This document shows positions 1-64,000 of a DNA stretch of 64,000 nucleotides, in pieces. The notes below the pieces were generated by a model that saw nothing but the letters and a program-made list of their open reading frames with translations, had not been told where the DNA came from and did no database searches. A program made the position numbers and the translations under genes. Location of the stretch: contig NZ_JAJOMB010000030.1 of NCBI RefSeq assembly GCF_021129305.1, positions 47,085-111,084 on the forward strand, written 5' to 3'. The stretch comes from Kineosporia babensis (lineage in GTDB: Bacteria > Actinomycetota > Actinomycetes > Actinomycetales > Kineosporiaceae). Within the stretch, counting starts at the first letter, position 1; each line of letters opens with the position of its first letter.

Positions 1-302
1 CCACCGGAACGGATCTCGACGTCCACCCCGGTCGGCTCGCCCTGGTACAGCAGCGGCCCGGAGACCGACTTCTGGTTGGCGTCCACCGTGTAGTCCTTGC
101 CGAGCATCTGGTACAGGTGCCCGTGCTCGGCCTCGGGGTTCCAGTCGGTCTGGATCACCACGGTTTCCGGGCACTCGGCGGACAGGTCCACCGCCCCGAT
201 CGCCGCGTCCGATCCGATGGTGCGCTCCTCGTCGGAGGAACCGCAGGCGGCCATCGTGGTGACCGCGACCAGGGCGAACCCGGCAGCCAGAGTGCGACGC
301 AT
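1..302 (-). CDS. ABC transporter substrate-binding lipoprotein (5' part only)
   Basis: This is the N-terminal 100 or so residues of a solute-binding protein; the rest lies beyond the window edge. The start codon is at 302. The protein opens with a lipoprotein signal (MRRTLAAGF...TTMAAC), with the lipobox cysteine at residue 20. Further on comes a QTDWNPEAEHGHLYQ segment, typical of NMT1/THI5/SsuA-like binding proteins. It lies 11 bases downstream of a permease gene on the same strand, so it is the last visible gene of the amidohydrolase-ATPase-permease operon that starts at 3029. It would be lipid-anchored outside the membrane and deliver substrate to that permease. The ligand cannot be read from sequence; the adjacent deaminase-like gene suggests a nitrogenous ring compound. 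Confidence 0.85.
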   Translation of the reverse strand, partial: MRRTLAAGFALVAVTTMAACGSSDEERTIGSDAAIGAVDLSAECPETVVIQTDWNPEAEHGHLYQMLGKDYTVDANQKSVSGPLLYQGEPTGVDVEIRSG

Positions 303-313
303 CTTGTTCTCCT

Positions 314-1087
314 TCAGGAAGTTTCGGACCACTTGCCGGTGACGAGCCGGCCGAGCAGCCCGAAGAGCAGGAACACGATCACTCCGAGCAGGGAGGCCGT
401 GATGATGGCGGCGAACGTGCCCGCCCCGTTGAGCCGCGAGTTGGAGACCTGGATCAGCACGCCCAGGCCGGGAGTGCCGCGCTGGAAGAACTGGTCACCG
501 ACGATCGCGCCGATCACCGCCAGCCCGGCCGCGGTGCGCAGGCCCACGAAGATCGCCGGAAGAGCGGCCGGCAGCTGCAGTTTGAGCAGGGTGGTCAGCC
601 GCCCGGCGCCGTTGAGCTGGAACAGTTCTCGCTGGGCCTTGTCCACCGAGTGCAGGCCGAACAGGGTGTTGGAGACCAGCGGGAAGAGCGCGATCATCAC
701 CGTCACGATCACCCGTGAGGCGAACTCGTAGCCGAAGATGGTGCCGATCAGCGGGACGATGGCCAGGATCGGGATGGTCTGCAGGATCACCGCGTACGGG
801 TACAGCGAGTGCTCCAGCCAGCGGGCCTGCGACATCAGGATCGCCCAGGACATCCCGATCAGCACCGCGATCAGCAGGCCGGTGGCGGTGACCACGATCG
901 TCTGGAACAGGTTGTCCAGCAGCGCGTTGCGGAACATCGCGTCGTTGAGGGCGGTGTCCAGCACCAGGTGCGGGTAGGGCACCACGAACGCCAGTTCCTT
1001 GCCCTTGTCGTACCAGTACGCCATCGCGTACCAGAACCCGATGACCAAGGCGAGAACGATGGACGGCTGCCACCAGTTGAGTTTCAT
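314..1087 (-). CDS. ABC transporter permease (SsuC/TauC/ThiX-like)
   Basis: A 257-residue inner-membrane permease of the BPD_transp_1 family, usual length for taurine/sulfonate/pyrimidine importers. It begins MKLNWWQPS at the ATG at 1087. It has about six hydrophobic segments and a cytoplasmic EAA-type loop around ELFQLNGAGRLTTLLKLQLPAALP, which docks the ATPase. Its start overlaps the stop of the upstream ATPase gene by 4 bases, so translation is probably coupled. Together with the ATPase (1084-1830) and lipoprotein (1-302) it makes one complete importer. Substrate is inferred only from context. Confidence 0.9.
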   Translation of the reverse strand: MKLNWWQPSIVLALVIGFWYAMAYWYDKGKELAFVVPYPHLVLDTALNDAMFRNALLDNLFQTIVVTATGLLIAVLIGMSWAILMSQARWLEHSLYPYAVILQTIPILAIVPLIGTIFGYEFASRVIVTVMIALFPLVSNTLFGLHSVDKAQRELFQLNGAGRLTTLLKLQLPAALPAIFVGLRTAAGLAVIGAIVGDQFFQRGTPGLGVLIQVSNSRLNGAGTFAAIITASLLGVIVFLLFGLLGRLVTGKWSETS

Positions 1088-1830
1088 CGGTGCCCCTCCC
1101 GCAGGGCGTGCGAGATCTTGCCGACCAGGGTGGCGAACTCGGCGGTGAAGCGGATGTCCGGGTCGCGGGGCATCTCGAACGGGATGTCGAACGAATCGAC
1201 GATGGTGCCCGGCCGCCCGGACATCACCAGTACCTTGGTGGACAGGTACACCGCCTCGGCCACCGAGTGGGTGATGAACAGCCCGGCGAAGCCCTGCTGC
1301 ACGAACAGTTTCAGCAGTTCGTCGTTCAGGCGCTCGCGGGTGATCTCGTCCAGGGCCCCGAACGGCTCGTCGAACAGGAACAGTTCGGGATCGAGGGTGA
1401 GCGAGCGGGCCAGTGAGGTCCGCATCCGCATCCCGCCCGAAAGCTGTCTGGGCAGGTGCTTCTCGAAGCCCTCGAGGCCGACCAGTTTGATCGCCTCGGT
1501 GGCCCGGTCGGCCCGCTCGGCCTTGGGGACACCGTGCAACTCGGCCAGCAGTTCGACGTTGCGGCGCACCGATCGCCAGGCCAGCAGCGTGGCGTCCTGG
1601 AACACGTAGCCGATGCGCCTGGAGGAGACGGTGGACGTGCCGCCCGAGGCCTGTTCGAGCCCGGACGCGATGCGCAGCAGGGTGGACTTGCCGCAGCCCG
1701 ACGGTCCTACCACCGAGACGAATTCCCCTCGGGCGACGCGTAGGTCGACCCCGGTCAGGGCGGTCGTTCCGTCGGGGAAGCGCATCGAGACGTCGGCGAA
1801 GTCGAGCAGGGGTTCGAGGGTCACGGTCAC
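1084..1830 (-). CDS. ABC transporter ATP-binding protein (SsuB/TauB-like)
   Basis: A 248-residue ATPase energising the adjacent permease. The motifs are canonical: Walker A GPSGCGKST at residues 42-50, Q-loop near YVFQD (75-79), signature LSGGM at 130-134, Walker B LFLFDEP at 150-156 and switch His in ITHSV near 188. Length and the SVAEAVYLS segment fit the nitrate/sulfonate/taurine ATPase subfamily. It overlaps the upstream amidohydrolase stop and the downstream permease start by 4 bases each, giving a tightly coupled operon. The signature is LSGGMRMR, a small departure from the common LSGGMRQR. Confidence 0.93.
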   Translation of the reverse strand: MTVTLEPLLDFADVSMRFPDGTTALTGVDLRVARGEFVSVVGPSGCGKSTLLRIASGLEQASGGTSTVSSRRIGYVFQDATLLAWRSVRRNVELLAELHGVPKAERADRATEAIKLVGLEGFEKHLPRQLSGGMRMRTSLARSLTLDPELFLFDEPFGALDEITRERLNDELLKLFVQQGFAGLFITHSVAEAVYLSTKVLVMSGRPGTIVDSFDIPFEMPRDPDIRFTAEFATLVGKISHALREGHR

Positions 1831-3029
1831 CTCCGGTCCTCCAGAGCAGTAGTCGAAACAACGGACGTTCGGGCCACCACGGCGCCTCGGTACAGAACGA
1901 TGCGGTCGGGTGAGGCAGCCGCGACAGCTTCACCCAGGCTGCCGGCCCGGATCGCGAGCAGATCGGCCGCGGCACCCGCGAACACCCCGGCCCGGGGTAG
2001 GCCGAGGACGTCCCGGGCTCCGTCGGAGACCGCGTGATAGGCCTCTTGGACGCTCAGGTGCCCGGCCGTGACCAGGAGCGACGCCGTTTCCAGGGCATCG
2101 CCGCGGCCGACCGGATTGAACGGGTCACGCAGGTTGTCGGCGCCGGCGGCCACCGTCACCCCGGCATCGAGAAAAGCTCTGAGCGCGGTGAGACCACGGG
2201 GTGTGGAGACCGGCTGATCCCAGCCTTGCAGGTAGAGATTGGTGATCGGCAGCGAGATGATGCCCATACCGGCCTGTTTGACGGCCTCGATCGTTGCCGT
2301 GAGATCTTCGGCCGGCAGTGTGCCCTGTCGGACGCAGTGCCCGGCCGAGCGGATCCGGTCGCTGGGCCAGGCCTGGACCGCCTTGGCGAAGTGCTCCAGG
2401 GTCGGCTCGCCGTACAGGCCCTCGTCGGTGTGAATGTCGGCGCCTACGCACCGCTTTTCGGCGATGGCCAGCAGCCGGTCCAGGTCACGCAGTGGTTCGG
2501 CCGCCAGATGCGGGGCGCCGCCGACCAGGTCGACGCCGAGATCCAGGGCCTGGTGGATGGTCTCGTCGGGCGCGTCCGGCCCGGCCAGCGCGGTGATCTG
2601 CAGGTCCATGATGCCGCTGAGCCGCTCGCGCAGTTCGATCAGCGCCTCGACGCCGCGCATCGGGTGCGGCCCGGTGAGGATGTCGACATGTGTGCGGACC
2701 GCCGTGGTGCCGTTGCGCAGCATCAGTTCGGCCGCCGCCGTGGCCCGTTCGGCAATGCTCTCGGTGCTCATCGTGCGGCTGTGCACCCGCCACGAGTCGA
2801 TTGCCAGCCCCAGATCTCCCATGGGAGGCGAAATCACGTCCCAGGAGAGGGCTTTGTCCAGATGGGCGTGCGGGTCGGCCGGGGCTGGGAGCAGCAGGTA
2901 CCCGCTAAGGTCCAGCTCGTCCTCACCCGCCGTGCGACCTTGCGCCGGCACCACCTCCTCGACCAGCCCGCCGCGCAGACCCACGTCCACCACGTGCTGG
3001 TCCGGCAGCGTCGCGTTCAGCAGCCGCAC
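1827..3029 (-). CDS. cytosine deaminase-like amidohydrolase
   Basis: A 400-residue metal-dependent hydrolase of the amidohydrolase superfamily, closest in layout to CodA. The expected metal and catalytic residues are all visible: HAHLD at 54-58, HTDE at 200-203 (CodA has HCDE), His231 in AGHC, and Asp298 in GADN. It starts with GTG at 3029; a GGAGG lies upstream, rather far at 11 bases. It is the first gene of an operon with an ABC importer, so it probably hydrolyses the imported compound in the cytoplasm. The substrate could be cytosine, another aminated pyrimidine or a related cyclic amide; sequence does not decide. A perfect inverted repeat at 3069-3089 lies in its promoter region. Confidence 0.85.
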   Translation of the reverse strand: MRLLNATLPDQHVVDVGLRGGLVEEVVPAQGRTAGEDELDLSGYLLLPAPADPHAHLDKALSWDVISPPMGDLGLAIDSWRVHSRTMSTESIAERATAAAELMLRNGTTAVRTHVDILTGPHPMRGVEALIELRERLSGIMDLQITALAGPDAPDETIHQALDLGVDLVGGAPHLAAEPLRDLDRLLAIAEKRCVGADIHTDEGLYGEPTLEHFAKAVQAWPSDRIRSAGHCVRQGTLPAEDLTATIEAVKQAGMGIISLPITNLYLQGWDQPVSTPRGLTALRAFLDAGVTVAAGADNLRDPFNPVGRGDALETASLLVTAGHLSVQEAYHAVSDGARDVLGLPRAGVFAGAAADLLAIRAGSLGEAVAAASPDRIVLYRGAVVARTSVVSTTALEDRR

Positions 3030-3068
3030 TCGATCACCGACCTCCGGCCCTTGCGTAAGATGTGGGGA

Positions 3069-3089
3069 AATGTTCCTGTGGGGAACATT
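3069..3089. promoter_or_regulatory. inverted-repeat operator candidate between amidohydrolase and XRE-cupin gene
   Basis: AATGTTCC and GGAACATT form a perfect 8-base inverted repeat separated by 5 bases. The site is 40 bases upstream of the amidohydrolase start (3029) and about 77 bases upstream of the divergent regulator start (3166). It is the natural candidate binding site for that XRE-cupin regulator. Binding is inferred. Confidence 0.6.
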
Positions 3090-3165
3090 CGCCGAATCTA
3101 GGCATCCCGCGTTTCCGGCATGTCACATGCGCCGACACAGCTGTAAAGAAACCGTGGAGGACAGT

Positions 3166-3705
3166 TTGCTCGGGGCCCGAATCCGTCAGCTGCGCCGAGC
3201 CCGCGGGCTCACTCTGGCCGACCTGGCCGAGGCGGCCGGTCTCACCCACGGTTTCCTCAGCAAACTCGAACGCGGACTGGCCAACCCGAGCATCCCGTCC
3301 CTCAGCGCTATTGCCCTGGCCCTGGGCACCAGCCAGGTCGAGCTCCTGGCCGGTACCCCGGCACCCGACCTTCCCGTTGTCCAGGTGCAACGCGCGCACG
3401 AGGGCATGAGCGGGCCGTACGGGCTGGGCAGCGCCCAGCTGCTCACCAGCGGCGACCGGCGCCTGCAGCCGATGCTGTTCGAGGGGTCCAACACCGATCC
3501 GGGCGAGTTCTTCACCCACGCCGAGGACGAGTTCATCCACGTCACCCACGGCCGGGTGCTCGTCGATCTCGGCCCGCAAGGCACGGCCGAACTGGAGCCG
3601 GGCGACTCGCTGTACTTCGCCGGTGGGGTGCCGCACCGCTGGGCCGCGGCCGAACCGGGCTGCTACCGGCTGTTCATCGTGAAAGAAGGAACGCGGATGC
3701 CGTAG
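3166..3705 (+). CDS. XRE-family regulator with C-terminal cupin domain
   Basis: A DNA-binding regulator of about 179 residues. Residues 1-60 form an XRE helix-turn-helix (GARIRQLRRARGLTLADLAE, then GLTHGFLSKLERG). The C-terminal half is a small cupin barrel (EFIHVTHGRVLVDLG; ELEPGDSLYFAGGVPHRW) that would sense a small ligand. I chose the TTG start at 3166 because GGAGG (3156-3160) lies five bases before it; ATG 3127 and GTG 3154 are in frame but have no such site. It is divergent from the amidohydrolase-ABC operon and convergent with the second amidohydrolase gene, so it probably controls one or both uptake operons. Relatives often respond to amines or to the substrate of the neighbouring pathway. 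Confidence 0.9.
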   Translation: MLGARIRQLRRARGLTLADLAEAAGLTHGFLSKLERGLANPSIPSLSAIALALGTSQVELLAGTPAPDLPVVQVQRAHEGMSGPYGLGSAQLLTSGDRRLQPMLFEGSNTDPGEFFTHAEDEFIHVTHGRVLVDLGPQGTAELEPGDSLYFAGGVPHRWAAAEPGCYRLFIVKEGTRMP

Positions 3706-3716
3706 TCAATGCTGGT

Positions 3717-5000
3717 TTACGGCTTTGGTTGATTCAGGCGCCGGTTCAGGGCGGCGGCCAGGTCGTGCTCGTCGGCGTTGACCAGTTGGTAGTCGCGCAC
3801 CACGACGCGTCCGGCCACCACCACGTGACGGGGGCGGCGGCCCGGACTGGCCCAGAGCAGGCCGGCGATCGGGTCGGCCACGCCGGCGTCCGCCACTCCG
3901 TCGACGTCCCAGACGCACAGGTCACCGGCTGATCCTTCGCGCAGATGGCCCAGCTCGGGACGACCGAGGCCCGCCGCAGATCCGCTGGTGGCCATGCTCA
4001 GCACGGTGCGGGCGGGCAGGACCGGGCCGACCAGGGCGGAGACCTGCAGGGCGAGGCGGGCGTCGGCGAGAAGATGCCCGGCGTCGTTGCTGCCGCCGCC
4101 GCTGGTGCCGAGGCCGACCTGGATGCCTTGCTCGAGCAGGGCCGCGACCGGCGCAATGCCCCAGCCCATCGGGACGTCGCAGCCGGGGGCATGGGTGGCG
4201 GTGATGCCGGATGCGGCCAGCCGGGCGATCTCCTGCGGGGTGACGTCGCAGAGATGGGCCAGGGTGACGTCGGGCTCGAGCCAGCCCCACTCCTCGAGCA
4301 GGTCCAGGGGACGGCGGCCGTAGCGTTCCAGCGCTATCTCGACGTCGACCTGCTCGTTGGCCTGAGTGCGGCGGCGCAGGCCGAACTTCTTGGCGACCTC
4401 GGCGAGCAGCTGGAACGTTTCCTTGGCATCGCTGTGCACCCCGGCCGGGCCCACCGCGAGTTGCAGCATTCCGTCCTCACTCACACCAGTGGACGCGGTG
4501 GGCAGGAGCCGCTCGATGATGCGGGTCGCGGAGTCAGCGGCTTCCTGCGGGTCGTCCCGGGCACTGCCGCGCACGAACACCAACCGGGCTCCCAGGCCCC
4601 GGGCCGCATCGGCAACTGCTTGCGCGATCCCGACATCGTCGCTTCCGGCGGGCCACGTCAGGTGATGATCGGCGACCGTCGTGACCCCGCTCAGCAGAGC
4701 CTCGGCCAGGCCGACCGAAGCCGCCAGGCCCGCCAGCTCGGGGTCGACTCCGACGCGGTCGTAAGCGGCCGACATCACGCCCAGCCATTCGCGCATCGGG
4801 ACTCCGCGGGTCCCGGGCAGCGTGCGGAAGGCGCTCTGCAGCAAATGGTGATGCGCGTTCACCAGACCGGGCGTGACCACGCCACCCCGGGCGTCCAAGA
4901 TCTGGTCCTGCTGCGACGCGTCGGCGACCACCACGTCCGTTGTTGATGTTTCGTCCGTGTTACCAGCGAAAACGGCTCGCGCGCCGGTGATTCTCAGCAT
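3717..5000 (-). CDS. AtzB/8-oxoguanine-deaminase-like amidohydrolase with altered metal site
   Basis: A 427-residue amidohydrolase of the SsnA/Atz/8-oxoguanine deaminase group. The N-terminal composite beta-sandwich and GLVNAHHH (His50-52) are clear. The usual THLAE motif reads TQANE (212-216), so the metal-binding His is Gln213 while Glu216 is kept. The usual GxDGxxSN motif reads GTSGGGSND, with Ser300 in place of the metal-ligand Asp. His249 and His270 remain. As I recall, AtzB and TrzN also lack the conserved Asp, so this need not be inactive. The gene lies two bases after an ABC ATPase stop and ends the operon 8320-3717, so the imported compound is the likely substrate. Confidence 0.85.
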   Translation of the reverse strand: MLRITGARAVFAGNTDETSTTDVVVADASQQDQILDARGGVVTPGLVNAHHHLLQSAFRTLPGTRGVPMREWLGVMSAAYDRVGVDPELAGLAASVGLAEALLSGVTTVADHHLTWPAGSDDVGIAQAVADAARGLGARLVFVRGSARDDPQEAADSATRIIERLLPTASTGVSEDGMLQLAVGPAGVHSDAKETFQLLAEVAKKFGLRRRTQANEQVDVEIALERYGRRPLDLLEEWGWLEPDVTLAHLCDVTPQEIARLAASGITATHAPGCDVPMGWGIAPVAALLEQGIQVGLGTSGGGSNDAGHLLADARLALQVSALVGPVLPARTVLSMATSGSAAGLGRPELGHLREGSAGDLCVWDVDGVADAGVADPIAGLLWASPGRRPRHVVVAGRVVVRDYQLVNADEHDLAAALNRRLNQPKP

Positions 5001-5002
5001 TG

Positions 5003-5800
5003 CTACAAGGTAGGGGATGTCTCCCGCAGGCCCTTCTTGGCCTGCTGCACCAGGCGGTACACGTGCGCCCGCAACTCGGCGAAACGGGCGTGGGATCGGG
5101 TGCTGATCTGATCGCGCTCAGCAGGCAGGTCGACGGTGACGTCCTCGAGGACGACGGTGGGGCGGTTGGACAGCACCAGCACGCGCTGGCCCAGGTACAC
5201 AGCCTCGTCGATGTCGTGGGTGACGAAGACGATGGTGACGTTCAGCCGTTGCCAGATGCTGCGGACCAGGTCTTCCAGCTCGGCGCGGGTCTGGGCGTCC
5301 ACGGCGGCGAACGGCTCGTCCATCACCAGCACGCTGGGCTGGTAGGCGATGGCCCGGGCGATCGCGACGCGCTGCTGCATACCGCCGGAAAGCTGCCAGG
5401 GGTGCGCATCATGGCTGTCCAGCAGGCCCACCGCGCTCAACGCCTCGTCGACCGCGGCCCGGCGATCCGGCTTGGACAGGCGCTTTTCGATCAGCGGGCG
5501 TTCCACGTTCTGGCGCACCGTCATCCAGGGGAACAGACTTCGGCCGTATTCCTGGAAGACCACGGCCATACCCCGGGGCGGCCCGGTCACCTTCTCGCCG
5601 TTGAGCCGGACCTCACCGCTGGTCGGCTCCAGCAGACCGGCGATACACCGCAGCAGCGTGGTCTTCCCGGCCCCGGACGGCCCGACCACACAGACCAGCT
5701 GCCCGGCGTCCACGGTGAAGGTGAGCTCGCGGATCGCCTCGAGAGGCTTGCGGTTGCGCTGGTAGGTCTTGGCCAGGCCGGCCACCTCGAGTACGCTCAT
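5003..5800 (-). CDS. ABC transporter ATP-binding protein (SsuB/TauB-like)
   Basis: A 265-residue ATPase of the second NMT1-type importer. The ATG start is at 5800, overlapping the upstream permease stop by 4 bases. It shows Walker A GPSGAGKTT (40-48), signature LSGGM (137-141), Walker B LVMDEP (158-163) and switch His in VTHDIDEAV. The HDIDEAVYL segment is typical of nitrate/sulfonate/taurine-type ATPases. It is the energy module for permeases at 5797-6558 and 6555-7328, with the lipoprotein at 7325-8320 as receptor. A longer reading frame through this gene continues into the permease in the wrong frame and was ignored. Confidence 0.93.
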   Translation of the reverse strand: MSVLEVAGLAKTYQRNRKPLEAIRELTFTVDAGQLVCVVGPSGAGKTTLLRCIAGLLEPTSGEVRLNGEKVTGPPRGMAVVFQEYGRSLFPWMTVRQNVERPLIEKRLSKPDRRAAVDEALSAVGLLDSHDAHPWQLSGGMQQRVAIARAIAYQPSVLVMDEPFAAVDAQTRAELEDLVRSIWQRLNVTIVFVTHDIDEAVYLGQRVLVLSNRPTVVLEDVTVDLPAERDQISTRSHARFAELRAHVYRLVQQAKKGLRETSPTL

Positions 5801-6558
5801 CGGCTTGCCCTTTCGGCATCGCGCCAGCCCCGGTACCAGGCCAGCGCTCGGTGTTCGGCCACCCGGAAGATCAGCGACAGCAGCACGCCGAGCAACCCGA
5901 GAACGATGATCCCGGTCCACATCTGGGGTACCGCGAAGCTGCGCTGGAACTGCACCACCGAGGCGCCGATCCCGTTGCTGGCACCGAACAGCTCGCTGAT
6001 CACCATCAGGATCACCGCGATGGACAGGGCCTGCCGGGCCCCGGCGGCGATCTGTGGGCCGGCGGCGGGCAGGATCACGCTGTGCCGCGGCAGCCGGTAG
6101 CTGCGGGCGGTGTCCAGCAGCACCTCGTCCACCCCGCGCACCCCTTCGACGGTGTTGAGCAGGATCGGCCACAGACAGCCCAGGGCAATGGTGATGACCT
6201 TGGACAGCGACCCGGTGTAGCCGGCGAACAGCGCGATCACCGGCACCAGGACGGGCGGGGGAATCGCCCGGAAGAACTCCAGACTGGGCTCGGTGAGGGC
6301 GCGCAGCACCGGGCTGATCCCGATCGCGACACCGGCGGCCACGCCGATGACCAGCGCGCAGAGATAGCCGATGAGCAGACGGGCGATGCTGGGGGCGATG
6401 TCGGTCCGGGCCCGCTCGCCGAACCAGGTGTCCGGCAGCACCTTGAGAATGTCGGCCAGCGGCGGCCAGAAGTAGCTGGTGCTGTTCGCGGTGAGCAGCC
6501 ACCACAGCGCGATCAGCACGACCGGCAGGGCCACGGCAGCGACGATGCGGCGGATCAT
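5797..6558 (-). CDS. ABC transporter permease (SsuC-like), subunit 1
   Basis: A 253-residue six-helix BPD_transp_1 permease. The EAA-type coupling loop is visible around LDTARSYRLPRHSVILPAAGP. It overlaps both neighbouring genes by 4 bases. Two different permeases are encoded side by side, so the membrane channel is probably a heterodimer, unlike the first importer where only one permease gene is seen. It acts with the ATPase at 5003-5800. Confidence 0.92.
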   Translation of the reverse strand: MIRRIVAAVALPVVLIALWWLLTANSTSYFWPPLADILKVLPDTWFGERARTDIAPSIARLLIGYLCALVIGVAAGVAIGISPVLRALTEPSLEFFRAIPPPVLVPVIALFAGYTGSLSKVITIALGCLWPILLNTVEGVRGVDEVLLDTARSYRLPRHSVILPAAGPQIAAGARQALSIAVILMVISELFGASNGIGASVVQFQRSFAVPQMWTGIIVLGLLGVLLSLIFRVAEHRALAWYRGWRDAERASR

Positions 6559-7328
6559 GCGGGCACCTCCCGCCGGACGGACGGATGCCAGTGCAGCAGG
6601 CGACGTTCCAGCATCCGGGCCAGGCTGTTGACGAAGACGCCGATCAGGCCGACCACGATCACCAGCGCGTAGGTGCGGGGTACGGCACCGGACGACTGGG
6701 CCACCCCGATCAACTGCCCCAGACCGGGGACGCCGATCACCAGCTCCGCGGTGATCTCCAGGATGAGCGCCACCGCGGCAGCGAGCCGGAAACCGGTCAG
6801 GATGTAGGGCAGCGCCGTTGGCAGGAGGATGTTCCGAGCGATGGAGAGCTTCGAGAACCCGTAGGAACGGGCCGTGTCCCGGGCCACCGGGTCCACATCG
6901 GCCACCCCGTAGAGCACCTGGACCAGCACCTGCCAGAGGGCTGCGTAAACCACCAGGACGAGCGCGGATTCCGGTCGGCTGCCGTAGATCAGCACGACCA
7001 GCGGGATCAGGGCCACGGACGGGATCGGCCGCAGGAACTCGATGGTGGAGGCGGTGAATTCACGCAGGACCGGAACACTGCCGATCACCGCCCCGGCCGC
7101 GACCCCGGCCACCATGGCGACGGCCAGCCCGGCGCCCCAGCCCCGCAGGGTCTGCCCGGTGGCCGTCCAGAAGGCGCTGTCGCCGAGCAGTTCTGCGAGC
7201 TTGCCCGCCATTTCGGAGGCGGGCGGCAGGTAGTCGCGGTTGACCAGGCCGGCCCGGGGCAGCACCTCGAAGACGGCCGCGACCAGCAACAGCCCCAGCA
7301 GCCCGAGGCCGGTCCGGGAACTTCTCAA
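6555..7328 (-). CDS. ABC transporter permease (SsuC-like), subunit 2
   Basis: A 257-residue permease homologous to the preceding one, starting ATG at 7328. It has an N-terminal hydrophobic helix (GLGLLGLLLVAAVFEVLP), further membrane segments and an EAA loop near ARDTARSYGFSKLSIARNILLP. It overlaps the SBP stop (7325) and the next permease start (6558) by 4 bases. It probably pairs with the 5797-6558 protein. Substrate is unknown. Confidence 0.92.
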   Translation of the reverse strand: MRSSRTGLGLLGLLLVAAVFEVLPRAGLVNRDYLPPASEMAGKLAELLGDSAFWTATGQTLRGWGAGLAVAMVAGVAAGAVIGSVPVLREFTASTIEFLRPIPSVALIPLVVLIYGSRPESALVLVVYAALWQVLVQVLYGVADVDPVARDTARSYGFSKLSIARNILLPTALPYILTGFRLAAAVALILEITAELVIGVPGLGQLIGVAQSSGAVPRTYALVIVVGLIGVFVNSLARMLERRLLHWHPSVRREVPA

Positions 7329-8320
7329 GGAAGCAGCTCGGTCAGGTCGGGCTGCTCTTCGATCAGGCCGTCCTGCAGGGCCAGGTCACTGAGCACCTGG
7401 ACGGAGTTGGTGTCGATCTGCTCCGGCCACTGGGGCAGCGTCACGGCCTCCCGGATCTCCGGCTCGATCTCGGTGTACGAGGACAGGATCTCCCGGGCCG
7501 CCTCGGGGTTGTCGTCGGCGTAGTTCAGCGACTGCTTCATCGCGGTGGCGAATTTCTCCACCACATCGGCGTTCTGGCTCGCGTACTGCTGCGAGGTGAA
7601 GTACATGCCCACGTTGAGCTTCGGGTCGGTCTGGGCGAAGTTGGAGGCGATCACCCGCATGCCCTGCTGCTGGGCGATGGTCAGGAACGGCTCCACCACC
7701 TGGCCCGCGTCCACGTCGCCGTTCGCCACCGCGGCCGGGATCTCGGGGAAGGCCAGCTCGGTGTAGGAGATCTTCGACGGGTCACCGCCGTCGTCCCGCA
7801 CCACCTTGTTCACCGTGGTGGTGTTGATGTTCTGCAGCGTGTTGATCGCCACCCGCTTCCCGGCCAGGTCGGCGGCGCTGCGGATCGGGCTGTTCTCCGG
7901 CACCACGACCCCGCCGAAATCCTTGCCCGGCTCCCCGGTCGAGTTGTTGCCGTTGGCGACCACTTTCAGCGACAACCCCTGCGAGGCCGCGATCAGCAGC
8001 GACGTGGTGTTGCTGTAGCCCAGCTGGTACTGGCCGCTGACCACGGCCGGCACGATCGCCGCGCCGCCCTGCGCCTTCTGCAGCTCCAGCTCCAGGCCCT
8101 GCTCCTTGAAGAAGCCCTGCTCGATGCCCAGGTAGATCGGCGCCACGTCCAGAATCGGGATGACCCCCACGCTGAGCTTGGTGGTGCCGTCCGCACCGGT
8201 CTGCCCCGGCTCGTCGTCCGAACCGCCGCACCCGGCCAGCCCCGTCGCGGCGAGCAGCGCTGCCACCAGCAGAACACGCCTTGTACCAACCGGGTTCGAG
8301 CTCGCGAACGGTGAGCGCAT
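7325..8320 (-). CDS. ABC transporter substrate-binding lipoprotein (NMT1/SsuA-like)
   Basis: A solute-binding lipoprotein of about 331 residues. I place the start at the ATG at 8320, which has GAGGAG seven bases upstream; two earlier in-frame starts are possible. A signal peptide with lipobox LAGC is followed by a two-lobe domain containing GVIPILDVAPIYLGIEQGFFKEQGL, the hallmark opening of NMT1/THI5-type receptors that bind pyrimidine-like, sulfonate or aromatic ligands. It is the first gene of the operon SBP-permease-permease-ATPase-amidohydrolase. Two inverted repeats lie in the intergenic region upstream. Confidence 0.93.
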   Translation of the reverse strand: MRSPFASSNPVGTRRVLLVAALLAATGLAGCGGSDDEPGQTGADGTTKLSVGVIPILDVAPIYLGIEQGFFKEQGLELELQKAQGGAAIVPAVVSGQYQLGYSNTTSLLIAASQGLSLKVVANGNNSTGEPGKDFGGVVVPENSPIRSAADLAGKRVAINTLQNINTTTVNKVVRDDGGDPSKISYTELAFPEIPAAVANGDVDAGQVVEPFLTIAQQQGMRVIASNFAQTDPKLNVGMYFTSQQYASQNADVVEKFATAMKQSLNYADDNPEAAREILSSYTEIEPEIREAVTLPQWPEQIDTNSVQVLSDLALQDGLIEEQPDLTELLP

Positions 8321-8354
8321 GGCCGGGCTCCTCCTCATCGGGCAGCAGCGGGCA

Positions 8355-8378
8355 GAGTTGTCCAGCAGGCGACAACTC
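8355..8378. promoter_or_regulatory. inverted repeat upstream of ABC operon
   Basis: GAGTTGTC and GACAACTC form a perfect 8-base inverted repeat with an 8-base spacer, 35 bases upstream of the SBP start at 8320. It may be an operator for a dimeric regulator, with the GntR gene at 9147-9839 or the XRE-cupin regulator as candidates. No binding evidence is available from sequence. Confidence 0.45.
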
Positions 8379-8425
8379 AAGACGATGACCGGTGAACCCG
8401 TCAACGATCCGGACGACCGTTGACC

Positions 8426-8447
8426 GCACAAAAGCCACTTTTTGTGC
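8426..8447. promoter_or_regulatory. inverted-repeat operator candidate upstream of the RraA/LigK-like gene
   Basis: GCACAAAA and TTTTGTGC are perfect complements around a 6-base centre. The repeat follows directly after TTGACC (8420-8425), a possible -35 element, and ends 40 bases before the start at 8488. An AT-rich repeat in such GC-rich DNA stands out and is a plausible GntR-FCD operator. Confidence 0.5.
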
Positions 8448-8487
8448 TTATCGTACTACCCACGGTCTCGATCCTGGGGGAACAGCC

Positions 8488-9174
8488 ATGTACTACATCG
8501 TGCGCCACATCGACCGGGCCTCGCCCAGCGCCCTCACCGCGCTCGCCCGGGCCGGCGTGGCCCTGACCCACCAGGCGGCCGGCCGAACCGGGCTGCTGAG
8601 CCACGAGATTCAGCCCCGCCAGAACGGTCACGCGATCGCCGGCTCGGCCGTCACGGTGCTCTGCGAACCCGGCGACAACCTCATCGTCCACGCCGCTGTC
8701 GACGTCTGTTCCCCCGGCGACGTGCTGGTCGTGGCCACCACCTCGCCCTCCACCGACGGCATGTTCGGTGACCTGCTGGCCACCGCCCTGCAGGTGCGAG
8801 GGGTGGCCGGGCTGGTCCTGAACGCGGGGGTGCACGACCTGGCCCGGCTGCGCCGCATGCACTTCCCGGTCTGGTCACGCGCGGTCCATGCCCAGGCCAC
8901 CGGGCGGACCAGCCCGGGCTCGGTGAACGTGCCCGTCGTGATCGCCGGGCAACTGGTCAATCCCGGAGACGTGGTGGTGGCCGACGACGACGGAGTGGTC
9001 GTGGTGCCGGCCCGCTACGCCTACCAGGTGGCCGAGGCCGCGCTCGAGCAACAGGCCGTTCAGGAGAGCAAACGGGCCGCCCTCGCCGCCGGAACCCTCG
9101 GAGTGGACCTGTTCAACCTACGTCCCCTGCTGGCCGATCTCGGGGTTCAGTACGTCGACCGCCTGCCGGAGTGA
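8488..9174 (+). CDS. RraA/LigK-like (HMG/CHA aldolase family) protein
   Basis: A 228-residue protein of the RraA-like fold, the same length as 4-carboxy-4-hydroxy-2-oxoadipate aldolases (LigK/GalC/PcmE). The core is recognisable: TDGMFGDLLATALQVRG, then LNAGVHDLARLR, then VNPGDVVVADDDGVVVVP. Members that cleave or decarboxylate 2-oxo acids carry an Arg-Asp pair in the second segment; here it reads His116-Asp117, so the pyruvate-contacting Arg is absent. The metal-binding Asp is retained. It may therefore have a changed substrate or activity. The start has GGGGG a few bases upstream. It is divergent from the second ABC operon and overlaps the convergent GntR gene by 28 bases. Confidence 0.8.
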   Translation: MYYIVRHIDRASPSALTALARAGVALTHQAAGRTGLLSHEIQPRQNGHAIAGSAVTVLCEPGDNLIVHAAVDVCSPGDVLVVATTSPSTDGMFGDLLATALQVRGVAGLVLNAGVHDLARLRRMHFPVWSRAVHAQATGRTSPGSVNVPVVIAGQLVNPGDVVVADDDGVVVVPARYAYQVAEAALEQQAVQESKRAALAAGTLGVDLFNLRPLLADLGVQYVDRLPE

Positions 9175-9839
9175 ACGGGTGGTAGCTGGTCGACCGGGGC
9201 GGTCCGGGCCATCTGTGAGACCAGTTGCAGGATGCGGGTGTCACGGTCGTGAGCCTGGTGTTCCAGCATCAGGGCGCGGGCTCGTTCGGCGTCCTGGCTG
9301 CGGATCGCCTCGGTCATCGTCTCGTGCTCGGCGATGCTGGCGTCGAACGTGCCCTCGGCCAGCGGGGTCTTCCAGGGGGCACTGAGCTTGGCCTGGGCGT
9401 CGAGGGTGTGCAGCAGGCTGCCGATGGTCTGGTTGTGCGCGGCCTGCCGCACGGCCTCGTGCCAGAGGTTGAAACAGCGGCGGATGCCTTCGGGTTCGCC
9501 CTCGGCCCGGGTGCGGGTGAGCAGGTCGTCCAGCCGGGCCACGTCGATCGGGCTGCGGCGCAGGGCCGCGGCGTAGGCGGCGGAGGACTCCAGGACGGCA
9601 CGGGCCTCGAAGATCTCCAGCATCTCCTCGTCGCTGCGCTTGCGCAGGGCGAAGCCGCGCTGGGTGGAGACCAGCAGCCCGTCGCGCTCGAGCAGGCCGA
9701 GGGCCTCCCGCACGGGAGTGCGCGAGACCTGGAACTCCTCGCTGAGCACCTGCGGGATCAGCGAGGCGTCTTCGGCGTAGTGGCCGGAGGTCAGCCGGGA
9801 GCGCAGAGTGGCATAGATGCTGTCGCGGGCGCTGGGCAT
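9147..9839 (-). CDS. GntR family transcriptional regulator, FadR/FCD subfamily
   Basis: A 230-residue regulator with an N-terminal winged helix (residues about 5-70; EEFQVSRTPVREALGLLERDGLL is the recognition part) and a helical FCD ligand-binding domain (EIFEARAVLESSAAYAAA; later HETMTEAIRSQD and HQAHDRD). FCD domains usually bind carboxylates through a metal. The gene converges with the RraA/LigK-like gene and overlaps its end by 28 bases. The inverted repeats at 8355-8378 and 8426-8447 are candidate targets. It is separated by nine bases from the rhodanese gene upstream on the same strand, so the two may be cotranscribed. Confidence 0.9.
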   Translation of the reverse strand: MPSARDSIYATLRSRLTSGHYAEDASLIPQVLSEEFQVSRTPVREALGLLERDGLLVSTQRGFALRKRSDEEMLEIFEARAVLESSAAYAAALRRSPIDVARLDDLLTRTRAEGEPEGIRRCFNLWHEAVRQAAHNQTIGSLLHTLDAQAKLSAPWKTPLAEGTFDASIAEHETMTEAIRSQDAERARALMLEHQAHDRDTRILQLVSQMARTAPVDQLPPVHSGRRSTY

Positions 9840-9848
9840 TCCGGCACG

Positions 9849-10637
9849 CTACCGCGTGGCGAGTGGAAGGCCGGCGGACTTCCACTCGCTGAGTGAACCG
9901 TCGTAGATGCTCAGCCGTTGCAGGTCCAGGCCGCCTTCGTGCAGGGCCAGGGCCAGGCCGGCGGCGTTGATCGCGCCGCCGCAGTAGAGCACCACCCGTT
10001 CCTGGCCGGTGAGCTCCTGGGCGGCGGCACGGGCCTTGACCAGGTCGATGGTTCCGTCGGGGGCCAGCAGCGAGGGGTAGGGCAGGCTGGTCGAGCCGGG
10101 GATGTGGCCCTTGTCGAACTCGCTCCCCCGCAGCGCGCAGATCAAGGGTTGCCCAGGCAGATCCTTGAGGGCCACGAAAAAGCCTGGCTGGGATTGGAGA
10201 AGCACATCACCGGCCGGAGGAACGGGAGCAGGGCCAACCGCCAAAGGTCCATCCCAAGAGGCTAATCCGCCGTCGAGCACGGAGACCCACGAGAAACCGT
10301 ACGAGCGGAGCAGCCACCAGAGCCGGGCCGCCCACGCACCGGAGAGCCGATCATAGACGACCACATGCGTCCGTTGCTGGATCCCGACCGAACGCGCGGC
10401 GGCCGTCATCTGCTCCAGACCCGGAGCGGCGAACGCGAAAGCAACTGCTGAGTCGGAGAACTGGGCGAACAGGTCGGCGAACTGCGCGCCGGGAATGTGC
10501 CCGGCCTCGTAGTCGGAACGGCCGTCGTGATAACCGTCGGAGGTACGGCTGATGCTGGCGTCGAGCAGAACCAGCGAGCCGTCAGCGATCTGCTCGGCCT
10601 GAGACGCCAGCCAACCGGCCGAGACCAGGGAACTCAT
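9849..10637 (-). CDS. thiosulfate/3-mercaptopyruvate sulfurtransferase (two-domain rhodanese)
   Basis: A sulfurtransferase of about 262 residues with two rhodanese domains. The N-terminal domain (about 1-135) has the structural YEAGHIPGA and VYDRLSGAWAARLWWLL segments; the C-terminal domain ends in the active loop CGGAIN with Cys219 as nucleophile, then YDGSLSEW. Family loops are usually CGSGVTA or similar, so the loop is slightly unusual. I chose the ATG at 10637 because AAGGA lies seven bases before it; a longer start at 10691 is in frame. It would transfer sulfane sulfur to cyanide or thiols in the cytoplasm. It lies just upstream of the GntR gene. Confidence 0.85.
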   Translation of the reverse strand: MSSLVSAGWLASQAEQIADGSLVLLDASISRTSDGYHDGRSDYEAGHIPGAQFADLFAQFSDSAVAFAFAAPGLEQMTAAARSVGIQQRTHVVVYDRLSGAWAARLWWLLRSYGFSWVSVLDGGLASWDGPLAVGPAPVPPAGDVLLQSQPGFFVALKDLPGQPLICALRGSEFDKGHIPGSTSLPYPSLLAPDGTIDLVKARAAAQELTGQERVVLYCGGAINAAGLALALHEGGLDLQRLSIYDGSLSEWKSAGLPLATR

Positions 10638-10757
10638 GCTGTAGTCCTTGCAGATGTCGTCGATCTGGTCGGTCACCGGTGCCGCCTCCATGAAGTCGCT
10701 TCCACCTCAGACTGTATGCAGCAATATGCAAACATCGACACCGGTCCGGGCCCACTT

Positions 10758-11216
10758 TCACCGTGCCGTCACACCAGCAGCCCAACCCGCGGCCGCAAGG
10801 ACCAGACCGAGCAGGAGCCAGCCGGGCGCGCCCAGCCCGAGCGGCAGCCCGGCCATGACCAGCGGCCCGGCCGCCGCGCCCAGCCGCCGGACGATCGCGT
10901 ACTGCCAGAGCTGGGATACGAAGACGTGGTTCACCGCCGCCAGCCCCATGATCAGCAACAGCGTCACCTGCATGCGGCGTGGGCCGAACCGATCGGCCAG
11001 GTGCCCCAGCGGCACCGCTGCCGCCAGCCCGGCCAGACCGGCGCCAGTCATCACTGCGGCCACCTGAGCCACGCCGAACCCGACCACCTGGGTGAAGTAG
11101 AGCACCGAGATGCTGGCGAAAAGGCCGGTTCCGACGGTGTTCACGAGGCTTGCCGCGATCATCCACCGCAATTGCCGCATCCGGTCAGGATCCGGTCGCC
11201 GGCCGGTCGCCGCCAC
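10758..11216 (-). pseudogene. internally deleted MFS transporter remnant
   Basis: This 152-residue frame starts like a major facilitator: helices at about 17-41 and 45-68, then loop motif A GHLADRFGPRRM (71-82), then a third helix. It then jumps to an end typical of the last MFS helix (GWLLLGLVLAAAGWAAGV, 132-149). A normal member has about 400 residues, so roughly 250 are missing and the frame survived across the junction near residue 110-115. It is likely non-functional, though a small membrane protein may be made. Confidence 0.6.
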
Positions 11217-11322
11217 CGGTTTCCGGGCATGAAGAAAGGCGGGTTCTCCCCGCCACTATCTACGTTATAGCGCAGTGGGGGGCTTGCGGCAAGGCCCTCT
11301 TCGAGGCGCACAATCACCGATC

Positions 11323-13467
11323 GTGAACGCTCTCAGCGCCTTCGACCTGCCCGCCGATCTGGACGCCAAGGCCCGCCCGGACCTGATCGCCACCGACGAG
11401 GAGCACTTCACCGCGATCGCCACCACCCTGGCGGACTCGATCGCGGATCTGTCCGAACGCCTGGACGTGGTGCGCAAGGCTCCGGCCGGGCGCGGGCAGC
11501 AGGCCCTCGACCGGGATCAGGAGGTGCACCGCCTGACCGCCCGGCTGCGCACCCTGAACCGGTTCGGGCTGGACCTGTGCCTGGGCCGGATGGTCGCCGA
11601 GGACGCGGACGAGCCGGTGTACGTGGGACGGCTCGGCCTCACCGACCGCAACGGCCGGCGCCTGCTCAACGACTGGCGTTCCCCGGTCGCCGAGCCGTTC
11701 TTCGGGGCCACCCACGGCAACCCGATGGGCCTGGCCAGCCGGCGGCGCTACCGGTGGACAAAGGGCCGGATCACCGACTACTGGGACGAGGTGTTCGACC
11801 CGGAGGCGTTCGAGGGCAATGCCGCGCTGGACGACCAGTCGGCATTCATCGCCAGCCTCGGCAGCACCCGCTCCCCGCGGATGCGCGACGTGCTGGGCAC
11901 CATCCAGGCCGATCAGGACGCGATCATCCGGGCCGGTTCCCGGGGCGCGCTGGTGGTGGACGGCGGGCCGGGTACCGGCAAGACCGTGGTGGCGCTGCAC
12001 CGCACGGCCTACCTGCTGTACTCCGACCCGCGGCTGGAGCATCGGCGCGGCGGGGTGCTGTTCGTCGGCCCGCACCAGCCCTACCTGGACTACGTGGGCG
12101 ATGTGCTGCCCAGCCTCGGCGAGGAGGGGGTGCGCACCTGCACCCTGCGCGATCTGCTGCCGGAGGGGGCCGCCGCCAAGCCTGAAGGATCGCCGGAAGT
12201 GGCCCGGCTGAAGTCGACGGCCGACGTGATCGAGGTGATCGACGCGGCTGTCCGCTTCTACGTGACGCCACCGGAGCAGGGTCTGGACGTGAGTACCCCG
12301 TGGGCCGATGACTTGCGGCTGACCCGGCACGACTGGGCTGCCGCGCTGGGATCGGTGGCCCCGGGCACGCCCCACAACGAGGCCCAGGACGTGATCCTGG
12401 ACGAACTGGTGACGTTGCTGGCCGACAAGCACGATCCCGACACCGAGGTCTCGGCACCGGTTCTGCGACGCGCGCTCCAGCGCAACCAGGAGCTGATGAC
12501 CACCCTGAACCGGGCCTGGCCGAGCCTGGACCCGGTCGAGCTGGTCGCCGACCTGTGGAGTGTGCCCGCCTACCTGCGCCGCTGCGCCCCCTGGCTCAGC
12601 CGTGAGGAGATCCGTCTGCTGCAGCGCAAGGACGCTCAGGCCTGGACCGTCGAGGACCTGCCGTTTCTGGACGCTGCCCGCCAGCGTCTGGGCGACCCGG
12701 CCACCGCGGCCCGGCGTCGACGCGCGGAGGCCGCAGCCGAGGCGCAGCGTCAGCAGCGGGCCGAGGTCACCTTCGAGATCGTGGACGCGATCGACGACGC
12801 GGACGACACGATGATCATCCTGAAAGGCAGCGACCTGCAGGAGGCCCTGATCGAGGACATCCCCCGGGCCGCAGGCGACCAGGACGAGCTGAACGGGCCG
12901 TTCGCCCACATCGTGGTGGACGAGGCCCAGGAACTCACCGACGCGCAGTGGCAGATGCTGTTGCTGCGCAACCCGTCCCGCAGCTTCACCATCGTCGGCG
13001 ACCGGGCCCAGGCCCGGCACGGCTTCACCGAGTCCTGGGAAGAACGGCTCGACCGGATCGGCCTGGACCGCGTGGAGATCTCGTCGCTGAGCATCAACTA
13101 CCGCACGCCGGAAGAGGTGATGGCGCAGGCCGAACCGGTGATCCGGGCCGCCCTCCCGGACGCGAACGTCCCCACGTCCATTCGTTCCAGTGGCCTGCCG
13201 GTGATCCACGGTGACGCCGGCGATCTGCCCGACATCCTCCAGGCCTGGCTGGCCGAGAACCACGAGGGCACCGCCTGCGTGATCGGCGACCACCGGTTCC
13301 GCCCGATGCCGCGGGTGCGCTCGCTGACCCCGACGCTGGCCAAGGGCCTGGAGTTCGACCTGGTGGTGCTGGTGGATCCGGACAGGTTCGGCACCGGCAC
13401 CGAGGGGGCGGTGGACCGTTACGTGGCGATGACCCGGGCCACCAAGCAGCTGGTGATCCTGACCTGA
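11323..13467 (+). CDS. helD: HelD-like superfamily 1 helicase (RNA polymerase recycling factor)
   Basis: A UvrD/Rep-like ATPase of about 714 residues. The N-terminal region is a helical arm (about 20-80, LADSIADLSERLDVVRK). Walker A GGPGTGKT lies near residue 215, Walker B VVDEAQEL near 531, and the C-terminal motifs GDRAQARHG, SLSINYRTPEE and VAMTRATKQL follow. The spacing and the conserved YVGRLGL and DWRSPVAEPF segments identify HelD, which in actinobacteria removes or recycles stalled RNA polymerase and can give rifampicin tolerance. GTG 11323 is my choice; an in-frame GTG at 11275 just after a TACGTT (-10-like) box could instead give a leaderless start. It ends one base before the convergent gene. 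Confidence 0.9.
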   Translation: MNALSAFDLPADLDAKARPDLIATDEEHFTAIATTLADSIADLSERLDVVRKAPAGRGQQALDRDQEVHRLTARLRTLNRFGLDLCLGRMVAEDADEPVYVGRLGLTDRNGRRLLNDWRSPVAEPFFGATHGNPMGLASRRRYRWTKGRITDYWDEVFDPEAFEGNAALDDQSAFIASLGSTRSPRMRDVLGTIQADQDAIIRAGSRGALVVDGGPGTGKTVVALHRTAYLLYSDPRLEHRRGGVLFVGPHQPYLDYVGDVLPSLGEEGVRTCTLRDLLPEGAAAKPEGSPEVARLKSTADVIEVIDAAVRFYVTPPEQGLDVSTPWADDLRLTRHDWAAALGSVAPGTPHNEAQDVILDELVTLLADKHDPDTEVSAPVLRRALQRNQELMTTLNRAWPSLDPVELVADLWSVPAYLRRCAPWLSREEIRLLQRKDAQAWTVEDLPFLDAARQRLGDPATAARRRRAEAAAEAQRQQRAEVTFEIVDAIDDADDTMIILKGSDLQEALIEDIPRAAGDQDELNGPFAHIVVDEAQELTDAQWQMLLLRNPSRSFTIVGDRAQARHGFTESWEERLDRIGLDRVEISSLSINYRTPEEVMAQAEPVIRAALPDANVPTSIRSSGLPVIHGDAGDLPDILQAWLAENHEGTACVIGDHRFRPMPRVRSLTPTLAKGLEFDLVVLVDPDRFGTGTEGAVDRYVAMTRATKQLVILT

Positions 13468-13468
13468 G

Positions 13469-14149
13469 TCAGACCGTGGGGGCAGTGGCGTTGCGGGCCG
13501 GGAGCTTTCCGGTCAGGGTGGCCACCGAGGCCGCGCGCACCGCGATGCGCACGGCTTCGGGCAGCGGCGTCTTCTCGGCCAGCAGCAGGGCCAGCACCCC
13601 CCGGAAGCAGTCGCCCGCTTCCTCGGCCGGGCCCGGCGGCACCACCACGTTCACCCGCAGGCGCTCGGCCAGATCACCCGCCTGCTGGTAGATCTCGGCG
13701 TCCAGGGGGTTCGACTCGTCCATCGCCGCGACCGTCATCGCATCCGGCACCATGACGTGGACGAACGGGGCGAGGGCCTCGACCCGTTCGGGCTGGAACT
13801 CCTGCCCGTCGGCCGGGGTCGGGTCTAGCACCACCTTGCCGCGGGCGTAATACATCGCCGCCCGGGCAGTTTCGGGGGGAACGTCCAGGCCCACCAGCAG
13901 GACGTCGGCGTTGGCGACTTCGTCACCGCAGACGTCGTCGGGCCGCAGCGCGTCGCCAGGGCTGAGCGACTTGCGCAAGCGGGACACATCGACCTGGAGG
14001 TGCCCCAGTTCGGTGACCAACGACGTCTTCAATTGCTCGGAACCGACACAACCGACCAAGGCGACCCCCGGGCCACCCAGAAAGGTCGCCGCGGCGGCCG
14101 CTTGGCCCGCCCTCTGCCCGACCACCACGACCTGGTAGCTCCGGCCCAT
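13469..14149 (-). CDS. degenerate PfkB/ribokinase-family protein
   Basis: A 226-residue protein resembling ribokinase with pieces missing. The start matches the sugar-kinase glycine motif (GQRAGQAAAAATFLGG, then VGCVGSE). The middle has VVLDPTPADGQ, like the ribokinase NPAP loop. The end has AGDCFRGVLALLLAEKTPLPEAVRIAVRAASVA, matching the C-terminal signature. Typical members have about 300 residues. The canonical DTxGAGD reads PAEEAGD: the catalytic Asp of the GAGD motif remains but the preceding residues are lost. Kinase activity is doubtful. It converges with helD, with one base between the stops. I see no clear ribosome binding site. Confidence 0.65.
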   Translation of the reverse strand: MGRSYQVVVVGQRAGQAAAAATFLGGPGVALVGCVGSEQLKTSLVTELGHLQVDVSRLRKSLSPGDALRPDDVCGDEVANADVLLVGLDVPPETARAAMYYARGKVVLDPTPADGQEFQPERVEALAPFVHVMVPDAMTVAAMDESNPLDAEIYQQAGDLAERLRVNVVVPPGPAEEAGDCFRGVLALLLAEKTPLPEAVRIAVRAASVATLTGKLPARNATAPTV

Positions 14150-14165
14150 CTGAGATCACGCCCTT

Positions 14166-14180
14166 AGAGCCTGTCCTGCC
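14166..14180. repeat. solo copy of the AGGGCCTGTCCTG dispersed motif
   Basis: AGAGCCTGTCCTGCC in the gap between the PfkB-like and isochorismatase-like genes matches the first 13-14 bases of the inverted repeat arms found at 36428-36502 and the solo copy at 34054-34072. It looks like a remnant of a dispersed element. Confidence 0.4.
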
Positions 14181-14255
14181 CAGGAACTTCCCCGATGTTC
14201 CGAGCGTAATCAGCGGGCCGGGCCGACGCAGGAGGAGGTAGCACGTCTGGAGCAA

Positions 14256-14801
14256 TCAGGCTCCGGGTTGCCAGTCCGGGCCGGTGATCACCTCGGCCTG
14301 CATCGGGAACACCTTCTCCAGCAGCAGGTTGTGCACCTGCGGGTCGTTGTCCAGGCAGGCGTCGGACAGCACGGTGATCCGGTAGTCCAGATCGGCGGCC
14401 TGGCGCAGGGTGGAGAGCACCACGCCGCTGGTGGCCACCCCGGCCAGCACCAGATGCTCGATGCCCTGGGCGCGCAGCACCATCTCCAGGTCGCTGCCGG
14501 CGAAGGCGGAGACCCGGCGCTTGCTCACCACCACGTCGGTCTCCAGCGGGGCCACCTGGGCGGGGATCTCGTTGGGCGGGGCGGTGCTGCCCAGCCGGGC
14601 GGGCATGAAGCCGAACATCTTGTTCCGCGGGTGGATCTCGGGGTAGCCGGGCCGGAAGCCGACCTTGGCGTAGATCACCGGCACCCCGGCCGCGCGAGCC
14701 TTGCCGATCGCCGCGGCCAGCCGGTCCAGATACCCCTCGTCGGGGTAGCGGGCCAGCACCAGCTCCTGGACATCCATCACGAGCAAAGCCTCTTCGGGCA
14801 C
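14256..14801 (-). CDS. isochorismatase-family protein lacking the catalytic cysteine
   Basis: A 181-residue alpha/beta hydrolase-like protein of the isochorismatase/nicotinamidase family. Asp10 (LLVMDVQ) and Lys94 (VVSKRR) of the catalytic triad are present. The third position, normally Cys in GVxTxxCVxxT, is Val127 in GVATSGVVLST. The family name cysteine hydrolase therefore does not fit; other proteins with a TSG-VV-ST reading are known to me as a clade, with unclear activity. GTG at 14801 has GAGGAG seven bases upstream. It is the third gene of an SDR-TetR-hydrolase operon, ten bases after the TetR stop. Confidence 0.85.
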   Translation of the reverse strand: MPEEALLVMDVQELVLARYPDEGYLDRLAAAIGKARAAGVPVIYAKVGFRPGYPEIHPRNKMFGFMPARLGSTAPPNEIPAQVAPLETDVVVSKRRVSAFAGSDLEMVLRAQGIEHLVLAGVATSGVVLSTLRQAADLDYRITVLSDACLDNDPQVHNLLLEKVFPMQAEVITGPDWQPGA

Positions 14802-14811
14802 TGTTTTCTCC

Positions 14812-15366
14812 TCAGACCAGCAGGCGCCGGGCCGTGCCCAGCAGTTCCTGCCGCAAGATTTCCTCGGGCAGCTCAGCCAGCTCCGGGTCGGTGCCGCTGA
14901 GCATCAGCCCGGCGTTGAAGACCGACAGGGCGACCCGTCGGGAGGGACTCGGATCGGGGCCGAGCAGCAGGTCCTTGACCTTGGCGCTGCGCACCGCCAG
15001 CTCCGGGGTGGCCCGGATCGCCGCCTCGACGGCCGGGTCCCCGTGCATCACCGCGGCGATCTGGCGGCGGGCGAGCACCATCTCGACCAGCCCCTCGATC
15101 ACCACCTCGACCTGGGCCTCACGCCCGGCCGCGGCCTCGGCCCGGGTGAGCAGCTCACCCAGGGTGTCCGCGACCGGCTGCACCAGGGCCTGGATCAGCG
15201 CGTCCTTGGTGGCGAACTGGTGGTAGACGGTGGCTTTGGCGACACCCAGCCGGTCGGCGATCTGCTGCAGCGACGTGCCGTGCACACCGTGCTCGACGAA
15301 AAGGTCCAGGGCGGTGGCGAGGATCCGCTCGCGCGTCTCCCCGCGCCGGCCGACCGGCTTGGCCAT
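14812..15366 (-). CDS. TetR family transcriptional regulator
   Basis: A 184-residue repressor-type regulator. The N-terminal helix-turn-helix runs about residues 10-55 (RERILATALDLFVEHGVHGTSLQQIADRLGVAKATVYHQFATKDALI); the rest is a helical ligand-binding domain. The start ATG at 15366 follows AGGAG by five bases. It lies eight bases after the SDR stop and upstream of the isochorismatase-like gene. The two similar palindromes at 16262-16305 in front of the operon are its most likely operators, giving autoregulation and control of the divergent nucleoside hydrolase-like gene. Confidence 0.92.
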   Translation of the reverse strand: MAKPVGRRGETRERILATALDLFVEHGVHGTSLQQIADRLGVAKATVYHQFATKDALIQALVQPVADTLGELLTRAEAAAGREAQVEVVIEGLVEMVLARRQIAAVMHGDPAVEAAIRATPELAVRSAKVKDLLLGPDPSPSRRVALSVFNAGLMLSGTDPELAELPEEILRQELLGTARRLLV

Positions 15367-15374
15367 CGATCTCC

Positions 15375-16222
15375 TCAGCGGTTGGTGCGGCCCAGGTCGA
15401 CCGGCAGCTGGATACCGGTGACGTGCCGGGCCTCGTCGGAGGCCAGCCAGGCCACCGCCGCGGCGATGTCCTCGCTCTGGCTGATGCCGTCCGGCAGGCT
15501 CCCCATGAACATCGGGGCGAGCAGCGGCTCCACCGCGGAGAACGACTGGATCTCGCTCATCTGCAGCCCGGTCAGCACTCCGTGGGGGTGCACGCTGTTG
15601 ACCCGGATACGGTACTCGGCCAGCTCGTTGGCCAGGGTCTTGGCCAACCCGGTGACGCCGTGCTTGGCCGCGCGTAGTCGGCCAGGAACGGCAGGCCGAC
15701 CAGGCCCGCGACCGAGCTGGTGAACACGATCGCGCCGCCGGTGGCCTGCTCGATCATGATCGGGATGGCTGCCTTGGCGGTGTGGAAGGCACCCGTCAGG
15801 TTGATGTCGATGGTTGTGCGCCAGTGCTCGGCGTCGATCTCCCAGGCCCGGTTCGCGCTGGTCATGCCCGCATTGGCGATCACCACGTCGAGCCGACCGA
15901 GGTCGGCCACGGCGGCCTTCAGCCCGGCCTCGAGGGTGTCGTAGTCACGGATGTCGGCCTGGATCGGGATGATCCGCCGGTCCAGCTTCTCCACTTGGGC
16001 CACCGTCTCGGCCAGGTCCTCGGGGGTGGCGCCGGCGTAGGTGGTGGTGGGCAGGTCCGCACACAGGTCCAGGGCGATGATGTCCGCGCCCTCGGCGGCC
16101 AGGCGGACCGCCTCGGCCCGGCCCTGGCCACGGGCGGCGCCGGTGATGAAGGCGACCTTGCCGACGTAGCGGTGGGCGATCGGCTCAGCGGGGACGGGGA
16201 GTGCGGGAACGGGGTTACTCAT
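15375..16222 (-). pseudogene. short-chain dehydrogenase/reductase, frameshifted
   Basis: An NAD(P)-dependent SDR of about 280 residues when the frame is repaired. The 5' part (from ATG 16222) has the Rossmann motif TGAARGQG, NAG (VIANAGM) and the catalytic-Ser segment TSSVAG. The 3' part (to 15375) has AEYRIRVNSVHP and the SDR C-terminal domain. The frames break at about 15675-15680: LADYA runs into the wrong frame, and inserting one base restores YAAAK, the catalytic Tyr-xxx-Lys. So this is either a recent one-base deletion or a sequencing error. The length and YVGKVAFITGAARGQGR start resemble mycofactocin-coupled SDRs. The gene leads an operon with TetR and the isochorismatase-like gene. 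Confidence 0.8.
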
Positions 16223-16261
16223 GGTGGTCCTCCGGGGGTGGTGAGCACCTGACGAGCCGAG

Positions 16262-16281
16262 AGCTAGCCGCTCGGCTGACT
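16262..16281. promoter_or_regulatory. TetR-type operator candidate, imperfect copy
   Basis: AGCTAGCCGCTCGGCTGACT matches the perfect palindrome at 16286-16305 at 16 of 20 positions. The centres are 24 bases apart. It lies 40 bases upstream of the SDR start. Two adjacent related sites suggest cooperative binding of two TetR dimers. Confidence 0.65.
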
Positions 16282-16285
16282 GCAA

Positions 16286-16305
16286 AGCTAGCCGTACGGC
16301 TAGCT
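16286..16305. promoter_or_regulatory. TetR-type operator candidate, perfect 20-base palindrome
   Basis: AGCTAGCCGTACGGCTAGCT reads the same on both strands. It is 64 bases upstream of both the SDR start (16222) and the nucleoside hydrolase-like start (16370), so a bound regulator could block both divergent promoters. The regulator at 14812-15366 is the obvious candidate. Confidence 0.75.
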
Positions 16306-16369
16306 CTTGGCCACCCGCCCATTGCGGCAGAATGCGCCCGTTTCCTCCCGAACCCACCCTGGAGTCCCT

Positions 16370-17239
16370 GTGAAGCGCCGTCGCGTCATCCTGAACACCG
16401 ACGCCAAGAACGAGGCCGACGACCAGTACGCGATCGTCCACGCCCTGTTGTCCCCCTCGCTCGACGTCCGCGGGCTGATCCCGGCGCATTTCGGCGAGCA
16501 CCGCACCACCCGCAGCATGGAGGAGTCCCGGGAGGAGATCGACCGGCTGCTGGGCCTGATGGGCCTGGACGTGCCGGTGGCCAACGGAGCCTCGCGGGCG
16601 ATCCCCGACGAGTACACCCCCAACGACAGCCACGGCGCCCGGCTGATCATCGAGGAGAGCTGGCTGGCCTCGGGCAACGACCCGCTCTACATCGGCTTCC
16701 TGGGCCCGCTGACCGACATGGCCTCGGCGATCCTGCTGGACCCGACCATCGTCGAGCGGCCGGTGGTGGTGATCTGGATCGGCGGGACCGGGTACGACGG
16801 CCTGGACTCCTGGAACGGCCTGGAGTTCAACCTGGGCAACGACATCGCCGCCGCCAATGTGGTGATGACTTCCGGGATCACCGTCTGGCAGATCCCGCGC
16901 AACGTGTTCTCGCAGGTGTCGGTGGGTTACGCGGAGCTGGAGGAGAAGCTGCGCGGCACCAGCGCACTGGCCGACTACCTGATCGACCAGCTGGTGGAGT
17001 GGAACACCCAGCACCACCCGGACGCGATCGAGTCACGCACGCTGGGCGACTCCCCCGTGGTCGGGCTGATGCTGTTCCCGGGCGGCTGCAGCTTCCGGCT
17101 CAGACCCGCGCCGCGTTTCGACACCGAGGGCTACTACGTGCGGGGCGCGGGCCATCCGATGCGGGTGATCGAGACCGTCGACGTGCGGTTCCTGCTCGAG
17201 GACATGTTCGCCAAGATCCGCCGCTTCGGACGTTCCTAG
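16370..17239 (+). CDS. nucleoside hydrolase-like protein
   Basis: A 289-residue protein of the inosine-uridine nucleoside hydrolase superfamily. The Ca-binding N-terminal motif is NTDAKNEADDQYAI, with Asp11, Asp17 and Asp18, and LNTD replaces the usual DTD. Further expected segments are FLGPLTDMASAI and GIEFN-like GLEFNLGNDIAAAN. I chose GTG 16370 because GGAG lies five bases before it; an in-frame ATG at 16307 overlaps the operator region less plausibly. It would cleave the N-glycosidic bond of nucleosides or an analogue. It is divergent from the SDR-TetR operon and shares its palindromic operators, so the two are probably co-regulated. Confidence 0.8.
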   Translation: MKRRRVILNTDAKNEADDQYAIVHALLSPSLDVRGLIPAHFGEHRTTRSMEESREEIDRLLGLMGLDVPVANGASRAIPDEYTPNDSHGARLIIEESWLASGNDPLYIGFLGPLTDMASAILLDPTIVERPVVVIWIGGTGYDGLDSWNGLEFNLGNDIAAANVVMTSGITVWQIPRNVFSQVSVGYAELEEKLRGTSALADYLIDQLVEWNTQHHPDAIESRTLGDSPVVGLMLFPGGCSFRLRPAPRFDTEGYYVRGAGHPMRVIETVDVRFLLEDMFAKIRRFGRS

Positions 17240-17269
17240 CCCTCAGCTTCGGACGTTCGTAGCTCTCAG
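17224..17269. repeat. tandem 23-base duplication at a convergent gene junction
   Basis: The unit CTTCGGACGTTC(C/G)TAG(C)... occurs twice in tandem at 17224-17246 and 17247-17269, with two differences that I can count. The first copy holds the end and stop of the nucleoside hydrolase-like gene; the second holds the trpF stop on the other strand. It appears to be a small local duplication. Confidence 0.7.
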
Positions 17270-17874
17270 CTGCGGGCGTTGGCGATGAACGCGCGGATCT
17301 TCGCGTGATCCTTGGTCCCGCGCGCGGATTCGACCCCACTGGAGACGTCCACACCGTCCGGCCGGAGCCCGCCGACCTGGGCCCGGACGTTCTCGACGGT
17401 GAGCCCACCGGCCAGGATCCAGGGCTCGGTGGGCCGATTGCCGAACTGCGCGAAGGCCTCGGCCCCGATCAGCTGCCCGTGGCCGGGCTCCGGGGCGTCG
17501 AGCAGGAGCCGGGCCGAAATGGAGGACGCGTGCGGGCCGGCCGCGTACTCGGCCAGCGAGAGAGCGCGGATCACCGAAAACCCCTCGCTGATCGCGCGCT
17601 GCAGATCCTCGTCGCCCTCGCCGCCGTGGAACTGCACGGTGCCCACACCGCTCTCGTGCGCCACCTTCAGCACCTGCTCGACCGGGAGCTTGCGCACCAC
17701 CAGAACGGTCTCGACGCCGCTGTCACCCAGACCGTCGATGATCGCCCGGATGCCCGCCGCGTCGATGTGCCGGGGGCTGGCCGGGTGGTGCACGAACCCG
17801 ATCGCGTCGGCGCCGGCGTCCAGCGCCACGCGGGCCGTCTCCAGGTCACGGATGCCACAGATCTTCACGAACAC
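17266..17874 (-). CDS. trpF: phosphoribosylanthranilate isomerase
   Basis: A 202-residue single-domain (beta/alpha)8 enzyme that converts N-(5-phosphoribosyl)anthranilate to CdRP in tryptophan synthesis. The start FVKICGI carries the catalytic Cys (residue 6); LLLDAPEPG near 127 carries the catalytic Asp; VQFHG and GGLTVENV, GVDVSSGVE complete the phosphate-binding and C-terminal signature. It is not beside other trp genes: it lies nine bases after an LLM oxidoreductase in the same operon. Most actinobacteria use PriA for both HisA and TrpF reactions and lack a separate trpF, so its presence is notable. Confidence 0.93.
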   Translation of the reverse strand: MFVKICGIRDLETARVALDAGADAIGFVHHPASPRHIDAAGIRAIIDGLGDSGVETVLVVRKLPVEQVLKVAHESGVGTVQFHGGEGDEDLQRAISEGFSVIRALSLAEYAAGPHASSISARLLLDAPEPGHGQLIGAEAFAQFGNRPTEPWILAGGLTVENVRAQVGGLRPDGVDVSSGVESARGTKDHAKIRAFIANARS

Positions 17875-17883
17875 GCTGGGAGC

Positions 17884-18915
17884 TTAAGGCATGCCCTGGT
17901 CGCCGCCGGTGGCTTTCCAGCCCAGTTCCGGGGCGATCAGGTGGACGGCGTCGTGCAGGATCTGCTCGTAGTCCTCGCGGACGAACTCGTAGGGCAGCTC
18001 CAGCCTCAGCTCGGTGACCTCCTCCAGCACCGGGTCTGCGTGCAACTGCTCCAGGATCTGCTCGGCGGTACCGACCAGATCGCGGGCGAACAGCACCCGC
18101 CGGTCCCCCAGCACAGCCGGCTTGAGAGTGCGCTCGTGCCGGCTCTCGGCGTACTCCTGGTACCGCTTGCGGCTGGCCGGGCCGGCGCTGTCGGTGGGCA
18201 CGATCACCCGGCCCAGCGCGATCCGCCGCCGGCCGCCGGAGCGCTCGCGGAACTCGTTGACCAGCCGCACCTGGCTGGCCCCGAAGTCGTCGCCGGCCTC
18301 GGCGAAGACGATGTTGCCGGTGAGCAGGTTCAGTCCGTTCTCCCCGGCCCAGCGGATCGATCGGCCGCTGCCGCCGCCGTACCAGATCCGGTTCTCCAGC
18401 CCGCGGCTGTAGGGCTGCAGCCGCGGGCGCTGCACGTTGCCCGGTGAGTGGATCACCGTGTCCTCGTCACCGATGAACGCGCCGCGCAGGTTGTCGGTGA
18501 ACCGGGTGATCCGGCCGTAGGACAGGTCGAACTGCCGCCAGTCGCCGTCGAAGACCAGGTCCCCGATCAGATCGGCGTGCGGCGGAACCCCCGCGCTCAG
18601 CCCGACCTGCAGCCGCCCCTGCGAGAGCACGTCCGACAGCGACAGATCCTCGGCCAGCCGGAACGGGCTCTCGTAGCCGATCGGGATGACCGCGGTACCC
18701 AGCTCGACCCGCCGGGTGCGCTGACCGGCTGCGGCCAGGAACACCGCCGCCGAGCCCACCCCGTGCTCCAGGTGACGCTGCCGGATCCAGGCGCCGTCGA
18801 AGCCCAGGCGCTCGCCGAACTCGAACAGCTGCAGGGTGTCTTCCAGGCCGCCGTAGGGATCGTCGTCGTCGAAGTTGCCGGGCGTCAGGAACGCCAGGGA
18901 GCTGATCGCGGGCAT
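17884..18915 (-). CDS. LLM-class flavin-dependent oxidoreductase
   Basis: A bacterial luciferase-like monooxygenase of about 343 residues. It uses reduced flavin to oxidise a small substrate. Family features include the N-terminal strand AISSLAFLTPGNF, the WIRQRHLEHGVGSAAVFLAAAGQRTRRVELGTAVIP block, and the flavin-phosphate segment YGGGSGRSIRWAGENGLNL. I chose the ATG at 18915, with GGAAAGG six bases before it, over the in-frame ATG at 18936, which lies inside the operator-like repeat. It is followed by trpF after nine bases. An inverted repeat at 18935-18959 overlaps its promoter region. Confidence 0.88.
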   Translation of the reverse strand: MPAISSLAFLTPGNFDDDDPYGGLEDTLQLFEFGERLGFDGAWIRQRHLEHGVGSAAVFLAAAGQRTRRVELGTAVIPIGYESPFRLAEDLSLSDVLSQGRLQVGLSAGVPPHADLIGDLVFDGDWRQFDLSYGRITRFTDNLRGAFIGDEDTVIHSPGNVQRPRLQPYSRGLENRIWYGGGSGRSIRWAGENGLNLLTGNIVFAEAGDDFGASQVRLVNEFRERSGGRRRIALGRVIVPTDSAGPASRKRYQEYAESRHERTLKPAVLGDRRVLFARDLVGTAEQILEQLHADPVLEEVTELRLELPYEFVREDYEQILHDAVHLIAPELGWKATGGDQGMP

Positions 18916-18934
18916 GCGCTGCCTTTCCGAAGGC

Positions 18935-18959
18935 ATTGTCTACTGACCAACTAGACAAT
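18935..18959. promoter_or_regulatory. TetR/MarR-type operator candidate upstream of LLM-trpF
   Basis: ATTGTCTA and TAGACAAT are perfect inverted repeats separated by nine bases. The whole 25-base site begins 20 bases upstream of the LLM start at 18915. The GTCTA...TAGAC form is common in TetR-family operators. No regulator gene is adjacent, so it would be controlled by a distant one. Confidence 0.65.
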
Positions 18960-19016
18960 ACGTCAGAGTCGGCGGAATGTCCCTTACTCACCCCAGAACT
19001 GACGACGGCGGGCTGC

Positions 19017-19610
19017 TCAGAGGCCAGTGGCCGGGCGCCGCGGGCGCCGCATGTAGGCCAGGGTTCCGATCACCGCCAGACCGGCCGCCGCGACGCCGGC
19101 GGCGATCGAGTCGGCCGGCTGAATCATGAAGGTGAGTGCCTGCAGCATGGGCCGGTCGTCGGGTGCGCCCCAGAACAGGTTCACCGCGCTCAGCACCACC
19201 GGCCCGAACCAGGCGCGCTGGGATCCCAGCGCGCCTGCGGTCAGGGCGGTCAGCCCCAGGGCCCCGGCCACGTCCCGGATCAGGAACCCGAGCGGGCCGA
19301 ACCGCATCGGAGTCAGCAGCGAGATCGCGAAAAGGCCGGACAGCAGTGCGAAAGCGATCAGCAGATGCAGGGCCCGCACCCGGGGCCAGGGCCGGGCACC
19401 GGTCTCGTCCAGCGACTCGTCGTAGCCGGCCAGGGTGCCGGCGACCGCGACGCAGGCGAGCGCGATGCTCAGGGCCGAGATCCGCTCGCCGATCTGTTCT
19501 CCGGTGGAGAAGACGAGCCAGCCCAGCCACATGGCGGTGGTCGCGGCGAAGGCCACCGCCAGGGCCTGGGGTACGTGGCGGGCTCGCAGGTGCAGCATCA
19601 CGTGGTTCAC
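19017..19610 (-). CDS. hypothetical membrane protein, ABC exporter operon
   Basis: A 197-residue integral membrane protein with about five or six hydrophobic segments (for example ALAVAFAATTAMWLGWLVF, LSIALACVAVAGTLAGY, LHLLIAFALLSGLFAISLL). I recognise no family. It overlaps the upstream ABC membrane subunit by 4 bases and is the last gene of the sigma/anti-sigma/ABC operon that starts at 23119, so it is likely an accessory or second membrane subunit of that transporter. It ends in an Arg-rich tail. Confidence 0.75.
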   Translation of the reverse strand: MNHVMLHLRARHVPQALAVAFAATTAMWLGWLVFSTGEQIGERISALSIALACVAVAGTLAGYDESLDETGARPWPRVRALHLLIAFALLSGLFAISLLTPMRFGPLGFLIRDVAGALGLTALTAGALGSQRAWFGPVVLSAVNLFWGAPDDRPMLQALTFMIQPADSIAAGVAAAGLAVIGTLAYMRRPRRPATGL

Positions 19611-20956
19611 GAGACGGTTCCCGTCACGTCGGCCAGCAGGTCGGCCCTGAGGTCACCGGTGCACCCGGTCGCGTTGCGGTAGTAGGTGGCGATCTGCTCG
19701 GCCTGCTGCTGGGGTGGGAGGGCGGTCAGGGCGGCATAGGCATCGGCGAACCGCTCGTCGGGCCAGTTCTCGCCCCTGGGGGCGTCCACCTGGTCCGTCA
19801 GCCAGGTTCCGGCCAGGTCCCAGGCCAGCGAACGATCGCTGTAGTCCTCGAAGCTGGCGTCGGAAGGTGGCTCGCAGGCCGGTGCCATGGCCTCGCGCAG
19901 TGTCTCGAAAGTGATCAGCCCGGGTTCCTCGAGTCGTCCCGCAGCGCCGAGAACTATTTCGAATCCCAGGGTCTGCCGGTCCGGGGACCCGGACTCGGCC
20001 CGTACCTCGGTGGCCGCGGTGGGGGCCGACGGCAGCGTCTCCATCGCCTTCAGGGCCTGGCGGATCGGGGGTGTCAGGTCTTCCAGAAGCCCGGAGTGCA
20101 CCCGCATGACGCACACCCGGGGCTCGCCCTCGGCGCAGACCGGCCGCATCGCCTCGGGGTCTTCCCGGAAGGCGGTGTCCCAGCCGTCTGGGGTCGGGGC
20201 CGGCAGCAGGGGGAAGGTGACCATCAGGGCCAACGTTGCCGGCACGACGGCGAGGGCTCGTCCGCGCCGGTGCCGGGCGAGCGTGAAGCAGAACGCGCTG
20301 AAGGCCAGGGCCGTCAGCCAGAAGGCCTGCAGGGCGCTCAGCGACAGCGGCAGTTGCACCCAGTCCTGCTGGTAGGGGGCGGAGATGGTGGCCAGCAGCA
20401 GGCCCGGGTCGTGGGTGTTGCTGAGCAGGTCGAACTCCTGCAGCGCGGCCCCGATCATGAAGGTGATCAGGGTGAGCCCGGGAGCGGTGAAGCGGCTGGG
20501 AACCGCCCGGCCCACCGCCAGACCGGTCCAGGCGGCGGTGATCAGGGACAGTGCTCCCACCCCGGCCGCGGCCAGACCGGGCAGGGTCAGGTAGGGCTGT
20601 GCCGGGGACAGCCACAGCCGCACGGATCCGGCCAGGAGCGTGAGCAGGTAGGCCAGGCTCACCGTGACGGCGAGGGCGATGGCGACCGGAGCCAGTTGCG
20701 CCGCCGCCGGGCGGGCGCTGGTGGTCATGAGTTCGGCCACGCCCCGGCTCTGTTCCCGCCGGGCCTGCCAGGCTCCCGCCCCGGCCGCCAGCGGCCACAG
20801 AATGAGGAGGGAATCGCGCAGGGTGTAGGACAGCGCAGCCCAGCCGCCGTACCGGAAGTAGCCGCCGGCCAGGATGGTGAACGCCCCGAACGCCAGCAGA
20901 GCCAGCCCGATGCCCAGGGCGACCGAACGGCGCAGTTCGATCCGCAGCGCCCGCAT
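19607..20956 (-). CDS. ABC-2-like membrane subunit with large extracytoplasmic part
   Basis: A 449-residue membrane protein. Several hydrophobic helices occupy residues about 10-310 (for example ALGIGLALLAFGAFTILAGG, YLLTLLAGSVRLWL, GVGALSLITAAWTGLAVG). The C-terminal 150 residues are hydrophilic, include two Cys (VCAEGEPRVCVM) and end with AEQIATYYRNATGCTGDLRADLLADV. Its start overlaps the ATPase stop by one base. Context makes it the transmembrane part of the ABC exporter encoded with a sigma/anti-sigma pair. I do not recognise a substrate. Confidence 0.8.
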   Translation of the reverse strand: MRALRIELRRSVALGIGLALLAFGAFTILAGGYFRYGGWAALSYTLRDSLLILWPLAAGAGAWQARREQSRGVAELMTTSARPAAAQLAPVAIALAVTVSLAYLLTLLAGSVRLWLSPAQPYLTLPGLAAAGVGALSLITAAWTGLAVGRAVPSRFTAPGLTLITFMIGAALQEFDLLSNTHDPGLLLATISAPYQQDWVQLPLSLSALQAFWLTALAFSAFCFTLARHRRGRALAVVPATLALMVTFPLLPAPTPDGWDTAFREDPEAMRPVCAEGEPRVCVMRVHSGLLEDLTPPIRQALKAMETLPSAPTAATEVRAESGSPDRQTLGFEIVLGAAGRLEEPGLITFETLREAMAPACEPPSDASFEDYSDRSLAWDLAGTWLTDQVDAPRGENWPDERFADAYAALTALPPQQQAEQIATYYRNATGCTGDLRADLLADVTGTVS

Positions 20957-21750
20957 CAGCCCCAGCCTCCGGCCTGCCCCAGGGCCGCGCTGTAGCCGCG
21001 CTCGGTCGGGCTGTCCCCCGGGTCGTCCGGGCCGCCGAGTGCGCTCAGCTGGGCCGGGGTGCCCTGCCAGACCTGGCGGCCGGAGGCCATGACGATGACG
21101 TTCGAGCAGGCCGCGCTGACGTCCTCGACCAGGTGGGTGGAGACCAGGACGCAGGTGTCACCGCCGATCTCGCGCAGCAGGTCACGGAATCCGACGCGCT
21201 GGGCCGGGTCCAGGCCCACGGTCGGCTCGTCCAGCAGGACCAGGCGGGGATCGTGCACGATCGCCTGGGCGATGCCGACCCGGCGCAGCATCCCGCCGGA
21301 GAGGGCCTTGAGCTTCTTGTCGGCGTGGGAGCTCAGGGCGACCCGGTCGATCGCCCGTTGCCCGGCGGCCGTCACCTGCCGGTCGGGCATCTCCTTCAGC
21401 CAGGCCATGTACTCGATGAACTCGCGCACGGTGAAGCGTGGGTAGAAGCCGAAGTGCTGCGGCAGATACCCCAGTTCACGCCGGATCTCACGCAGGTCGG
21501 AGCCTTTGGCGGTGCCCCGGCCGAGCAGCTGCAACTGCCCGCCGGCCGGGGGCAGCACCGTGGCCAGGGCCCGGATCAGGGTGGTCTTGCCGGCACCGTT
21601 TGGGCCCAGCAGGCCGTGCACGCCGGTGCTGAGCCTGAGGTCGAGGCCGTCGACCGCCATCGTGCGTCCGGCCCGGACCTTCAGGTCCTCGGCCTCGACC
21701 GGCCACGCGTACTGGGTGGGCGCGGTCTCCGCGGCACTGACCGATCGCAT
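20956..21750 (-). CDS. ABC exporter ATP-binding protein
   Basis: A 264-residue ATPase of the CcmA/NatA drug-exporter type. Walker A GPNGAGKTT lies at 49-57, the signature LSGGML near 160 and Walker B LVLLDEPTVGLD near 184-195. LGYLPQHFGFYPRFTVREFIEYMAWLK is typical of ATPases that pair with ABC-2 permeases. The ATG at 21750 is preceded by GAAGGGA. It probably energises the membrane proteins encoded at 19607-20956 and 19017-19610, and its expression would depend on the ECF sigma factor encoded upstream. Confidence 0.92.
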   Translation of the reverse strand: MRSVSAAETAPTQYAWPVEAEDLKVRAGRTMAVDGLDLRLSTGVHGLLGPNGAGKTTLIRALATVLPPAGGQLQLLGRGTAKGSDLREIRRELGYLPQHFGFYPRFTVREFIEYMAWLKEMPDRQVTAAGQRAIDRVALSSHADKKLKALSGGMLRRVGIAQAIVHDPRLVLLDEPTVGLDPAQRVGFRDLLREIGGDTCVLVSTHLVEDVSAACSNVIVMASGRQVWQGTPAQLSALGGPDDPGDSPTERGYSAALGQAGGWG

Positions 21751-21779
21751 GCTGTCGTTCCCTTCGTGAGAGCAGTGGT

Positions 21780-22580
21780 TCAGAGGCGGGCGTAGCCGCG
21801 CGCCCGGATCGCGACCACCGCGGCGGCGATCAGGCACAGGGCGCCCCAGACGGGGGTGGCCGACGAGCTCAGCACCGGCGGTACGTCGGCGCTCCAGAAG
21901 CTGGGGAGCAGCACGCCCACCGTCCACAGGGCCCAGATCCCCACCGCCGCATTGGTCACGCCGAGCTTCTCGCTCAGGGCCAGGGTGCTGAGGGTCAGGC
22001 CCAGGCAGGGCAGCAGCCACAGGGCCGGGGCCAGCCCGATCATGAAGCTCACCAGCAGCAGGGCCGGGATGATCACGAGCAGGACGGCCAGGGTGCGGCG
22101 CAGCAGCATCCACAGGCCGACCCGGGGCGATCCGGCCAGCAGTTCCCAGGCCGGGTCGGCGTACCTGCTCCAGCTACCGGCCACCGGCAGCAGCGGCAGC
22201 ACCGGGGCCAGGAGCAGCACCATCGAGGTCTCTCCCGGCGACACCCGGCTGAGCAGCCAGGCCGCGGCCAGGACGCCCAGGGCCATGCCCGTCCACGGGG
22301 CCAGCGACCAGGCCGCCCAGCGCTGCCTGACCGCGAAGCGGGCCGGAGCCGGGGCCGGTGGCGGCCCGGCCGCGATCTGCAGGTCCAGGCCGTCGGCCAC
22401 CCGGGCCAGCAGATCCGCGCCTGAAGGATCCACCCGGGCCAGGATGCCGGTCTGCTGCTGACGGCACTGCTCGCAGGTCTCCAGATGGGCCTCGATCGAC
22501 CACACCTCGGCGTCGTCCAGGCCGGGATCGCCGGCCGTGTACAACTCCAGGGCGAGCACCTCGGGGTGCTGAGTACTCAT
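21780..22580 (-). CDS. membrane anti-sigma factor with zinc-finger (ZAS) domain
   Basis: A 266-residue protein. The cytoplasmic N-terminus contains the anti-sigma zinc motif HLETCEQC (His32, Cys36, Cys39), which binds and inhibits an ECF sigma factor. From about residue 90 on there are six membrane helices (for example GMALGVLAAAWLL, TLAVLLVIIPALLLVSFMIGL). Most ZAS anti-sigmas have only one or no membrane helix, so the large membrane part suggests that it senses membrane state or transporter activity. It overlaps the sigma gene by 4 bases and is followed after 29 bases by the ABC ATPase. Confidence 0.88.
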   Translation of the reverse strand: MSTQHPEVLALELYTAGDPGLDDAEVWSIEAHLETCEQCRQQQTGILARVDPSGADLLARVADGLDLQIAAGPPPAPAPARFAVRQRWAAWSLAPWTGMALGVLAAAWLLSRVSPGETSMVLLLAPVLPLLPVAGSWSRYADPAWELLAGSPRVGLWMLLRRTLAVLLVIIPALLLVSFMIGLAPALWLLPCLGLTLSTLALSEKLGVTNAAVGIWALWTVGVLLPSFWSADVPPVLSSSATPVWGALCLIAAAVVAIRARGYARL

Positions 22581-23119
22581 GACAATGCCTCCCTGAGCAC
22601 CGCTCGGGCACGCCGGGCCCGGGTCTTCACCGTGCCCTCGGCCACGCCGAGCAGCACGGACGTCTCACGCGCGGTCAGGCCGTCCAGCACCATGGCCTTC
22701 AGCACCTGCCGTAGTTCTGGGGGCAGGGCCAGCAGGGCCCGCTCCATCTCCCCGGACACCTGCCCGGCCAGCACCACTTCCTCGGCCGCCGGTGCGGTCG
22801 CCACCGGTTCCTCGCTGCTGATCACGACCTCCGCCTCCCGGTAGCGGCGCCGGTAGGCGTCCACCAGCCGGCGTGAGGCGATCGACCACAACCAGCCGGC
22901 CGACGTCTCCTCCTGCCCGGAGAAGGACCCCGCCGCCCGCCACACCGACAGGTAGGTGTCCTGCAGCACCTCGGCCACCAGCTCGTCGTCCGAGCAGCGC
23001 CGGCGCAGCCGCACCAGCAGCCAGGCGGACGTGCACCGGTACAGCTCGTCGAACGCAGCACGGTCTCCCTGGCTCACCCGGCGCAGCAACGCCGCCTCGT
23101 TCACCGGTCCGGTTCTCAC
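22577..23119 (-). CDS. ECF-subfamily RNA polymerase sigma factor
   Basis: A sigma-70 family factor of about 180 residues with regions 2 and 4 only. Region 2 shows DRAAFDELYRCTSAWLLVRL and DTYLSVWRAAGSF; region 4 shows LPPELRQVLKAMVLDGLTARETSVLLGVAEGTVKTRARRAR with its helix-turn-helix. I chose GTG 23119 because GGAGG lies five bases before it; GTG 23125 is in frame but too close to that site. The anti-sigma gene follows with a 4-base overlap. It probably autoregulates this operon of anti-sigma and ABC exporter genes. Confidence 0.93.
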   Translation of the reverse strand: MRTGPVNEAALLRRVSQGDRAAFDELYRCTSAWLLVRLRRRCSDDELVAEVLQDTYLSVWRAAGSFSGQEETSAGWLWSIASRRLVDAYRRRYREAEVVISSEEPVATAPAAEEVVLAGQVSGEMERALLALPPELRQVLKAMVLDGLTARETSVLLGVAEGTVKTRARRARAVLREALS

Positions 23120-23171
23120 TTCCACCTCCCATCAGTCGGGATCCCTCATTCTCAGGGATTGCCTCCCGGGC

Positions 23172-23185
23172 GTGATCTGGATCAC
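23172..23185. promoter_or_regulatory. CRP/GlxR-like box near sigma operon
   Basis: GTGATCTGGATCAC fits GTGA-N6-TCAC, the core of CRP-family sites, and is itself a perfect inverted repeat with a two-base centre. It is 53 bases upstream of the sigma start (23119). A cAMP-responsive regulator is the usual ligand for such sites in actinobacteria. Confidence 0.55.
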
Positions 23186-23445
23186 TCCCGGGCGGATCAG
23201 CGGTCCGCCCGCTCACCGTCCGGGGCGACCGCATCTCCGAGAATTCTGATGAGATCGAACACGGAAACGTTCGAAGGTGAGCCGAGGTCGTCCAAAAGTC
23301 CCGAAACGAAGGCCATCTCACTGCTCCACAGTCCGAACATCAGAGAATCAGCACCTTTCCGCCCTCAGCTCACGAACCGGAGGCCCGGTTGCGCCCGACT
23401 CCCTGCCAGTCGATTCCCTGAAGCCTTCGGGATTGCATCGCGCCG

Positions 23446-23459
23446 GTGACCCGCATCAC
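23446..23459. promoter_or_regulatory. CRP/GlxR-like box near mptB operon
   Basis: GTGACCCGCATCAC fits GTGA-N6-TCAC, about 70 bases upstream of the mannosyltransferase start at 23530. A second site of this kind in the same intergenic region makes chance less likely. Confidence 0.5.
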
Positions 23460-23529
23460 ATCCGCCAAAGTGACCCAGGCCATACGCCCCACGCAATCCG
23501 GCCCGGAACGAACCGCCGACTAACCGGGC

Positions 23530-24948
23530 GTGACACAGCTACTGGACGTAAGAAGCCGCACGGCAACCCTGTTCACCGCGCCCGGCACGGGCCTGGCGGT
23601 CATGGGGGGCGCCGCCGCGACGGTGCTGGCCCTGGCCACCTCGGGTCTGGTGCTCTCAGCTCCGCTGATGACCGCGGGAAGTGTTGCCGCGATGGCCGTT
23701 CTCGTCCTGGCCTGGCTCGGACTCGGGCGCGAGCTTCCGGCTCTCAGCACGCGCCGGCTGTATGCCATCACTGCCGTGTGGGCCGCTCCCCTGCTGGTGG
23801 CGCGTCCGTTGTTCAGCCACGACGTGTGGAGCTACATCGCGCAAGGGATCACCGCGGCCCGTGGGCTGGACGCCTACCGGTACGGCCCGGCCGAAGCCCT
23901 CGACCCCGGCTCGGCAGTGGTCGGGCAGGTCAGCCACTACTGGCTGGACACGCCCGCACCGTACGGGCCCGCCTGGATGCTGCTTTCGCGTCTGGCCGGA
24001 GCCGGCGCCGGCGAGCATCTGGTGGCGGGCGTGGCCCTGTACCGCCTGCTGGCCCTGGCCGGCGTCCTGCTGATCGCCTGGTCCCTGCCCCGGCTCGCCC
24101 GCCGGTGTTCCACCGCACCGGCGACCGCCCTGTGGCTGGGACTGCTGAACCCGCTGGTGCTCTGGCACCTGGTGGCCGGCGTGCACAACGACGCGCTGAT
24201 GCTGGGCCTGATGCTGAGCGGGCTGCACCTGAGTCTGGAAGCCTTGGACAAGCTCGCCGATCGGGCGCCCGGCCGCTGGCCGGAACTCGTTCTCGGCCTC
24301 ACCCTGCTGACCGTCGCCGCGAACATCAAAATCGTTGCAGCGGTGGCTCTGTGCTTCGTGGCGATCCGCAGCCTGTCCGTCCTTCTCCTGAGCACCGGCG
24401 TGTTCGTGTCCCTCACGCTCGCCCTGTCCACCCTGGCCGGATTCGGCTGGGTCACCGCACCCTTCGCGGCCACCACGTCCGTGTACAGCTGGATGTCCCC
24501 CTCCACCGTCCTCGGGCTCCTCCTCGGCCTCTTCAATGCCGAACTCACCCAGCCTGCCGTGACATTCACCAACCTGACCGGGCTGACCGTGGGCGCCCTG
24601 CTGGCGCTGCGACTGATCCACCGGACCCGCCTGAACCCGGTGCACGGCGTCGGCCTGGTGTTCGCGCTCGTCGTGGCCTCATCCCCGGTCGTGCAGCCCT
24701 GGTACCTGCTGTGGGCCTTGCTGCCCCTGGCCGCGACCGCGGCGAGTGCCCGCCGGGTACGGGTGGTCGCCGGCTTCAGCGCCGTGGCGGCCATGCTTCT
24801 GCCGCCTGTGGTGACCCCCGGGATCAGCCTGGTGCTGGGCTACCTGCTGGCTGTCGCGCTGATCGCCGGGGCTCTGCTGGCCAACTACCTGCTGGACGGA
24901 CGCTCGGCGGCGCTCGAGCCCTCAACCGCCCAGGGCCTGCGTACGTGA
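23530..24948 (+). CDS. mptB: MptB-like polyprenol-phosphomannose-dependent mannosyltransferase
   Basis: A 472-residue GT-C glycosyltransferase with about 12 membrane helices. The extracytoplasmic loop LFSHDVWSYIAQGITAARGLDAYRYGP carries the acidic catalytic segment typical of MptA/MptB alpha-1,6-mannosyltransferases, which extend the lipomannan/lipoarabinomannan mannan core using polyprenyl-phosphomannose. NPLVLWHLVAGVHNDALMLGLML and PVVQPWYLLWALLPLA are further family segments. The start is GTG 23530 with no clear Shine-Dalgarno, so it may be leaderless. The next gene overlaps its end by 4 bases. The symbol is given by family resemblance; the exact acceptor is not certain. Confidence 0.75.
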   Translation: MTQLLDVRSRTATLFTAPGTGLAVMGGAAATVLALATSGLVLSAPLMTAGSVAAMAVLVLAWLGLGRELPALSTRRLYAITAVWAAPLLVARPLFSHDVWSYIAQGITAARGLDAYRYGPAEALDPGSAVVGQVSHYWLDTPAPYGPAWMLLSRLAGAGAGEHLVAGVALYRLLALAGVLLIAWSLPRLARRCSTAPATALWLGLLNPLVLWHLVAGVHNDALMLGLMLSGLHLSLEALDKLADRAPGRWPELVLGLTLLTVAANIKIVAAVALCFVAIRSLSVLLLSTGVFVSLTLALSTLAGFGWVTAPFAATTSVYSWMSPSTVLGLLLGLFNAELTQPAVTFTNLTGLTVGALLALRLIHRTRLNPVHGVGLVFALVVASSPVVQPWYLLWALLPLAATAASARRVRVVAGFSAVAAMLLPPVVTPGISLVLGYLLAVALIAGALLANYLLDGRSAALEPSTAQGLRT

Positions 24949-26966
24949 AGCGTTCCGCCGCCCTCGCCCTCCTGCTGGCCCTGGCCCTGACCTTACTGGC
25001 CGGGCCGGCCCAGGCCGCCGCGCGCGGCCCGGTCGTCCTGATCGGCACCGGAGGCCTGAGCTGGAACGATGTCACCGGACAGCAGCCGGCCCTGAGCCGC
25101 CTGCAACGTGAAGCAGACCTGGGCTGGCTGGTGGTACGCAGTGTCGAGCCCAGCACCTGCCCGATCGACGGATGGCTGGCCGTCTCGGCCGGAGCCCGCG
25201 CGGCAGCGGGCGATCCGCAGTGCGCCGAGCCCGCTCTGGAGCAGAACGGGAACACCACGACCGTGGCCGGCTGGCAGCAGTACGTCGATCAGGCCAAGGT
25301 GGACGGCTACGACGCCGAACCGGGCCGCCTGGGCGACCTTCTGGCCCAGGCCGGTCTGCGCTCGGCCGCGGTCGGCGCCGGCGCCGCCATTGCTCTGGCC
25401 GAGTCTGACGGTCATGTTCCCCAAGTCTGGGACAGCAACCAGGTGCGCGATGCCCTGCACACCGACCCGGACGTCCTCACGGTCGATATCGGTACCACCG
25501 CATCACAATCGGTCCAGGACCTCGACACCCGCCTGCGGGACACTTTGGCTGTTCTTCCCACCGACGCGAGGGTGATCGTGGCCTCGCTGTCCGACTCGGG
25601 GACCGAGCCAGAACTTCAGCTCCTGGCCCGCAGCGGGCCGGATGTCACGGGATCGCTCTTGGGGAGCACCGCCACCCGGCAGGACGGTCTGGCCCAGAGC
25701 ACCGACCTCTTTCCGACCATCCTCTCCGCTCTCGACCTGCCGATCCCCCCGACCGTCGTCGGCGCGCCACTGCAACCCGTGGCCGACGAGATCCAGGACC
25801 GTCCCGGGCATCTGAGGGACCTCGAGCAGGCCTCAGCCGCCATCGATGCGATCGTCCCGCCGTTCTTCGTCGCCCTGATAGCGCTGCAGGCCCTGCTCTA
25901 CCTCTGCTGCTCCGGCCGCTGGGTCCCGCGCCTGGCAACAGCTTTCGCCTGCGTTCCCGCGGCCACCTTCGCCGCCAACCTCTTTCCCTGGTGGCGCGCC
26001 GGTCACGAAGGACTGGCGCTGACCGCAGCGGTGCTGCTGTGCAGCACCGTCATGGCGGCCGTCGCACTGCTGGGCCCCTGGCGACGGGCCCCGCTCGGTG
26101 CGGCCGGTGCTGTTGCCGCCATGACGATGGCGGTCCTGGCCGCCGACGTGCTGAGTGGCTCCGGTCTGGCCCTTTCCGCGTTGATGGGGCTGCAGCCGGT
26201 TGTCGCCGGCCGGTTCTACGGTTTCGGCAACGCCGCCTTCGCCGTGTTCGCCACAGCTTCCCTGCTCACCGCAGCGGCCGTGGCCGAGCCTCTCGTCCGT
26301 CGTGGCCGTACCGGCCCGGCTCTGGCTGCAGTGGCCGTCGTCGGCGCCACGGCCGTGATCGTCGACGGCACACCGGGCCTGGGCAGCGACTTCGGCGGTC
26401 CCCCCGCTCTGATCCCTGGTTTCGCCGTCCTGGCCTTCCTCGTCTCGGGCCGAACGATCACCCGCGGCCGTGTCCTCGCCCTCGGCGGCCTCACCCTGAT
26501 CGTCGTCACCGGTATCGGCCTGCTGGACTGGCTACGCCCGGCCGAGCAGCAGACCCATCTGGGCCGGTTCGTGCAGACCCTGCTCGACGGCGGCGCGCTG
26601 ACCGTGATCGAACGCAAGGCCGCGCTGAACCTGCACATCCTCCTCACCACCTATCTGGTGGTGCTGGTGCCGGCCCTGCTGGTCCTGACCGGGTACCGGC
26701 TCTGGCGCAGGCTGCCGCTGAGCCCGCAGTCTCTGCAACAGGCCTACCGCCAGTCGCCCACCCTGCGGCCGTTCCTTGTCGCCTTCGGCGTGAGCATGCT
26801 GATCGCCGCCCTGCTCAACGACTCCGGAGCCTCGATCCCCGCCGACGCGTCTCTCCTCGTCGTCCCGCTCCTGGTCGCCGTCGCGGCGAGAGCCCATCGG
26901 GAGGGTCAGCGGGCCAGGATCGGCGACGCGTCTGGATCCCGCACGATGGCACGTGCGGATCGGTGA
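24945..26966 (+). CDS. secreted/membrane alkaline-phosphatase-like protein
   Basis: A protein of 673 residues from the GTG at 24945, which overlaps the mannosyltransferase stop by 4 bases. It has a signal peptide ending GPAQAAA, an extracytoplasmic domain (about 26-295) with alkaline-phosphatase/sulfatase-like features (VVLIGTGGLSWNDV; STDLFPTILSALDLPIP), then about nine membrane helices to the C-terminus. Metal-ligand residues typical of active phosphatases are not obvious to me, so this may be a pseudoenzyme. Coupling to mptB suggests a role in lipoglycan or cell-envelope polymer assembly. The much longer open frame that begins at 23277 is an artefact of GC-rich DNA. Confidence 0.8.
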   Translation: MKRSAALALLLALALTLLAGPAQAAARGPVVLIGTGGLSWNDVTGQQPALSRLQREADLGWLVVRSVEPSTCPIDGWLAVSAGARAAAGDPQCAEPALEQNGNTTTVAGWQQYVDQAKVDGYDAEPGRLGDLLAQAGLRSAAVGAGAAIALAESDGHVPQVWDSNQVRDALHTDPDVLTVDIGTTASQSVQDLDTRLRDTLAVLPTDARVIVASLSDSGTEPELQLLARSGPDVTGSLLGSTATRQDGLAQSTDLFPTILSALDLPIPPTVVGAPLQPVADEIQDRPGHLRDLEQASAAIDAIVPPFFVALIALQALLYLCCSGRWVPRLATAFACVPAATFAANLFPWWRAGHEGLALTAAVLLCSTVMAAVALLGPWRRAPLGAAGAVAAMTMAVLAADVLSGSGLALSALMGLQPVVAGRFYGFGNAAFAVFATASLLTAAAVAEPLVRRGRTGPALAAVAVVGATAVIVDGTPGLGSDFGGPPALIPGFAVLAFLVSGRTITRGRVLALGGLTLIVVTGIGLLDWLRPAEQQTHLGRFVQTLLDGGALTVIERKAALNLHILLTTYLVVLVPALLVLTGYRLWRRLPLSPQSLQQAYRQSPTLRPFLVAFGVSMLIAALLNDSGASIPADASLLVVPLLVAVAARAHREGQRARIGDASGSRTMARADR

Positions 26967-27094
26967 CGGTGGTGTTCAGCAGAGAGCGCCACCGGCCGGC
27001 AACGCCCCTGCCGCGAGTCGCCGTTCATGGCCTTCCCACCGGGCCATTGCGCGCTGGAGCTTGACCCAAGGGCCCGGGCGGCCGATGAGCGACT

Positions 27095-28609
27095 GTGGAG
27101 AGCAAGCGGCCTGGCTGGTTCGGGGGCGCCGGCCGCTGGTTGCGCGCCTGGCTGGTCCCTGGGCTCGACGAGGGTGCGCAGCGCCGCCGTAAGGGCCGGC
27201 TGGCGGCCTGTCTCTACATCGTGGCGGACATCTACGCCGGGCTGGTGACCTGGCAGAACTGGCACATCACGCAGGCCCGGGTCCCGCAGCTGGTGATCAT
27301 CGGGGCGGTGGCGCTGCTGGCTGTCACCCTGCTGGTCCTGCCCTGGCGCCGGTTCAGCGACTCGGTGCTGATCTGGCCGGTCGTGCCGAGCGCGTTCCTG
27401 CTGGTCCTGGGCGAGGGGATGACCGGGGTGCTGGGGCACTACCAGCCGATCTTCATGCTCAGCATGGGTTACGCCGGGCTGGTGCTGCGGCCCGGGCGGA
27501 CCGCGTTGCTGATGGTGCTGAACCTGGCTCTGCTGGGGGTGGTGGCCGGGCTGGGGCGGCAGCAGGAGTCGCTGTTCGAGGTGGCCGGCACGATCCTGTT
27601 CGGTGGGGTGATCGGTGAGCTGATCGCCTCGGCCATCTGGGCGCAGAAGCGTCAGCGCAGCGTCCTGGAGCAGTTGCACGCCGGGCTGCGGCCGCTGCTG
27701 GAGGCACAGACCGAGCAGGACGCGGCCCGGCTGGTCAGCGAGCTGGCAGTGCACGTGCTGCGGGCCGACGGCGTGCTCTCGCTGATCCTGGAACCGGAAG
27801 ATGCCACCGGGCAGACGATGACGGCGCGCGGTGGGGCCGGTGGCGGCGCCGACTACGGCGGGGTCACGGTGTCGGTCAACAACGAGCAGTCGGGCGCCGG
27901 AATCGCCGCCCGCACGCGTCGTCACCTGTTCGTGCCGGACGCCCCGCACAGCCCGCTGGTCTCGCAGCAGTACGTGGCCCGGTACTCGGCCGCATCCATC
28001 CTCTACGTCCCGATCCTGGTCGGCGACCGGCTGATCGGGGTGATGGTGATGTGGTGGACCGCCCCGATCAGCGACCTGGACCGTTTCACCGACCAGGTGC
28101 TGGAGCTGCTGTCGATCCAGGCCGGGCCGGTGCTGGAACGGGTGCGGCAGGTGGAGGACCTGGACCGGGCCGCCACCACCGACTCGCTGACCGGGGTGCT
28201 GAACCGGCGGGCCTTCGAGCACGGGATGGCTCATCTGGCCGAGGACGCGGTGCTGCTGCTGTTCGACCTGGACCGGTTCAAGGCGCTGAACGACAGTCAG
28301 GGGCATCCGGCCGGGGACCGGGTGCTGCGCAGTTTTGCCGCTGCACTGGCGCGCTCGGTGCGCGAGAGCGATCTGGTCTGCCGGATCGGCGGGGACGAGT
28401 TCGCGGTGATCGCGAGCGGTGAGGAGAAGGTGGCTCAGGCGATGCTGGAACGGCTGGAGGCGGTGTGGACGTCGCCGGAGGACGTGGGTTTCAGCGCCGG
28501 TTACGCGCTGCGCCGCCCGGGTGAGGCGCCGGACGCGCTGAACGCCCGCGCCGACGAGGCTCTCTACACGGAGAAGAACCGTCGGCGCGGGCGGGCCCGG
28601 ATCTCTTAG
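27095..28609 (+). CDS. diguanylate cyclase with membrane and GAF domains
   Basis: A 504-residue c-di-GMP synthase. Residues about 35-185 form five or six membrane helices; about 195-345 form a GAF-like sensory domain; about 350-500 form a GGDEF domain. The active-site loop is intact (RIGGDEF near 431-435), and RESD five residues before it is the RxxD inhibitory site, so product feedback is expected. TTDSLTGVLNRRAFE and LFDLDRFKALNDSQGHPAGD are the usual GGDEF segments. The start is GTG 27095. It converges with the betaine-binding protein gene, overlapping its stop by 4 bases. Confidence 0.92.
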   Translation: MESKRPGWFGGAGRWLRAWLVPGLDEGAQRRRKGRLAACLYIVADIYAGLVTWQNWHITQARVPQLVIIGAVALLAVTLLVLPWRRFSDSVLIWPVVPSAFLLVLGEGMTGVLGHYQPIFMLSMGYAGLVLRPGRTALLMVLNLALLGVVAGLGRQQESLFEVAGTILFGGVIGELIASAIWAQKRQRSVLEQLHAGLRPLLEAQTEQDAARLVSELAVHVLRADGVLSLILEPEDATGQTMTARGGAGGGADYGGVTVSVNNEQSGAGIAARTRRHLFVPDAPHSPLVSQQYVARYSAASILYVPILVGDRLIGVMVMWWTAPISDLDRFTDQVLELLSIQAGPVLERVRQVEDLDRAATTDSLTGVLNRRAFEHGMAHLAEDAVLLLFDLDRFKALNDSQGHPAGDRVLRSFAAALARSVRESDLVCRIGGDEFAVIASGEEKVAQAMLERLEAVWTSPEDVGFSAGYALRRPGEAPDALNARADEALYTEKNRRRGRARIS

Positions 28610-29550
28610 GCCGCTGCTTCGGCGGGCTCGAACCAGGTGTCGGTGAGTTCCTTGTTCTCGGCCGCCCACTTCTGCACGGTGGTGGCCTCGTTGCCGGCCC
28701 CGGCCTCCTGCATCTGCGACATCAGCCCGGACAGGTCCGAGTCCTCCATCGAGAAGTTCTTCAGCCAGCCGGCCACCTCGGGCTGGGCCTCACTGAAGCC
28801 CTTGCCGGCGATCGCGGTGTGGTTGTCCGGCTCACCGAAGGTCAGTTCCGGGTCAGCCAGTTCCTTCAGGTCCCAGCGGCCGAACGCCCAGTGCGGCGAC
28901 CAGAGCGTGACCACGATGTTCTGCTGGCGCGAGATCGCCGAGTTCAGCTCGGCCAGCATCGCCGGGGTGCTGCCCTCGACCAGGGTGTACTCGTCCAGGT
29001 CGTAGGTCGGGATGGTCTCTTCCCGCATCAGGCGCATGTGCCCGGCCCCGGCCTCGACCCCGACGATCCGGCCGCCGAACTCGCTGGAGCGGCCCTTCAG
29101 GTCGGGGATCGAGTCGATGTCGACGTAGGTCGGCACGGCGAGCATCAGGGTGCCCTTGGACCATTCGCTGACGATCTCGAGCTTGTCCTCGAAGCGGTCC
29201 CAGTACTCCTTGTGCACGCCGGGCAGCCAGGCGTCCATGTACATGTCGATCTGCCCGTTGGCCACGCCGGTGAAGGTGCTGGCGATGTCCAGGTCACGCA
29301 GGTCCACGGTGTAGCCGCGTTCCTCGAGCAGGACCTTCCACAGGTGGCTGGCGGCGACCGCGTCGTCCCAGCCGGCCACCACGGCCATGCTGATGTTCTT
29401 GCCGCCGCCGGAGCCGGAACCGGCGTTCTCGGCCCGGCTGCCGGAGCCGCCCTGGAACTGGGCGGGCTGGCCGCTGCAGGCGGCCACGGTCGCGGTGCCG
29501 GCGGCCATCAGGCCGCCGAAAAGTGCTCGTCTGCTGAAGGTGCTGGGCAT
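28606..29550 (-). CDS. opuAC: glycine betaine/proline ABC transporter substrate-binding lipoprotein (copy 2)
   Basis: A 314-residue OpuAC/ProX-family receptor. SRRALFGGL followed by a lipobox TVAAC gives a lipoprotein, with a twin-arginine-like start. The ligand region contains GWDDAVAASHLWKVLLEERGY, AWLPGVHKEYW and LWSPHWAFGRWDLKEL, rich in Trp/Tyr as needed for a quaternary-ammonium aromatic cage. It is a tandem duplicate of the protein encoded at 29570-30511, which precedes it by 19 bases. The two differ most in the central segment, so they may bind different osmolytes. Confidence 0.92.
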   Translation of the reverse strand: MPSTFSRRALFGGLMAAGTATVAACSGQPAQFQGGSGSRAENAGSGSGGGKNISMAVVAGWDDAVAASHLWKVLLEERGYTVDLRDLDIASTFTGVANGQIDMYMDAWLPGVHKEYWDRFEDKLEIVSEWSKGTLMLAVPTYVDIDSIPDLKGRSSEFGGRIVGVEAGAGHMRLMREETIPTYDLDEYTLVEGSTPAMLAELNSAISRQQNIVVTLWSPHWAFGRWDLKELADPELTFGEPDNHTAIAGKGFSEAQPEVAGWLKNFSMEDSDLSGLMSQMQEAGAGNEATTVQKWAAENKELTDTWFEPAEAAA

Positions 29551-29569
29551 TCTGTCTCGAAACTCCCTG

Positions 29570-30511
29570 TCAGGCGGCGTCGGCCGCGGAGGTGAACCAG
29601 GCGTCGGTGATCGCCTTGTTGTCGGCGACCCACTCCTTGGTTCCCTCGAGCGCGTTGCCCGTACCGGCGTCCTGGATGGCGGCCATCAGTTCGGCCGACT
29701 TGTCCTCGTCGATGGTGAAGTTCTTCAACCAGCCGGCCACCTCGGGCTGGGCCTGGCTGAAGCCCTTGCCCGCGATGGCGGTGAGCGTGTCCGGCGCCCC
29801 GTAGGCCTTTTCCGGCTCCTCGAGCACCTTCAGGTCCCAGCGGCCGAACGCCCAGTGCGGCGTCCAGAGGGTGACCACGATGTTCTGCTGGCGGGAGATG
29901 GCCGAGTTCAGCTCGGCCAGCATGGCCGGGGTGCTGCCCTCGACCAGGGTGAAGCCGTCCAGCCCGTAGGCCGGCATGACTTCCTCCCGGGTCAGCCGCA
30001 TCTGCCCGGCCCCGGCCTCGATCCCGACGATCCGGTTGCCGAAAGCATCGGCCTGGGCGGCCAGTTCGGCGACCGAGTCGATCTGCACGTAGTCGGGGAC
30101 CACGAGCATCAGGCCGCCCTCGGCCCACTCGGAGAGGATCTCGAGGTCGTCCTGGTACTTGGCCCAGTAGGGCTCGTGGGTACCGGGCAGCCAGGTGGAC
30201 ATGTAGATGTCGATCTGGTTGTTCGCCACCGCGGTGTAGGTGGCGGCGACCTCCAGTTCGCGCAGGTCCACGGTGTAGCCGCGTTCCTCGAGCAGCACCT
30301 TCCACAGGTTGCTCGAGGCCACCGCGTCGTCCCAGCCCGGGATGACGGCGATGCTCAGCGACTTGCTGCCGGAGGATCCGCTGCCGGCGTCGTCGGCCCG
30401 GCTGCCGGAACCCCCCTGGAAGCGGGCCGGCTCACCGCTGCACGCAGCAACGGTGGCCGTGCCCGCCGCCAGCAGGCCGCCGAACAGTGCGCGTCGGCTG
30501 AGCGAAGCCAT
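29570..30511 (-). CDS. opuAC: glycine betaine/proline ABC transporter substrate-binding lipoprotein (copy 1)
   Basis: A 313-residue paralogue of the next gene, with long identical stretches (for example LVEGSTPAMLAELNSAISRQ). It has the same lipoprotein start (SRRALFGGLLAAG, TVAAC) and aromatic ligand segments STWLPGTHEPYW and LWTPHWAFGRWDLKVL. Its start overlaps the permease stop by one base, so it is the original receptor in gene order. It captures glycine betaine, choline or proline betaine outside the membrane for the permease encoded at 30511-31467. Confidence 0.92.
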   Translation of the reverse strand: MASLSRRALFGGLLAAGTATVAACSGEPARFQGGSGSRADDAGSGSSGSKSLSIAVIPGWDDAVASSNLWKVLLEERGYTVDLRELEVAATYTAVANNQIDIYMSTWLPGTHEPYWAKYQDDLEILSEWAEGGLMLVVPDYVQIDSVAELAAQADAFGNRIVGIEAGAGQMRLTREEVMPAYGLDGFTLVEGSTPAMLAELNSAISRQQNIVVTLWTPHWAFGRWDLKVLEEPEKAYGAPDTLTAIAGKGFSQAQPEVAGWLKNFTIDEDKSAELMAAIQDAGTGNALEGTKEWVADNKAITDAWFTSAADAA

Positions 30512-31467
30512 CAGGAGGCCGCCATCGCGTTCTTGTCGGCCGGGTCCAGCTTGGCCGCCTGGTCCGCGGGGGCTGCGGACTCGGTCTCGGTGCTGGCCTC
30601 GGCCTTGACCTTGGCCTGCGGCTGAACCCGCTTGCGGGGTCGGGGCTCACCCAGGGCGGTGCTCAGCCGGTCGATGTAGATGGCCAGCAGGACCACCGCC
30701 AGACCGCCCTCGAAACCGGCACCCACGTCGAGGGTGCTGATCCCGCGGACCACGACCGAGCCCAGGCCGTCGGCGCCGACCATGCCGGCGATGACCACCA
30801 TCGACAGGGCCAGCATGATGGTCTGGTTGATGCCGGCCATGATCGAGGGCATGGCCAGCGGAACCTGCACCTCGCGCAGGATCTTGGCCGGTCTGGCGCC
30901 GAAAGCGTGCGCGGCCTCGACCACTTCGCCGTCCACGTTGCGGATGCCGAGCTCGGTCAGGCGAACGGCCGGCGGGATGGCGAACACGATGGTCGCGACC
31001 ACACCGGGCACCACACCGACGCCGAAGAAGAACACGGCCGGGATCAGGTAGACGAACACCGGCAGGGTCTGCATCAGGTCCAGCACCGGGCGCACCACGC
31101 TGCTGACCCCGCGGCTGCGCGAGGCCCAGATGCCCACCGGCACGCCGATCACGACGGCCAGCACCGCGGCGACCAGCACCACGGCCAGGGTCTGCATCGC
31201 CTCGACCCACAGGTCCATGGCCTGGATCAGGACGAAGGCGCCCAGCGCGAACAGGGCCAGGCCCCACTTGCGCACCAGCAGCGCCAGGCCGGCGAAGACC
31301 GCGGTGATGACGAACGCGTGCGGTGCGGTCAGGCCGTACAGCACGGCGTTGAGCAGGTAGAGCATGGCGTCGGTGATCGCGGAGAACAGCGAGCCGAGGT
31401 TCTCGGTGAGCCAGTCGACGGCGTCGCTGACCGGGGCACCGAGGTCGATGATCGGGATCTCAGGCAT
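30511..31467 (-). CDS. opuAB: glycine betaine/proline ABC transporter permease
   Basis: A 318-residue ProW/OpuAB permease with seven or so helices in residues about 35-275. The coupling loop EVVEAAHAFGARPAKILREVQVPLAMPSIMAGI is the family EAA motif. The C-terminal 40 residues form a Lys/Ala-rich cytoplasmic tail. It overlaps the ATPase stop by 8 bases and the first receptor start by one base. It works with OpuAA in osmoprotection. Confidence 0.93.
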   Translation of the reverse strand: MPEIPIIDLGAPVSDAVDWLTENLGSLFSAITDAMLYLLNAVLYGLTAPHAFVITAVFAGLALLVRKWGLALFALGAFVLIQAMDLWVEAMQTLAVVLVAAVLAVVIGVPVGIWASRSRGVSSVVRPVLDLMQTLPVFVYLIPAVFFFGVGVVPGVVATIVFAIPPAVRLTELGIRNVDGEVVEAAHAFGARPAKILREVQVPLAMPSIMAGINQTIMLALSMVVIAGMVGADGLGSVVVRGISTLDVGAGFEGGLAVVLLAIYIDRLSTALGEPRPRKRVQPQAKVKAEASTETESAAPADQAAKLDPADKNAMAAS

Positions 31468-32734
31468 GAGCGTCGTCCTTCCTGCTCTCGTCGTTGCCGG
31501 TGGCCGACTCCGGGGTGGCCAGCGCGGCCAGCAGGGTGGCCTGCGGGATGACTCCCAGCAGGTGCCCCTCGGCGTCCGTCACGGCCAGCGGCACGGAGTT
31601 GCGCCCGGCCACGTGGAAGAGGTCGGCCAGTGGCACGTCCTCGGCGAAGGAGTCGTAGTCCTTGGTGATGCAGTCGGCCAGCGCCGTCTTGCCCTGCCCG
31701 AGGGCCTTGGCCAGCCGGTCGGCCCGGGCCACCCCGATGATCCGGCGCGAGGCGGAGTCGAGCACGTAGGTGCCCACCCCCTCGACGTTGCTCAGCCGGC
31801 GCAGCACGTCCTTGGGGGCGTCCTGCTCGGTGACGGTGAACAGCGGCTCGCGCATCACGTCGCCGGCGGTGAGCACCCGGGTCCGGTCCACGTCGCTGAC
31901 GAAGTCCGAGACATAGCCGTCCGCCGGGGTGTTCAGGATCTCCTGCGCGGTGCCGAGCTGGACGACCTGCCCGTCGCGCATGATCATCACCCGATCGCCC
32001 ATCCGCATCGCCTCGTTCAGGTCGTGTGTGACGAAAACGACGGTGCGCTTGAGTTCTCGCTGCAGAGTCATCAGCAGATCCTGCATGTCGCGGCGGATCA
32101 GCGGGTCCAGCGCACTGAACGGCTCGTCCATCAGCAGGATGTCGGCGTCCGAGGCGAGCGCGCGGGCCAGGCCGACGCGCTGGCGCATGCCGCCGGAGAG
32201 CTCACCGGGCAGGGCCTCGCCCCACTCGCCGAGACCGACCGTCTCCAGCGCCCAGTCGACGCGTTCTTGTTGTTCCTTGGCCGACACCCCCCGGACATGC
32301 AACGCATATGCGGCGTTCTCCCGCACGGTGCGGTGCGGGAACAGGGCGAAGTGCTGGAAGACCATGTTGATCTTGCGATTGCGCAGGTCACGCAGTTCGT
32401 CGGCGCTGAGCGCGGCGACGTCGCGGCCCCCGATCACCAGCTTGCCGGAGGTGGGCTCGACCAGACGGTTGAGCATCCGCAGCACGGTGGACTTGCCGGA
32501 GCCGGAAAGGCCCATGATGACGAAGAACTCGCCCTGCGCGACGCTGAAGTTCACGTCGTCGGCGGCGGGCCTGGTTCCTTCGCCGGTGCCCGGCCTGGCG
32601 CCCAGCAGGCGCTTCCAGGCAGAAACTTCGGGGGCGCCGTAGACCTTGGTCAACCCGGTTACTTCGATGGCAGGGACAGCGTCGGGCGCCTCGTTCGGCA
32701 ACGCCGCCTGCTTGCTCCGTGTACTTGAAGTCAA
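31460..32734 (-). CDS. opuAA: glycine betaine/proline ABC transporter ATP-binding protein with CBS pair
   Basis: A 424-residue ProV/OpuAA ATPase. An N-terminal insert precedes Walker A GLSGSGKST near residue 75. The signature LSGGMRQRVGLARAL and Walker B ILLMDEPFSALDP follow. The C-terminal third (about 300-410) contains two CBS domains (VMREPLFTVTEQDAPKDVLRRL; DVPLADLFHVAGRNSVPLAVTD), which sense ionic strength or c-di-AMP in homologues. The start is TTG at 32734 with GGAG six bases before it. It leads the operon opuAA-opuAB-opuAC-opuAC. Confidence 0.93.
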   Translation of the reverse strand: MTSSTRSKQAALPNEAPDAVPAIEVTGLTKVYGAPEVSAWKRLLGARPGTGEGTRPAADDVNFSVAQGEFFVIMGLSGSGKSTVLRMLNRLVEPTSGKLVIGGRDVAALSADELRDLRNRKINMVFQHFALFPHRTVRENAAYALHVRGVSAKEQQERVDWALETVGLGEWGEALPGELSGGMRQRVGLARALASDADILLMDEPFSALDPLIRRDMQDLLMTLQRELKRTVVFVTHDLNEAMRMGDRVMIMRDGQVVQLGTAQEILNTPADGYVSDFVSDVDRTRVLTAGDVMREPLFTVTEQDAPKDVLRRLSNVEGVGTYVLDSASRRIIGVARADRLAKALGQGKTALADCITKDYDSFAEDVPLADLFHVAGRNSVPLAVTDAEGHLLGVIPQATLLAALATPESATGNDESRKDDAHA

Positions 32735-33074
32735 GGGCCGCTCCTTTCACTCGCTTCGCCGCGAGGCCGTATTCAGGAATGCCGGATCAACCTTGCCCAC
32801 CCCCGTCGGGGTGTCAAGCGAAGCGAATTTCCTTGCGCCGCGCACGATGCCGATCGCGGGTGAGCCAGTCGCGGCCGATTCGGCCACTTCTCATGGAGCC
32901 GCAAGGCGTTTCGGGAACATCGACACCGAGGCCGCCGCCGTTACGTGACGCTCGTCTCAGTCACTCAGAGCAGTGAGTGGATCACGGCAATGTCGAAGCC
33001 CGTAGCACGAAGGGCGGCGCCCCGCACGTCAAGTCGATGGACCGGACCTGTCGGGGCGCTCCCCGGAACAGTTT
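32735..33074. other. 340-base intergenic region upstream of the betaine importer
   Basis: No gene is supported here. Reading leftward, TTGACA (32812-32817) may be a -35 element for opuAA. A short hairpin, CACCCC-CGTC-GGGGTG, occupies 32798-32813. The rest holds nothing I can name. I saw no convincing c-di-AMP riboswitch. Confidence 0.4.
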
Positions 33075-33905
33075 TCAGTGCACCACGGCCAGGGCGCTGC
33101 GGGAACGTGTGATCAGACCGTTACCTACCGAACCACCCTGACCGCTGTCCGACCACCCACGATTGCCCACTACGACCAGAGCGCAACTCCGCGAGGCCCG
33201 GGCCAGGACCGGCACGGCCGTGCCCTCGGCCAGTTCGTAGCGGGCCACCACCGTGGGGCACCAGCGCCGCACCCGGGCCACCGCCACCTCACCCAGCAGC
33301 TCGGCGTCGCGCAGCCCCCGACCCTCGTCCTCGGTCGTCGCCGGCGCGGAGACCGGCGCGGAGAAGGCCACCACGACCACCAGGGCCACGGCCTGCTGCG
33401 CGGCCCGCTCGGCCGCGAACGACAGCGCCCGCTCGGCCCCGGCCGAACCGTCGTAGCCCACCGTGATCGGCAGATCGGCTGCTTCCGCGCTCACCCCGGG
33501 GCTCACCACCACGACCGGGCAGCCGGCCCGGGCCACCACCGCAGCCGTGGCCTTGCCCAGCGCCTGAGGTGCGCCCAGCACCACCATCTCCGCACCGTGC
33601 GAGGCCTCGACCAGCGAACAACTGATCCCCGACAAGGCGGTCTGCAGGGTGACCGGCATCTGCGGCGCGATCACCCGGATCCGGGCCAGCGCATCGGCCA
33701 GCACCGCCCGCGAGGCATCTTCCAGCGGGCCGATCCGCCGCAGACCGGCCTCGGTCGTGCGCTCGGCGCCGCCCCACTCGGCCACGTGCAGAACCAGAAG
33801 TTCCGAGCCCCGGCGGACGGCGTCGGCCGCCGCCCACTCCAGGGCAGCCTGTGCGGATCGCGACCCGTCGTACCCGACGACGGTCCTGCGTTCGGAGTAC
33901 GTCAT
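33075..33905 (-). CDS. universal stress protein with two Usp domains
   Basis: A 276-residue tandem UspA protein. Domain 1 (about 5-140) starts TVVGYDGSRSAQAALEWAA; domain 2 (about 145-276) starts ITVGYDGSAGAERALSFAAERA. The ATP-binding G-2X-G-9X-G motif is clear in domain 2 (VVVGNRGWSDSGQGGSVGNGL) and degenerate in domain 1 (VVLGAPQALGKAT). I chose the ATG at 33905, with GGAGGGAG six bases before it. Such proteins are induced by hypoxia, starvation or stationary phase in actinobacteria. It stands alone. Confidence 0.93.
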   Translation of the reverse strand: MTYSERRTVVGYDGSRSAQAALEWAAADAVRRGSELLVLHVAEWGGAERTTEAGLRRIGPLEDASRAVLADALARIRVIAPQMPVTLQTALSGISCSLVEASHGAEMVVLGAPQALGKATAAVVARAGCPVVVVSPGVSAEAADLPITVGYDGSAGAERALSFAAERAAQQAVALVVVVAFSAPVSAPATTEDEGRGLRDAELLGEVAVARVRRWCPTVVARYELAEGTAVPVLARASRSCALVVVGNRGWSDSGQGGSVGNGLITRSRSALAVVH

Positions 33906-34053
33906 GACCAGCTCCCTCCGTGCCACTTCCCAGTGTGCGTGACGCAACCGGGCCTGGCCACGGGCGAAAGTCCTGCTGAGATGCGGAAAAAGCCCTCCTC
34001 GCAGGAGGTTCGCGGCCTCCTTGCCCAGCCTTCGATGAGCCGGAAGGCAGCAA

Positions 34054-34072
34054 GATCCACAAGACAGGCCCT
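34054..34072. repeat. solo copy of 19-base dispersed repeat
   Basis: GATCCACAAGACAGGCCCT differs at two positions from the right arm of the element at 36484-36502. It lies just upstream of the GNAT start (34084). A second arm is not seen nearby, so it may be a remnant. Confidence 0.55.
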
Positions 34073-34083
34073 AAGCTCGGGCC

Positions 34084-34677
34084 GTGCCGACCATTCGCGC
34101 GTACCGGCCCGAGGACCTTCCCGCCGTCCAGGACATCTGTGTGCGCACCGGTGATGCCGGCGCCGATGCCCGGGGCCGACACAGCACCGACGATCTACTG
34201 GGCGACTGCTTCGCCGCTCCCTACGTCACGCTGGAACCGCAGTTCGCCTTCATCCTCGAAGACGCCGGCCAAGCCGTGGGCTACGTGCTGGGCACGGCCG
34301 ACACCGCGGGATTCGTGCAGCGCTACACCGAGTCCTGGGTGCCCTACCTCAGACAGCGTTACCCCCAGCCGCACGCCGAGAGCGACCGGTTCCTGCTGGA
34401 GCTGGGCCTGAACCCCGAGCGCATGCTCGCGGAGGGCCTGGCTGCCTACCCGGCCCACCTGCACATCGATCTGCTGCCGCAGGCGCAGGGCCAGGGCTTC
34501 GGCCGGCAGCTCATCCACCGTTTCCTGCAGACCGTGCGGGCGGCCGGCGCGCCCGCCGTGCACCTTGGGGTGGCCGAGTCCAACACCGGCGCGATCGCGT
34601 TCTACCAGCGGCTCGGCTTCGAGCGGCTGCCCGTCGACGGAATCCATTTGGGCCGATCCACCGAGGTGACCTCCTGA
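34084..34677 (+). CDS. GNAT family N-acetyltransferase
   Basis: A 197-residue acetyl-CoA-dependent acyltransferase. IRAYRPEDLPAVQDICVRTGD starts the fold. The acetyl-CoA-binding motif A is LPQAQGQGFGRQLIHRFL (near 138-155), and GVAESNTGAIAFYQRLGFERL is motif B. The sequence resembles the HAT-like domain of bacterial O-GlcNAcase-associated GNATs. The GTG start at 34084 lacks a clear Shine-Dalgarno. It overlaps the next gene by one base and so is coupled to the Fe-ADH-like enzyme. Its acceptor substrate is unknown. Confidence 0.88.
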   Translation: MPTIRAYRPEDLPAVQDICVRTGDAGADARGRHSTDDLLGDCFAAPYVTLEPQFAFILEDAGQAVGYVLGTADTAGFVQRYTESWVPYLRQRYPQPHAESDRFLLELGLNPERMLAEGLAAYPAHLHIDLLPQAQGQGFGRQLIHRFLQTVRAAGAPAVHLGVAESNTGAIAFYQRLGFERLPVDGIHLGRSTEVTS

Positions 34678-35822
34678 TGCCCAGCTTCGCGCTGACCCTG
34701 CCCGGCGACATCCGCTTCGGCGCCGGACGGGCCGGTGAGGCCGCCGCCCTGACCGATCAGGCCGCCGACGGTGGAGCCGTGCTCCTGGTCACCGGCGCCT
34801 CGGACCGGCACGCCGCTCCCCTGCGGGCCCAGCTCAAGGCGCCGGTCGTGACCGTGCGGGCCGAGGGCGAGCCGACGGTCGAGGCGGTGCAGGCTGCGGT
34901 TGCCCAGGCGCGCCAGGCCAACGTCACGGCCGTGCTCGGTGTCGGTGGTGGCTCGGCCCTGGACACGGCCAAGGCCGTAGCCGCGCTGGTGCACAACGGC
35001 GAACCGCTCGACCACCTGGAGGTGGTGGGCCACGGCCGGCCCCTGACCGGCCCGGTCCTGCCCTGGATCGCGGTGCCGACCACGGCCGGCACCGGTTCCG
35101 AAGTCACCCGCAATGCGGTCCTGACGGCCGGCCGGGTCAAGGTCAGCCTGCGCTCGCCCGCCCTGCTGGCCCGCGCGGCGGTGGTCGATCCCGACCTGCT
35201 GCAGGGACTCCCGCGCACACCGCTGGTGCACGGCGGCCTGGACGCCTTGGTCCAGCTGGTCGAGCCGTTGCTGTCGTGCCGGGCCAACCCGGTCACCGAT
35301 GCGCTGGCCCGGCAGGGGCTGACCGCCTCGCTGCGCTCGCTGCCCCGGGCGGCCGCCGAAGGCACCGACGATCCGCAGGTCCGCGAGGACCTGGCCCTGG
35401 CCTCGATGCTGGGCGGCATCTGTCTGGCCAATGCCGGCCTGGGCGCGGTGCACGGCCTGGCCGGAGTGGCCGGCGGAATGCTCGGCGCCCCGCACGGCGC
35501 GTTGTGCGCGGCGTTTCTGGCCGGGGTGCTGCAAGCCGATCTTGAGGCATTGCGCCGCGCTCCCGATCAAAGTGTTCAGAACCGGTTCGAGGCCCTCGCA
35601 GAATTGGTCACGCGTACAACTGGGGCTGGCGCGGAAAAGGCGGTGAGTGCGCTCGGCGATCTGGTCCGCAGCCTCGGTGTGCCCGGCCTGGACGAGCTCG
35701 GCCTGCGTGACGAACACGTCGCTGAGCTGGTCGAGGGCGCTGCGGCGGCCTCTTCGACGAAGGCGAATCCGATTTCGCTGACAGTTGTCGAACTGACTCG
35801 CGCGGTGGAGATTTCCCGGTAA
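34677..35822 (+). CDS. iron-containing alcohol dehydrogenase-like protein with altered metal site
   Basis: A 381-residue Fe-ADH/glycerol-dehydrogenase-like enzyme. The NAD-binding GVGGGSALDTAKA (88-100) and PTTAGTGSE (134-142) are canonical. Of the four metal positions known from FucO, Asp189, His259 and His273 are present, but the second (His four residues after the Asp) is Gln193. The catalytic His four residues after His259 is Gly263. Sequences with DALxQLxEP exist as a clade, so this is a lineage trait and may mean a different metal or substrate. It is translationally coupled to the upstream GNAT gene. Confidence 0.87.
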   Translation: MPSFALTLPGDIRFGAGRAGEAAALTDQAADGGAVLLVTGASDRHAAPLRAQLKAPVVTVRAEGEPTVEAVQAAVAQARQANVTAVLGVGGGSALDTAKAVAALVHNGEPLDHLEVVGHGRPLTGPVLPWIAVPTTAGTGSEVTRNAVLTAGRVKVSLRSPALLARAAVVDPDLLQGLPRTPLVHGGLDALVQLVEPLLSCRANPVTDALARQGLTASLRSLPRAAAEGTDDPQVREDLALASMLGGICLANAGLGAVHGLAGVAGGMLGAPHGALCAAFLAGVLQADLEALRRAPDQSVQNRFEALAELVTRTTGAGAEKAVSALGDLVRSLGVPGLDELGLRDEHVAELVEGAAAASSTKANPISLTVVELTRAVEISR

Positions 35823-35982
35823 TCAACGATCCGCCGTCTGGGTGTTTTCATTTATCACCAACCTCACAGCACGCAACTGACCTGCGGTTTTTCTGTGAGC
35901 TTCAAGAAAAGGGCTACTGACCGACGAGTAGAGCGAGTAGCGTCCTGTCCCACGCACCATTCAAGTGGGGGAAACGAAACGA

Positions 35983-36429
35983 ATGTCTGCCGAGATAGGG
36001 CGCAGATTCCGGGTCGTCGCGGGGATCGACCTGACACCGTCCAACGTCACTATTGCCCGCCGGGCCGCCGATGAGGCACGGGCCCGGCACGTACCTCTCG
36101 TCCTGGTGCACGCCCTTCGGGTGCCCGACCGGGACGTGGGCGCGATGCGGGCCCCGGCCCCGTCGCCGGAGGTCCTGATCAGCACCGCGCACTGGCTGGA
36201 GTCCATCGCCGAGCCGCTGCGGGCCGGGATGAGCCCGCTGCCGGTCAGCACCCGGGTGATTGCCGGGCGCGCCGACGACGTCCTGATCGCCGAGTCGCTC
36301 ACCGCCACCCTGGTCGTGGTCGGCGAGGACCAGTGCGGCATCGTCGCCGCCGAGGTGGCGCACCGGGGCTGCTCACCGCTGCTGGTGGTCCGTCCGGGCC
36401 AGAAGCAACTGTTCCCGGTGTCCTTCTAG
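35983..36429 (+). CDS. single-domain universal stress protein
   Basis: A UspA-fold protein of about 148 residues: FRVVAGIDLTPSNVTIARRAADEARARHVPLVLVHAL at the start and TATLVVVGEDQCGIVAAEVAHRGCSPLLVVRPG at the end. The G-2X-G-9X-G ATP motif is not intact (GEDQCGIVAAEV), so it may not bind ATP. ATG 35983 follows a GTGGGGGAAACG leader, also seen upstream of the gene at 40966. The preceding 160 bases are AT-rich for this genome and probably hold the promoter. Its stop touches the inverted-repeat element at 36428. Confidence 0.8.
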   Translation: MSAEIGRRFRVVAGIDLTPSNVTIARRAADEARARHVPLVLVHALRVPDRDVGAMRAPAPSPEVLISTAHWLESIAEPLRAGMSPLPVSTRVIAGRADDVLIAESLTATLVVVGEDQCGIVAAEVAHRGCSPLLVVRPGQKQLFPVSF

Positions 36430-36502
36430 GGTCTGTCCTGTGGATCCTGGCCGTGGCGCCCCGGGTGCCCCGCAGTAGGCAAAGATCCGCAGGACAGGCC
36501 CT
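36428..36502. repeat. 75-base element with 19-base terminal inverted repeats
   Basis: AGGGTCTGTCCTGTGGATC (36428-36446) and GATCCGCAGGACAGGCCCT (36484-36502) are inverted repeats with two mismatches, around a 37-base GC-rich centre. It lies exactly between two convergent genes, whose stops touch it. It may serve as a bidirectional terminator, and because related arms occur at 34054 and 14166 it also looks like a MITE or IS-end-derived element. Confidence 0.65.
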
Positions 36503-36504
36503 GG

Positions 36505-37980
36505 CTACTGCTTCACCAGCATGCCGGTGGCGACCTTGAACGGGTTGCCACCGTCGTTCCACCAGAAGGCGGCCCGACCGACCACGTTCTGCGTCACCCG
36601 CAGGGACGCCTCCTCGGGGCAGGCGTGGTCGGGGTCGTCCTCGATCACCACGTTCAGCCGCAGTTCCAGGTCGGCCACCTTGCTCACCGTCGCCCGGCCC
36701 GAACACGCCAGTTCCTCCAGCCGGACCTGTCCGCCGCCGGTACCCGCGGCCAGGTCGAGCCGCAGTTCCCACTGGTTCTGCGAGGCGGCGGGCTGGTAGG
36801 CCGTACCCCGCCACTCGCCGGAGAACCCGCTCGGTACCTCGCCGGCGGCCACCGGGGCCGGCTTGCGCTCGGGCTCCGGATCGGGAGCGGGTTCGGCCGG
36901 GGGATTCTCGGCCCGCACCAGACTCTCCGGCGAGGACGCCAGGTCGTCGAACGGGTTCACCATCCAGAACGCCCCGGCCAGCAGCAGGCCCACGGCAACT
37001 ACCACCAACGGACGCGCGGAGCGGCGCCCGCCGATGTCGGGACCGCCGTACGCCGGTACCCCTACGGCTGTGGTCGTGGCCGCCGCCGGGCGGATCGGGG
37101 TGGTGAGCGTCGCCTCGTCCACCATTCCGGCCGCCGTGGCCACCAAACGTCCTACATCGTCGGGTACTTCGTCGGTGACCCGATGCCCGAGCAATCGCAT
37201 CAGCACCTGCTGTGAGCCGGGCCGCCGAGCCGGGTACTGGTCCAGGCAGGTGTGCAGCAGCTCGGCCAGTTCGGGCGGCACACCCCGCAGATCCGGCTCC
37301 CCCTCAAGGATCCGCTGCAGCACGTCACCCACATGCTCCCCCTGGAACGGCGGCAGCCCGGTGGCGGCGTAAGCGATGACCGAGGCCCAGGCGAACACGT
37401 CGGCCGCCGGGGAGACCGGCCCACCCCGGATCTGCTCGGGCGCCATGTAGGCGGGGGTTCCGGCCACCTCGTCGAGGTCGGCCAGCTCGGGCATCTGCTC
37501 GTAGGCCACCCCGAAGTCGATCACCCGGGGCCCGTCCGGCGAGAGCATCACGTTCGACGGCTTGAAATCCCGGTGCACCACCCCGGCCTGGTGGATCGCG
37601 GCCAGAGCGGTGGCGGTCCCGAGCGCCAGCCAGTGCAGGCCGGTACCGGCCAGCGGGCCCTCCTGCGACACCCGCTGCTGCAGCGAGGGCCCCTCGATGT
37701 ACTCGCTGACGATGTAGGGCGAGGCGCCGTGCAGGTCAGCGTCGAGCACCCGGGCCGTGCAGAACGGGGGCACCCGCCGGGCCGCCGCGATCTCCCTGGC
37801 CAGCTGCTCCCGGGGCTTGGCCGCGAACGGGCCCGGATGCAGCTGCTTCACCGCGACCCGCCGACCGGAGGGGGCCTCGGCCAGGTAGACCACGCCCTGC
37901 CCGCCGGAGCCGAGCCGGGCCAGCACCCGGTACTCGCCGAGCTGGGCCGGGTCCTGCGCGGACAGTCCCGATGCGAGCAT
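36505..37980 (-). CDS. receptor-type Ser/Thr protein kinase
   Basis: A 491-residue PknB-like kinase. The kinase domain spans about 17-270: glycine loop LGSGGQGVVY, catalytic Lys45 (VAVKQL), HRDFKPSN with Asp138, DFG at 155-157 and APE at 180-182. A single membrane helix lies at 324-341 (PLVVVAVGLLLAGAFWMV). A Pro/Glu-rich stretch follows, then an extracellular domain of about 115 residues with two Cys (ELACSG; HACPEE) that I do not recognise; GFSGEWRGTAYQ suggests a small beta-barrel. It probably senses an external signal and phosphorylates cytoplasmic targets. Confidence 0.93.
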   Translation of the reverse strand: MLASGLSAQDPAQLGEYRVLARLGSGGQGVVYLAEAPSGRRVAVKQLHPGPFAAKPREQLAREIAAARRVPPFCTARVLDADLHGASPYIVSEYIEGPSLQQRVSQEGPLAGTGLHWLALGTATALAAIHQAGVVHRDFKPSNVMLSPDGPRVIDFGVAYEQMPELADLDEVAGTPAYMAPEQIRGGPVSPAADVFAWASVIAYAATGLPPFQGEHVGDVLQRILEGEPDLRGVPPELAELLHTCLDQYPARRPGSQQVLMRLLGHRVTDEVPDDVGRLVATAAGMVDEATLTTPIRPAAATTTAVGVPAYGGPDIGGRRSARPLVVVAVGLLLAGAFWMVNPFDDLASSPESLVRAENPPAEPAPDPEPERKPAPVAAGEVPSGFSGEWRGTAYQPAASQNQWELRLDLAAGTGGGQVRLEELACSGRATVSKVADLELRLNVVIEDDPDHACPEEASLRVTQNVVGRAAFWWNDGGNPFKVATGMLVKQ

Positions 37981-38279
37981 GCCGAATCACCCCTGACCCA
38001 AGCTACGTCAGAAATGTCCGATTCGACAGGGATCCGTCCGGCCCCTACTGCGCCGGAGCGGCTCCGGCCGCGAACCGCCGCAATCCTTGCGGCTCAGATG
38101 CTTTCCATTGGCTACAGAGGGCCAGCCGGGCAACGACCGCAACGAGAGCACCGACGTCTACTGTTCGATCTTTCTTGCCTGCCACAGTTCGACGTGGGCT
38201 GGTTCACCGCACTCGGCCAGCCGCGTAACAAAACGGGAATACGGAAGACAGGCGCCCCTTCCGTAACGGAAGATTCAGC
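37981..38279. other. intergenic region with two tandem hairpins
   Basis: No gene is supported in these 299 bases. Two perfect hairpins follow each other: GCCGGAGC-g-GCTCCGGC at 38052-38068 and GCCGCAA-tcc-TTGCGGC at 38077-38093. They could be part of the 5' leader of the small membrane protein gene at 38280 or an attenuator-like structure. Promoters for the divergent kinase gene and the 38280 gene must be here. Confidence 0.5.
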
Positions 38280-38696
38280 GTGCCTCTCAGACCTCCGCCG
38301 GGCTGGCGTCCTCTGGTCGACGCCCACACCGAGCAGCACCGTCGCAGGGTCGTCCTCGGCGTGACCAGCGTCATCGCCCTGCTCGGCATCACCCTGGCCA
38401 CGCTCACCTTCAGCGCCGGGATGCTGGCCTGGATCAGCACCCCGGACGGGTACTCGTTCTGGGACACCTGCTGGGTCAACGACGGCAGCGAGGAAGCGGA
38501 CGGCGAGCCGATCGTGTCGGTCAGCTGCTCCGAGCCGCACGACTACGTCAGCGGCGAAGAGGTGGACGACCCCGACGACTGCCCGGCCGACTCCGAGGGG
38601 TACGTGGACGAGGGCTACGCCATCTACTGCCTCGAGTTGCCGCACGAGAGCGCCGGCCAGAAGCAGGACGACGGCCTGCAAGGTATGCGGGGGTAG
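38280..38696 (+). CDS. small membrane protein with LppU/septum-formation-like domain
   Basis: A 138-residue protein with an N-terminal cytoplasmic Arg-rich segment, one membrane helix at about 25-50 (VVLGVTSVIALLGITLATLTF), and an extracytoplasmic domain with four Cys. The pattern WDTCWVND...VSVSCSEPHDYVSGEEV...DCPADSEGYV...YCLEL matches the small Cys-paired domain seen in LppU and septum-formation proteins of actinobacteria; two disulfides are likely. The GTG start is at 38280 and no clear Shine-Dalgarno is seen. The function is not known. Confidence 0.75.
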   Translation: MPLRPPPGWRPLVDAHTEQHRRRVVLGVTSVIALLGITLATLTFSAGMLAWISTPDGYSFWDTCWVNDGSEEADGEPIVSVSCSEPHDYVSGEEVDDPDDCPADSEGYVDEGYAIYCLELPHESAGQKQDDGLQGMRG

Positions 38697-38736
38697 CGGC
38701 CTTCGGCAGCGGATGGGCCGACCGGGGAATAGTCGT

Positions 38737-38754
38737 TGAGACAATCGCGTCTCA
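38737..38754. promoter_or_regulatory. TetR operator candidate, distal copy
   Basis: TGAGACAATCGCGTCTCA: six-base arms TGAGAC/GTCTCA around a six-base centre. It lies 20 bases (centre to centre) from a second site at 38757-38774. Both precede the TetR gene at 38800. Confidence 0.75.
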
Positions 38755-38756
38755 CA

Positions 38757-38774
38757 TGAGACAGTCTTGTCTCA
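38757..38774. promoter_or_regulatory. TetR operator candidate, proximal copy
   Basis: TGAGACAGTCTTGTCTCA: a better inverted repeat (seven-base arms, four-base centre) of the same form as the distal copy. It ends 25 bases before the TetR start, which fits autorepression of the TetR-MFS operon. Confidence 0.8.
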
Positions 38775-38799
38775 ATCCCTCAGTTCTTAAGGACCCTCC

Positions 38800-39360
38800 G
38801 TGACCTCCCGGGACGCGATCCTGGCAGCGGCCCAACGCTGCCTGAACGCCGATGCACGGGCCTCGATGACCGACCTCGCCACTGCGGCGGGGGTCGGCCG
38901 GGCCACCTTGCACCGGCACTTCTCCACCCGCGACGAGTTGCTGCACGAGCTCGGTACCCGGTCGCTGGACCGCTGGCAGCAGAGCATGCGCGGCGCCGGG
39001 GTGGCCGAGGCGATCGCCTCCGGCCAGGCCGGGCCGATCGAGGCCTGCCTGCGCGACCTGCTCAGCCGTTACCTGGCCGACTTCGACGACTTCGGCTTCA
39101 CGCTCACCGACCCGTACCTGCGCTCGGCCCCTGACCTGATGGAACGCACCGAGCAACTGTCCGAGGAGGAGACCGCTCTGCTGGCCGCCGGGCAGCGGGC
39201 CGGCCTGCTGCGGGCCGACCTGGACCCGCGCTGGCTGTCCTCGGCGGTCTACGGCATCCTCGTCGCCGCTCGCGACGCGGTCACCTTCGGCCGGATCGCC
39301 CGGCGTGACCTGGACGAGTACGTGCTCGTCACCTTCCTGGAAGGGACCCGGGCCCGATGA
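38800..39360 (+). CDS. TetR family regulator of the adjacent efflux gene
   Basis: A 186-residue repressor. The helix-turn-helix is at about 5-48 (RDAILAAAQRCLNADARASMTDLATAAGVGRATLHRHFSTRDELL). The C-terminal domain is helical. The start is GTG 38800, with AAGGA nearby. Its stop overlaps the MFS start by 4 bases. The two tandem 18-base inverted repeats immediately upstream are almost certainly its operators, so a drug or metabolite that binds the C-terminal domain would induce both genes. Confidence 0.93.
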   Translation: MTSRDAILAAAQRCLNADARASMTDLATAAGVGRATLHRHFSTRDELLHELGTRSLDRWQQSMRGAGVAEAIASGQAGPIEACLRDLLSRYLADFDDFGFTLTDPYLRSAPDLMERTEQLSEEETALLAAGQRAGLLRADLDPRWLSSAVYGILVAARDAVTFGRIARRDLDEYVLVTFLEGTRAR

Positions 39361-40838
39361 GCGCTCCCACCACGACCAAGATCGAGTCCCCACCGCGCCG
39401 CTGGGCCGGCCTGGCCGTGCTGGCCGCCAGCCTGCTGGTGGTGGTGATGGACATGACGGTGCTGAACGTGGCGCTGCCGGACCTGATCGCCGACCTGCGC
39501 CCGAGCGCGGTCTCCCAGCTGTGGATCGTCGACGCCTACCCGGTGGTGCTGGCCGGGCTGCTGGTCCCGGTCGCCGCGCTGGCCGACCGCTGGGGCCGTA
39601 AACGCATGCTGCTGGCCGGTTTCACGGTGTTCGCGGTGGCCTCGCTGCTGGTGCTGTTCGCCGACTCGGCCGGTGCCGTGATCGCCCTGCGGGTCCTGCT
39701 CGGCGTGGGCGGCGCGATGATCATGCCGACCACCCTCTCGCTGATCCGCGCGCTCTTCCCCGATCCCACCGAACGCGCTCTGGCGCTGGGCATCTGGGCC
39801 GCGATGGCCTCGCTCGGCGGCGCCATCGGCCCGATCGTCGGCGGGGTGCTGCTGGAGGTGTTCAGCTGGCACTCGGCCTTCCTGGTGAACGTGCCGCTGA
39901 TGGTGGTGGCCGTGCTCGCCGGGGTGTTCCTGCTGCCGGAGAGCCGCTCCGAGCGCCCGGGCCGGCTGGACGCCCCCGGCGTGGTCCTGTCGGTCGGCGG
40001 GATGGTCGGGATCGTGTATGCGATCAAGCATCTGAGCAAGTACGGCGTGGACGTGCCGACCATCGTGATCGCCGTGGTGGCCCTGCTGGCGATGACGGCC
40101 TTCGTGCGGCGCTGCCTGACCCAGCCGGAACCGATGCTGGCGGTCGGGCTTTTCGCCGATCCGGTGTTCCGCGCCGGTGTGCTGTCCGCACTTTCGCACA
40201 GCACGGTGTTCATCGCCCTGCTGCTGGTGGGTTCTCAGTGGCTGCAACTGGTCGAGGGCTACTCCCCACTGATGGCCGGAGCGGCCCTGCTGCCGAGCGC
40301 GCTGGGCGGCCTGATCGGCTCACCCTTCGCCCCGGCCCTGGCCGCCCGGATCGGGGTGCGCACGGTGATCACGTCGGGCCTGCTGGTCGCCGCCGTGGGT
40401 CTGCTCGTCATCTTCCTTCTGCCCCGGCCGCTTCCGTACGCCGGGGTGGCGATCGCGCTGTTCATGGTCGGCCTGGGCGGCGCCGCCCTCGGCGTCGGCT
40501 CGGCCCTGATCATGGGCCGTTCACCCGCGCACCAGGCCGGTTCCGCGGCGGCGATCGAGGAGATGTCGTTCGAGATCGGCGCCGTGCTGGGCGTGGCCGT
40601 GCTCGGCAGCATCGCCGGCGTGGTCTACCGCTCCGGACTGCCGGCGGACGCCGGGAGCGAGGCCACCGAATCGGTCGCCGGGGCGCTGGGCACCGGTTTC
40701 GAGCAGGTCGCGACCGCCTCGTTCACCGACTCCTTCGCCGCTGTGGGCCTGATCGGGGCGATCGTGATGCTGGTCGCATCGGCGCTGGCGTGGCGGTCCA
40801 TCCCGCGCGACCTGAGCCTCTCGGACGTGCACCACTGA
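39357..40838 (+). CDS. MFS drug efflux transporter, DHA2 (14-helix) family
   Basis: A 493-residue proton-coupled exporter with 14 hydrophobic segments. LVVVMDMTVLNVALPDLIADL is the family start (motif D1), and LADRWGRKRMLLAG is motif A. GPIVGGVLLEVFSWHSAFLVNVPL carries motif C. It belongs to the EmrB/QacA/SmvA group that exports cationic or hydrophobic drugs. It is coupled to the upstream TetR gene, so expression is probably induced by its own substrates. Confidence 0.94.
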   Translation: MSAPTTTKIESPPRRWAGLAVLAASLLVVVMDMTVLNVALPDLIADLRPSAVSQLWIVDAYPVVLAGLLVPVAALADRWGRKRMLLAGFTVFAVASLLVLFADSAGAVIALRVLLGVGGAMIMPTTLSLIRALFPDPTERALALGIWAAMASLGGAIGPIVGGVLLEVFSWHSAFLVNVPLMVVAVLAGVFLLPESRSERPGRLDAPGVVLSVGGMVGIVYAIKHLSKYGVDVPTIVIAVVALLAMTAFVRRCLTQPEPMLAVGLFADPVFRAGVLSALSHSTVFIALLLVGSQWLQLVEGYSPLMAGAALLPSALGGLIGSPFAPALAARIGVRTVITSGLLVAAVGLLVIFLLPRPLPYAGVAIALFMVGLGGAALGVGSALIMGRSPAHQAGSAAAIEEMSFEIGAVLGVAVLGSIAGVVYRSGLPADAGSEATESVAGALGTGFEQVATASFTDSFAAVGLIGAIVMLVASALAWRSIPRDLSLSDVHH

Positions 40839-40965
40839 GCGGGCCCCAGCCACCCCGTCCCCCATTGGGCGCAATCGGGTGACCGTACGCATCCGGACCC
40901 AACCATCACGAACGTCCCTCTAGGATCACCGGGAAACTTTCGGCCGATCCGTGGGGGAAACGGTT

Positions 40966-43900
40966 TTGATCATTCGGTTGACGGTGCTCGATCCGCAGGG
41001 CGGGGCGGAGCACGACGTCGAGATCAGCGCATCCGGTGACAGCACCGTGCGCTCGTTGCTGTCGGCCCTGCCCGTGCGGGTGGGTGACCGGCCCTGCTAC
41101 GTCGGCGACGTGTGGCTGGATCCCGAGGACAGTCTGCAGGACAGCCCGCTCACGGTCGGCTCGTACCTGACCGTGGGCCGGCCCGGTCCGCTCACCCGGC
41201 CCGCCTCCTCCAGCCTGGTCGCCCGGCTGCTGGTGCTCAGCGGGCCGGACGCCGGGCGCTCGCTGTACCTGCCGGAGGGCGGCAGCTCGATGGGGCGCTC
41301 GGCCGGGGCCGACCTGAAACTGCGCGACCCGAAGATCTCTCGCGAGCACGCCTTCGTCTCGGCCACCCGCGAAGGCGTCACGATTCAGGTCACCGAGGCC
41401 GCGGACCAGGCCAACGGGATCACCGTGGAGGGCGAGCGGATCGGCGCCCCCCGGTTCCTGGGGCCGGGCCAGCGCTTCCAGATCGGTGACGACGTGATCG
41501 AGGTCTGCCCCTCACCCGGGCAGCCGATGCATCTGAACCGCACCGGCGACTCGCACCTGGAGTTCGACCGCGCCTACGCGCCGACGCCCCGGGTCACCCC
41601 GCTGGAGCTCACCTTCCCCACCGCCCCGGCCGAGGCCGGCAGCAAGAGCGCCATGGTGGTGGCGATGTTCGTGCCGCTGCTGCTCGGGGTGGCGATGGCG
41701 CTGATCATGAAGCAGCCCGCCATGCTGCTGTTCGCCGCCTTCGCGCCGGTCACCATGGGCACCACCATGTTCTTCGAGCGCCGGGCCCGGCGCGAGCGGA
41801 TGGCCAAGTACGAGGGTCTGCGGGAGAAGGCGGCCGGCCAGATCGACCGGGCGATGGTCACCGAGACCGCGGTGCGGCACGCCCAGGCGCCCGATCCGGA
41901 GAGCATCGCGCTGATCGCTTCCGGCTCGGTGCGGGGTCTGTGGCCGCGCGACGGCGGCAGCGAGGACTCTTTGCTGCTGCGGGTCGGCCGGCATGACCGC
42001 AAGGCCGCCGTCTCCCTGCGCGGCGAACCCTGGGTGGGCTTCGAGGACCCGTGGCTGCACGGCGTGCCGTGGACCGTGGACCTGCAGGCCACCGGGGTGC
42101 TCGGCCTGGTCGGACCGCCCGAGCGCACCACCCAGGTCACCAACTGGCTGCTCACCCAGCTGGGCACCCTGCGCAGCCCGGCCGACCTGCGGATCGTGGT
42201 GCTCGGCCCGGACGGCGAGGCCGGCCTGGCCTGGACCCGCTGGCTGCCGCACCTGGACGGCGGCGAGATCCCCTGCGCGATCGGGGTGGACACGAACAGC
42301 CGGGCGGCCCGGCTGGAGGAGCTCAAGCAGCTGATCAGCGTGCGTCAGGACACGCTGAAGGACCAGTACAACGCCCGGTTCGACCAGCACGTGGTGGTGG
42401 TCCTGCAGGGCGCGCTGTCGATGCGCAAGGTGCCCGGCATCCGCGAGGTGCTGCACGACGGCCCGGACGTCGGGGTGTACTCGATCTGCCTGGACACCCG
42501 CGACATGATCGACTGCCGCGGCCTGGTCCGGCTCGACGGTGACACGGTGACCGCCTGGCGCGACCGCAGTGGTACGGCCGACACGATCGTCCCCGAGCGG
42601 TTCAGCGCCCGGCAGTCCGAGGTGCTGGCCCGGGCCCTGGCCCCGATGCGTGATCGGCTCAGCGCCCGCGACGACCCAGGCGCGCTGCCCTACCCGCAGC
42701 GCTTCCTGGACCTGGTCGGCCTGGGCCGGCCCGGCGCCGAGGACGTGCTCAAGCTCTGGGACGCCGAGCCCGGGCCCCAGCTGAACGTCCCGCTCGGCGC
42801 CGACGCCCAGGGCCCGGTGATGGTCGACCTGGCCGGGCAGGGACCGCACACCATGCTGGCCGGGGCCACCGGTGCCGGTAAGAGCATCCTGCTGCAGACC
42901 CTGGTCACCTCGCTGCTGCTGGCCAACCGCCCGGACGAGCTGAACCTGGTGCTGGTCGACTTCAAGGGCGGCAGCGCGTTCCTGCCGTTCGAGCACTGCC
43001 CGCACGTGGTCGCGCTGATCCGCAACACCGAGGACGACCCGGCGCAGAAGTTCGACGAGGCCGCCGCCCAGCGGGTGCTGGCCTCGGTGCGCGCCGAGGT
43101 GCGCCGGCGGGAGTCTCTCCTGGGCCGGCACGGAGGCGAGATCGACAACTACTGGAAGGCCCGCCGCCGCGATCCTTCGATGGAGCCGCTGCCGCGCCTG
43201 GTGATGGTCTTCGACGAGTACGCCCGGGCGATGGACACCTCCCCCGACTTCCCCAAGGAACTGATGGCGGTGGCCGGCAAGGGCCGCTCGCTGGGCATGC
43301 ACCTGGTCTTCGCCACCCAGTCGCTGCAGGGCAAGCTCTCGCCGGAGATGAAGAACAACATCAGCCTGCGGATCACCCTGCGCCAGAACGAGAAGTCCGA
43401 CAGCGTCGAGGTGCTCGGGGTGCCCGACGCGGTGAGCATCCCGGGCCGGTTCAAGGGCCGCGGGCTGATCCTGTGCACCCTGGACGAGAGCCGCCAGCCG
43501 CGCCCGTTCCAGTCCGGGTACCTGGGCGACCCGCCACCCGACGGTCAGGCCCGGCCGGCCACCGTCCGCACCGTGGACTGGTCCGTCCTGGGCCATGCGC
43601 GGCCCTCCGACGGGAACCGGCAGGTGCAGGGCGAGACCGACCAGACGATGTCGATCGCCGCGGTCGAGGCGGCATCCCGGGCCTGCGGTCTGCCGCCGAT
43701 GAAACGCCCGCTGCTGCCCCCGCTGCCCGCCCTGTTGCGCACCGCCAACCGGCGGATGGCGCCGCCCGGGCACCTGGCCTTCGCGCTGGCCGACGACCCG
43801 GAGAACCAGGACCAGCCGGTGCTGAGCCTGGACCTGAGCGGCACCGACCGCTGGATGATCGCCGGTGGCCCGCAGTCCGGCCGCACCACCGCGCTGCGCG

Positions 43901-45222
43901 CCCTGATCAACGGCCTCTCGATCCACCGCAGCGACCAGGTGCACCTGTACGTGATCGCGGGCCGTGAGGGCGAACTGAACAGCTGCACAGCGCTGCCGCA
44001 CACCGGCGCGGTGATGCACGTCGGCGAGCCCGACCGGATCCGCCGCCTGGTCACCTGGCTGTCCGAGGAGGTCACCCGGCGCACCCGCGAGCGCTTCGCC
44101 AGCGGGGCCGCCAGGGCCGCGCTGGTGGTGCTGATCGACGGCTGGGAGGGCCTGGAGAACCGCAACCAGGGCCTGTTCGACGACACCAGCGTCCTCACCA
44201 TGCTCTACGAGGTGATCCAGTCCGGCGCGCCGGTCGGGGTGCACGTGGTGGTCACCGGTGGGCAGGTGATGATCAACGGGCGGCTGCCCGACCTGTTCAA
44301 CCGGCGGATCCTGCTGGCTTTCCCGAACGAGTCGTCCCGCCGGTCCGCGGTCGGCGGCCAGTTCACCCCGCCGCCCCGGCTGCCCGGGCGCGGCATCGAG
44401 ACCGCCAGCGGCTGCCACACCCAGATCTTCCACGTCGACGAGACCGATTTCACCGCCCGCACCCGGGAGGCGCGGGGCCTGAGCGCCGGGCCGATGAGTC
44501 TGGCACCGCTGCCCTCGCACGTGCCGCTGGGCGAGCGAGGGCTGTGGGAACGGGCGGATTCGGCGACCTGGATCCCGCTGGGCCGTGGCGGTGCGCAGAT
44601 CGAGCCGATCGGGGTGGACCTGTTCGGCGACGACCCGCACCTGTTGCTGGTCAGTGGCCCGGAAGGCAGCGGCCGCAGCACCAGTGCCGCCGCGATCGTC
44701 CAGTCCCTGGTGCACGTGGGGGTTTGCGTCCTGGCGATCGCCCCGCCGCGCTCGCCGCTGCACGGGCTGGCGGGCCTGGCCCCGAATCTGGCTCTGCTGT
44801 CCGGGACCTCGTGGAACGACGAGCAACTGCGGACGGGGGTGGCCCCCTTCGAGGGGCAGCCGTACGTCGTGGTGGTGGACGACTTCGAGCAGATGAAGGT
44901 GGAGGCGCGGATCGAGAACTTCGCCCCGGCGCCGACCTTGTTCGACGATCTGGCCGATCACGCCTCGGCCGGCAGCCGGGCGTTGGTGCTGTGCGGGGAT
45001 GCCGGGCCGGTGCTGGAGGGTTCGGTCCGCTCGATGGCCCGGGTGGTCGAGTCCGCGGTGCAGAACGGCACCCGGCTGGTGCTGGCCCCGACCGGGATCT
45101 TCGCGGCCCGTCAGCTCGGGCTGACGCTGGAACGCGACCAGATCCTGCCGGTGCCGCCCGGGCGGGGGTACGTGGCGATGCGGCGTTCGGTGCAGCCGAT
45201 CCAGGCTGCGGGGGTGGCCTGA
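40966..45222 (+). CDS. eccC: EccC/EssC-like type VII secretion ATPase with N-terminal FHA domain
   Basis: A membrane-bound FtsK/SpoIIIE-type motor of about 1418 residues. Residues 1-80 are a ubiquitin-like start, about 85-185 an FHA phosphothreonine-binding domain (SSMGRSAGADLKLRDPKISREHAF), and two membrane helices lie at about 228-268. Three ATPase domains follow. Domain 1 is canonical (GATGAGKS near 632; VMVFDEYARAM). Domains 2 (GPQSGRTT near 967; VLIDGWEG) and 3 (GPEGSGRST near 1230; VVVDDFEQ) have Arg in place of the Walker A Lys. The FHA-EssC arrangement resembles Firmicutes EssC more than mycobacterial EccC. I prefer TTG 40966 after GGGGG; GTG 40951 is also in frame. No EccB, EccD, EccE or mycosin gene lies nearby. 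Confidence 0.9.
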   Translation: MIIRLTVLDPQGGAEHDVEISASGDSTVRSLLSALPVRVGDRPCYVGDVWLDPEDSLQDSPLTVGSYLTVGRPGPLTRPASSSLVARLLVLSGPDAGRSLYLPEGGSSMGRSAGADLKLRDPKISREHAFVSATREGVTIQVTEAADQANGITVEGERIGAPRFLGPGQRFQIGDDVIEVCPSPGQPMHLNRTGDSHLEFDRAYAPTPRVTPLELTFPTAPAEAGSKSAMVVAMFVPLLLGVAMALIMKQPAMLLFAAFAPVTMGTTMFFERRARRERMAKYEGLREKAAGQIDRAMVTETAVRHAQAPDPESIALIASGSVRGLWPRDGGSEDSLLLRVGRHDRKAAVSLRGEPWVGFEDPWLHGVPWTVDLQATGVLGLVGPPERTTQVTNWLLTQLGTLRSPADLRIVVLGPDGEAGLAWTRWLPHLDGGEIPCAIGVDTNSRAARLEELKQLISVRQDTLKDQYNARFDQHVVVVLQGALSMRKVPGIREVLHDGPDVGVYSICLDTRDMIDCRGLVRLDGDTVTAWRDRSGTADTIVPERFSARQSEVLARALAPMRDRLSARDDPGALPYPQRFLDLVGLGRPGAEDVLKLWDAEPGPQLNVPLGADAQGPVMVDLAGQGPHTMLAGATGAGKSILLQTLVTSLLLANRPDELNLVLVDFKGGSAFLPFEHCPHVVALIRNTEDDPAQKFDEAAAQRVLASVRAEVRRRESLLGRHGGEIDNYWKARRRDPSMEPLPRLVMVFDEYARAMDTSPDFPKELMAVAGKGRSLGMHLVFATQSLQGKLSPEMKNNISLRITLRQNEKSDSVEVLGVPDAVSIPGRFKGRGLILCTLDESRQPRPFQSGYLGDPPPDGQARPATVRTVDWSVLGHARPSDGNRQVQGETDQTMSIAAVEAASRACGLPPMKRPLLPPLPALLRTANRRMAPPGHLAFALADDPENQDQPVLSLDLSGTDRWMIAGGPQSGRTTALRALINGLSIHRSDQVHLYVIAGREGELNSCTALPHTGAVMHVGEPDRIRRLVTWLSEEVTRRTRERFASGAARAALVVLIDGWEGLENRNQGLFDDTSVLTMLYEVIQSGAPVGVHVVVTGGQVMINGRLPDLFNRRILLAFPNESSRRSAVGGQFTPPPRLPGRGIETASGCHTQIFHVDETDFTARTREARGLSAGPMSLAPLPSHVPLGERGLWERADSATWIPLGRGGAQIEPIGVDLFGDDPHLLLVSGPEGSGRSTSAAAIVQSLVHVGVCVLAIAPPRSPLHGLAGLAPNLALLSGTSWNDEQLRTGVAPFEGQPYVVVVDDFEQMKVEARIENFAPAPTLFDDLADHASAGSRALVLCGDAGPVLEGSVRSMARVVESAVQNGTRLVLAPTGIFAARQLGLTLERDQILPVPPGRGYVAMRRSVQPIQAAGVA

Positions 45223-45595
45223 ACTGCCCGCCTGCTGCACCAGAAGCACTTTCGGCCACGCTGCGCTCATAGCCCGGCACACAATGCAATATTCGGTGAC
45301 CCGTTGAGGTGATCGGTCCCGGCGTTATCAATTCGTACGCCGGGACCGAAAACCCTTGCACATATGGTTGATTGGAGACGCTGCGGCCGGCTTGTGAGCT
45401 ATCCGTCCCGGGGTGGATGTTCCGGAGCGTGAGCGACGACAGTAATGTGTCGCCCGGTTTCACCGGTTTCTTTCCCTCGTGGGGTGGAGTGAGGGCCGGG
45501 GAAGAAGTGATGAGTTTGTCTTGATGTGGCCTTAGGGGAATCGCGGGGGCTCTGACGGCATAATCGCCGCGGGTGGAGTCTCTGGGGGGAGATCT
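45223..45595. other. 373-base intergenic region between eccC and the FN3 gene
   Basis: It contains the strong hairpin at 45314-45348, then GC-poorer DNA that probably holds a separate promoter for the FN3-MoxR-DUF58-transglutaminase-kinase-WXG100 genes; CATAAT at 45559-45564 is a possible -10. No gene is supported. Confidence 0.5.
45314..45348. terminator. 12-bp stem hairpin after eccC
   Basis: CGGTCCCGGCGT and ACGCCGGGACCG pair perfectly around an 11-base loop, about 90 bases after the eccC stop. There is no U-tract after it, which is common for actinobacterial terminators. It probably separates the eccC transcript from the downstream operon. Confidence 0.6.
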
Positions 45596-48307
45596 GTGTT
45601 CTGGGAACGTTTTGCGTCGCGGGCCAAGCAGCGCGGCCTCGGTGTGGTCGGGTGCGTCGTGGTGTTCGCGCTCGTGGTGGGAGCCGGGCTGATCGGTGCC
45701 CAGGCCACCGGCGCGGTGGTGCGCCTGCAGGACGGCGGGGCCTGGCTGGCGAACTTCGCCCAGGGCAGCGTCACCTGGGTCAACGGCTACGCCGGGCAGG
45801 CCGGTAAGACCGTCCCGGTCAACAATCTCAGCGCTCCCTTCAAGGTGGTGCAGCGGCCCGACGGCGCCTACGCGGTCGACGAGGACGGCAAGGCCACCCT
45901 GATCGACGGCGCCCGCCTGGAGTCCTCGCAGCGCCCCCAGCGACTGGCCAGCGGCGTGCAGGTGTTCGCCAACGGTGCGGCCACCTGGATGCTGGACACC
46001 GAGAAGCAGAACGTTCAGCGGCTGGACCCGAAAACCCTGGCCCCACTGGGCCAGCCGGTCGCCGCCGAGGGCGTCACCGCGGCCGTGGTGGACAGCGAGG
46101 GCTTCCTCTGGGCCGCGGTCCCCGCCCAGGGTGTGGTGCTGCGGATCGGGGACGGCGCGGTCGGCCGCACCGAGGTGGGCAGCGCCAACCAGAACATCAC
46201 CGTGGCGGCCGACGAGTCGGGCGAGCGGGTGATCGCGGTGAATGCCACCTCCGGCTCGACGTTCTCGCTGCACGGCGACAGTGCGGCGCGCTCGTTCGCC
46301 CCGCTGCCCGAGGGCAGTGGCGCCAAGGGCCTGAAGGTCGGCGTCGGTAACGACGGCGGCCTGCTGATCGGCCTGGACGGCCGGGCCGTGGTGGTCCCGG
46401 CCGAGGGCGAGGGGCGCGCCGTGACGCTGCCCTCCGGCGCCAAGGTCGACCAGGTCGAGATCGTCTCGGGCATCGGGTACGTGGTCGACCGCTCCGGCGG
46501 CAACCTGGTCAAGGTCGACATGGGCTCGGGCAGCGGTCAGGCCGTCCCGAACGTCGGCGGCAAGGACCTGGACGACGTGGTTGCCCACGGAAACCTCCTG
46601 TACCTGAACGACTCCGGCGGCAACCAGGTCAAGGTGGTCAAGCCGGACGGGGTGATCGTGCCGATCGAGAAGTACCGGCCGGGCCAGAAGCCGTCGAAGA
46701 AGAAGTCGCAGAACAACGACGCGCAGGAATCGGTCGAGAAGCAGGACCCCCAGAACACTCCGGACGTCCCGCAGACGCCCGAGCGCGAGCAGCCGCGCAA
46801 CAACAACCAGCAGACCAAGAACGACGACCAGAAGAAGAACGACGACAAGCCCGAGCGCGAGCGCGACGACCCGGCCGGCGACAAGCTGCCGAACACCCCG
46901 GTAGGCAACGACAACCCGGCCGTGAACAACCCGCTCACCCCGGTCGGCGGGGACGAGGGCGACCCGGTCGCTCCCGATCCTGAGGCCGGCGCCCCGGATC
47001 CGGAGGCCGACCCGGTCACCGATCCCGAGCCTGAGTCCGAGCCCGAGGCTGATCCCACGCAAGAGGCTGCCGGCCCGCCGGAAGCTCCGATCGTGGCTCA
47101 GCCCACTCCGGAAGACCAGGCTGCGCTGATCACTTGGCAGGGTGCGCAGGACCGGGGTTCCGAGATCACCGGCTATGCCGTCGTCGTGGACAACCAGGTC
47201 GTGGTCGAGGTCGGCGCTGACCGGCGTAACTACCGGCTCACCGAGCTGACCAACGGCCAGCAGTACGGCGTGCAGATCCGGGCACTGAGCGCCGAGGGCG
47301 ACGGTGACCTGTCCCCGGTCGCCTACGTCACCCCGAGCGCAGATCTGCCCGGTACGCCGGGCGGCATCAACGCCACCGCCGGCGACGGCCAGGTCCGGGT
47401 CGCCTGGAATGCCGCCGAAGCCGGGCGTACTGCGGTCACCGGGTACACCGTGGCCGCGGTCACCACGAACGGCGGCCGCACCACCCAGGACGCGAACGGC
47501 ACCCAGTACACGTTCACCGGCCTGACCAACGGCACCGGCTACGTCATCGAGGTCCGGGCCCGCTCGGCCGGTGGTGAGGGCGAGGTCGGCAAGCCGGCCG
47601 ACGGTCAGCCCGGCAGCGACAGCAACCCGGTGGTGCCCGCGGGCAAGCCCGGTGCGCCGAAGCTCGGCACCCCGGTCCCCGGAGCCGGCTCCGCCAAGAT
47701 CAGCTGGGACGCGGCCGCGGACGGCGGCAGCGCGATCACCGGCTACCAGGTACAGGTGGGCACCGGCGCGATCCAGGACCTGGGCGCGAACGTGCGCGAG
47801 TACACCGCGCAGAACCTGAGCAGCTCCGGCGCCACGGTCAAGGTGCGCGCGGTCAACGCCCACGGCCAGGGCGAGTGGGCCAGCACCACGGCCAAGCCCA
47901 CCGAACTCAAGCGCAAGCAGATGTACCAGTGCCGCAACGTCGAGGTCACCGACATCTACATGCTCGACCTGGACACCGACTGCAACAACCCGCAGGCCAA
48001 CCGCTGGGAATCGGCCACCCCGATCTTCAAGGCGCTGTCCACCCAGCAGCCGGGCACGGTGCAGCTGATGCGGTGCATGATCACCAAGCCGCGCGGCATC
48101 ATCCGCCAGCAGCTGCAGACCTGCCCAGCTGGCTCGGAGACCAACGGCGGTACCGCGTTCTGGGCCTGGACCAGCGCGAACGCCAGCGGCACGGAGATCC
48201 GCGAGTACAAGTGGTCGGGCTCGGCGAACGGCGGCTACTACTACGCCCCGGCCGGCCAGGGTGCGCCCTCCGGCTACGCCGCCACCGGCCGCAAGTTCTG
48301 GACCTGA
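45596..48307 (+). CDS. fn3: membrane-anchored surface protein with propeller-like and three FN3 domains
   Basis: A 903-residue extracytoplasmic protein. A signal anchor lies at about 16-38. Residues about 40-360 are repeats suggestive of a beta-propeller (GAYAVDEDGKATLIDG; GFLWAAVPAQGVVLRIGDG; GIGYVVDRSGGNLVKVDMG). A charged Lys/Asp/Pro-rich linker spans about 360-490. Three fibronectin type III domains follow at about 493-580, 584-675 and 686-770. The last 130 residues carry four Cys (YQCRN; DTDCNN; MRCMI; QTCPAG) and end at WT. The GTG start has GGGGGGAG seven bases upstream. It heads the operon and corresponds to the FN3 gene of the bifidobacterial PFNA cluster. A role in adhesion or in sensing is inferred. 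Confidence 0.85.
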   Translation: MFWERFASRAKQRGLGVVGCVVVFALVVGAGLIGAQATGAVVRLQDGGAWLANFAQGSVTWVNGYAGQAGKTVPVNNLSAPFKVVQRPDGAYAVDEDGKATLIDGARLESSQRPQRLASGVQVFANGAATWMLDTEKQNVQRLDPKTLAPLGQPVAAEGVTAAVVDSEGFLWAAVPAQGVVLRIGDGAVGRTEVGSANQNITVAADESGERVIAVNATSGSTFSLHGDSAARSFAPLPEGSGAKGLKVGVGNDGGLLIGLDGRAVVVPAEGEGRAVTLPSGAKVDQVEIVSGIGYVVDRSGGNLVKVDMGSGSGQAVPNVGGKDLDDVVAHGNLLYLNDSGGNQVKVVKPDGVIVPIEKYRPGQKPSKKKSQNNDAQESVEKQDPQNTPDVPQTPEREQPRNNNQQTKNDDQKKNDDKPERERDDPAGDKLPNTPVGNDNPAVNNPLTPVGGDEGDPVAPDPEAGAPDPEADPVTDPEPESEPEADPTQEAAGPPEAPIVAQPTPEDQAALITWQGAQDRGSEITGYAVVVDNQVVVEVGADRRNYRLTELTNGQQYGVQIRALSAEGDGDLSPVAYVTPSADLPGTPGGINATAGDGQVRVAWNAAEAGRTAVTGYTVAAVTTNGGRTTQDANGTQYTFTGLTNGTGYVIEVRARSAGGEGEVGKPADGQPGSDSNPVVPAGKPGAPKLGTPVPGAGSAKISWDAAADGGSAITGYQVQVGTGAIQDLGANVREYTAQNLSSSGATVKVRAVNAHGQGEWASTTAKPTELKRKQMYQCRNVEVTDIYMLDLDTDCNNPQANRWESATPIFKALSTQQPGTVQLMRCMITKPRGIIRQQLQTCPAGSETNGGTAFWAWTSANASGTEIREYKWSGSANGGYYYAPAGQGAPSGYAATGRKFWT

Positions 48308-48367
48308 TCCGTCCCCCTGGCACCACCCCCGACGCAACGCATGACTTACGAAAGTGCAGGAGACATC

Positions 48368-49336
48368 GTGTCTGAACTGGCCGACATCGCCGGGAGCATC
48401 CGCTCCAGTGTCGAGCGGGCCCTGCAGGGCAAGCCGGAGGTGGTCCGGCTGGCGGTGATCACCCTGCTGAGCGAGGGTCACCTGCTGGTCGAGGACGTGC
48501 CCGGGGTCGGCAAGACCACGCTGGCCCGGGCGCTCGCGGCGAGCGTCGAGGGTCGCTGGCAGCGGGTGCAGTTCACCCCCGACCTGCTGCCCGCCGACGT
48601 CACCGGGATCACCGTGTACCACCAGCAGTCCGGGCGTTTCGAGTTCCGGCCCGGGCCGGTGTTCGCCAACATCGTGCTGGCCGACGAGATCAACCGGGCC
48701 TCGCCGAAGACCCAGTCGGCGCTGCTGGAGGTGATGGAGGAAAAGCACGTCACCGTGGACGGCCGGGAGTACCCGGTGCCGCGGCCCTTCACCGTGGTCG
48801 CCACTCAGAACCCGGTCGAGATGGACGGCACCTTCCGGCTGCCCGAGGCCCAGCTGGACCGGTTCATGATGCGGGTCAGCGTCGGCTACCCGGACCCGCG
48901 CACCGAGTCGGACATGCTCAAGTACGAGGCGAACGGCCCCACGGTGGCCTCGATCCGCCCGGTGATCGGCCTGGACGTGGTCCAGCAGATGATCACGCAG
49001 ATCGCCAAGGTGCACGTGGCCGACGAGATCCGGGACTACATCGTGGCGGTCACCGGGGCCACCCGGCAGCTGCCCGAGGTCCGGATCGGGGCCAGCCCGC
49101 GGGCCGGCCCGGCGCTGCTGCGCGCCTCCCGAACCGCCGCGGCGATCGACGGGCGCGGCTACGTCACCGCCGACGACATCAAGGACCTGGCCCCCGCGGT
49201 GCTGGCCCACCGGCTGATCCTCACCCCGCAGGCCGAACTGGCCGGGGTGACCGACCACGACCTCGTCGACCGGGTGATCAGCGGGCTGCCCACGCCCACC
49301 TCGCAGGCCGCCGGGCAGGGCAACCGCCGGTGGTGA
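48368..49336 (+). CDS. MoxR-type AAA ATPase
   Basis: A 322-residue AAA+ ATPase of the MoxR family. Walker A EDVPGVGKTT, Walker B VLADEINRASPKTQSALLEVMEE, and the sensor segment TQNPVEMDGTFRLPEAQLDRFMM are complete. I chose GTG 48368 because AGGAGA lies just before it; an ATG at 48341 is in frame. MoxR proteins act as chaperones for DUF58/VWA partners, and the DUF58 gene follows with overlapping codons. It is the aaa-atp gene in PFNA terms. Confidence 0.93.
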   Translation: MSELADIAGSIRSSVERALQGKPEVVRLAVITLLSEGHLLVEDVPGVGKTTLARALAASVEGRWQRVQFTPDLLPADVTGITVYHQQSGRFEFRPGPVFANIVLADEINRASPKTQSALLEVMEEKHVTVDGREYPVPRPFTVVATQNPVEMDGTFRLPEAQLDRFMMRVSVGYPDPRTESDMLKYEANGPTVASIRPVIGLDVVQQMITQIAKVHVADEIRDYIVAVTGATRQLPEVRIGASPRAGPALLRASRTAAAIDGRGYVTADDIKDLAPAVLAHRLILTPQAELAGVTDHDLVDRVISGLPTPTSQAAGQGNRRW

Positions 49337-50550
49337 TGACCGAGCCGGCTGCGCCTCAGGCGGCGGCTGGTCCTGCCCGCCCGATGAACGGCCAGGCCGT
49401 CGACCTCGGGCGGATCCGGCTGAGCCCGGCCGGGCGCGCCCTGGTGGCGGTCGCCGTCGCCGGGCTGCTGGCCGGCTTCGTGGTGGGTTACGTCGAGCTG
49501 ATCGGAATCGCCTGCGCCGCCGCCCTGCTGGTGCTGGTGGCGGTGGCCCAGGTGGTGGCCCGGGTCTCGGTCCAGGTCGAGCGCAGCATCTCCCCGCAGC
49601 GGGTCGGCGTGGGCGAGAAGGCGATCGGCATGCTGCACATCCGGATCAAGGGCCGGGGCCGGGCCATGCGCGCGGTCGACCAGGTGGGCGGGCGCAAGCA
49701 CGAGATCCCGGTGCCCTCGGGCTCCAGCGGTGAGCTGCGGCGGGTGGTCTACGACCTGGACACCAGCCGGCGCGGCGTGTTCGCGGTCGGGCCGCTGCGC
49801 CTGCACCAGCACGACCTGTGCGAGATCGCGCACCGCCAGCGCGAACTCGGCGACACCCTGCAGCTGATCGTGCGCCCGAAGACGTACCCGCTGAACCAGC
49901 CCGCCCAGGGGCAGTCCCGTGACCTGGAGGGCTCGCGCACCAACTCGCACGCCGAGAACGGCGTCACGTTCTCCGGCCTGCGCGAGTACGTGCCCGGCGA
50001 CGACCTGCGGATCATCCACTGGAAGGGCCTGGCCCGCGGCGGGCCGCTGACCGTGCGCACGCACGTGGACAGCAGCCGCAGCGACATCCTGATCCTGCTG
50101 GACGACCGGGTCACCTCCTACCGCACCGCCGAGGACTTCGAGCAGGCCGTCTCGTTCGCCGCCTCGGTGGCCACGATGGCCCTGGCCGCCGCCGTCACCG
50201 TGCGGATCAGCCCGGTCAGCGGGCGCGGTCTGGCCGGCTCGGCCCAGGCCATCCTGGACGGTCTGGCCGGTATCACCGTGGCCGAGCCCGACAGCGCCGG
50301 GCACACCCTGGCCAGCGCCGCCCAGCGCACCACCGGCCAGGGCGGGCGCACCGCCGTGGCCGTGCTCGGTCCGGGCGCCCAGAGCGAGCTTTCGGCGCTG
50401 GTCCCGCTCCGCAAGAACTGGGCCACCGTGCTGGCCGCCGTCATCGACTCGGGCCGTAGCGCCCAGCGCCCGGTCGAGCCCGGCGTCGCCGTGCTCAGCG
50501 AGGCCACCGCGGCCGACCTGGCCGCGTCCTGGAACCGGAGGTGGGGATGA
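49336..50550 (+). CDS. DUF58 domain protein
   Basis: A protein of about 404 residues. Two membrane helices lie at about 35-72 (GRALVAVAVAGLLAGFVVGYVELIGI...). The DUF58 core follows at about 190-240 (GSRTNSHAENGVTFSGLREYVPGDDLRIIHWKGLAR), and a VWA-like segment SSRSDILILLDDR comes next. Starts at 49330, 49333 and 49336 are all in frame; ATG 49336 overlaps the MoxR stop. DUF58 proteins couple with MoxR ATPases and with TgpA-like proteins, as here. The molecular role of the trio is not known. Confidence 0.9.
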   Translation: MTEPAAPQAAAGPARPMNGQAVDLGRIRLSPAGRALVAVAVAGLLAGFVVGYVELIGIACAAALLVLVAVAQVVARVSVQVERSISPQRVGVGEKAIGMLHIRIKGRGRAMRAVDQVGGRKHEIPVPSGSSGELRRVVYDLDTSRRGVFAVGPLRLHQHDLCEIAHRQRELGDTLQLIVRPKTYPLNQPAQGQSRDLEGSRTNSHAENGVTFSGLREYVPGDDLRIIHWKGLARGGPLTVRTHVDSSRSDILILLDDRVTSYRTAEDFEQAVSFAASVATMALAAAVTVRISPVSGRGLAGSAQAILDGLAGITVAEPDSAGHTLASAAQRTTGQGGRTAVAVLGPGAQSELSALVPLRKNWATVLAAVIDSGRSAQRPVEPGVAVLSEATAADLAASWNRRWG

Positions 50551-52751
50551 GCGCCCCGCCGATCGACGCCCCCACCCGGCGGGCGCCGAGCGCCCCCAAC
50601 CGCAGGCCTGCAGCCGCACCCGCACCCGACCGGGAACAGCCCGTCACCCGGCTGGTCATGGGGCTGCTCACCGTGCTCGCGGCCGCCGTGGCCTGGTGGC
50701 GGGTCTACCCGCCGATGTCGCTGCCGGTACCCGCGCTGAGCGGGGTGCTGCTCGGCGCCGCCGCCGTGGTGCTGGCCAACCGCGCCACTGCGAGCCTGCC
50801 CTCCCTGCGCGGCCTGGCCCAGCTGGTCACCGGGCTCGTGGCCGCGTTGCTGGCCGGGCTGATCACCGCGATGACGGTGTCGATCCCGCGGGCCACCTCC
50901 CCGGCCGAGGCCGTCCGCGGCGTGATCGAGGCCGTCACCGGCGGCCTTTCGCGGATCCTGACCACCACCCTGCCCGCGCCGCCGGCCGCCGACCTGCTCC
51001 CCCAGTTCGCCGTGCTGTGCGCCCTGGCTGCGGCCGCCACCGCCGCGATCGCCCGCACCCGAGGTGGTCTGGCGCTGGCTGCGCCCGGCCTGTGCCTGCT
51101 GCTCACCGCCCTGATCTGCGGGGTCGGCGGGGCCGGGGACCCGCTCGTGGTCACCCTGCCGTTCGTCCTGGCGGCTGGTTTCCTGGTGCTGGCCCGGCCC
51201 CGGCTGTTGCCGGTCCTGGTCACCGTGCTCGTCGTCGCCCTCGGCAGCGCGGCCGGCCTGTTCGTGGCCGACCTGGCCCGGGAACCGATGGACGCCCGGC
51301 ACCTGACCGCCCCACCGCTGAAGGCCGAGCAGCCCACCGCCCCGATGGACGAACTGGCGGGCTGGCTGCGCCATTCCGGCGACACCGCGTTCGAGGCCCA
51401 GGTGGACGCCGCCTGGCGGGAGAACCCGCGGCCCTGGCGGATCGCCACCCTGGACAGCTACGACGGCATCCGCTGGAGCAGCAGCACCCCGGCCGTGCCG
51501 GTCGGCTACGACCTGCCGGCGCCCGAGGAGACCCGCCCGCCGCTGGCCCAGTCCCAGGTCAGCGTCACGCCCGGAGACCTCGAAGGGGTCTACGTGCCGG
51601 TCACCGGTCAGCTCGGCCACCTGGCCCGGCCCGGCATGACGTACGACCTGCGGGGCCAGACCCTGGTCGACCCGGAGGGCCTGAACGGCACCTACGAGCA
51701 GACCGTCACCCTCGGCGAGACCGATCGGGCCGCCCTGGCCGCGACCGCCGCCGGGTACGCGGCCTCGGGCGACCCCAGCCGCTCGCTCGAGGGCTGCACC
51801 GACAACCAGATCGTGCGGCTCGCGCAGACGGCCGTGGCCGGCGCCGACGGCCGTCCGCTCAGCCAGGCCCGGGCGCTCGAGGAGTGGTTCAGTTCTTCCT
51901 CCGGCCTGCGGCTGGATCCGGAAGCGATGCCCGGGCACAGCTGTGGCCGGGTCCTCGAACTGTTCGGCACCGAGCAGAACGCCGGTAACGGCACCCCCGA
52001 CCAGTTCGCGACCGCCTACGCCCTGATGGCCCGCAGCCTGGGCCTGCCCGCCCGGGTCGCGGTCGGGTTCGACGCCGGCCGGCCGGACTCCTCGGGCAAG
52101 GTCACGGTCAGCTTCGGCAGCGCCACCGCCTGGCCGGAGATCTGGTTCCAGGGACAGGGCTGGGTGCCGTTCTCGGCCACGCCCGACCGCTCCGGCAACA
52201 CCACCCCGCTGGAGCAGCCCGAGCAGCAGGAGAACAACCCGGTCCAGCGGCCCGACCCGCCCAAGGACGAGCCCGCCGACGACAGCCCGCCGCAGGAAGG
52301 CACCCTGGACCAGGCCGGCGACGAAACCGCCAAGACCACCGACTTCACGCCGTACATCATCGGTCTGGCCGGCTTCCTCGGGCTCCTGGTGCTGGTCCCG
52401 GTGGCCGGGGCCCTGGTCAACGCCCTGCGCCGGCGCCGGCGCCAGGCCGGCGGTGCCCTCGGGGCCTGGGCCGAACTGCTCGACCGGCTGGCCGATCACG
52501 GTCACCCCAGCGCCGGGCGCACCTCCCAGGAAGTGCGCTCGCTGGTGGCCCGGGTCGAGCCCAGCGCCGAGCCGGATGCCCAGGCGCTCGGCCGGCTGGT
52601 CGATGCCCAGGTGTACGGCGGTGCCCCTGGTGGCGCCGACCCGCAGGCCTGGAATCACCTGCGGCAGATCGAGCAGGCTCTCGCCCCGCACCGCTCCTGG
52701 CTGCGCCGGCTGGTTCGCGGCGTCGACCCGCGCCCGAGGAGGTGGGCATGA
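50547..52751 (+). CDS. TgpA-like transglutaminase-fold membrane protein with missing catalytic residues
   Basis: A 734-residue protein: six or so membrane helices (about 25-240, DUF3488-like), an extracytoplasmic transglutaminase-like domain (about 400-550), a membrane helix near 600-622, and a cytoplasmic C-terminal DUF4129-like tail. In active family members the core reads G-x-C-x-x-F and H-A-W-x-E. Here it reads GTPDQF (482-487; no Cys) and TAWPE (Thr527; no His), so the Cys-His pair is gone. It is probably a structural or binding protein. ATG 50547 follows GGAGGTGGGG and overlaps the DUF58 stop by 4 bases. Confidence 0.87.
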   Translation: MSAPPIDAPTRRAPSAPNRRPAAAPAPDREQPVTRLVMGLLTVLAAAVAWWRVYPPMSLPVPALSGVLLGAAAVVLANRATASLPSLRGLAQLVTGLVAALLAGLITAMTVSIPRATSPAEAVRGVIEAVTGGLSRILTTTLPAPPAADLLPQFAVLCALAAAATAAIARTRGGLALAAPGLCLLLTALICGVGGAGDPLVVTLPFVLAAGFLVLARPRLLPVLVTVLVVALGSAAGLFVADLAREPMDARHLTAPPLKAEQPTAPMDELAGWLRHSGDTAFEAQVDAAWRENPRPWRIATLDSYDGIRWSSSTPAVPVGYDLPAPEETRPPLAQSQVSVTPGDLEGVYVPVTGQLGHLARPGMTYDLRGQTLVDPEGLNGTYEQTVTLGETDRAALAATAAGYAASGDPSRSLEGCTDNQIVRLAQTAVAGADGRPLSQARALEEWFSSSSGLRLDPEAMPGHSCGRVLELFGTEQNAGNGTPDQFATAYALMARSLGLPARVAVGFDAGRPDSSGKVTVSFGSATAWPEIWFQGQGWVPFSATPDRSGNTTPLEQPEQQENNPVQRPDPPKDEPADDSPPQEGTLDQAGDETAKTTDFTPYIIGLAGFLGLLVLVPVAGALVNALRRRRRQAGGALGAWAELLDRLADHGHPSAGRTSQEVRSLVARVEPSAEPDAQALGRLVDAQVYGGAPGGADPQAWNHLRQIEQALAPHRSWLRRLVRGVDPRPRRWA

Positions 52752-54544
52752 GCGAGCAACTGGGTGCCCCGATCGGCGAGGTGATCCCCGAGCTCGACGG
52801 CCTGGTCGGGATGGAGGCCCTGGCCAGCGGTGGGTTCAGCGTGATCTACCGGGCCTTCCAGCCCGCGCTGAACCGCACCGTCGCGGTCAAGATCATGAGC
52901 GCGGACGGGGTGGACCGGCGCGACCGCGAGCGGTTCAGCCGGGAGATGGGGCTGACCGGCAAGCTCGGTACGCACCCGAACATCGTCGACGTGTACCACT
53001 ACGGCCTGACCCGGCACGGTCAGCCGTACCTGATGATGCCCTGGTACGAGGGCGGTTCCCTGGCCGACGGCCTGCGCGACAGCGGCCCGATGCCGCCGGC
53101 GGTGCTGCTGCGCCTGGCGATCAAGATGGCCTCGGCCCTCGGGTACGCGCATCAGCACGGCGTGCTGCACCGCGACGTCAAGCCCGGCAACATCCTGCTC
53201 ACCGCGCTGAACGAGCCGGTGCTGGCCGACTTCGGGATCGCCGTGGACGCGCGTCAGGCCGGTAACGCCACCGTGGCCTGGACCCCGAACCACGCCGCGC
53301 CCGAGGTGCTTTCGTACGAAGAGCCGACGGCCCAGTCGGACCTGTGGGCGCTGGCCTCCACGCTGTACACGGCGCTGGCCGGACGGCCGCCGTACCCGGT
53401 CGATCCGGGTAACACCCTGCTGTCGATCCAACAGCGTTTCCGTTCCGCTCCGCCGCCTTTCGTGCGCACCGACGTCCCCCATTCGCTTTCTGTGGCCCTG
53501 ACCGGTGCGCTGGCCCCGGCTCCGGCCGACCGGCCGGCCGACATGGCCGAGTTCATCGCCGGCCTGCAGGACGTGGAACGCGAACTCGGGCTGCCGGTCA
53601 CGGTTCCGCCTGGGCTGGCCCCGATGCCCGAACTGAGCCGGCGCTCCCGTGGCCCCGAGCCGGACACGCTGGTACCGCAGGAGGCCGAGCGTTCATGGGA
53701 GCAGCCTTCCCAGCCAGCCAGTCCTTCGCTCCGGCCGGAGCCTTCACGGGGGCAGGAACGTTCACGGCGTGCGGAACCTCCGCAACCTCAGGGATCTGCA
53801 CCGACTCGGGGATCTTCACGGACTCCGGACGACTCGTGGGCGGAAGAACCCTCGTGGCCGGCCATGCCCGCGGGCCCGGAAGCCTTCGCCCAGCCCGGCG
53901 ACCCGGGCGGCCAGTTCAGCTCAGGCCCGCAACTCAACTCGGGCACCCAGTTCAGCGCGCCCGAACGTTCCCGCCGGTCCGACAACCGCCACGGCCCGCA
54001 ACAGCCAGCACCCGAGTTCCGGGCCCTGCTTCCCGACGAGGGAACCCAGATCCCGGACGGGGCAACCGTTCTGGGCACCGGCGTCCGTCCGCGGGAGAAG
54101 AAGGGCTGGTCGTGGAAACGCCGGCTGTTGACCTCCACCATCGGCGGTCTGGTCACCGTGGTGCTCGTCGTGGTCGGCCTGTCCTTCATGGCCGACAGCC
54201 AGAAGGACGAGACCCCGGCCCCGGAGGAGACCACCGAGTTCGTGCCCCCCACGGTCAGCGGCCTGCAGGCGACCAAGCGCAGCCCGACCAGCATCACCAT
54301 CACCTGGCACGCGTCCGGCGCCTACGAGAACGTCTACCGGGTGCAGATCGAGGGCCAGGACGCGGCGATCTGGCCCAACGAGGAGCAGAACCAGGCCCGC
54401 TCGTACACGCTCACCGAACTGGAGCCGGGCACCCGGTACTGCCTGACCGTGGACGCGGTCTACCGGGCCCCGCAGACCGAGGAGAACGATCAGGGGTTCG
54501 CGACCTCCTCGTCCGAACGTAAGTGCTTCTCCACCCGCAAGTAA
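52748..54544 (+). CDS. Ser/Thr protein kinase with extracellular FN3 domain
   Basis: A 598-residue receptor kinase. The kinase domain spans about 18-280: Lys48 (VAVKIM), HRDVKPGN with Asp143, DFG at 161-163, APE. A Pro/Ser/Gln/Arg-rich linker follows (about 300-450), then a membrane helix near 460-482 (TSTIGGLVTVVLVVVGLSF) and a fibronectin type III domain at about 500-595 with two Cys. It matches Pkb2 of the bifidobacterial PFNA cluster in position and form. Its natural reader is the FHA domain of the EccC-like motor upstream. The 4-base overlap with the transglutaminase-like gene shows coupling. The linker region 53640-53960 differs in codon style from its surroundings. Confidence 0.92.
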   Translation: MSEQLGAPIGEVIPELDGLVGMEALASGGFSVIYRAFQPALNRTVAVKIMSADGVDRRDRERFSREMGLTGKLGTHPNIVDVYHYGLTRHGQPYLMMPWYEGGSLADGLRDSGPMPPAVLLRLAIKMASALGYAHQHGVLHRDVKPGNILLTALNEPVLADFGIAVDARQAGNATVAWTPNHAAPEVLSYEEPTAQSDLWALASTLYTALAGRPPYPVDPGNTLLSIQQRFRSAPPPFVRTDVPHSLSVALTGALAPAPADRPADMAEFIAGLQDVERELGLPVTVPPGLAPMPELSRRSRGPEPDTLVPQEAERSWEQPSQPASPSLRPEPSRGQERSRRAEPPQPQGSAPTRGSSRTPDDSWAEEPSWPAMPAGPEAFAQPGDPGGQFSSGPQLNSGTQFSAPERSRRSDNRHGPQQPAPEFRALLPDEGTQIPDGATVLGTGVRPREKKGWSWKRRLLTSTIGGLVTVVLVVVGLSFMADSQKDETPAPEETTEFVPPTVSGLQATKRSPTSITITWHASGAYENVYRVQIEGQDAAIWPNEEQNQARSYTLTELEPGTRYCLTVDAVYRAPQTEENDQGFATSSSERKCFSTRK

Positions 54545-54585
54545 CCGAGCTTCCACACCGAATCCGACAATGTAGAGGGGTAACC

Positions 54586-54879
54586 ATGGGTATCAAGGTC
54601 GAATACGGGGAACTGCAGACCACGTCCGCCCAGCTGAACAGCGGCCGCGAGGAGATGATCGCCAACCTGAACCGGCTCAAGGGCCTGGTCGACGGCCTGG
54701 TCGCCAGCGGGTTCGTCACGGACCAGGCCTCGGGCCGGTTCCAGCAGTCGTACCAGCAGTGGAACACCGGGGCCAGCAACGCCATTCAGGGCCTCGAGGG
54801 CATGAGCACCTTCCTGACCCAGGCCATCGCCCGGCACCAGCAGCTCGACTCCGAGCTGGGTTCCTCCGCCGGCGCCTGA
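54586..54879 (+). CDS. esxA: WXG100-family (ESX) small protein
   Basis: A 97-residue helical-hairpin protein. Helix 1 (about 5-40) includes YGELQTTSAQLNSGREEMIANLNRLKGLVDGL; the turn is SGFVTDQASG; helix 2 includes FQQSYQQWNTGASNAIQGLEGMSTFLTQAI. The classical WxG turn is replaced by GFVT at 42-45, and no YxxxD/E export tail is seen. That variant is common in non-mycobacterial actinobacteria. It has an AGGGG six bases before the ATG. It is the last gene of the cluster and the likely substrate or partner of the EccC-like motor; it would form dimers with itself, because no second WXG100 gene is present. Confidence 0.9.
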   Translation: MGIKVEYGELQTTSAQLNSGREEMIANLNRLKGLVDGLVASGFVTDQASGRFQQSYQQWNTGASNAIQGLEGMSTFLTQAIARHQQLDSELGSSAGA

Positions 54880-54894
54880 TCCGTTCCGCGCCGT

Positions 54895-54933
54895 CCCGGT
54901 GCCGGGTGTTGTGGAAGGCAACCCGGCGCCGGG
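54895..54933. terminator. 13-bp stem bidirectional terminator
   Basis: CCCGGTGCCGGGT (54895-54907) pairs with ACCCGGCGCCGGG (54921-54933), with one G-U pair and a 13-base loop. It lies between the WXG100 stop and the convergent TetR stop and fits a shared terminator. Confidence 0.75.
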
Positions 54934-54939
54934 CGGGCG

Positions 54940-55551
54940 CTAGATCCTCGTCACGCAGAGCCGCTGCAGGTAGTCGCGCAGCTGCTCGGCCATGTCCATC
55001 GACTCGCGGTCCAGCAGCCACTGCACCTGCAGACCGTCCATCAGCGCGGTGATCCGCTGCGCCTCCAGCGCCGGATCCACCCCCGCCTGCAGCTCCCCTT
55101 GCGCGGCCATCCGCTCCAGCTCTTCACGCAGCTGAGCCACCAGCCGGGTGTACCGCCCACGGAAGTACTCGTGCGCCGGATGCCCCGGATCGGTCGCCTC
55201 CGCCGAGAGAATGCAGTACAGCTCGGTCAGGCCCGCCGTCTCCTGGTTACGCCGCACCACCTCGACCAGCTGCCGCAGCATCCCCACGCCCGGTTCCTCG
55301 GACCCGGGCCGGCCGTACTCGTCGCGCAGCTCCAGCACCCCGGCCAGCAGATCGCTCTTGGAGCCGAAGTGGTGCAGCAGGGTGGTGTGCGCGATCCCGA
55401 TCCGCTGAGCGATGTCGCGCATCGACCCGTTGCGGTAGCCGACCTTCGCGAACACCTCGAACGCCGACTCCAGGATCGCCCGCCGGCGCTCCGCCGTGCC
55501 GGCGTAGGGCCCGCGGCGGCCGGAGGTCGAGCGGGGAGTGGATTCTGCCAT
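54940..55551 (-). CDS. TetR family transcriptional regulator
   Basis: A 203-residue regulator. The helix-turn-helix is at about 22-68 (RRRAILESAFEVFAKVGYRNGSMRDIAQRIGIAHTTLLHHFGSKSDLL); the C-terminal domain is the BetI-like helical type. It is divergent from the GH3 beta-glucosidase gene, and the palindrome at 55588-55603 lies between them, so it probably represses the glucosidase gene and perhaps itself. A longer frame reading further upstream is an artefact, because it would run into the glucosidase gene. Confidence 0.9.
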   Translation of the reverse strand: MAESTPRSTSGRRGPYAGTAERRRAILESAFEVFAKVGYRNGSMRDIAQRIGIAHTTLLHHFGSKSDLLAGVLELRDEYGRPGSEEPGVGMLRQLVEVVRRNQETAGLTELYCILSAEATDPGHPAHEYFRGRYTRLVAQLREELERMAAQGELQAGVDPALEAQRITALMDGLQVQWLLDRESMDMAEQLRDYLQRLCVTRI

Positions 55552-55587
55552 CCGGGTGAGGGTAGCGAATCCACACCCGAATGATAC

Positions 55588-55603
55588 TCGACCACTTGGT
55601 CGA
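55588..55603. promoter_or_regulatory. TetR operator candidate between regulator and beta-glucosidase
   Basis: TCGACCACTTGGTCGA: seven-base inverted arms around a two-base centre. It is 37 bases upstream of the TetR start (55551) and 55 bases upstream of the glucosidase start (55658). Confidence 0.75.
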
Positions 55604-55657
55604 ATTTCAGGTACGGTCAGTCCGAGCCGCCGTACCCGTACTCGACGAGGAGACCCC

Positions 55658-57892
55658 ATGGCCCATCCGCTGATCGCACAGCTCACCCTCGAGGAGAAGG
55701 CGTCGCTGGTGTCCGGCGCCGCGTTCTGGAACACCCGGGCGGTGGACCGGCTGGGCATCCCGAGCATCGTGCTGACCGACGGCCCGCACGGGGTCCGGAT
55801 GCAGGCCGAGGGCGCCGACCACCTGGGCATCAACAACAGCCACCCGGCCACCGCGTTCCCGACCGCCGCCTCGCTCGGCTCCACCTGGGACCCGGAACTG
55901 CTGCAGCAGGTCGGCCAGGCCCTCGGCGTGGAGTCCCGCAACCTGAACGTGGACGTGCTGCTCGGCCCGGGCGTGAACATCAAGCGCTCTCCCCTGTGCG
56001 GCCGCAACTTCGAGTACTTCTCCGAAGACCCCCTGCTGGCGGGCGAACTGGGCGCCGCCTGGGTCACCGGCGTGCAGTCGGTCGGCGTCGGCGCCTCGCT
56101 GAAGCACTACGCGGCCAACAACCAGGAGACCGACCGGATGCGGATCAGCTCCGAGGTCGACGAGCGCACCCTGCGCGAGATCTACTTCCCGGCGTTCGAG
56201 CGCACTGTGCAGAAGTCCCAGCCCGCCACGGTGATGTGCTCGTACAACCGGATCAACGGCGTCTTCGCCTCCCAGAACCGCTGGCTGCTTACGGACGTTC
56301 TGCGCGGCGAATGGGGTTTCCAGGGCTACGTGGTGTCGGACTGGGGTGCGGTGGCCGACCCCGTGGCCGCGGTCGCGGCCGGCCTGGACCTGGAAATGCC
56401 CTCCTCCGGCGAACGCGGCCCCCAGGCGATTGTGGACGCGGTGCGTAACGGAACGCTCGAGGAGTCGCTTCTCGACGTGGCAGTCTCGAATGTCCTGACC
56501 ACGCATGACCGGCTCAAGGCGGCCCAGGCTGCCACCGAGGCGGTCGCGGGCGATCACCACGCGCTCGCCCGCCGCGCCGCCGCGGCCGGTGCCGTGCTCC
56601 TGACCAACGAAGACAACCTCCTCCCGCTGGATTCCGCGGACGGCGGCCAGATCCTCGTAGTGGGCGAGTTCGCCCGTACCCCGCGCTATCAGGGCGCCGG
56701 CAGCTCGCACATCAACCCCACGCAACTCGATGACGCGCTCGCCGCGATCACCGCGTCCACGCAGCGCGCAGTGACGTTCGAGCCCGGTTTCGCCTTCGAC
56801 GGCTCCGACGAGGAGAACCTCCGCAGCGCCGCCGTCGAGGCTGCCCGCCAGGCGGAGGTCGTCGTGGCCTTCCTGGGGCTGCCGGACGCCGAGGAGTCCG
56901 AGGGCTTCGACCGCACCCACATCGACCTCCCCGCCAACCAGCTTCGTCTCCTGGCTGCCCTCCGCGAGACCAACGCCAAGATCGTCGTGGTGCTGAGCAA
57001 CGGCGCCGTGGTCGACCTGGGCGAGGTCACCCAGGCGGCGTCTGCGGTGCTGGAGATGTGGCTCGGCGGTCAGGCCAGCGGCAGCGCGGCCGCCGACGTC
57101 CTCTTCGGCACGGTCGAGCCGGAAGGCCGCCTGGCCGAGACCATTCCGCTGACCCTGAGCGACACCCCGGCCTTCGTGAACTGGCCGGGCAACCAGGGCA
57201 AGGTGCACTACGGCGAGCGCATCTACGTGGGCTACCGCTGGTACGACACCACCCGCCGCGAGGTGGCCTTCCCCTTCGGACACGGCCTGGGCTACACCAC
57301 TTTCGAGTACACGGACGCGACGGTCACGGTGGCCGACGCGAGCGTGGCGGCTGCGGTGGTCGAGGTTACGGTCACCAACCAGGGGACGCGTACGGGCACC
57401 GACGTGGTGCAGGTGTACGTCGGCGACCCGGTCGCCGGGGTGGACCGTCCCCAGCACGAGCTGCGGGCGTTCGCCAAGGTGCGCCTGAACCCGGGCGAAT
57501 CCCAGCGCGTGCGCCTGGAACTGGGCGAGCGGGCCTTCGCCTACTGGTCCAAGGCCGGCTGGCTGGTCGAGCCGGGCGAGTACACCGTCGAGATCGGCGC
57601 CTCCTCCCGCGACATCCGCGCCACCCGGTCGATCACACTCGACGTCCCGGTGAGCACGCCCGACCTGGACAAGGAGTCGACCTTCGAGGAATGGCTCGCC
57701 CACCCCCAGGGCACCGATGTCCTGGAGAAGTTCCTCACCGACCTGGGCCCGGCCGGCGCCATGTTCCGCGACCCCGAAGCCCGCAAGCTCCTGGGCAGCA
57801 TGCCGATGCGCAGCCTGGTCTCGTTCTCCGGGTACACCGACATCGACGGCACCATCAACGGCCTGCTCACCGGAGTGAACAAGGCCAACTGA
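55658..57892 (+). CDS. GH3 family beta-glucosidase
   Basis: A 744-residue glycoside hydrolase of family 3 with the standard order: (beta/alpha)8 domain, (alpha/beta)6 sandwich, and a C-terminal FN3-like domain. The nucleophile Asp lies in YVVSDWGA (near residue 228); KHYAANNQE (about 148-156) holds the substrate-contacting Lys-His. VEVTVTNQGTRTGTDVVQVYVGDP is the FN3-like domain. No signal peptide is present, so it acts in the cytoplasm on imported oligosaccharides. ATG 55658 follows GAGGAGA. It is probably repressed by the divergent TetR protein. The exact glycoside specificity is not certain. Confidence 0.93.
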   Translation: MAHPLIAQLTLEEKASLVSGAAFWNTRAVDRLGIPSIVLTDGPHGVRMQAEGADHLGINNSHPATAFPTAASLGSTWDPELLQQVGQALGVESRNLNVDVLLGPGVNIKRSPLCGRNFEYFSEDPLLAGELGAAWVTGVQSVGVGASLKHYAANNQETDRMRISSEVDERTLREIYFPAFERTVQKSQPATVMCSYNRINGVFASQNRWLLTDVLRGEWGFQGYVVSDWGAVADPVAAVAAGLDLEMPSSGERGPQAIVDAVRNGTLEESLLDVAVSNVLTTHDRLKAAQAATEAVAGDHHALARRAAAAGAVLLTNEDNLLPLDSADGGQILVVGEFARTPRYQGAGSSHINPTQLDDALAAITASTQRAVTFEPGFAFDGSDEENLRSAAVEAARQAEVVVAFLGLPDAEESEGFDRTHIDLPANQLRLLAALRETNAKIVVVLSNGAVVDLGEVTQAASAVLEMWLGGQASGSAAADVLFGTVEPEGRLAETIPLTLSDTPAFVNWPGNQGKVHYGERIYVGYRWYDTTRREVAFPFGHGLGYTTFEYTDATVTVADASVAAAVVEVTVTNQGTRTGTDVVQVYVGDPVAGVDRPQHELRAFAKVRLNPGESQRVRLELGERAFAYWSKAGWLVEPGEYTVEIGASSRDIRATRSITLDVPVSTPDLDKESTFEEWLAHPQGTDVLEKFLTDLGPAGAMFRDPEARKLLGSMPMRSLVSFSGYTDIDGTINGLLTGVNKAN

Positions 57893-57898
57893 GCAACC

Positions 57899-57939
57899 GC
57901 TGCGGACGGGTCGGCTCTCGATGCCCACCCGTCCGCAGC
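57899..57939. terminator. 13-bp stem bidirectional terminator after the GH3 gene
   Basis: GCTGCGGACGGGT (57899-57911) and ACCCGTCCGCAGC (57927-57939) pair perfectly around a 15-base loop. The hairpin begins seven bases after the glucosidase stop and 40 bases before the stop of the convergent gene on the other strand. Confidence 0.8.
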
Positions 57940-57978
57940 ACTCCAGCAGTCACATCCTCTGCCCAGGGCACCAGCCAC

Positions 57979-58443
57979 CTAGGCCAGCGCTGCCCTGAGC
58001 CGCTCCACCTGCTCCGCCGGAAACGAACCCCCGCCCCAAGCAGCCTCGTATCCAGCAGGATTCCACCGCGCCGCAGCTTCGTCAGCCATGCCAAGAACGG
58101 CCCGGACGAACGCCTCCACCGGAATCCGCCCATGCCATCGCCAGCGACCGTTCGCCCATGGGTTCTCCCGCGACATCCAGTCCGCGAATGTCACAGCCCG
58201 CAGATAACCCATCCCGTCAGCCTGATCCGCGCCGCTGAAGAACAGGTAGGTCCCCGCCGGCTCATCCGCCAGGAAGGCGACGGCCGAACTCGACCCGCCC
58301 TGAAGATCGACAGCTGCCTGCACCACTGAGCCCAGCCCGTCGCACAGGTACGAGGTGATCACCTCGAAAGACTCTTCGCCCAGGCGAAAAGTCAACTTGG
58401 CCCAGCCCGAGCCGATGATCAACCACTCCAGCGAAAGTTCCAC
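57979..58443 (-). CDS. hypothetical protein
   Basis: A protein of about 154 residues starting at GTG 58443, with GGAGG six bases before it; an in-frame ATG at 58509 is less likely. The sequence is mixed alpha/beta: SLEWLIIGSGWAKLTFRLGEESFEVITSYLCDGLGSVVQAAVDL, then a Trp-rich segment (FADWMSRENPWANGRWRWHGRIPVEAFVRAVLGMADEAA) and a C-terminal helix. I recognise no family with confidence. Its size and isolated position recall small immunity-like proteins, but there is no toxin gene beside it. Confidence 0.6.
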   Translation of the reverse strand: MELSLEWLIIGSGWAKLTFRLGEESFEVITSYLCDGLGSVVQAAVDLQGGSSSAVAFLADEPAGTYLFFSGADQADGMGYLRAVTFADWMSRENPWANGRWRWHGRIPVEAFVRAVLGMADEAAARWNPAGYEAAWGGGSFPAEQVERLRAALA

Positions 58444-58642
58444 GCTCTCCCTCCCACAGCTACTCGGCACCATGAAGACAAACGCGCTATAGCGTCGCTT
58501 CGTCTTCATGATCCAGCTTTGCTAGGCCACGCCGATCGGCACCCTCCTCCGCAGACCCGCAGACCCGCAGACCGCTGACCGACGTCCGCAATCTGCCCGT
58601 TACTGCCTCTGGATGCCCCGCCCTCGCCCGTGCTACGTTCCT

Positions 58643-58654
58643 TGAAACGTTTCA
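58643..58654. promoter_or_regulatory. LacI-family operator candidate upstream of rhamnose operon
   Basis: TGAAACGTTTCA is a perfect 12-base palindrome with the central CG typical of LacI/CcpA-type sites. It ends 22 bases before the rhaI start. The matching repressor gene is not in the window. Confidence 0.75.
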
Positions 58655-58676
58655 GCGACGAACGGACAACGACGTC

Positions 58677-59840
58677 ATGACGCGATTCACGGATGTCGCC
58701 GGGCAGCTCACCGAGCAGGCGATCGAGCTTCCTTCTTGGGCTTTCGGCAACTCGGGCACGCGCTTCAAGGTCTTCGGATCGGCCGGCACCGCGCGTGACC
58801 CGTTCGAGAAGATCGCCGACGCCGCGCAGGTGCACAAGTACACCGGCCTGGCCCCGACCGTCGCGCTGCACATCCCCTGGGACAAGGTCGAGAACTTCGA
58901 GGACCTGCGCAAGCACGCCGAGGACGTCGGCGTGGCGCTCGGCACGATCAACTCGAACACCTTCCAGGACGACGAGTACAAGCTGGGCGCGCTCACCCAC
59001 ACCGACGCGTCCGTCCGGCAGAGGGCGATCGACCACCACTTCGAGTGCATCGACGTGATGAACGCGACCGGCAGCCGCGACCTGAAGATCTGGCTGGCCG
59101 AGGGCAGCAACTACCCGGGCCAGGGCGACCTGCGCGGGCGCCAGGACCGGCTGGCCGAGTCCCTGGCCACGATCTACGAACGCATCGGTGAGAACCAGCG
59201 CCTGGTCCTCGAATACAAGTTCTTCGAGCCCGCGTTCTACCACACCGACGTGCCGGACTGGGGCACCTCCTACGCCCAGGTCAGCGCCCTCGGCCCGAAC
59301 GCGATGGTCTGCCTGGACACCGGCCACCACGCCCCCGGCACCAACATCGAGTTCATCGTGATGCAGCTGCTGCGCCTGGGCCGGCTCGGCAGCTTCGACT
59401 TCAACTCGCGCTTCTACGCCGACGACGACCTGATCGTGGGCGCGGCCGACCCGTTCCAGCTGTTCCGGATCCTGTTCGAGGTGGTCCGCGGCGGCGGCTA
59501 CGGCAATCCGGACGTGGCGTTCATGCTCGACCAGTGCCACAACATCGAGCAGAAGATCCCCGGCCAGATCCGCTCGGTACTGAACGTCCAGGAGATGACG
59601 GCCCGCGCCCTGCTGGTGGACCGCGAAGCGCTCGGGCAGGCCCAGGAGCAGGGTGACGTCCTCAGCGCCAACCAGATCTTCATGGACGCCTTCTACACCG
59701 ACGTGCGCGCCGACCTCGCCGCCTGGCGCGAGAGCCGCGGCCTGCCTGCGGACCCGATGAAGGCCTACCTCGAATCCGGCTACCAGAACAAGATCGAGAC
59801 CGAGCGCGTCGGCGGCACCCAGGCCGGCTGGGGCGCCTGA
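58677..59840 (+). CDS. rhaI: L-rhamnose isomerase (RhaI type)
   Basis: A 387-residue TIM-barrel metal-dependent isomerase that turns L-rhamnose into L-rhamnulose in the cytoplasm. It is the RhaI type of actinobacteria, alphaproteobacteria and Pseudomonas stutzeri, not E. coli RhaA. Family segments are ALHIPWDKV, GTINSNTFQDDEYKLGALTH, KIWLAEGSNYPGQ and the metal-site helix region LEYKFFEPAFYHTDVPDWG, then CLDTGHHAPGTNIE. It is first in the operon rhaI-rhaEW-rhaB-lldD and sits behind a LacI-type palindrome. Confidence 0.95.
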   Translation: MTRFTDVAGQLTEQAIELPSWAFGNSGTRFKVFGSAGTARDPFEKIADAAQVHKYTGLAPTVALHIPWDKVENFEDLRKHAEDVGVALGTINSNTFQDDEYKLGALTHTDASVRQRAIDHHFECIDVMNATGSRDLKIWLAEGSNYPGQGDLRGRQDRLAESLATIYERIGENQRLVLEYKFFEPAFYHTDVPDWGTSYAQVSALGPNAMVCLDTGHHAPGTNIEFIVMQLLRLGRLGSFDFNSRFYADDDLIVGAADPFQLFRILFEVVRGGGYGNPDVAFMLDQCHNIEQKIPGQIRSVLNVQEMTARALLVDREALGQAQEQGDVLSANQIFMDAFYTDVRADLAAWRESRGLPADPMKAYLESGYQNKIETERVGGTQAGWGA

Positions 59841-59871
59841 ACACTCCACGATCGAAGAGGAAAACAGCGAA

Positions 59872-61908
59872 ATGACGAACGAGACCGTCGCCGCGCTCAT
59901 CGCCCGCAGCAACCGCCTCGGCGCCGACCCGAAGAACACTAACTACGCCGGCGGGAACACCTCGGCCAAGGGCAGCGAGATCGACCCGGTCACCGGGCAG
60001 CCGGTCGAGCTGCTGTGGGTCAAGGGCTCGGGCGGCGACCTGGGCACGCTGACCGAGAAGGGCCTGGCGGCACTGCGTCTGGACCGGATGAAGGCGCTGG
60101 TCGACGTCTACCCGGGGATCGAGCGCGAGGACGAGATGGTCGCCGCGTTCGACTACTGCCTGCACGGCAAGGGCGGGGCCGCGCCGAGCATCGACACCGC
60201 CATGCACGGCCTGGTCGATGCCGCGCACGTGGACCACCTGCACCCGGACAGCGGCATCGCGATCGCCACCGCGGCTGACGGCGAGGCGCTGACCAAGCAG
60301 ATCTTCGGCGAGAAGGTGGTCTGGGTTCCCTGGCGGCGTCCCGGTTTCCAGCTCGGCCTGGACATCGCGGCGATCAAGGCGGCCAACCCGCAGGCGATCG
60401 GCACGATCCTGGGCGGGCACGGGATCACCGCCTGGGGCGAGACCAGCGAGGAGTCGGAGAAGAACTCTCTCTGGATCATCGAGACCGCGGCCGCGTACAT
60501 CGCGGCGAATGGTTCGGAAAAGCCTTTCGGCGCCACGCGCGAGGGGTACGCCGCCCTCCCGGCCGAGGAGCGCAAGGCCAAGGCCGCCGCCCTGGCCGCT
60601 ACCGTCCGCGGTATCGCCAGCAAGGACAAGCGGATGGTCGGGCACTTCACCGACTCCGACGTGGTCCTGGACTTCCTGGCCAGCGAAAGGGCCCCGGAAC
60701 TGGCGGCACTGGGCACCAGCTGCCCTGACCACTTCCTCCGCACCAAGGTAAAGCCGCTGATCCTCGATCTGCCGGCCACCGCGTCCGTTGCTGATTCAAT
60801 CGCCCGCCTGAAGGAGCTCCACGAGGAGTACCGGGCGGACTACACCGCCTACTACGACAAGCACGCCGACGCGAACAGCCCGGCCATCCGCGGCGCCGAC
60901 CCGCTGATCGTGCTGATCCCCGGTGTGGGCATGTTCAGCTACGGCGCGAACAAGCAGACCGCGCGCGTGGCCGGTGAGTTCTACGTCAACGCGATCAACG
61001 TGATGCGCGGCGCCGAGTCGCTGTCCACCTACACGCCGATCTCGGACGCGGAGAAGTTCCGGATCGAGTACTGGGCGCTGGAAGAGGCCAAGCTCAAGCG
61101 GATGCCGAAGCCCAAGACGCACGCCGGGCGAGTCGCTTTCGTGACCGGCGCGGCCTCCGGCATCGGCAAGGCGATCGCTCAGCGTCTGGCCGCCGAAGGC
61201 GCCTGCGTCGTGGTGGCCGACCTGGATCTGGAGAAGGCCCAGGCCGCCGCGGCCGAAATCGGTAACAGCGACGTGGCGATCGGGGTGGCCGCGAATGTGT
61301 CTGACGGCGCCGCCGTTCAGGATGCCGTGAACGAAGCTCTTCTGGCCTTCGGCGGCATCGACCTGGTGGTGAACAACGCCGGGCTCTCGCTGTCCCGGCC
61401 CCTGCTGGAGACCACCGAGGCCGACTGGGACCTGCAGCACGACGTGATGGCCAAGGGCTCGTTCCTGGTGTCCAAGGCTGCGGCCAAGGCACTGATCGAG
61501 CAGGGCCTGGGCGGCGACATCATCTACATCTCCTCCAAGAACAGCGTTTTCGCCGGTCCGAACAACATCGCCTACTCCGCCACCAAGGCCGACCAGGCCC
61601 ACCAGGTGCGGCTGCTGGCGGTCGAGCTCGGTGCGTACGGCGTGCGGGTGAACGGCGTGAACCCGGACGGCGTGGTGCGCGGGTCGGGTATCTTCGCCTC
61701 GGGCTGGGGCGCCAACCGCGCGGCCACCTACGGCGTGGCCGAGGAGGACCTGGGCCAGTTCTACGCCAACCGAACGATTCTCAAGCGTGAGGTGCTGCCG
61801 GAGCACGTCGCCGACGCGGTCTTCGTGCTCACCGGCGACGAGCTGAGCCGCACCACCGGCCTGCACATCCCGGTCGACTCCGGCGTCGCGGCGGCCTTCC
61901 TGCGATGA
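59872..61908 (+). CDS. rhaEW: bifunctional rhamnulose-1-phosphate aldolase / lactaldehyde dehydrogenase
   Basis: A 678-residue fusion. The N-terminal 400 or so residues form a class II aldolase (AraD/FucA-like; HVDHLHPDSGIAIA with Zn-binding His and GGHGITAWG), which cleaves L-rhamnulose-1-phosphate into DHAP and L-lactaldehyde. From about residue 415 there is an SDR domain: TGAASGIGKA near 424, NNAG, ISSKNS with the catalytic Ser, YSATK with the Tyr-xxx-Lys. That domain oxidises lactaldehyde to lactate. The same fusion is known from Bacillus and actinobacteria. The ATG follows GAAGAGGAAAA. The rhaB start overlaps its stop by 4 bases. Confidence 0.95.
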   Translation: MTNETVAALIARSNRLGADPKNTNYAGGNTSAKGSEIDPVTGQPVELLWVKGSGGDLGTLTEKGLAALRLDRMKALVDVYPGIEREDEMVAAFDYCLHGKGGAAPSIDTAMHGLVDAAHVDHLHPDSGIAIATAADGEALTKQIFGEKVVWVPWRRPGFQLGLDIAAIKAANPQAIGTILGGHGITAWGETSEESEKNSLWIIETAAAYIAANGSEKPFGATREGYAALPAEERKAKAAALAATVRGIASKDKRMVGHFTDSDVVLDFLASERAPELAALGTSCPDHFLRTKVKPLILDLPATASVADSIARLKELHEEYRADYTAYYDKHADANSPAIRGADPLIVLIPGVGMFSYGANKQTARVAGEFYVNAINVMRGAESLSTYTPISDAEKFRIEYWALEEAKLKRMPKPKTHAGRVAFVTGAASGIGKAIAQRLAAEGACVVVADLDLEKAQAAAAEIGNSDVAIGVAANVSDGAAVQDAVNEALLAFGGIDLVVNNAGLSLSRPLLETTEADWDLQHDVMAKGSFLVSKAAAKALIEQGLGGDIIYISSKNSVFAGPNNIAYSATKADQAHQVRLLAVELGAYGVRVNGVNPDGVVRGSGIFASGWGANRAATYGVAEEDLGQFYANRTILKREVLPEHVADAVFVLTGDELSRTTGLHIPVDSGVAAAFLR

Positions 61909-63326
61909 GAACGGTTGCCGCAGTAGATCTAGGGGCAACCAGTGGACGGGTCATCCTGGGTACCGTCGAGGGTGGCGGCTTGCGGATGCGGCACGTCGCG
62001 CGGTTCGCCAACGACCCGGTCCAGCTGACCGACGGTCTGCACTGGAACGTCCTCGAGCTCTACCAGCAAGTGCTGGCCGGCCTGGCGACTGCGGAACGGC
62101 AGTCGCCAGGCGAGATCCTGAGCGTGGGCATCGATTCCTGGGCGGTGGACTACGGTCTGCTGCGCGGCGGTGCCCTGCTCGGGGTGCCCTACCACTACCG
62201 GGACGAGCGCACCGCGCGTGGTGTGGAGGCCGTCCACGATCGGTTCCTGGCGTCGGATCTATACCGCCGCAACGGTCTTCAGCATCTGCCGTTCAACACC
62301 GTGTTCCAGCTGGCCTCCGAGCAGGGCCTGCTGGAGGTGGCCGAACGGATGCTGCTGATCCCCGATCTGCTGACGTTCTGGCTGACCGGGGCCGAGGTGG
62401 CCGAGCGCACCAACGCCTCGACCACCGGCCTGCTGAACCCGCGCGACGGCAAGTGGGACAAGGAACTACTGACGGCGCTGAGCATTCCGGGTTCGCTCCT
62501 ACCGGACTTGGTCGAAGCAGGGACGTCGGTGGGCCCGTTGCGCGCGAACGCGGCCTCAGTTGTCGGCCGGGCCCTGGACGTGGTCGCGGTCGGGTCACAC
62601 GACACCGCCTCCGCCGTGGTCGCGGTGCCGAACACCGGCCGCGACTTCGCCTACATCTCCTGCGGTACCTGGGGTTTGGTCGGGCTGGAGCTGGACGAGC
62701 CGGTGTTCTCGGACGCCGCCCGGGAAGCCAACTTCACCAACGAGGGCGGGGTCGACGGGCGAATCCGTTTCCTGCACAACGTGATGGGCCTGTGGCTGCT
62801 GTCCGAGTCGGTGCGTTCCTGGGATCGCCTGGCCAACAGCAGCCAGCGTTCCAGCAATCTGGAGCAGTTGCTGGCCGAGGCCGAGGAAGCTCCGGTGCCC
62901 GCGGCCGTGTTCGACGTGAACGATCCGCGGTTCATGGCCCCCGGTGACATGCCCAGCCGGATCGCCGCCTGGTACGCCGAGCACGATCTGCCCGCACCGA
63001 GCACTCCCCCGCAGTTCGCCCGCGCCATCATCGACAGCCTGGCCCAGGCATTCGCCGACTCGGTGCTCAAGGCCGCGCAGATCGCCGGTCATCCGGTCCG
63101 CATCATCCACATCGTCGGAGGCGGCGCCCAGAACCGCATGCTCTGCCAGGCGACCGCCGACCGCAGCGGCCTGCCCGTGCTCGCCGGTCCGGTGGAAGCC
63201 ACCGCGGTGGGCAATATCCTGGTCCAGGCCCGTACCGCCGGCCTGGTCGAGGGTGGTCTGGCCGAGCTGCGCGCAGTGGTGGCGCAGGCCTTCACACCGA
63301 TCCGCTACGAACCTCGCACCAGCTGA
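61905..63326 (+). CDS. rhaB: rhamnulokinase
   Basis: A 473-residue FGGY-family kinase that phosphorylates L-rhamnulose at C1. The ATPase-fold motifs are visible: [14 protein letters not shown] (phosphate 1 loop), [12 protein letters not shown] with the catalytic Asp region, [13 protein letters not shown] and [13 protein letters not shown] (phosphate 2), and [15 protein letters not shown] (adenosine). It overlaps the aldolase/dehydrogenase gene by 4 bases and is followed after 14 bases by an lldD-like gene. Confidence 0.95.
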
Positions 63327-63340
63327 GGAAGGGGCCCACC

Positions 63341-64000
63341 GTGGTGCAACGCCAGTTCCCCAAGCCCGCCGAGGTCTTCGAGCTCATGCAGTTCAAGAAG
63401 CCCGAGTTCAACGGCCGCAAACGCCGCCTGGACAAGGCACTGACCATCTACGACCTCCGCAAGATCGCCCAGCGCCGCACCCCACGCGCCGCGTTCGACT
63501 ACACCGACGGCGCCGCCGAGAGCGAACTGTCCCTGGACCGCGCCCGCCGCGCCTTCGAGGACGTGGAGTTCCACCCCCAGGTCCTGCGCGACGTGGCCAA
63601 GGTGGACACCTCCACCACCGTGTTCGGCGGGCCCTCCGCCCTGCCCTTCGGCATCGCCCCCACCGGCTTCACCCGACTCATGCAGACCGAAGGTGAAACC
63701 GCCGGGGCTTCAGCCGCAGCCGCCGCCGGGATCCCGTTCTGCCTCTCCACCCTGGGCACCACCTCCATCGAGGGTGTGAAGGCAGCCAACCCGAACGGCC
63801 GCAACTGGTTCCAGCTGTACGTGATGAAACAACGCGAGATCTCCTACGAACTGGTCAAGCGCGCGGCGGCCAGCGACTTCGACACCTTGTTCTTCACCGT
63901 CGACACCCCGGTCGCGGGAGCTCGGCTGCGGGACAAGCGCAATGGCTTCTCGATCCCGCCCCAGATCACGCTGGGCACGATCGCCAACGCCAGCGTGCGC
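63341..64000 (+). CDS. lldD: FMN-dependent alpha-hydroxy-acid dehydrogenase, LldD-like (5' part only)
   Basis: The first 220 residues of an FMN-dependent alpha-hydroxy-acid oxidase or L-lactate dehydrogenase; the remainder lies past the window edge. The frame starts at GTG 63341 after GAGGAAGGGG. FMN-domain segments seen are [74 protein letters not shown] and [19 protein letters not shown]. Its place in the operon makes good sense: it would oxidise the L-lactate released by RhaEW to pyruvate. The catalytic His lies beyond the visible part. Confidence 0.88.

Follow-up and report, generated by a model that had tools for sequence, protein, structure and literature searches.

Two described systems come closest to the locus examined here. 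T7SSd, a type VII secretion system of the Actinomycetota, has the components TsdA, TsdC, TsdD, TsdH and TsdI (Garrett, Higginson and Palmer 2024, PMC11217815), and the available text of that paper already proposes a link between its kinase and FHA domain and raises a phospho-switched motor as a possibility. The PFNA operon of Bifidobacterium consists of pkb2, fn3, aaa-atp, duf58 and tgm, joined in some species by prpC, a hypothetical gene and fha (available part of PMC8430577), and has been published as a Bifidobacterium-specific host-immune sensor. According to the accessible part of PMC6803598 no orthologues were found outside Bifidobacterium, while a mycobacterial moxR operon is described in part of PMC12067865 as resembling PFNA. 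We found no published link between PFNA genes and type VII secretion in the literature, supplements excluded: the accessible passages on PFNA contain no type VII terms, and those of the T7SSd paper (PMC11217815, supplements likewise excluded) do not mention fibronectin, MoxR or transglutaminase.

In this study, we relate both systems to a seven-gene locus of Kineosporia babensis, lying within a 64,000-nucleotide stretch of DNA that was analysed as a whole (the window). Judged by its gene content, the locus would be a T7SSd-like secretion unit, and we think it fairly likely that its membrane kinase licenses an FHA-bearing export motor through threonine phosphorylation. All seven genes are on the + strand. 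The first (40951..45222) encodes a TsdC-like motor ATPase of the FHA-EccC/EssC family with 1423 aa, assigned from its open reading frame, Pfam (FtsK_SpoIIIE and FHA/Yop-YscD_cpl), NCBIfam, fold searches and hydropathy; it is composed of a predicted ubiquitin-like part (residues ~1-80), an FHA domain (~95-184), a hydrophobic segment (~235-253) and FtsK-type NTPase domains. It is followed by a surface protein of 903 aa (45596..48307; open reading frame, three Pfam fn3 matches, hydropathy) with an N-terminal hydrophobic segment (~10-28), a repeat region that we read as a propeller, an acidic/proline linker, three FN3 domains and a C-terminal domain. Then come a MoxR-type AAA ATPase (331 aa, 48341..49336; open reading frame, Pfam AAA_3), a DUF58 membrane protein (406 aa, 49330..50550; open reading frame, Pfam DUF58, hydropathy) and a polytopic, TgpA-like transglutaminase-like/DUF4129 protein (736 aa, 50541..52751; open reading frame, Pfam Transglut_core and DUF4129, hydropathy). 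The TsdD-like membrane Ser/Thr kinase (600 aa, 52742..54544; open reading frame, Pfam Pkinase and fn3, hydropathy, alignment) has its kinase domain at residues ~25-280, a hydrophobic segment at ~462-480 and FN3 at 505-577, and the series closes with a TsdA-like WXG100 protein of 97 aa (54586..54879; Pfam WXG100), starting from the ATG at 54586. The motor gene, which we call eccC, is set apart by 373 nt, and the gaps of 33, -7, -10, -10 and 41 nt that follow make the genes from the FN3 protein through WXG100 one tight six-gene run. Both the seven-gene content and this run had been proposed in an earlier sequence-only reading, and each gene was recovered in place with Pfam support. Its further statement that EccB, EccD, EccE, mycosin and a PP2C phosphatase are absent from the locus also holds, since Pfam finds none among the seven proteins.

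The locus and T7SSd, as the latter is described (PMC11217815), share an FHA-bearing FtsK-type motor with a conserved phosphothreonine site, a WXG100 protein, a membrane Ser/Thr kinase, the absence of EccB, EccD and EccE, a home in the Actinomycetota and an RHS-type candidate substrate at related loci. They differ in that MoxR, DUF58 and transglutaminase belong to the window locus, and in the outside part of the kinase, which is helical in T7SSd and FN3 in the window. They differ, too, in the surface protein: TsdI, a large Ig-like protein with a signal peptide, has a C-terminal membrane helix that the 903-aa protein lacks; a C-terminal hydrophobic segment was found neither on the latter nor on any of 13 surface proteins of relatives that were checked. 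For this reason we regard the locus as a T7SSd-like variant and do not file it as a member. Close to TsdI stand the ~2000-aa surface proteins of three relatives (G290, G142 and G242), which carry both Ig-like and FN3 domains and so join the description of TsdI to the FN3 protein of PFNA. As candidates for TsdH, a short protein with one membrane helix, small open reading frames within 45150-45640 were inspected, and none was hydrophobic as judged by eye. The "reduced secretion machine" of the sequence-only reading is better replaced by a T7SSd-like subtype, a kind that is described without EccB, EccD and EccE.

With regard to ESX (T7SSa), the locus has in common an FtsK-type EccC motor and a WXG100 substrate, but the EccC of ESX has no FHA domain, and the seven genes of the window do not include EccB, EccD, EccE or mycosin. 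NCBIfam scores for the motor were 340 bits for EssC and 323 bits for EccCa; as both fall short of their cut-offs, the protein does not qualify as a standard EssC or as a standard EccC. When 57 motor rows were placed in a tree, the six ESX rows split with an SH-aLRT of 100 from the other 51, all of the FHA-EccC family, some of which have a degenerate FHA domain. Only two EccB matches occur in this genome, both on contig C12 and each within an ESX locus that also holds EccC and EccD, one of the two with a mycosin-like subtilase, and no FHA domain was found on either ESX EccC of the genome. From the tree split, the FHA-less ESX motors and the restriction of EccB to ESX loci it follows that the window motor belongs to a lineage other than ESX, and the idea of a stripped ESX system is rejected, tree and EccB census both being against it. 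EccB and EccD, for which the sequence-only reading had proposed a search of the genome, do exist there, in two ESX loci with FHA-less EccC proteins of their own. Neither of these holds an orthologue of the window motor; the presence of one would have told against that reading. Orthologous motors that are 70-85% identical occur in K. rhizophila, K. succinea and Kineosporia sp.; named orthologues with 45-51% identity, among the matches listed, come from Streptomyces, Frankia, Geodermatophilus, Nonomuraea, Micromonospora and others.

One feature of the motor appears to go beyond the description of T7SSd. Its first ~80 residues (40951..41190, + strand) are predicted to form a ubiquitin-like domain with a beta-grasp fold. 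Searched for similar folds as a whole, the N-terminal model gave FHA matches only, and a separate second model of the N-terminus was therefore used. Sequence comparison with EccD by hhalign was weak (8.9% probability), while a profile of the domain ranked EccD above ESX EccC with an AUC of 0.94, against a mean of 0.71 for column-shuffled profiles, of which 1 of 30 ranked as high. If the prediction is right, the fused domain would stand in for TsxB/EsaB/YukD, which is a protein by itself in other type VII systems. T7SSd has no ubiquitin-like protein according to the available text of PMC11217815, and fusion to the motor would explain how T7SSd loci seemingly do without this otherwise near-universal part.

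That the FHA domain (41233..41502, + strand; Pfam, alignment, fold search) is fused to the motor was borne out, with the phosphothreonine residues R116, S130, H133 and N155 intact. These R, S, H and N residues are invariant across the 16-row alignment A2, and of 20 non-duplicate loci in the orthologue clade 19 keep them intact; variation among the loci of this clade includes A in place of the G before R in six and an extra residue between S and H in two. GarA and OdhI lead the nearest solved folds, tied with other FHA domains. GarA/OdhI-type FHA domains work with Pkn kinases. The kinase of the window has intact catalytic motifs (VAVK, HRD and DFG), as do most of the neighbour kinases aligned, and a kinase lies near the motor in 12 of the 20 loci, three of the 12 being close relatives from one genus; in Micromonospora the kinase gene overlaps eccC by 4 nt. 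The remaining eight comprise four Nonomuraea loci, where a degenerate pseudokinase takes the position of the kinase (both of those checked contain a hydrophobic segment), and four with no kinase in the flanks examined.

The pseudokinases raise the alternative that contact between FHA domain and kinase is structural and phosphate-independent, the kinase domain being a docking part, as in EssB-EssC of Bacillota. In both T7SSb (Yuk/Ess) and the window the motor bears an FHA region and is accompanied by a membrane kinase or pseudokinase, which in T7SSb contacts that region; the YukC/EssB pseudokinase binds the FHA region of YukB in a manner judged phosphorylation-independent (available text of PMC9600267). 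Besides the four Nonomuraea loci, genome G205 also has a pseudokinase in the place of the kinase. Against a phosphorylation switch stands the intact FHA domain beside the pseudokinase at the Nonomuraea loci L074, L077 and L079; in its favour, FHA and kinase residues are both degenerate in G205. However, the window differs from T7SSb in having one FHA domain with an intact site together with a predicted ubiquitin-like domain, and in a kinase that has its catalytic residues; the same residues are kept in most aligned neighbour kinases, and the invariance of the phosphothreonine site in A2 is unlike EssC as the accessible parts of PMC9600267 and PMC11217815 describe it. We hold purely structural contact to be improbable for the window and continue to favour a phosphorylation switch. 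The passage from kinase to pseudokinase inside one motor clade would be a natural experiment on the origin of EssB-like pseudokinases. In a further genome, G290, an active-looking kinase accompanies an FHA domain without the N residue, which also counts against the switch. As a general rule, "intact FHA implies kinase neighbour" was rejected: outside the orthologue clade no kinase was found in the flanks of seven loci with intact or nearly intact FHA (L058, L065-L067, L069, L070 and L094, the last with incomplete sequence), another point against the switch, compared with 2 of 15 loci with degenerate FHA that have one, a tally that excludes L063 and L064 (ESX) and L096 (incomplete). Loci found later through PFNA linkage pair an intact FHA domain with a kinase, having been selected by that same linkage.

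Since the kinase gene lies near the gene of the FHA-bearing motor, the kinase would likely switch export on. According to such a mechanism, the outside FN3 domain of the kinase would sense a surface cue, and the kinase would then place phosphate on a threonine, either its own or that of a partner such as MoxR. Binding of the phosphothreonine by the motor FHA domain would bring motor and partner together, and the motor, thus recruited or activated, would export the WXG100 protein together with WXG-guided effectors, which in orthologous loci would be of RHS type. The place of EccB, EccD and EccE would likely be taken by the surface protein, MoxR, DUF58 and the transglutaminase-like protein, which would assemble or reshape the channel's envelope portion. 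MoxR is one candidate for the phospho-partner because the kinase Pkb2 acts on the PFNA MoxR protein as a substrate according to PMC12067865 (accessible part). The nearest working parallel is the T6SS of Agrobacterium, whose secretion is turned on by a kinase together with an FHA protein (PMC11217815, available text). The analysis lends no support to the proposal that the FN3 domains of kinase and surface protein sense the same ligand: they match over 21 residues only (E 0.009), and orthologous loci pair the motor instead with WD40-propeller kinases (Streptomyces, Micromonospora) or a SPOR-domain kinase (Geodermatophilus), the outside domain being variable and FN3 in the window.

The sequence-only reading had the WXG100 protein as export cargo. 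Probably more than the WXG100 protein is exported, because an RHS-type effector is encoded beside the motor in most of the named orthologue loci. These number at least 15, with at least 45% identity (L071-L085, among the matches listed), three of them duplicates of other genomes used. An effector match reaching beyond the N-terminal part was found in 11 of the 15 (one running off the sequence end, one in two frames), a match to the N-terminal part only in two and none in two. BLAST with the Kineosporia genes also placed a small helical gene (9/15), a ~213-aa gene (9/15) and WXG100 (10/15) near the motor, these and the effector genes being mostly convergent with it. All three RHS effectors that were scanned have DUF6531 and RHS repeats, and two have a T7SS_signal domain as well. 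Genes of 1634, 1661 and 1697 aa beside some FHA-EccC genes in Micrococcales were considered as TsdI and rejected, the three scanned being glutamate dehydrogenase.

Within Kineosporia, the cassette (small helical gene, ~213-aa gene and RHS effector) is present in G004 and G005; neither the RHS effector nor its small partner genes were found at the locus in the window, nor was the cassette in K. rhizophila. Together with a dN/dS of 0.63 for WXG100, the highest of six genes measured (the transglutaminase gene was left out) and above the 0.15-0.37 of the other five, this could mean that the locus is decaying, its lineage having lost the cassette and motor and WXG100 being on their way out. Against this, all seven reading frames are open, the motor has a dN/dS of 0.31 over 1418 codons when compared with K. 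rhizophila, and WXG100 is 87% identical. Such decay seems to us very improbable.

What is new here, beyond PMC11217815, is that PFNA-type genes are tied to FHA-EccC, alongside the predicted ubiquitin-like domain on the motor and the paired residue states of FHA and kinase. The window has the same five core gene types as the published description of the PFNA operon, all on one strand. It differs in that the kinase comes last where in PFNA it is first, in adjoining a motor and WXG100, and in carrying its FHA domain on the motor. The PFNA order is found in G242, where kinase, FN3, MoxR, DUF58, transglutaminase and motor genes follow each other on one strand, the last two overlapping by 4 nt, and also in the Demequina genus, there with a surface protein that is Ig-like (scanned in three of eight).

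A series of surface protein, MoxR, DUF58 and transglutaminase genes was identified in 24 genomes, a non-random set made up of window relatives, 13 of 42 other FN3-matched genomes (even sample of 296), a MoxR survey and G242, found via its motor. FHA-EccC lies within ~15 kb of the series in 14 (the window, G001, G004, G005, G008, G017, G035, G021, G290, G205, G254, G131, G142 and G242) and not in 10 (G003, G032, G238 and seven Demequina-genus genomes, each read for ~24 kb or more downstream of the series start). By genus, 10 of 12 are linked and two are only unlinked, the linked genera covering eight families, three outside the window's class. The ~2000-aa Demequina gene, taken from its position as the FN3 protein, had to be rejected as such, as the three examples scanned contained no FN3 but domains of Ig-like and cadherin-like type; we hence also give the counts excluding the eight Demequina-genus genomes, namely 13 of 16 genomes, 9 of 11 genera and seven families. 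The FN3 match in the surface protein of G205 is weak, at 23.3 bits against a cut-off of 25. Among the 13 FN3-matched genomes, the series was present in eight, six of them linked. In a blind test, EccC-like matches at 1e-60, a class that takes in ESX types, were present in 23 of the 42 FN3-matched genomes, and in 8 of the 23 an FN3 match fell within ~15 kb of it, compared with 0.41 expected under random placement (circular-free genomes, rounded sizes, hand-counted loci); none of 200,000 simulations reached eight, a count that includes G067 and G263, both without a MoxR match. As a clean marker the FN3 protein was rejected, most of 43 matched genomes being hit via generic FN3 domains by query range.

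These counts bear on the alternative that the PFNA genes are an independent adhesion/sensing operon and the motor/WXG100 pair a mere neighbour. Consistent with it are the series without a motor in G003 (a further Kineosporia species with the FN3-to-kinase genes), G032, G238 and seven of eight Demequina-genus genomes, the 373-nt gap after eccC, and a motor convergent with the run in three Kineosporia species. But linkage across genera and families and the excess in the blind test argue the other way, as does the spread of linked motors over several sub-clades of the motor tree, where the fewest label changes were 7 against a shuffled mean of 11.7, with 1 of 1000 shuffles as low. Moreover, in G035 and G290 a PP2C gene and a stand-alone FHA gene precede kinase and motor on one strand, so that PFNA content runs into the motor; two WXG100-type genes follow it in G290. 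Motor, kinase and FN3-to-transglutaminase genes occur together in three other Kineosporia species and a second genus, and because they stay together though orientation and order vary, their partnership is more than chance, and it returns throughout the actinobacterial phylum. Independence of the FN3-to-kinase genes from eccC/WXG100 in most relatives, which the sequence-only reading had named as a refuting outcome, was not seen in this set, and we consider an incidental link rather doubtful. The distribution of the favoured partnership would suit an association that is old and has sometimes been lost, or one that was gained several times. In Demequina aestuarii (G021) the order is kinase-first, then PP2C, motor and WXG100, and a PP2C gene is likewise present in other PFNA-motor loci.

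We would put forward, tentatively and as something that may well be wrong, a wider reading in which an ancient type VII machine, phospho-gated and spread through the whole phylum, has the PFNA operon as its sensing and envelope half, with the kinase/FHA pair as ancestor of the phosphate-blind EssB-EssC and a ubiquitin-like subunit fused to the motor. Two open questions become testable through this locus: the function of the PFNA operon, and whether threonine phosphorylation acts as a switch on some type VII motors. If PFNA serves secretion, the cytokine binding reported for the FN3 protein of Bifidobacterium would be incidental or a co-opted function, and the "sensor" kinases of many actinobacteria would target an export motor. 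In Bifidobacterium itself, B. choerinum and B. dentium are reported to carry type VII genes (available text of PMC4965825), and PFNA and type VII genes may be apart, given that the B. longum WXG100 gene has a locus number distant from that of the PFNA gene (accessible parts of PMC9415070 and PMC8430577). Such a separation would parallel that seen in seven of the eight Demequina-genus genomes.

In the genus Demequina, the genes for the kinase, a surface protein of about 2000 aa, MoxR, DUF58 and transglutaminase followed one another in this order in all eight genomes fetched (loci L202, L204 and L206-L211), and the surface protein carried Ig-like/cadherin-like domains in each of the three cases scanned. 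In Nonomuraea, the kinase slot near the motor is occupied by degenerate pseudokinases (L074:20226-21509, L075:20979-22172, L077:20462-21790 and L079:22333-23985). Their degenerate kinase part is followed by a membrane segment and an outside part (a hydrophobic segment is present in the two loci checked), a layout like that of EssB, the pseudokinase of T7SSb (Yuk/Ess), here within Actinomycetota. In the window itself, a second Ser/Thr kinase of 491 aa with VAVK, HRD and DFG present is encoded at 36505-37980 on the minus strand, 3 kb upstream of the motor gene and opposite to it.

Outside the window, its own genome yielded seven matches to T7SS_signal (PF21725), five of them over the cut-off. 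Those on contigs C2, C14, C18 and C21, which gave no FtsK-family match in the own-genome search, are candidate substrates of the window motor. The same genome holds a paralogous FHA-EccC locus (L060, C8:101000-120900) that encodes a WXG100 protein and an RHS effector of its own and has a degenerate FHA; no kinase was found in this fetched stretch. On C10, a 1371-aa protein (L061:745-4860) adjoins WXG100 and FHA-EccC; it contains a T7SS_signal domain in its interior and, at the C-terminus, a ParB_N-like match that stays below the cut-off.

At L068:10203-16181, a single 1993-aa protein adjoining FHA-EccC bears three toxin-type domains, Ntox15, TNT and Gln_amidase.

A ~213-aa family (L052:5196-5837 and relatives), for which the Pfam search returned no match, has its gene placed between those for the small helical protein and WXG100. 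A hydrophobic segment lies at ~230-270 in both of the RHS partners that were inspected, so this family may act as their chaperone.

By alignment, the second and third NTPase domains of the window motor (40951-45222) carry invariant arginines, R978 and R1242, in their Walker-A-like motifs; K644 holds the matching position in the first.
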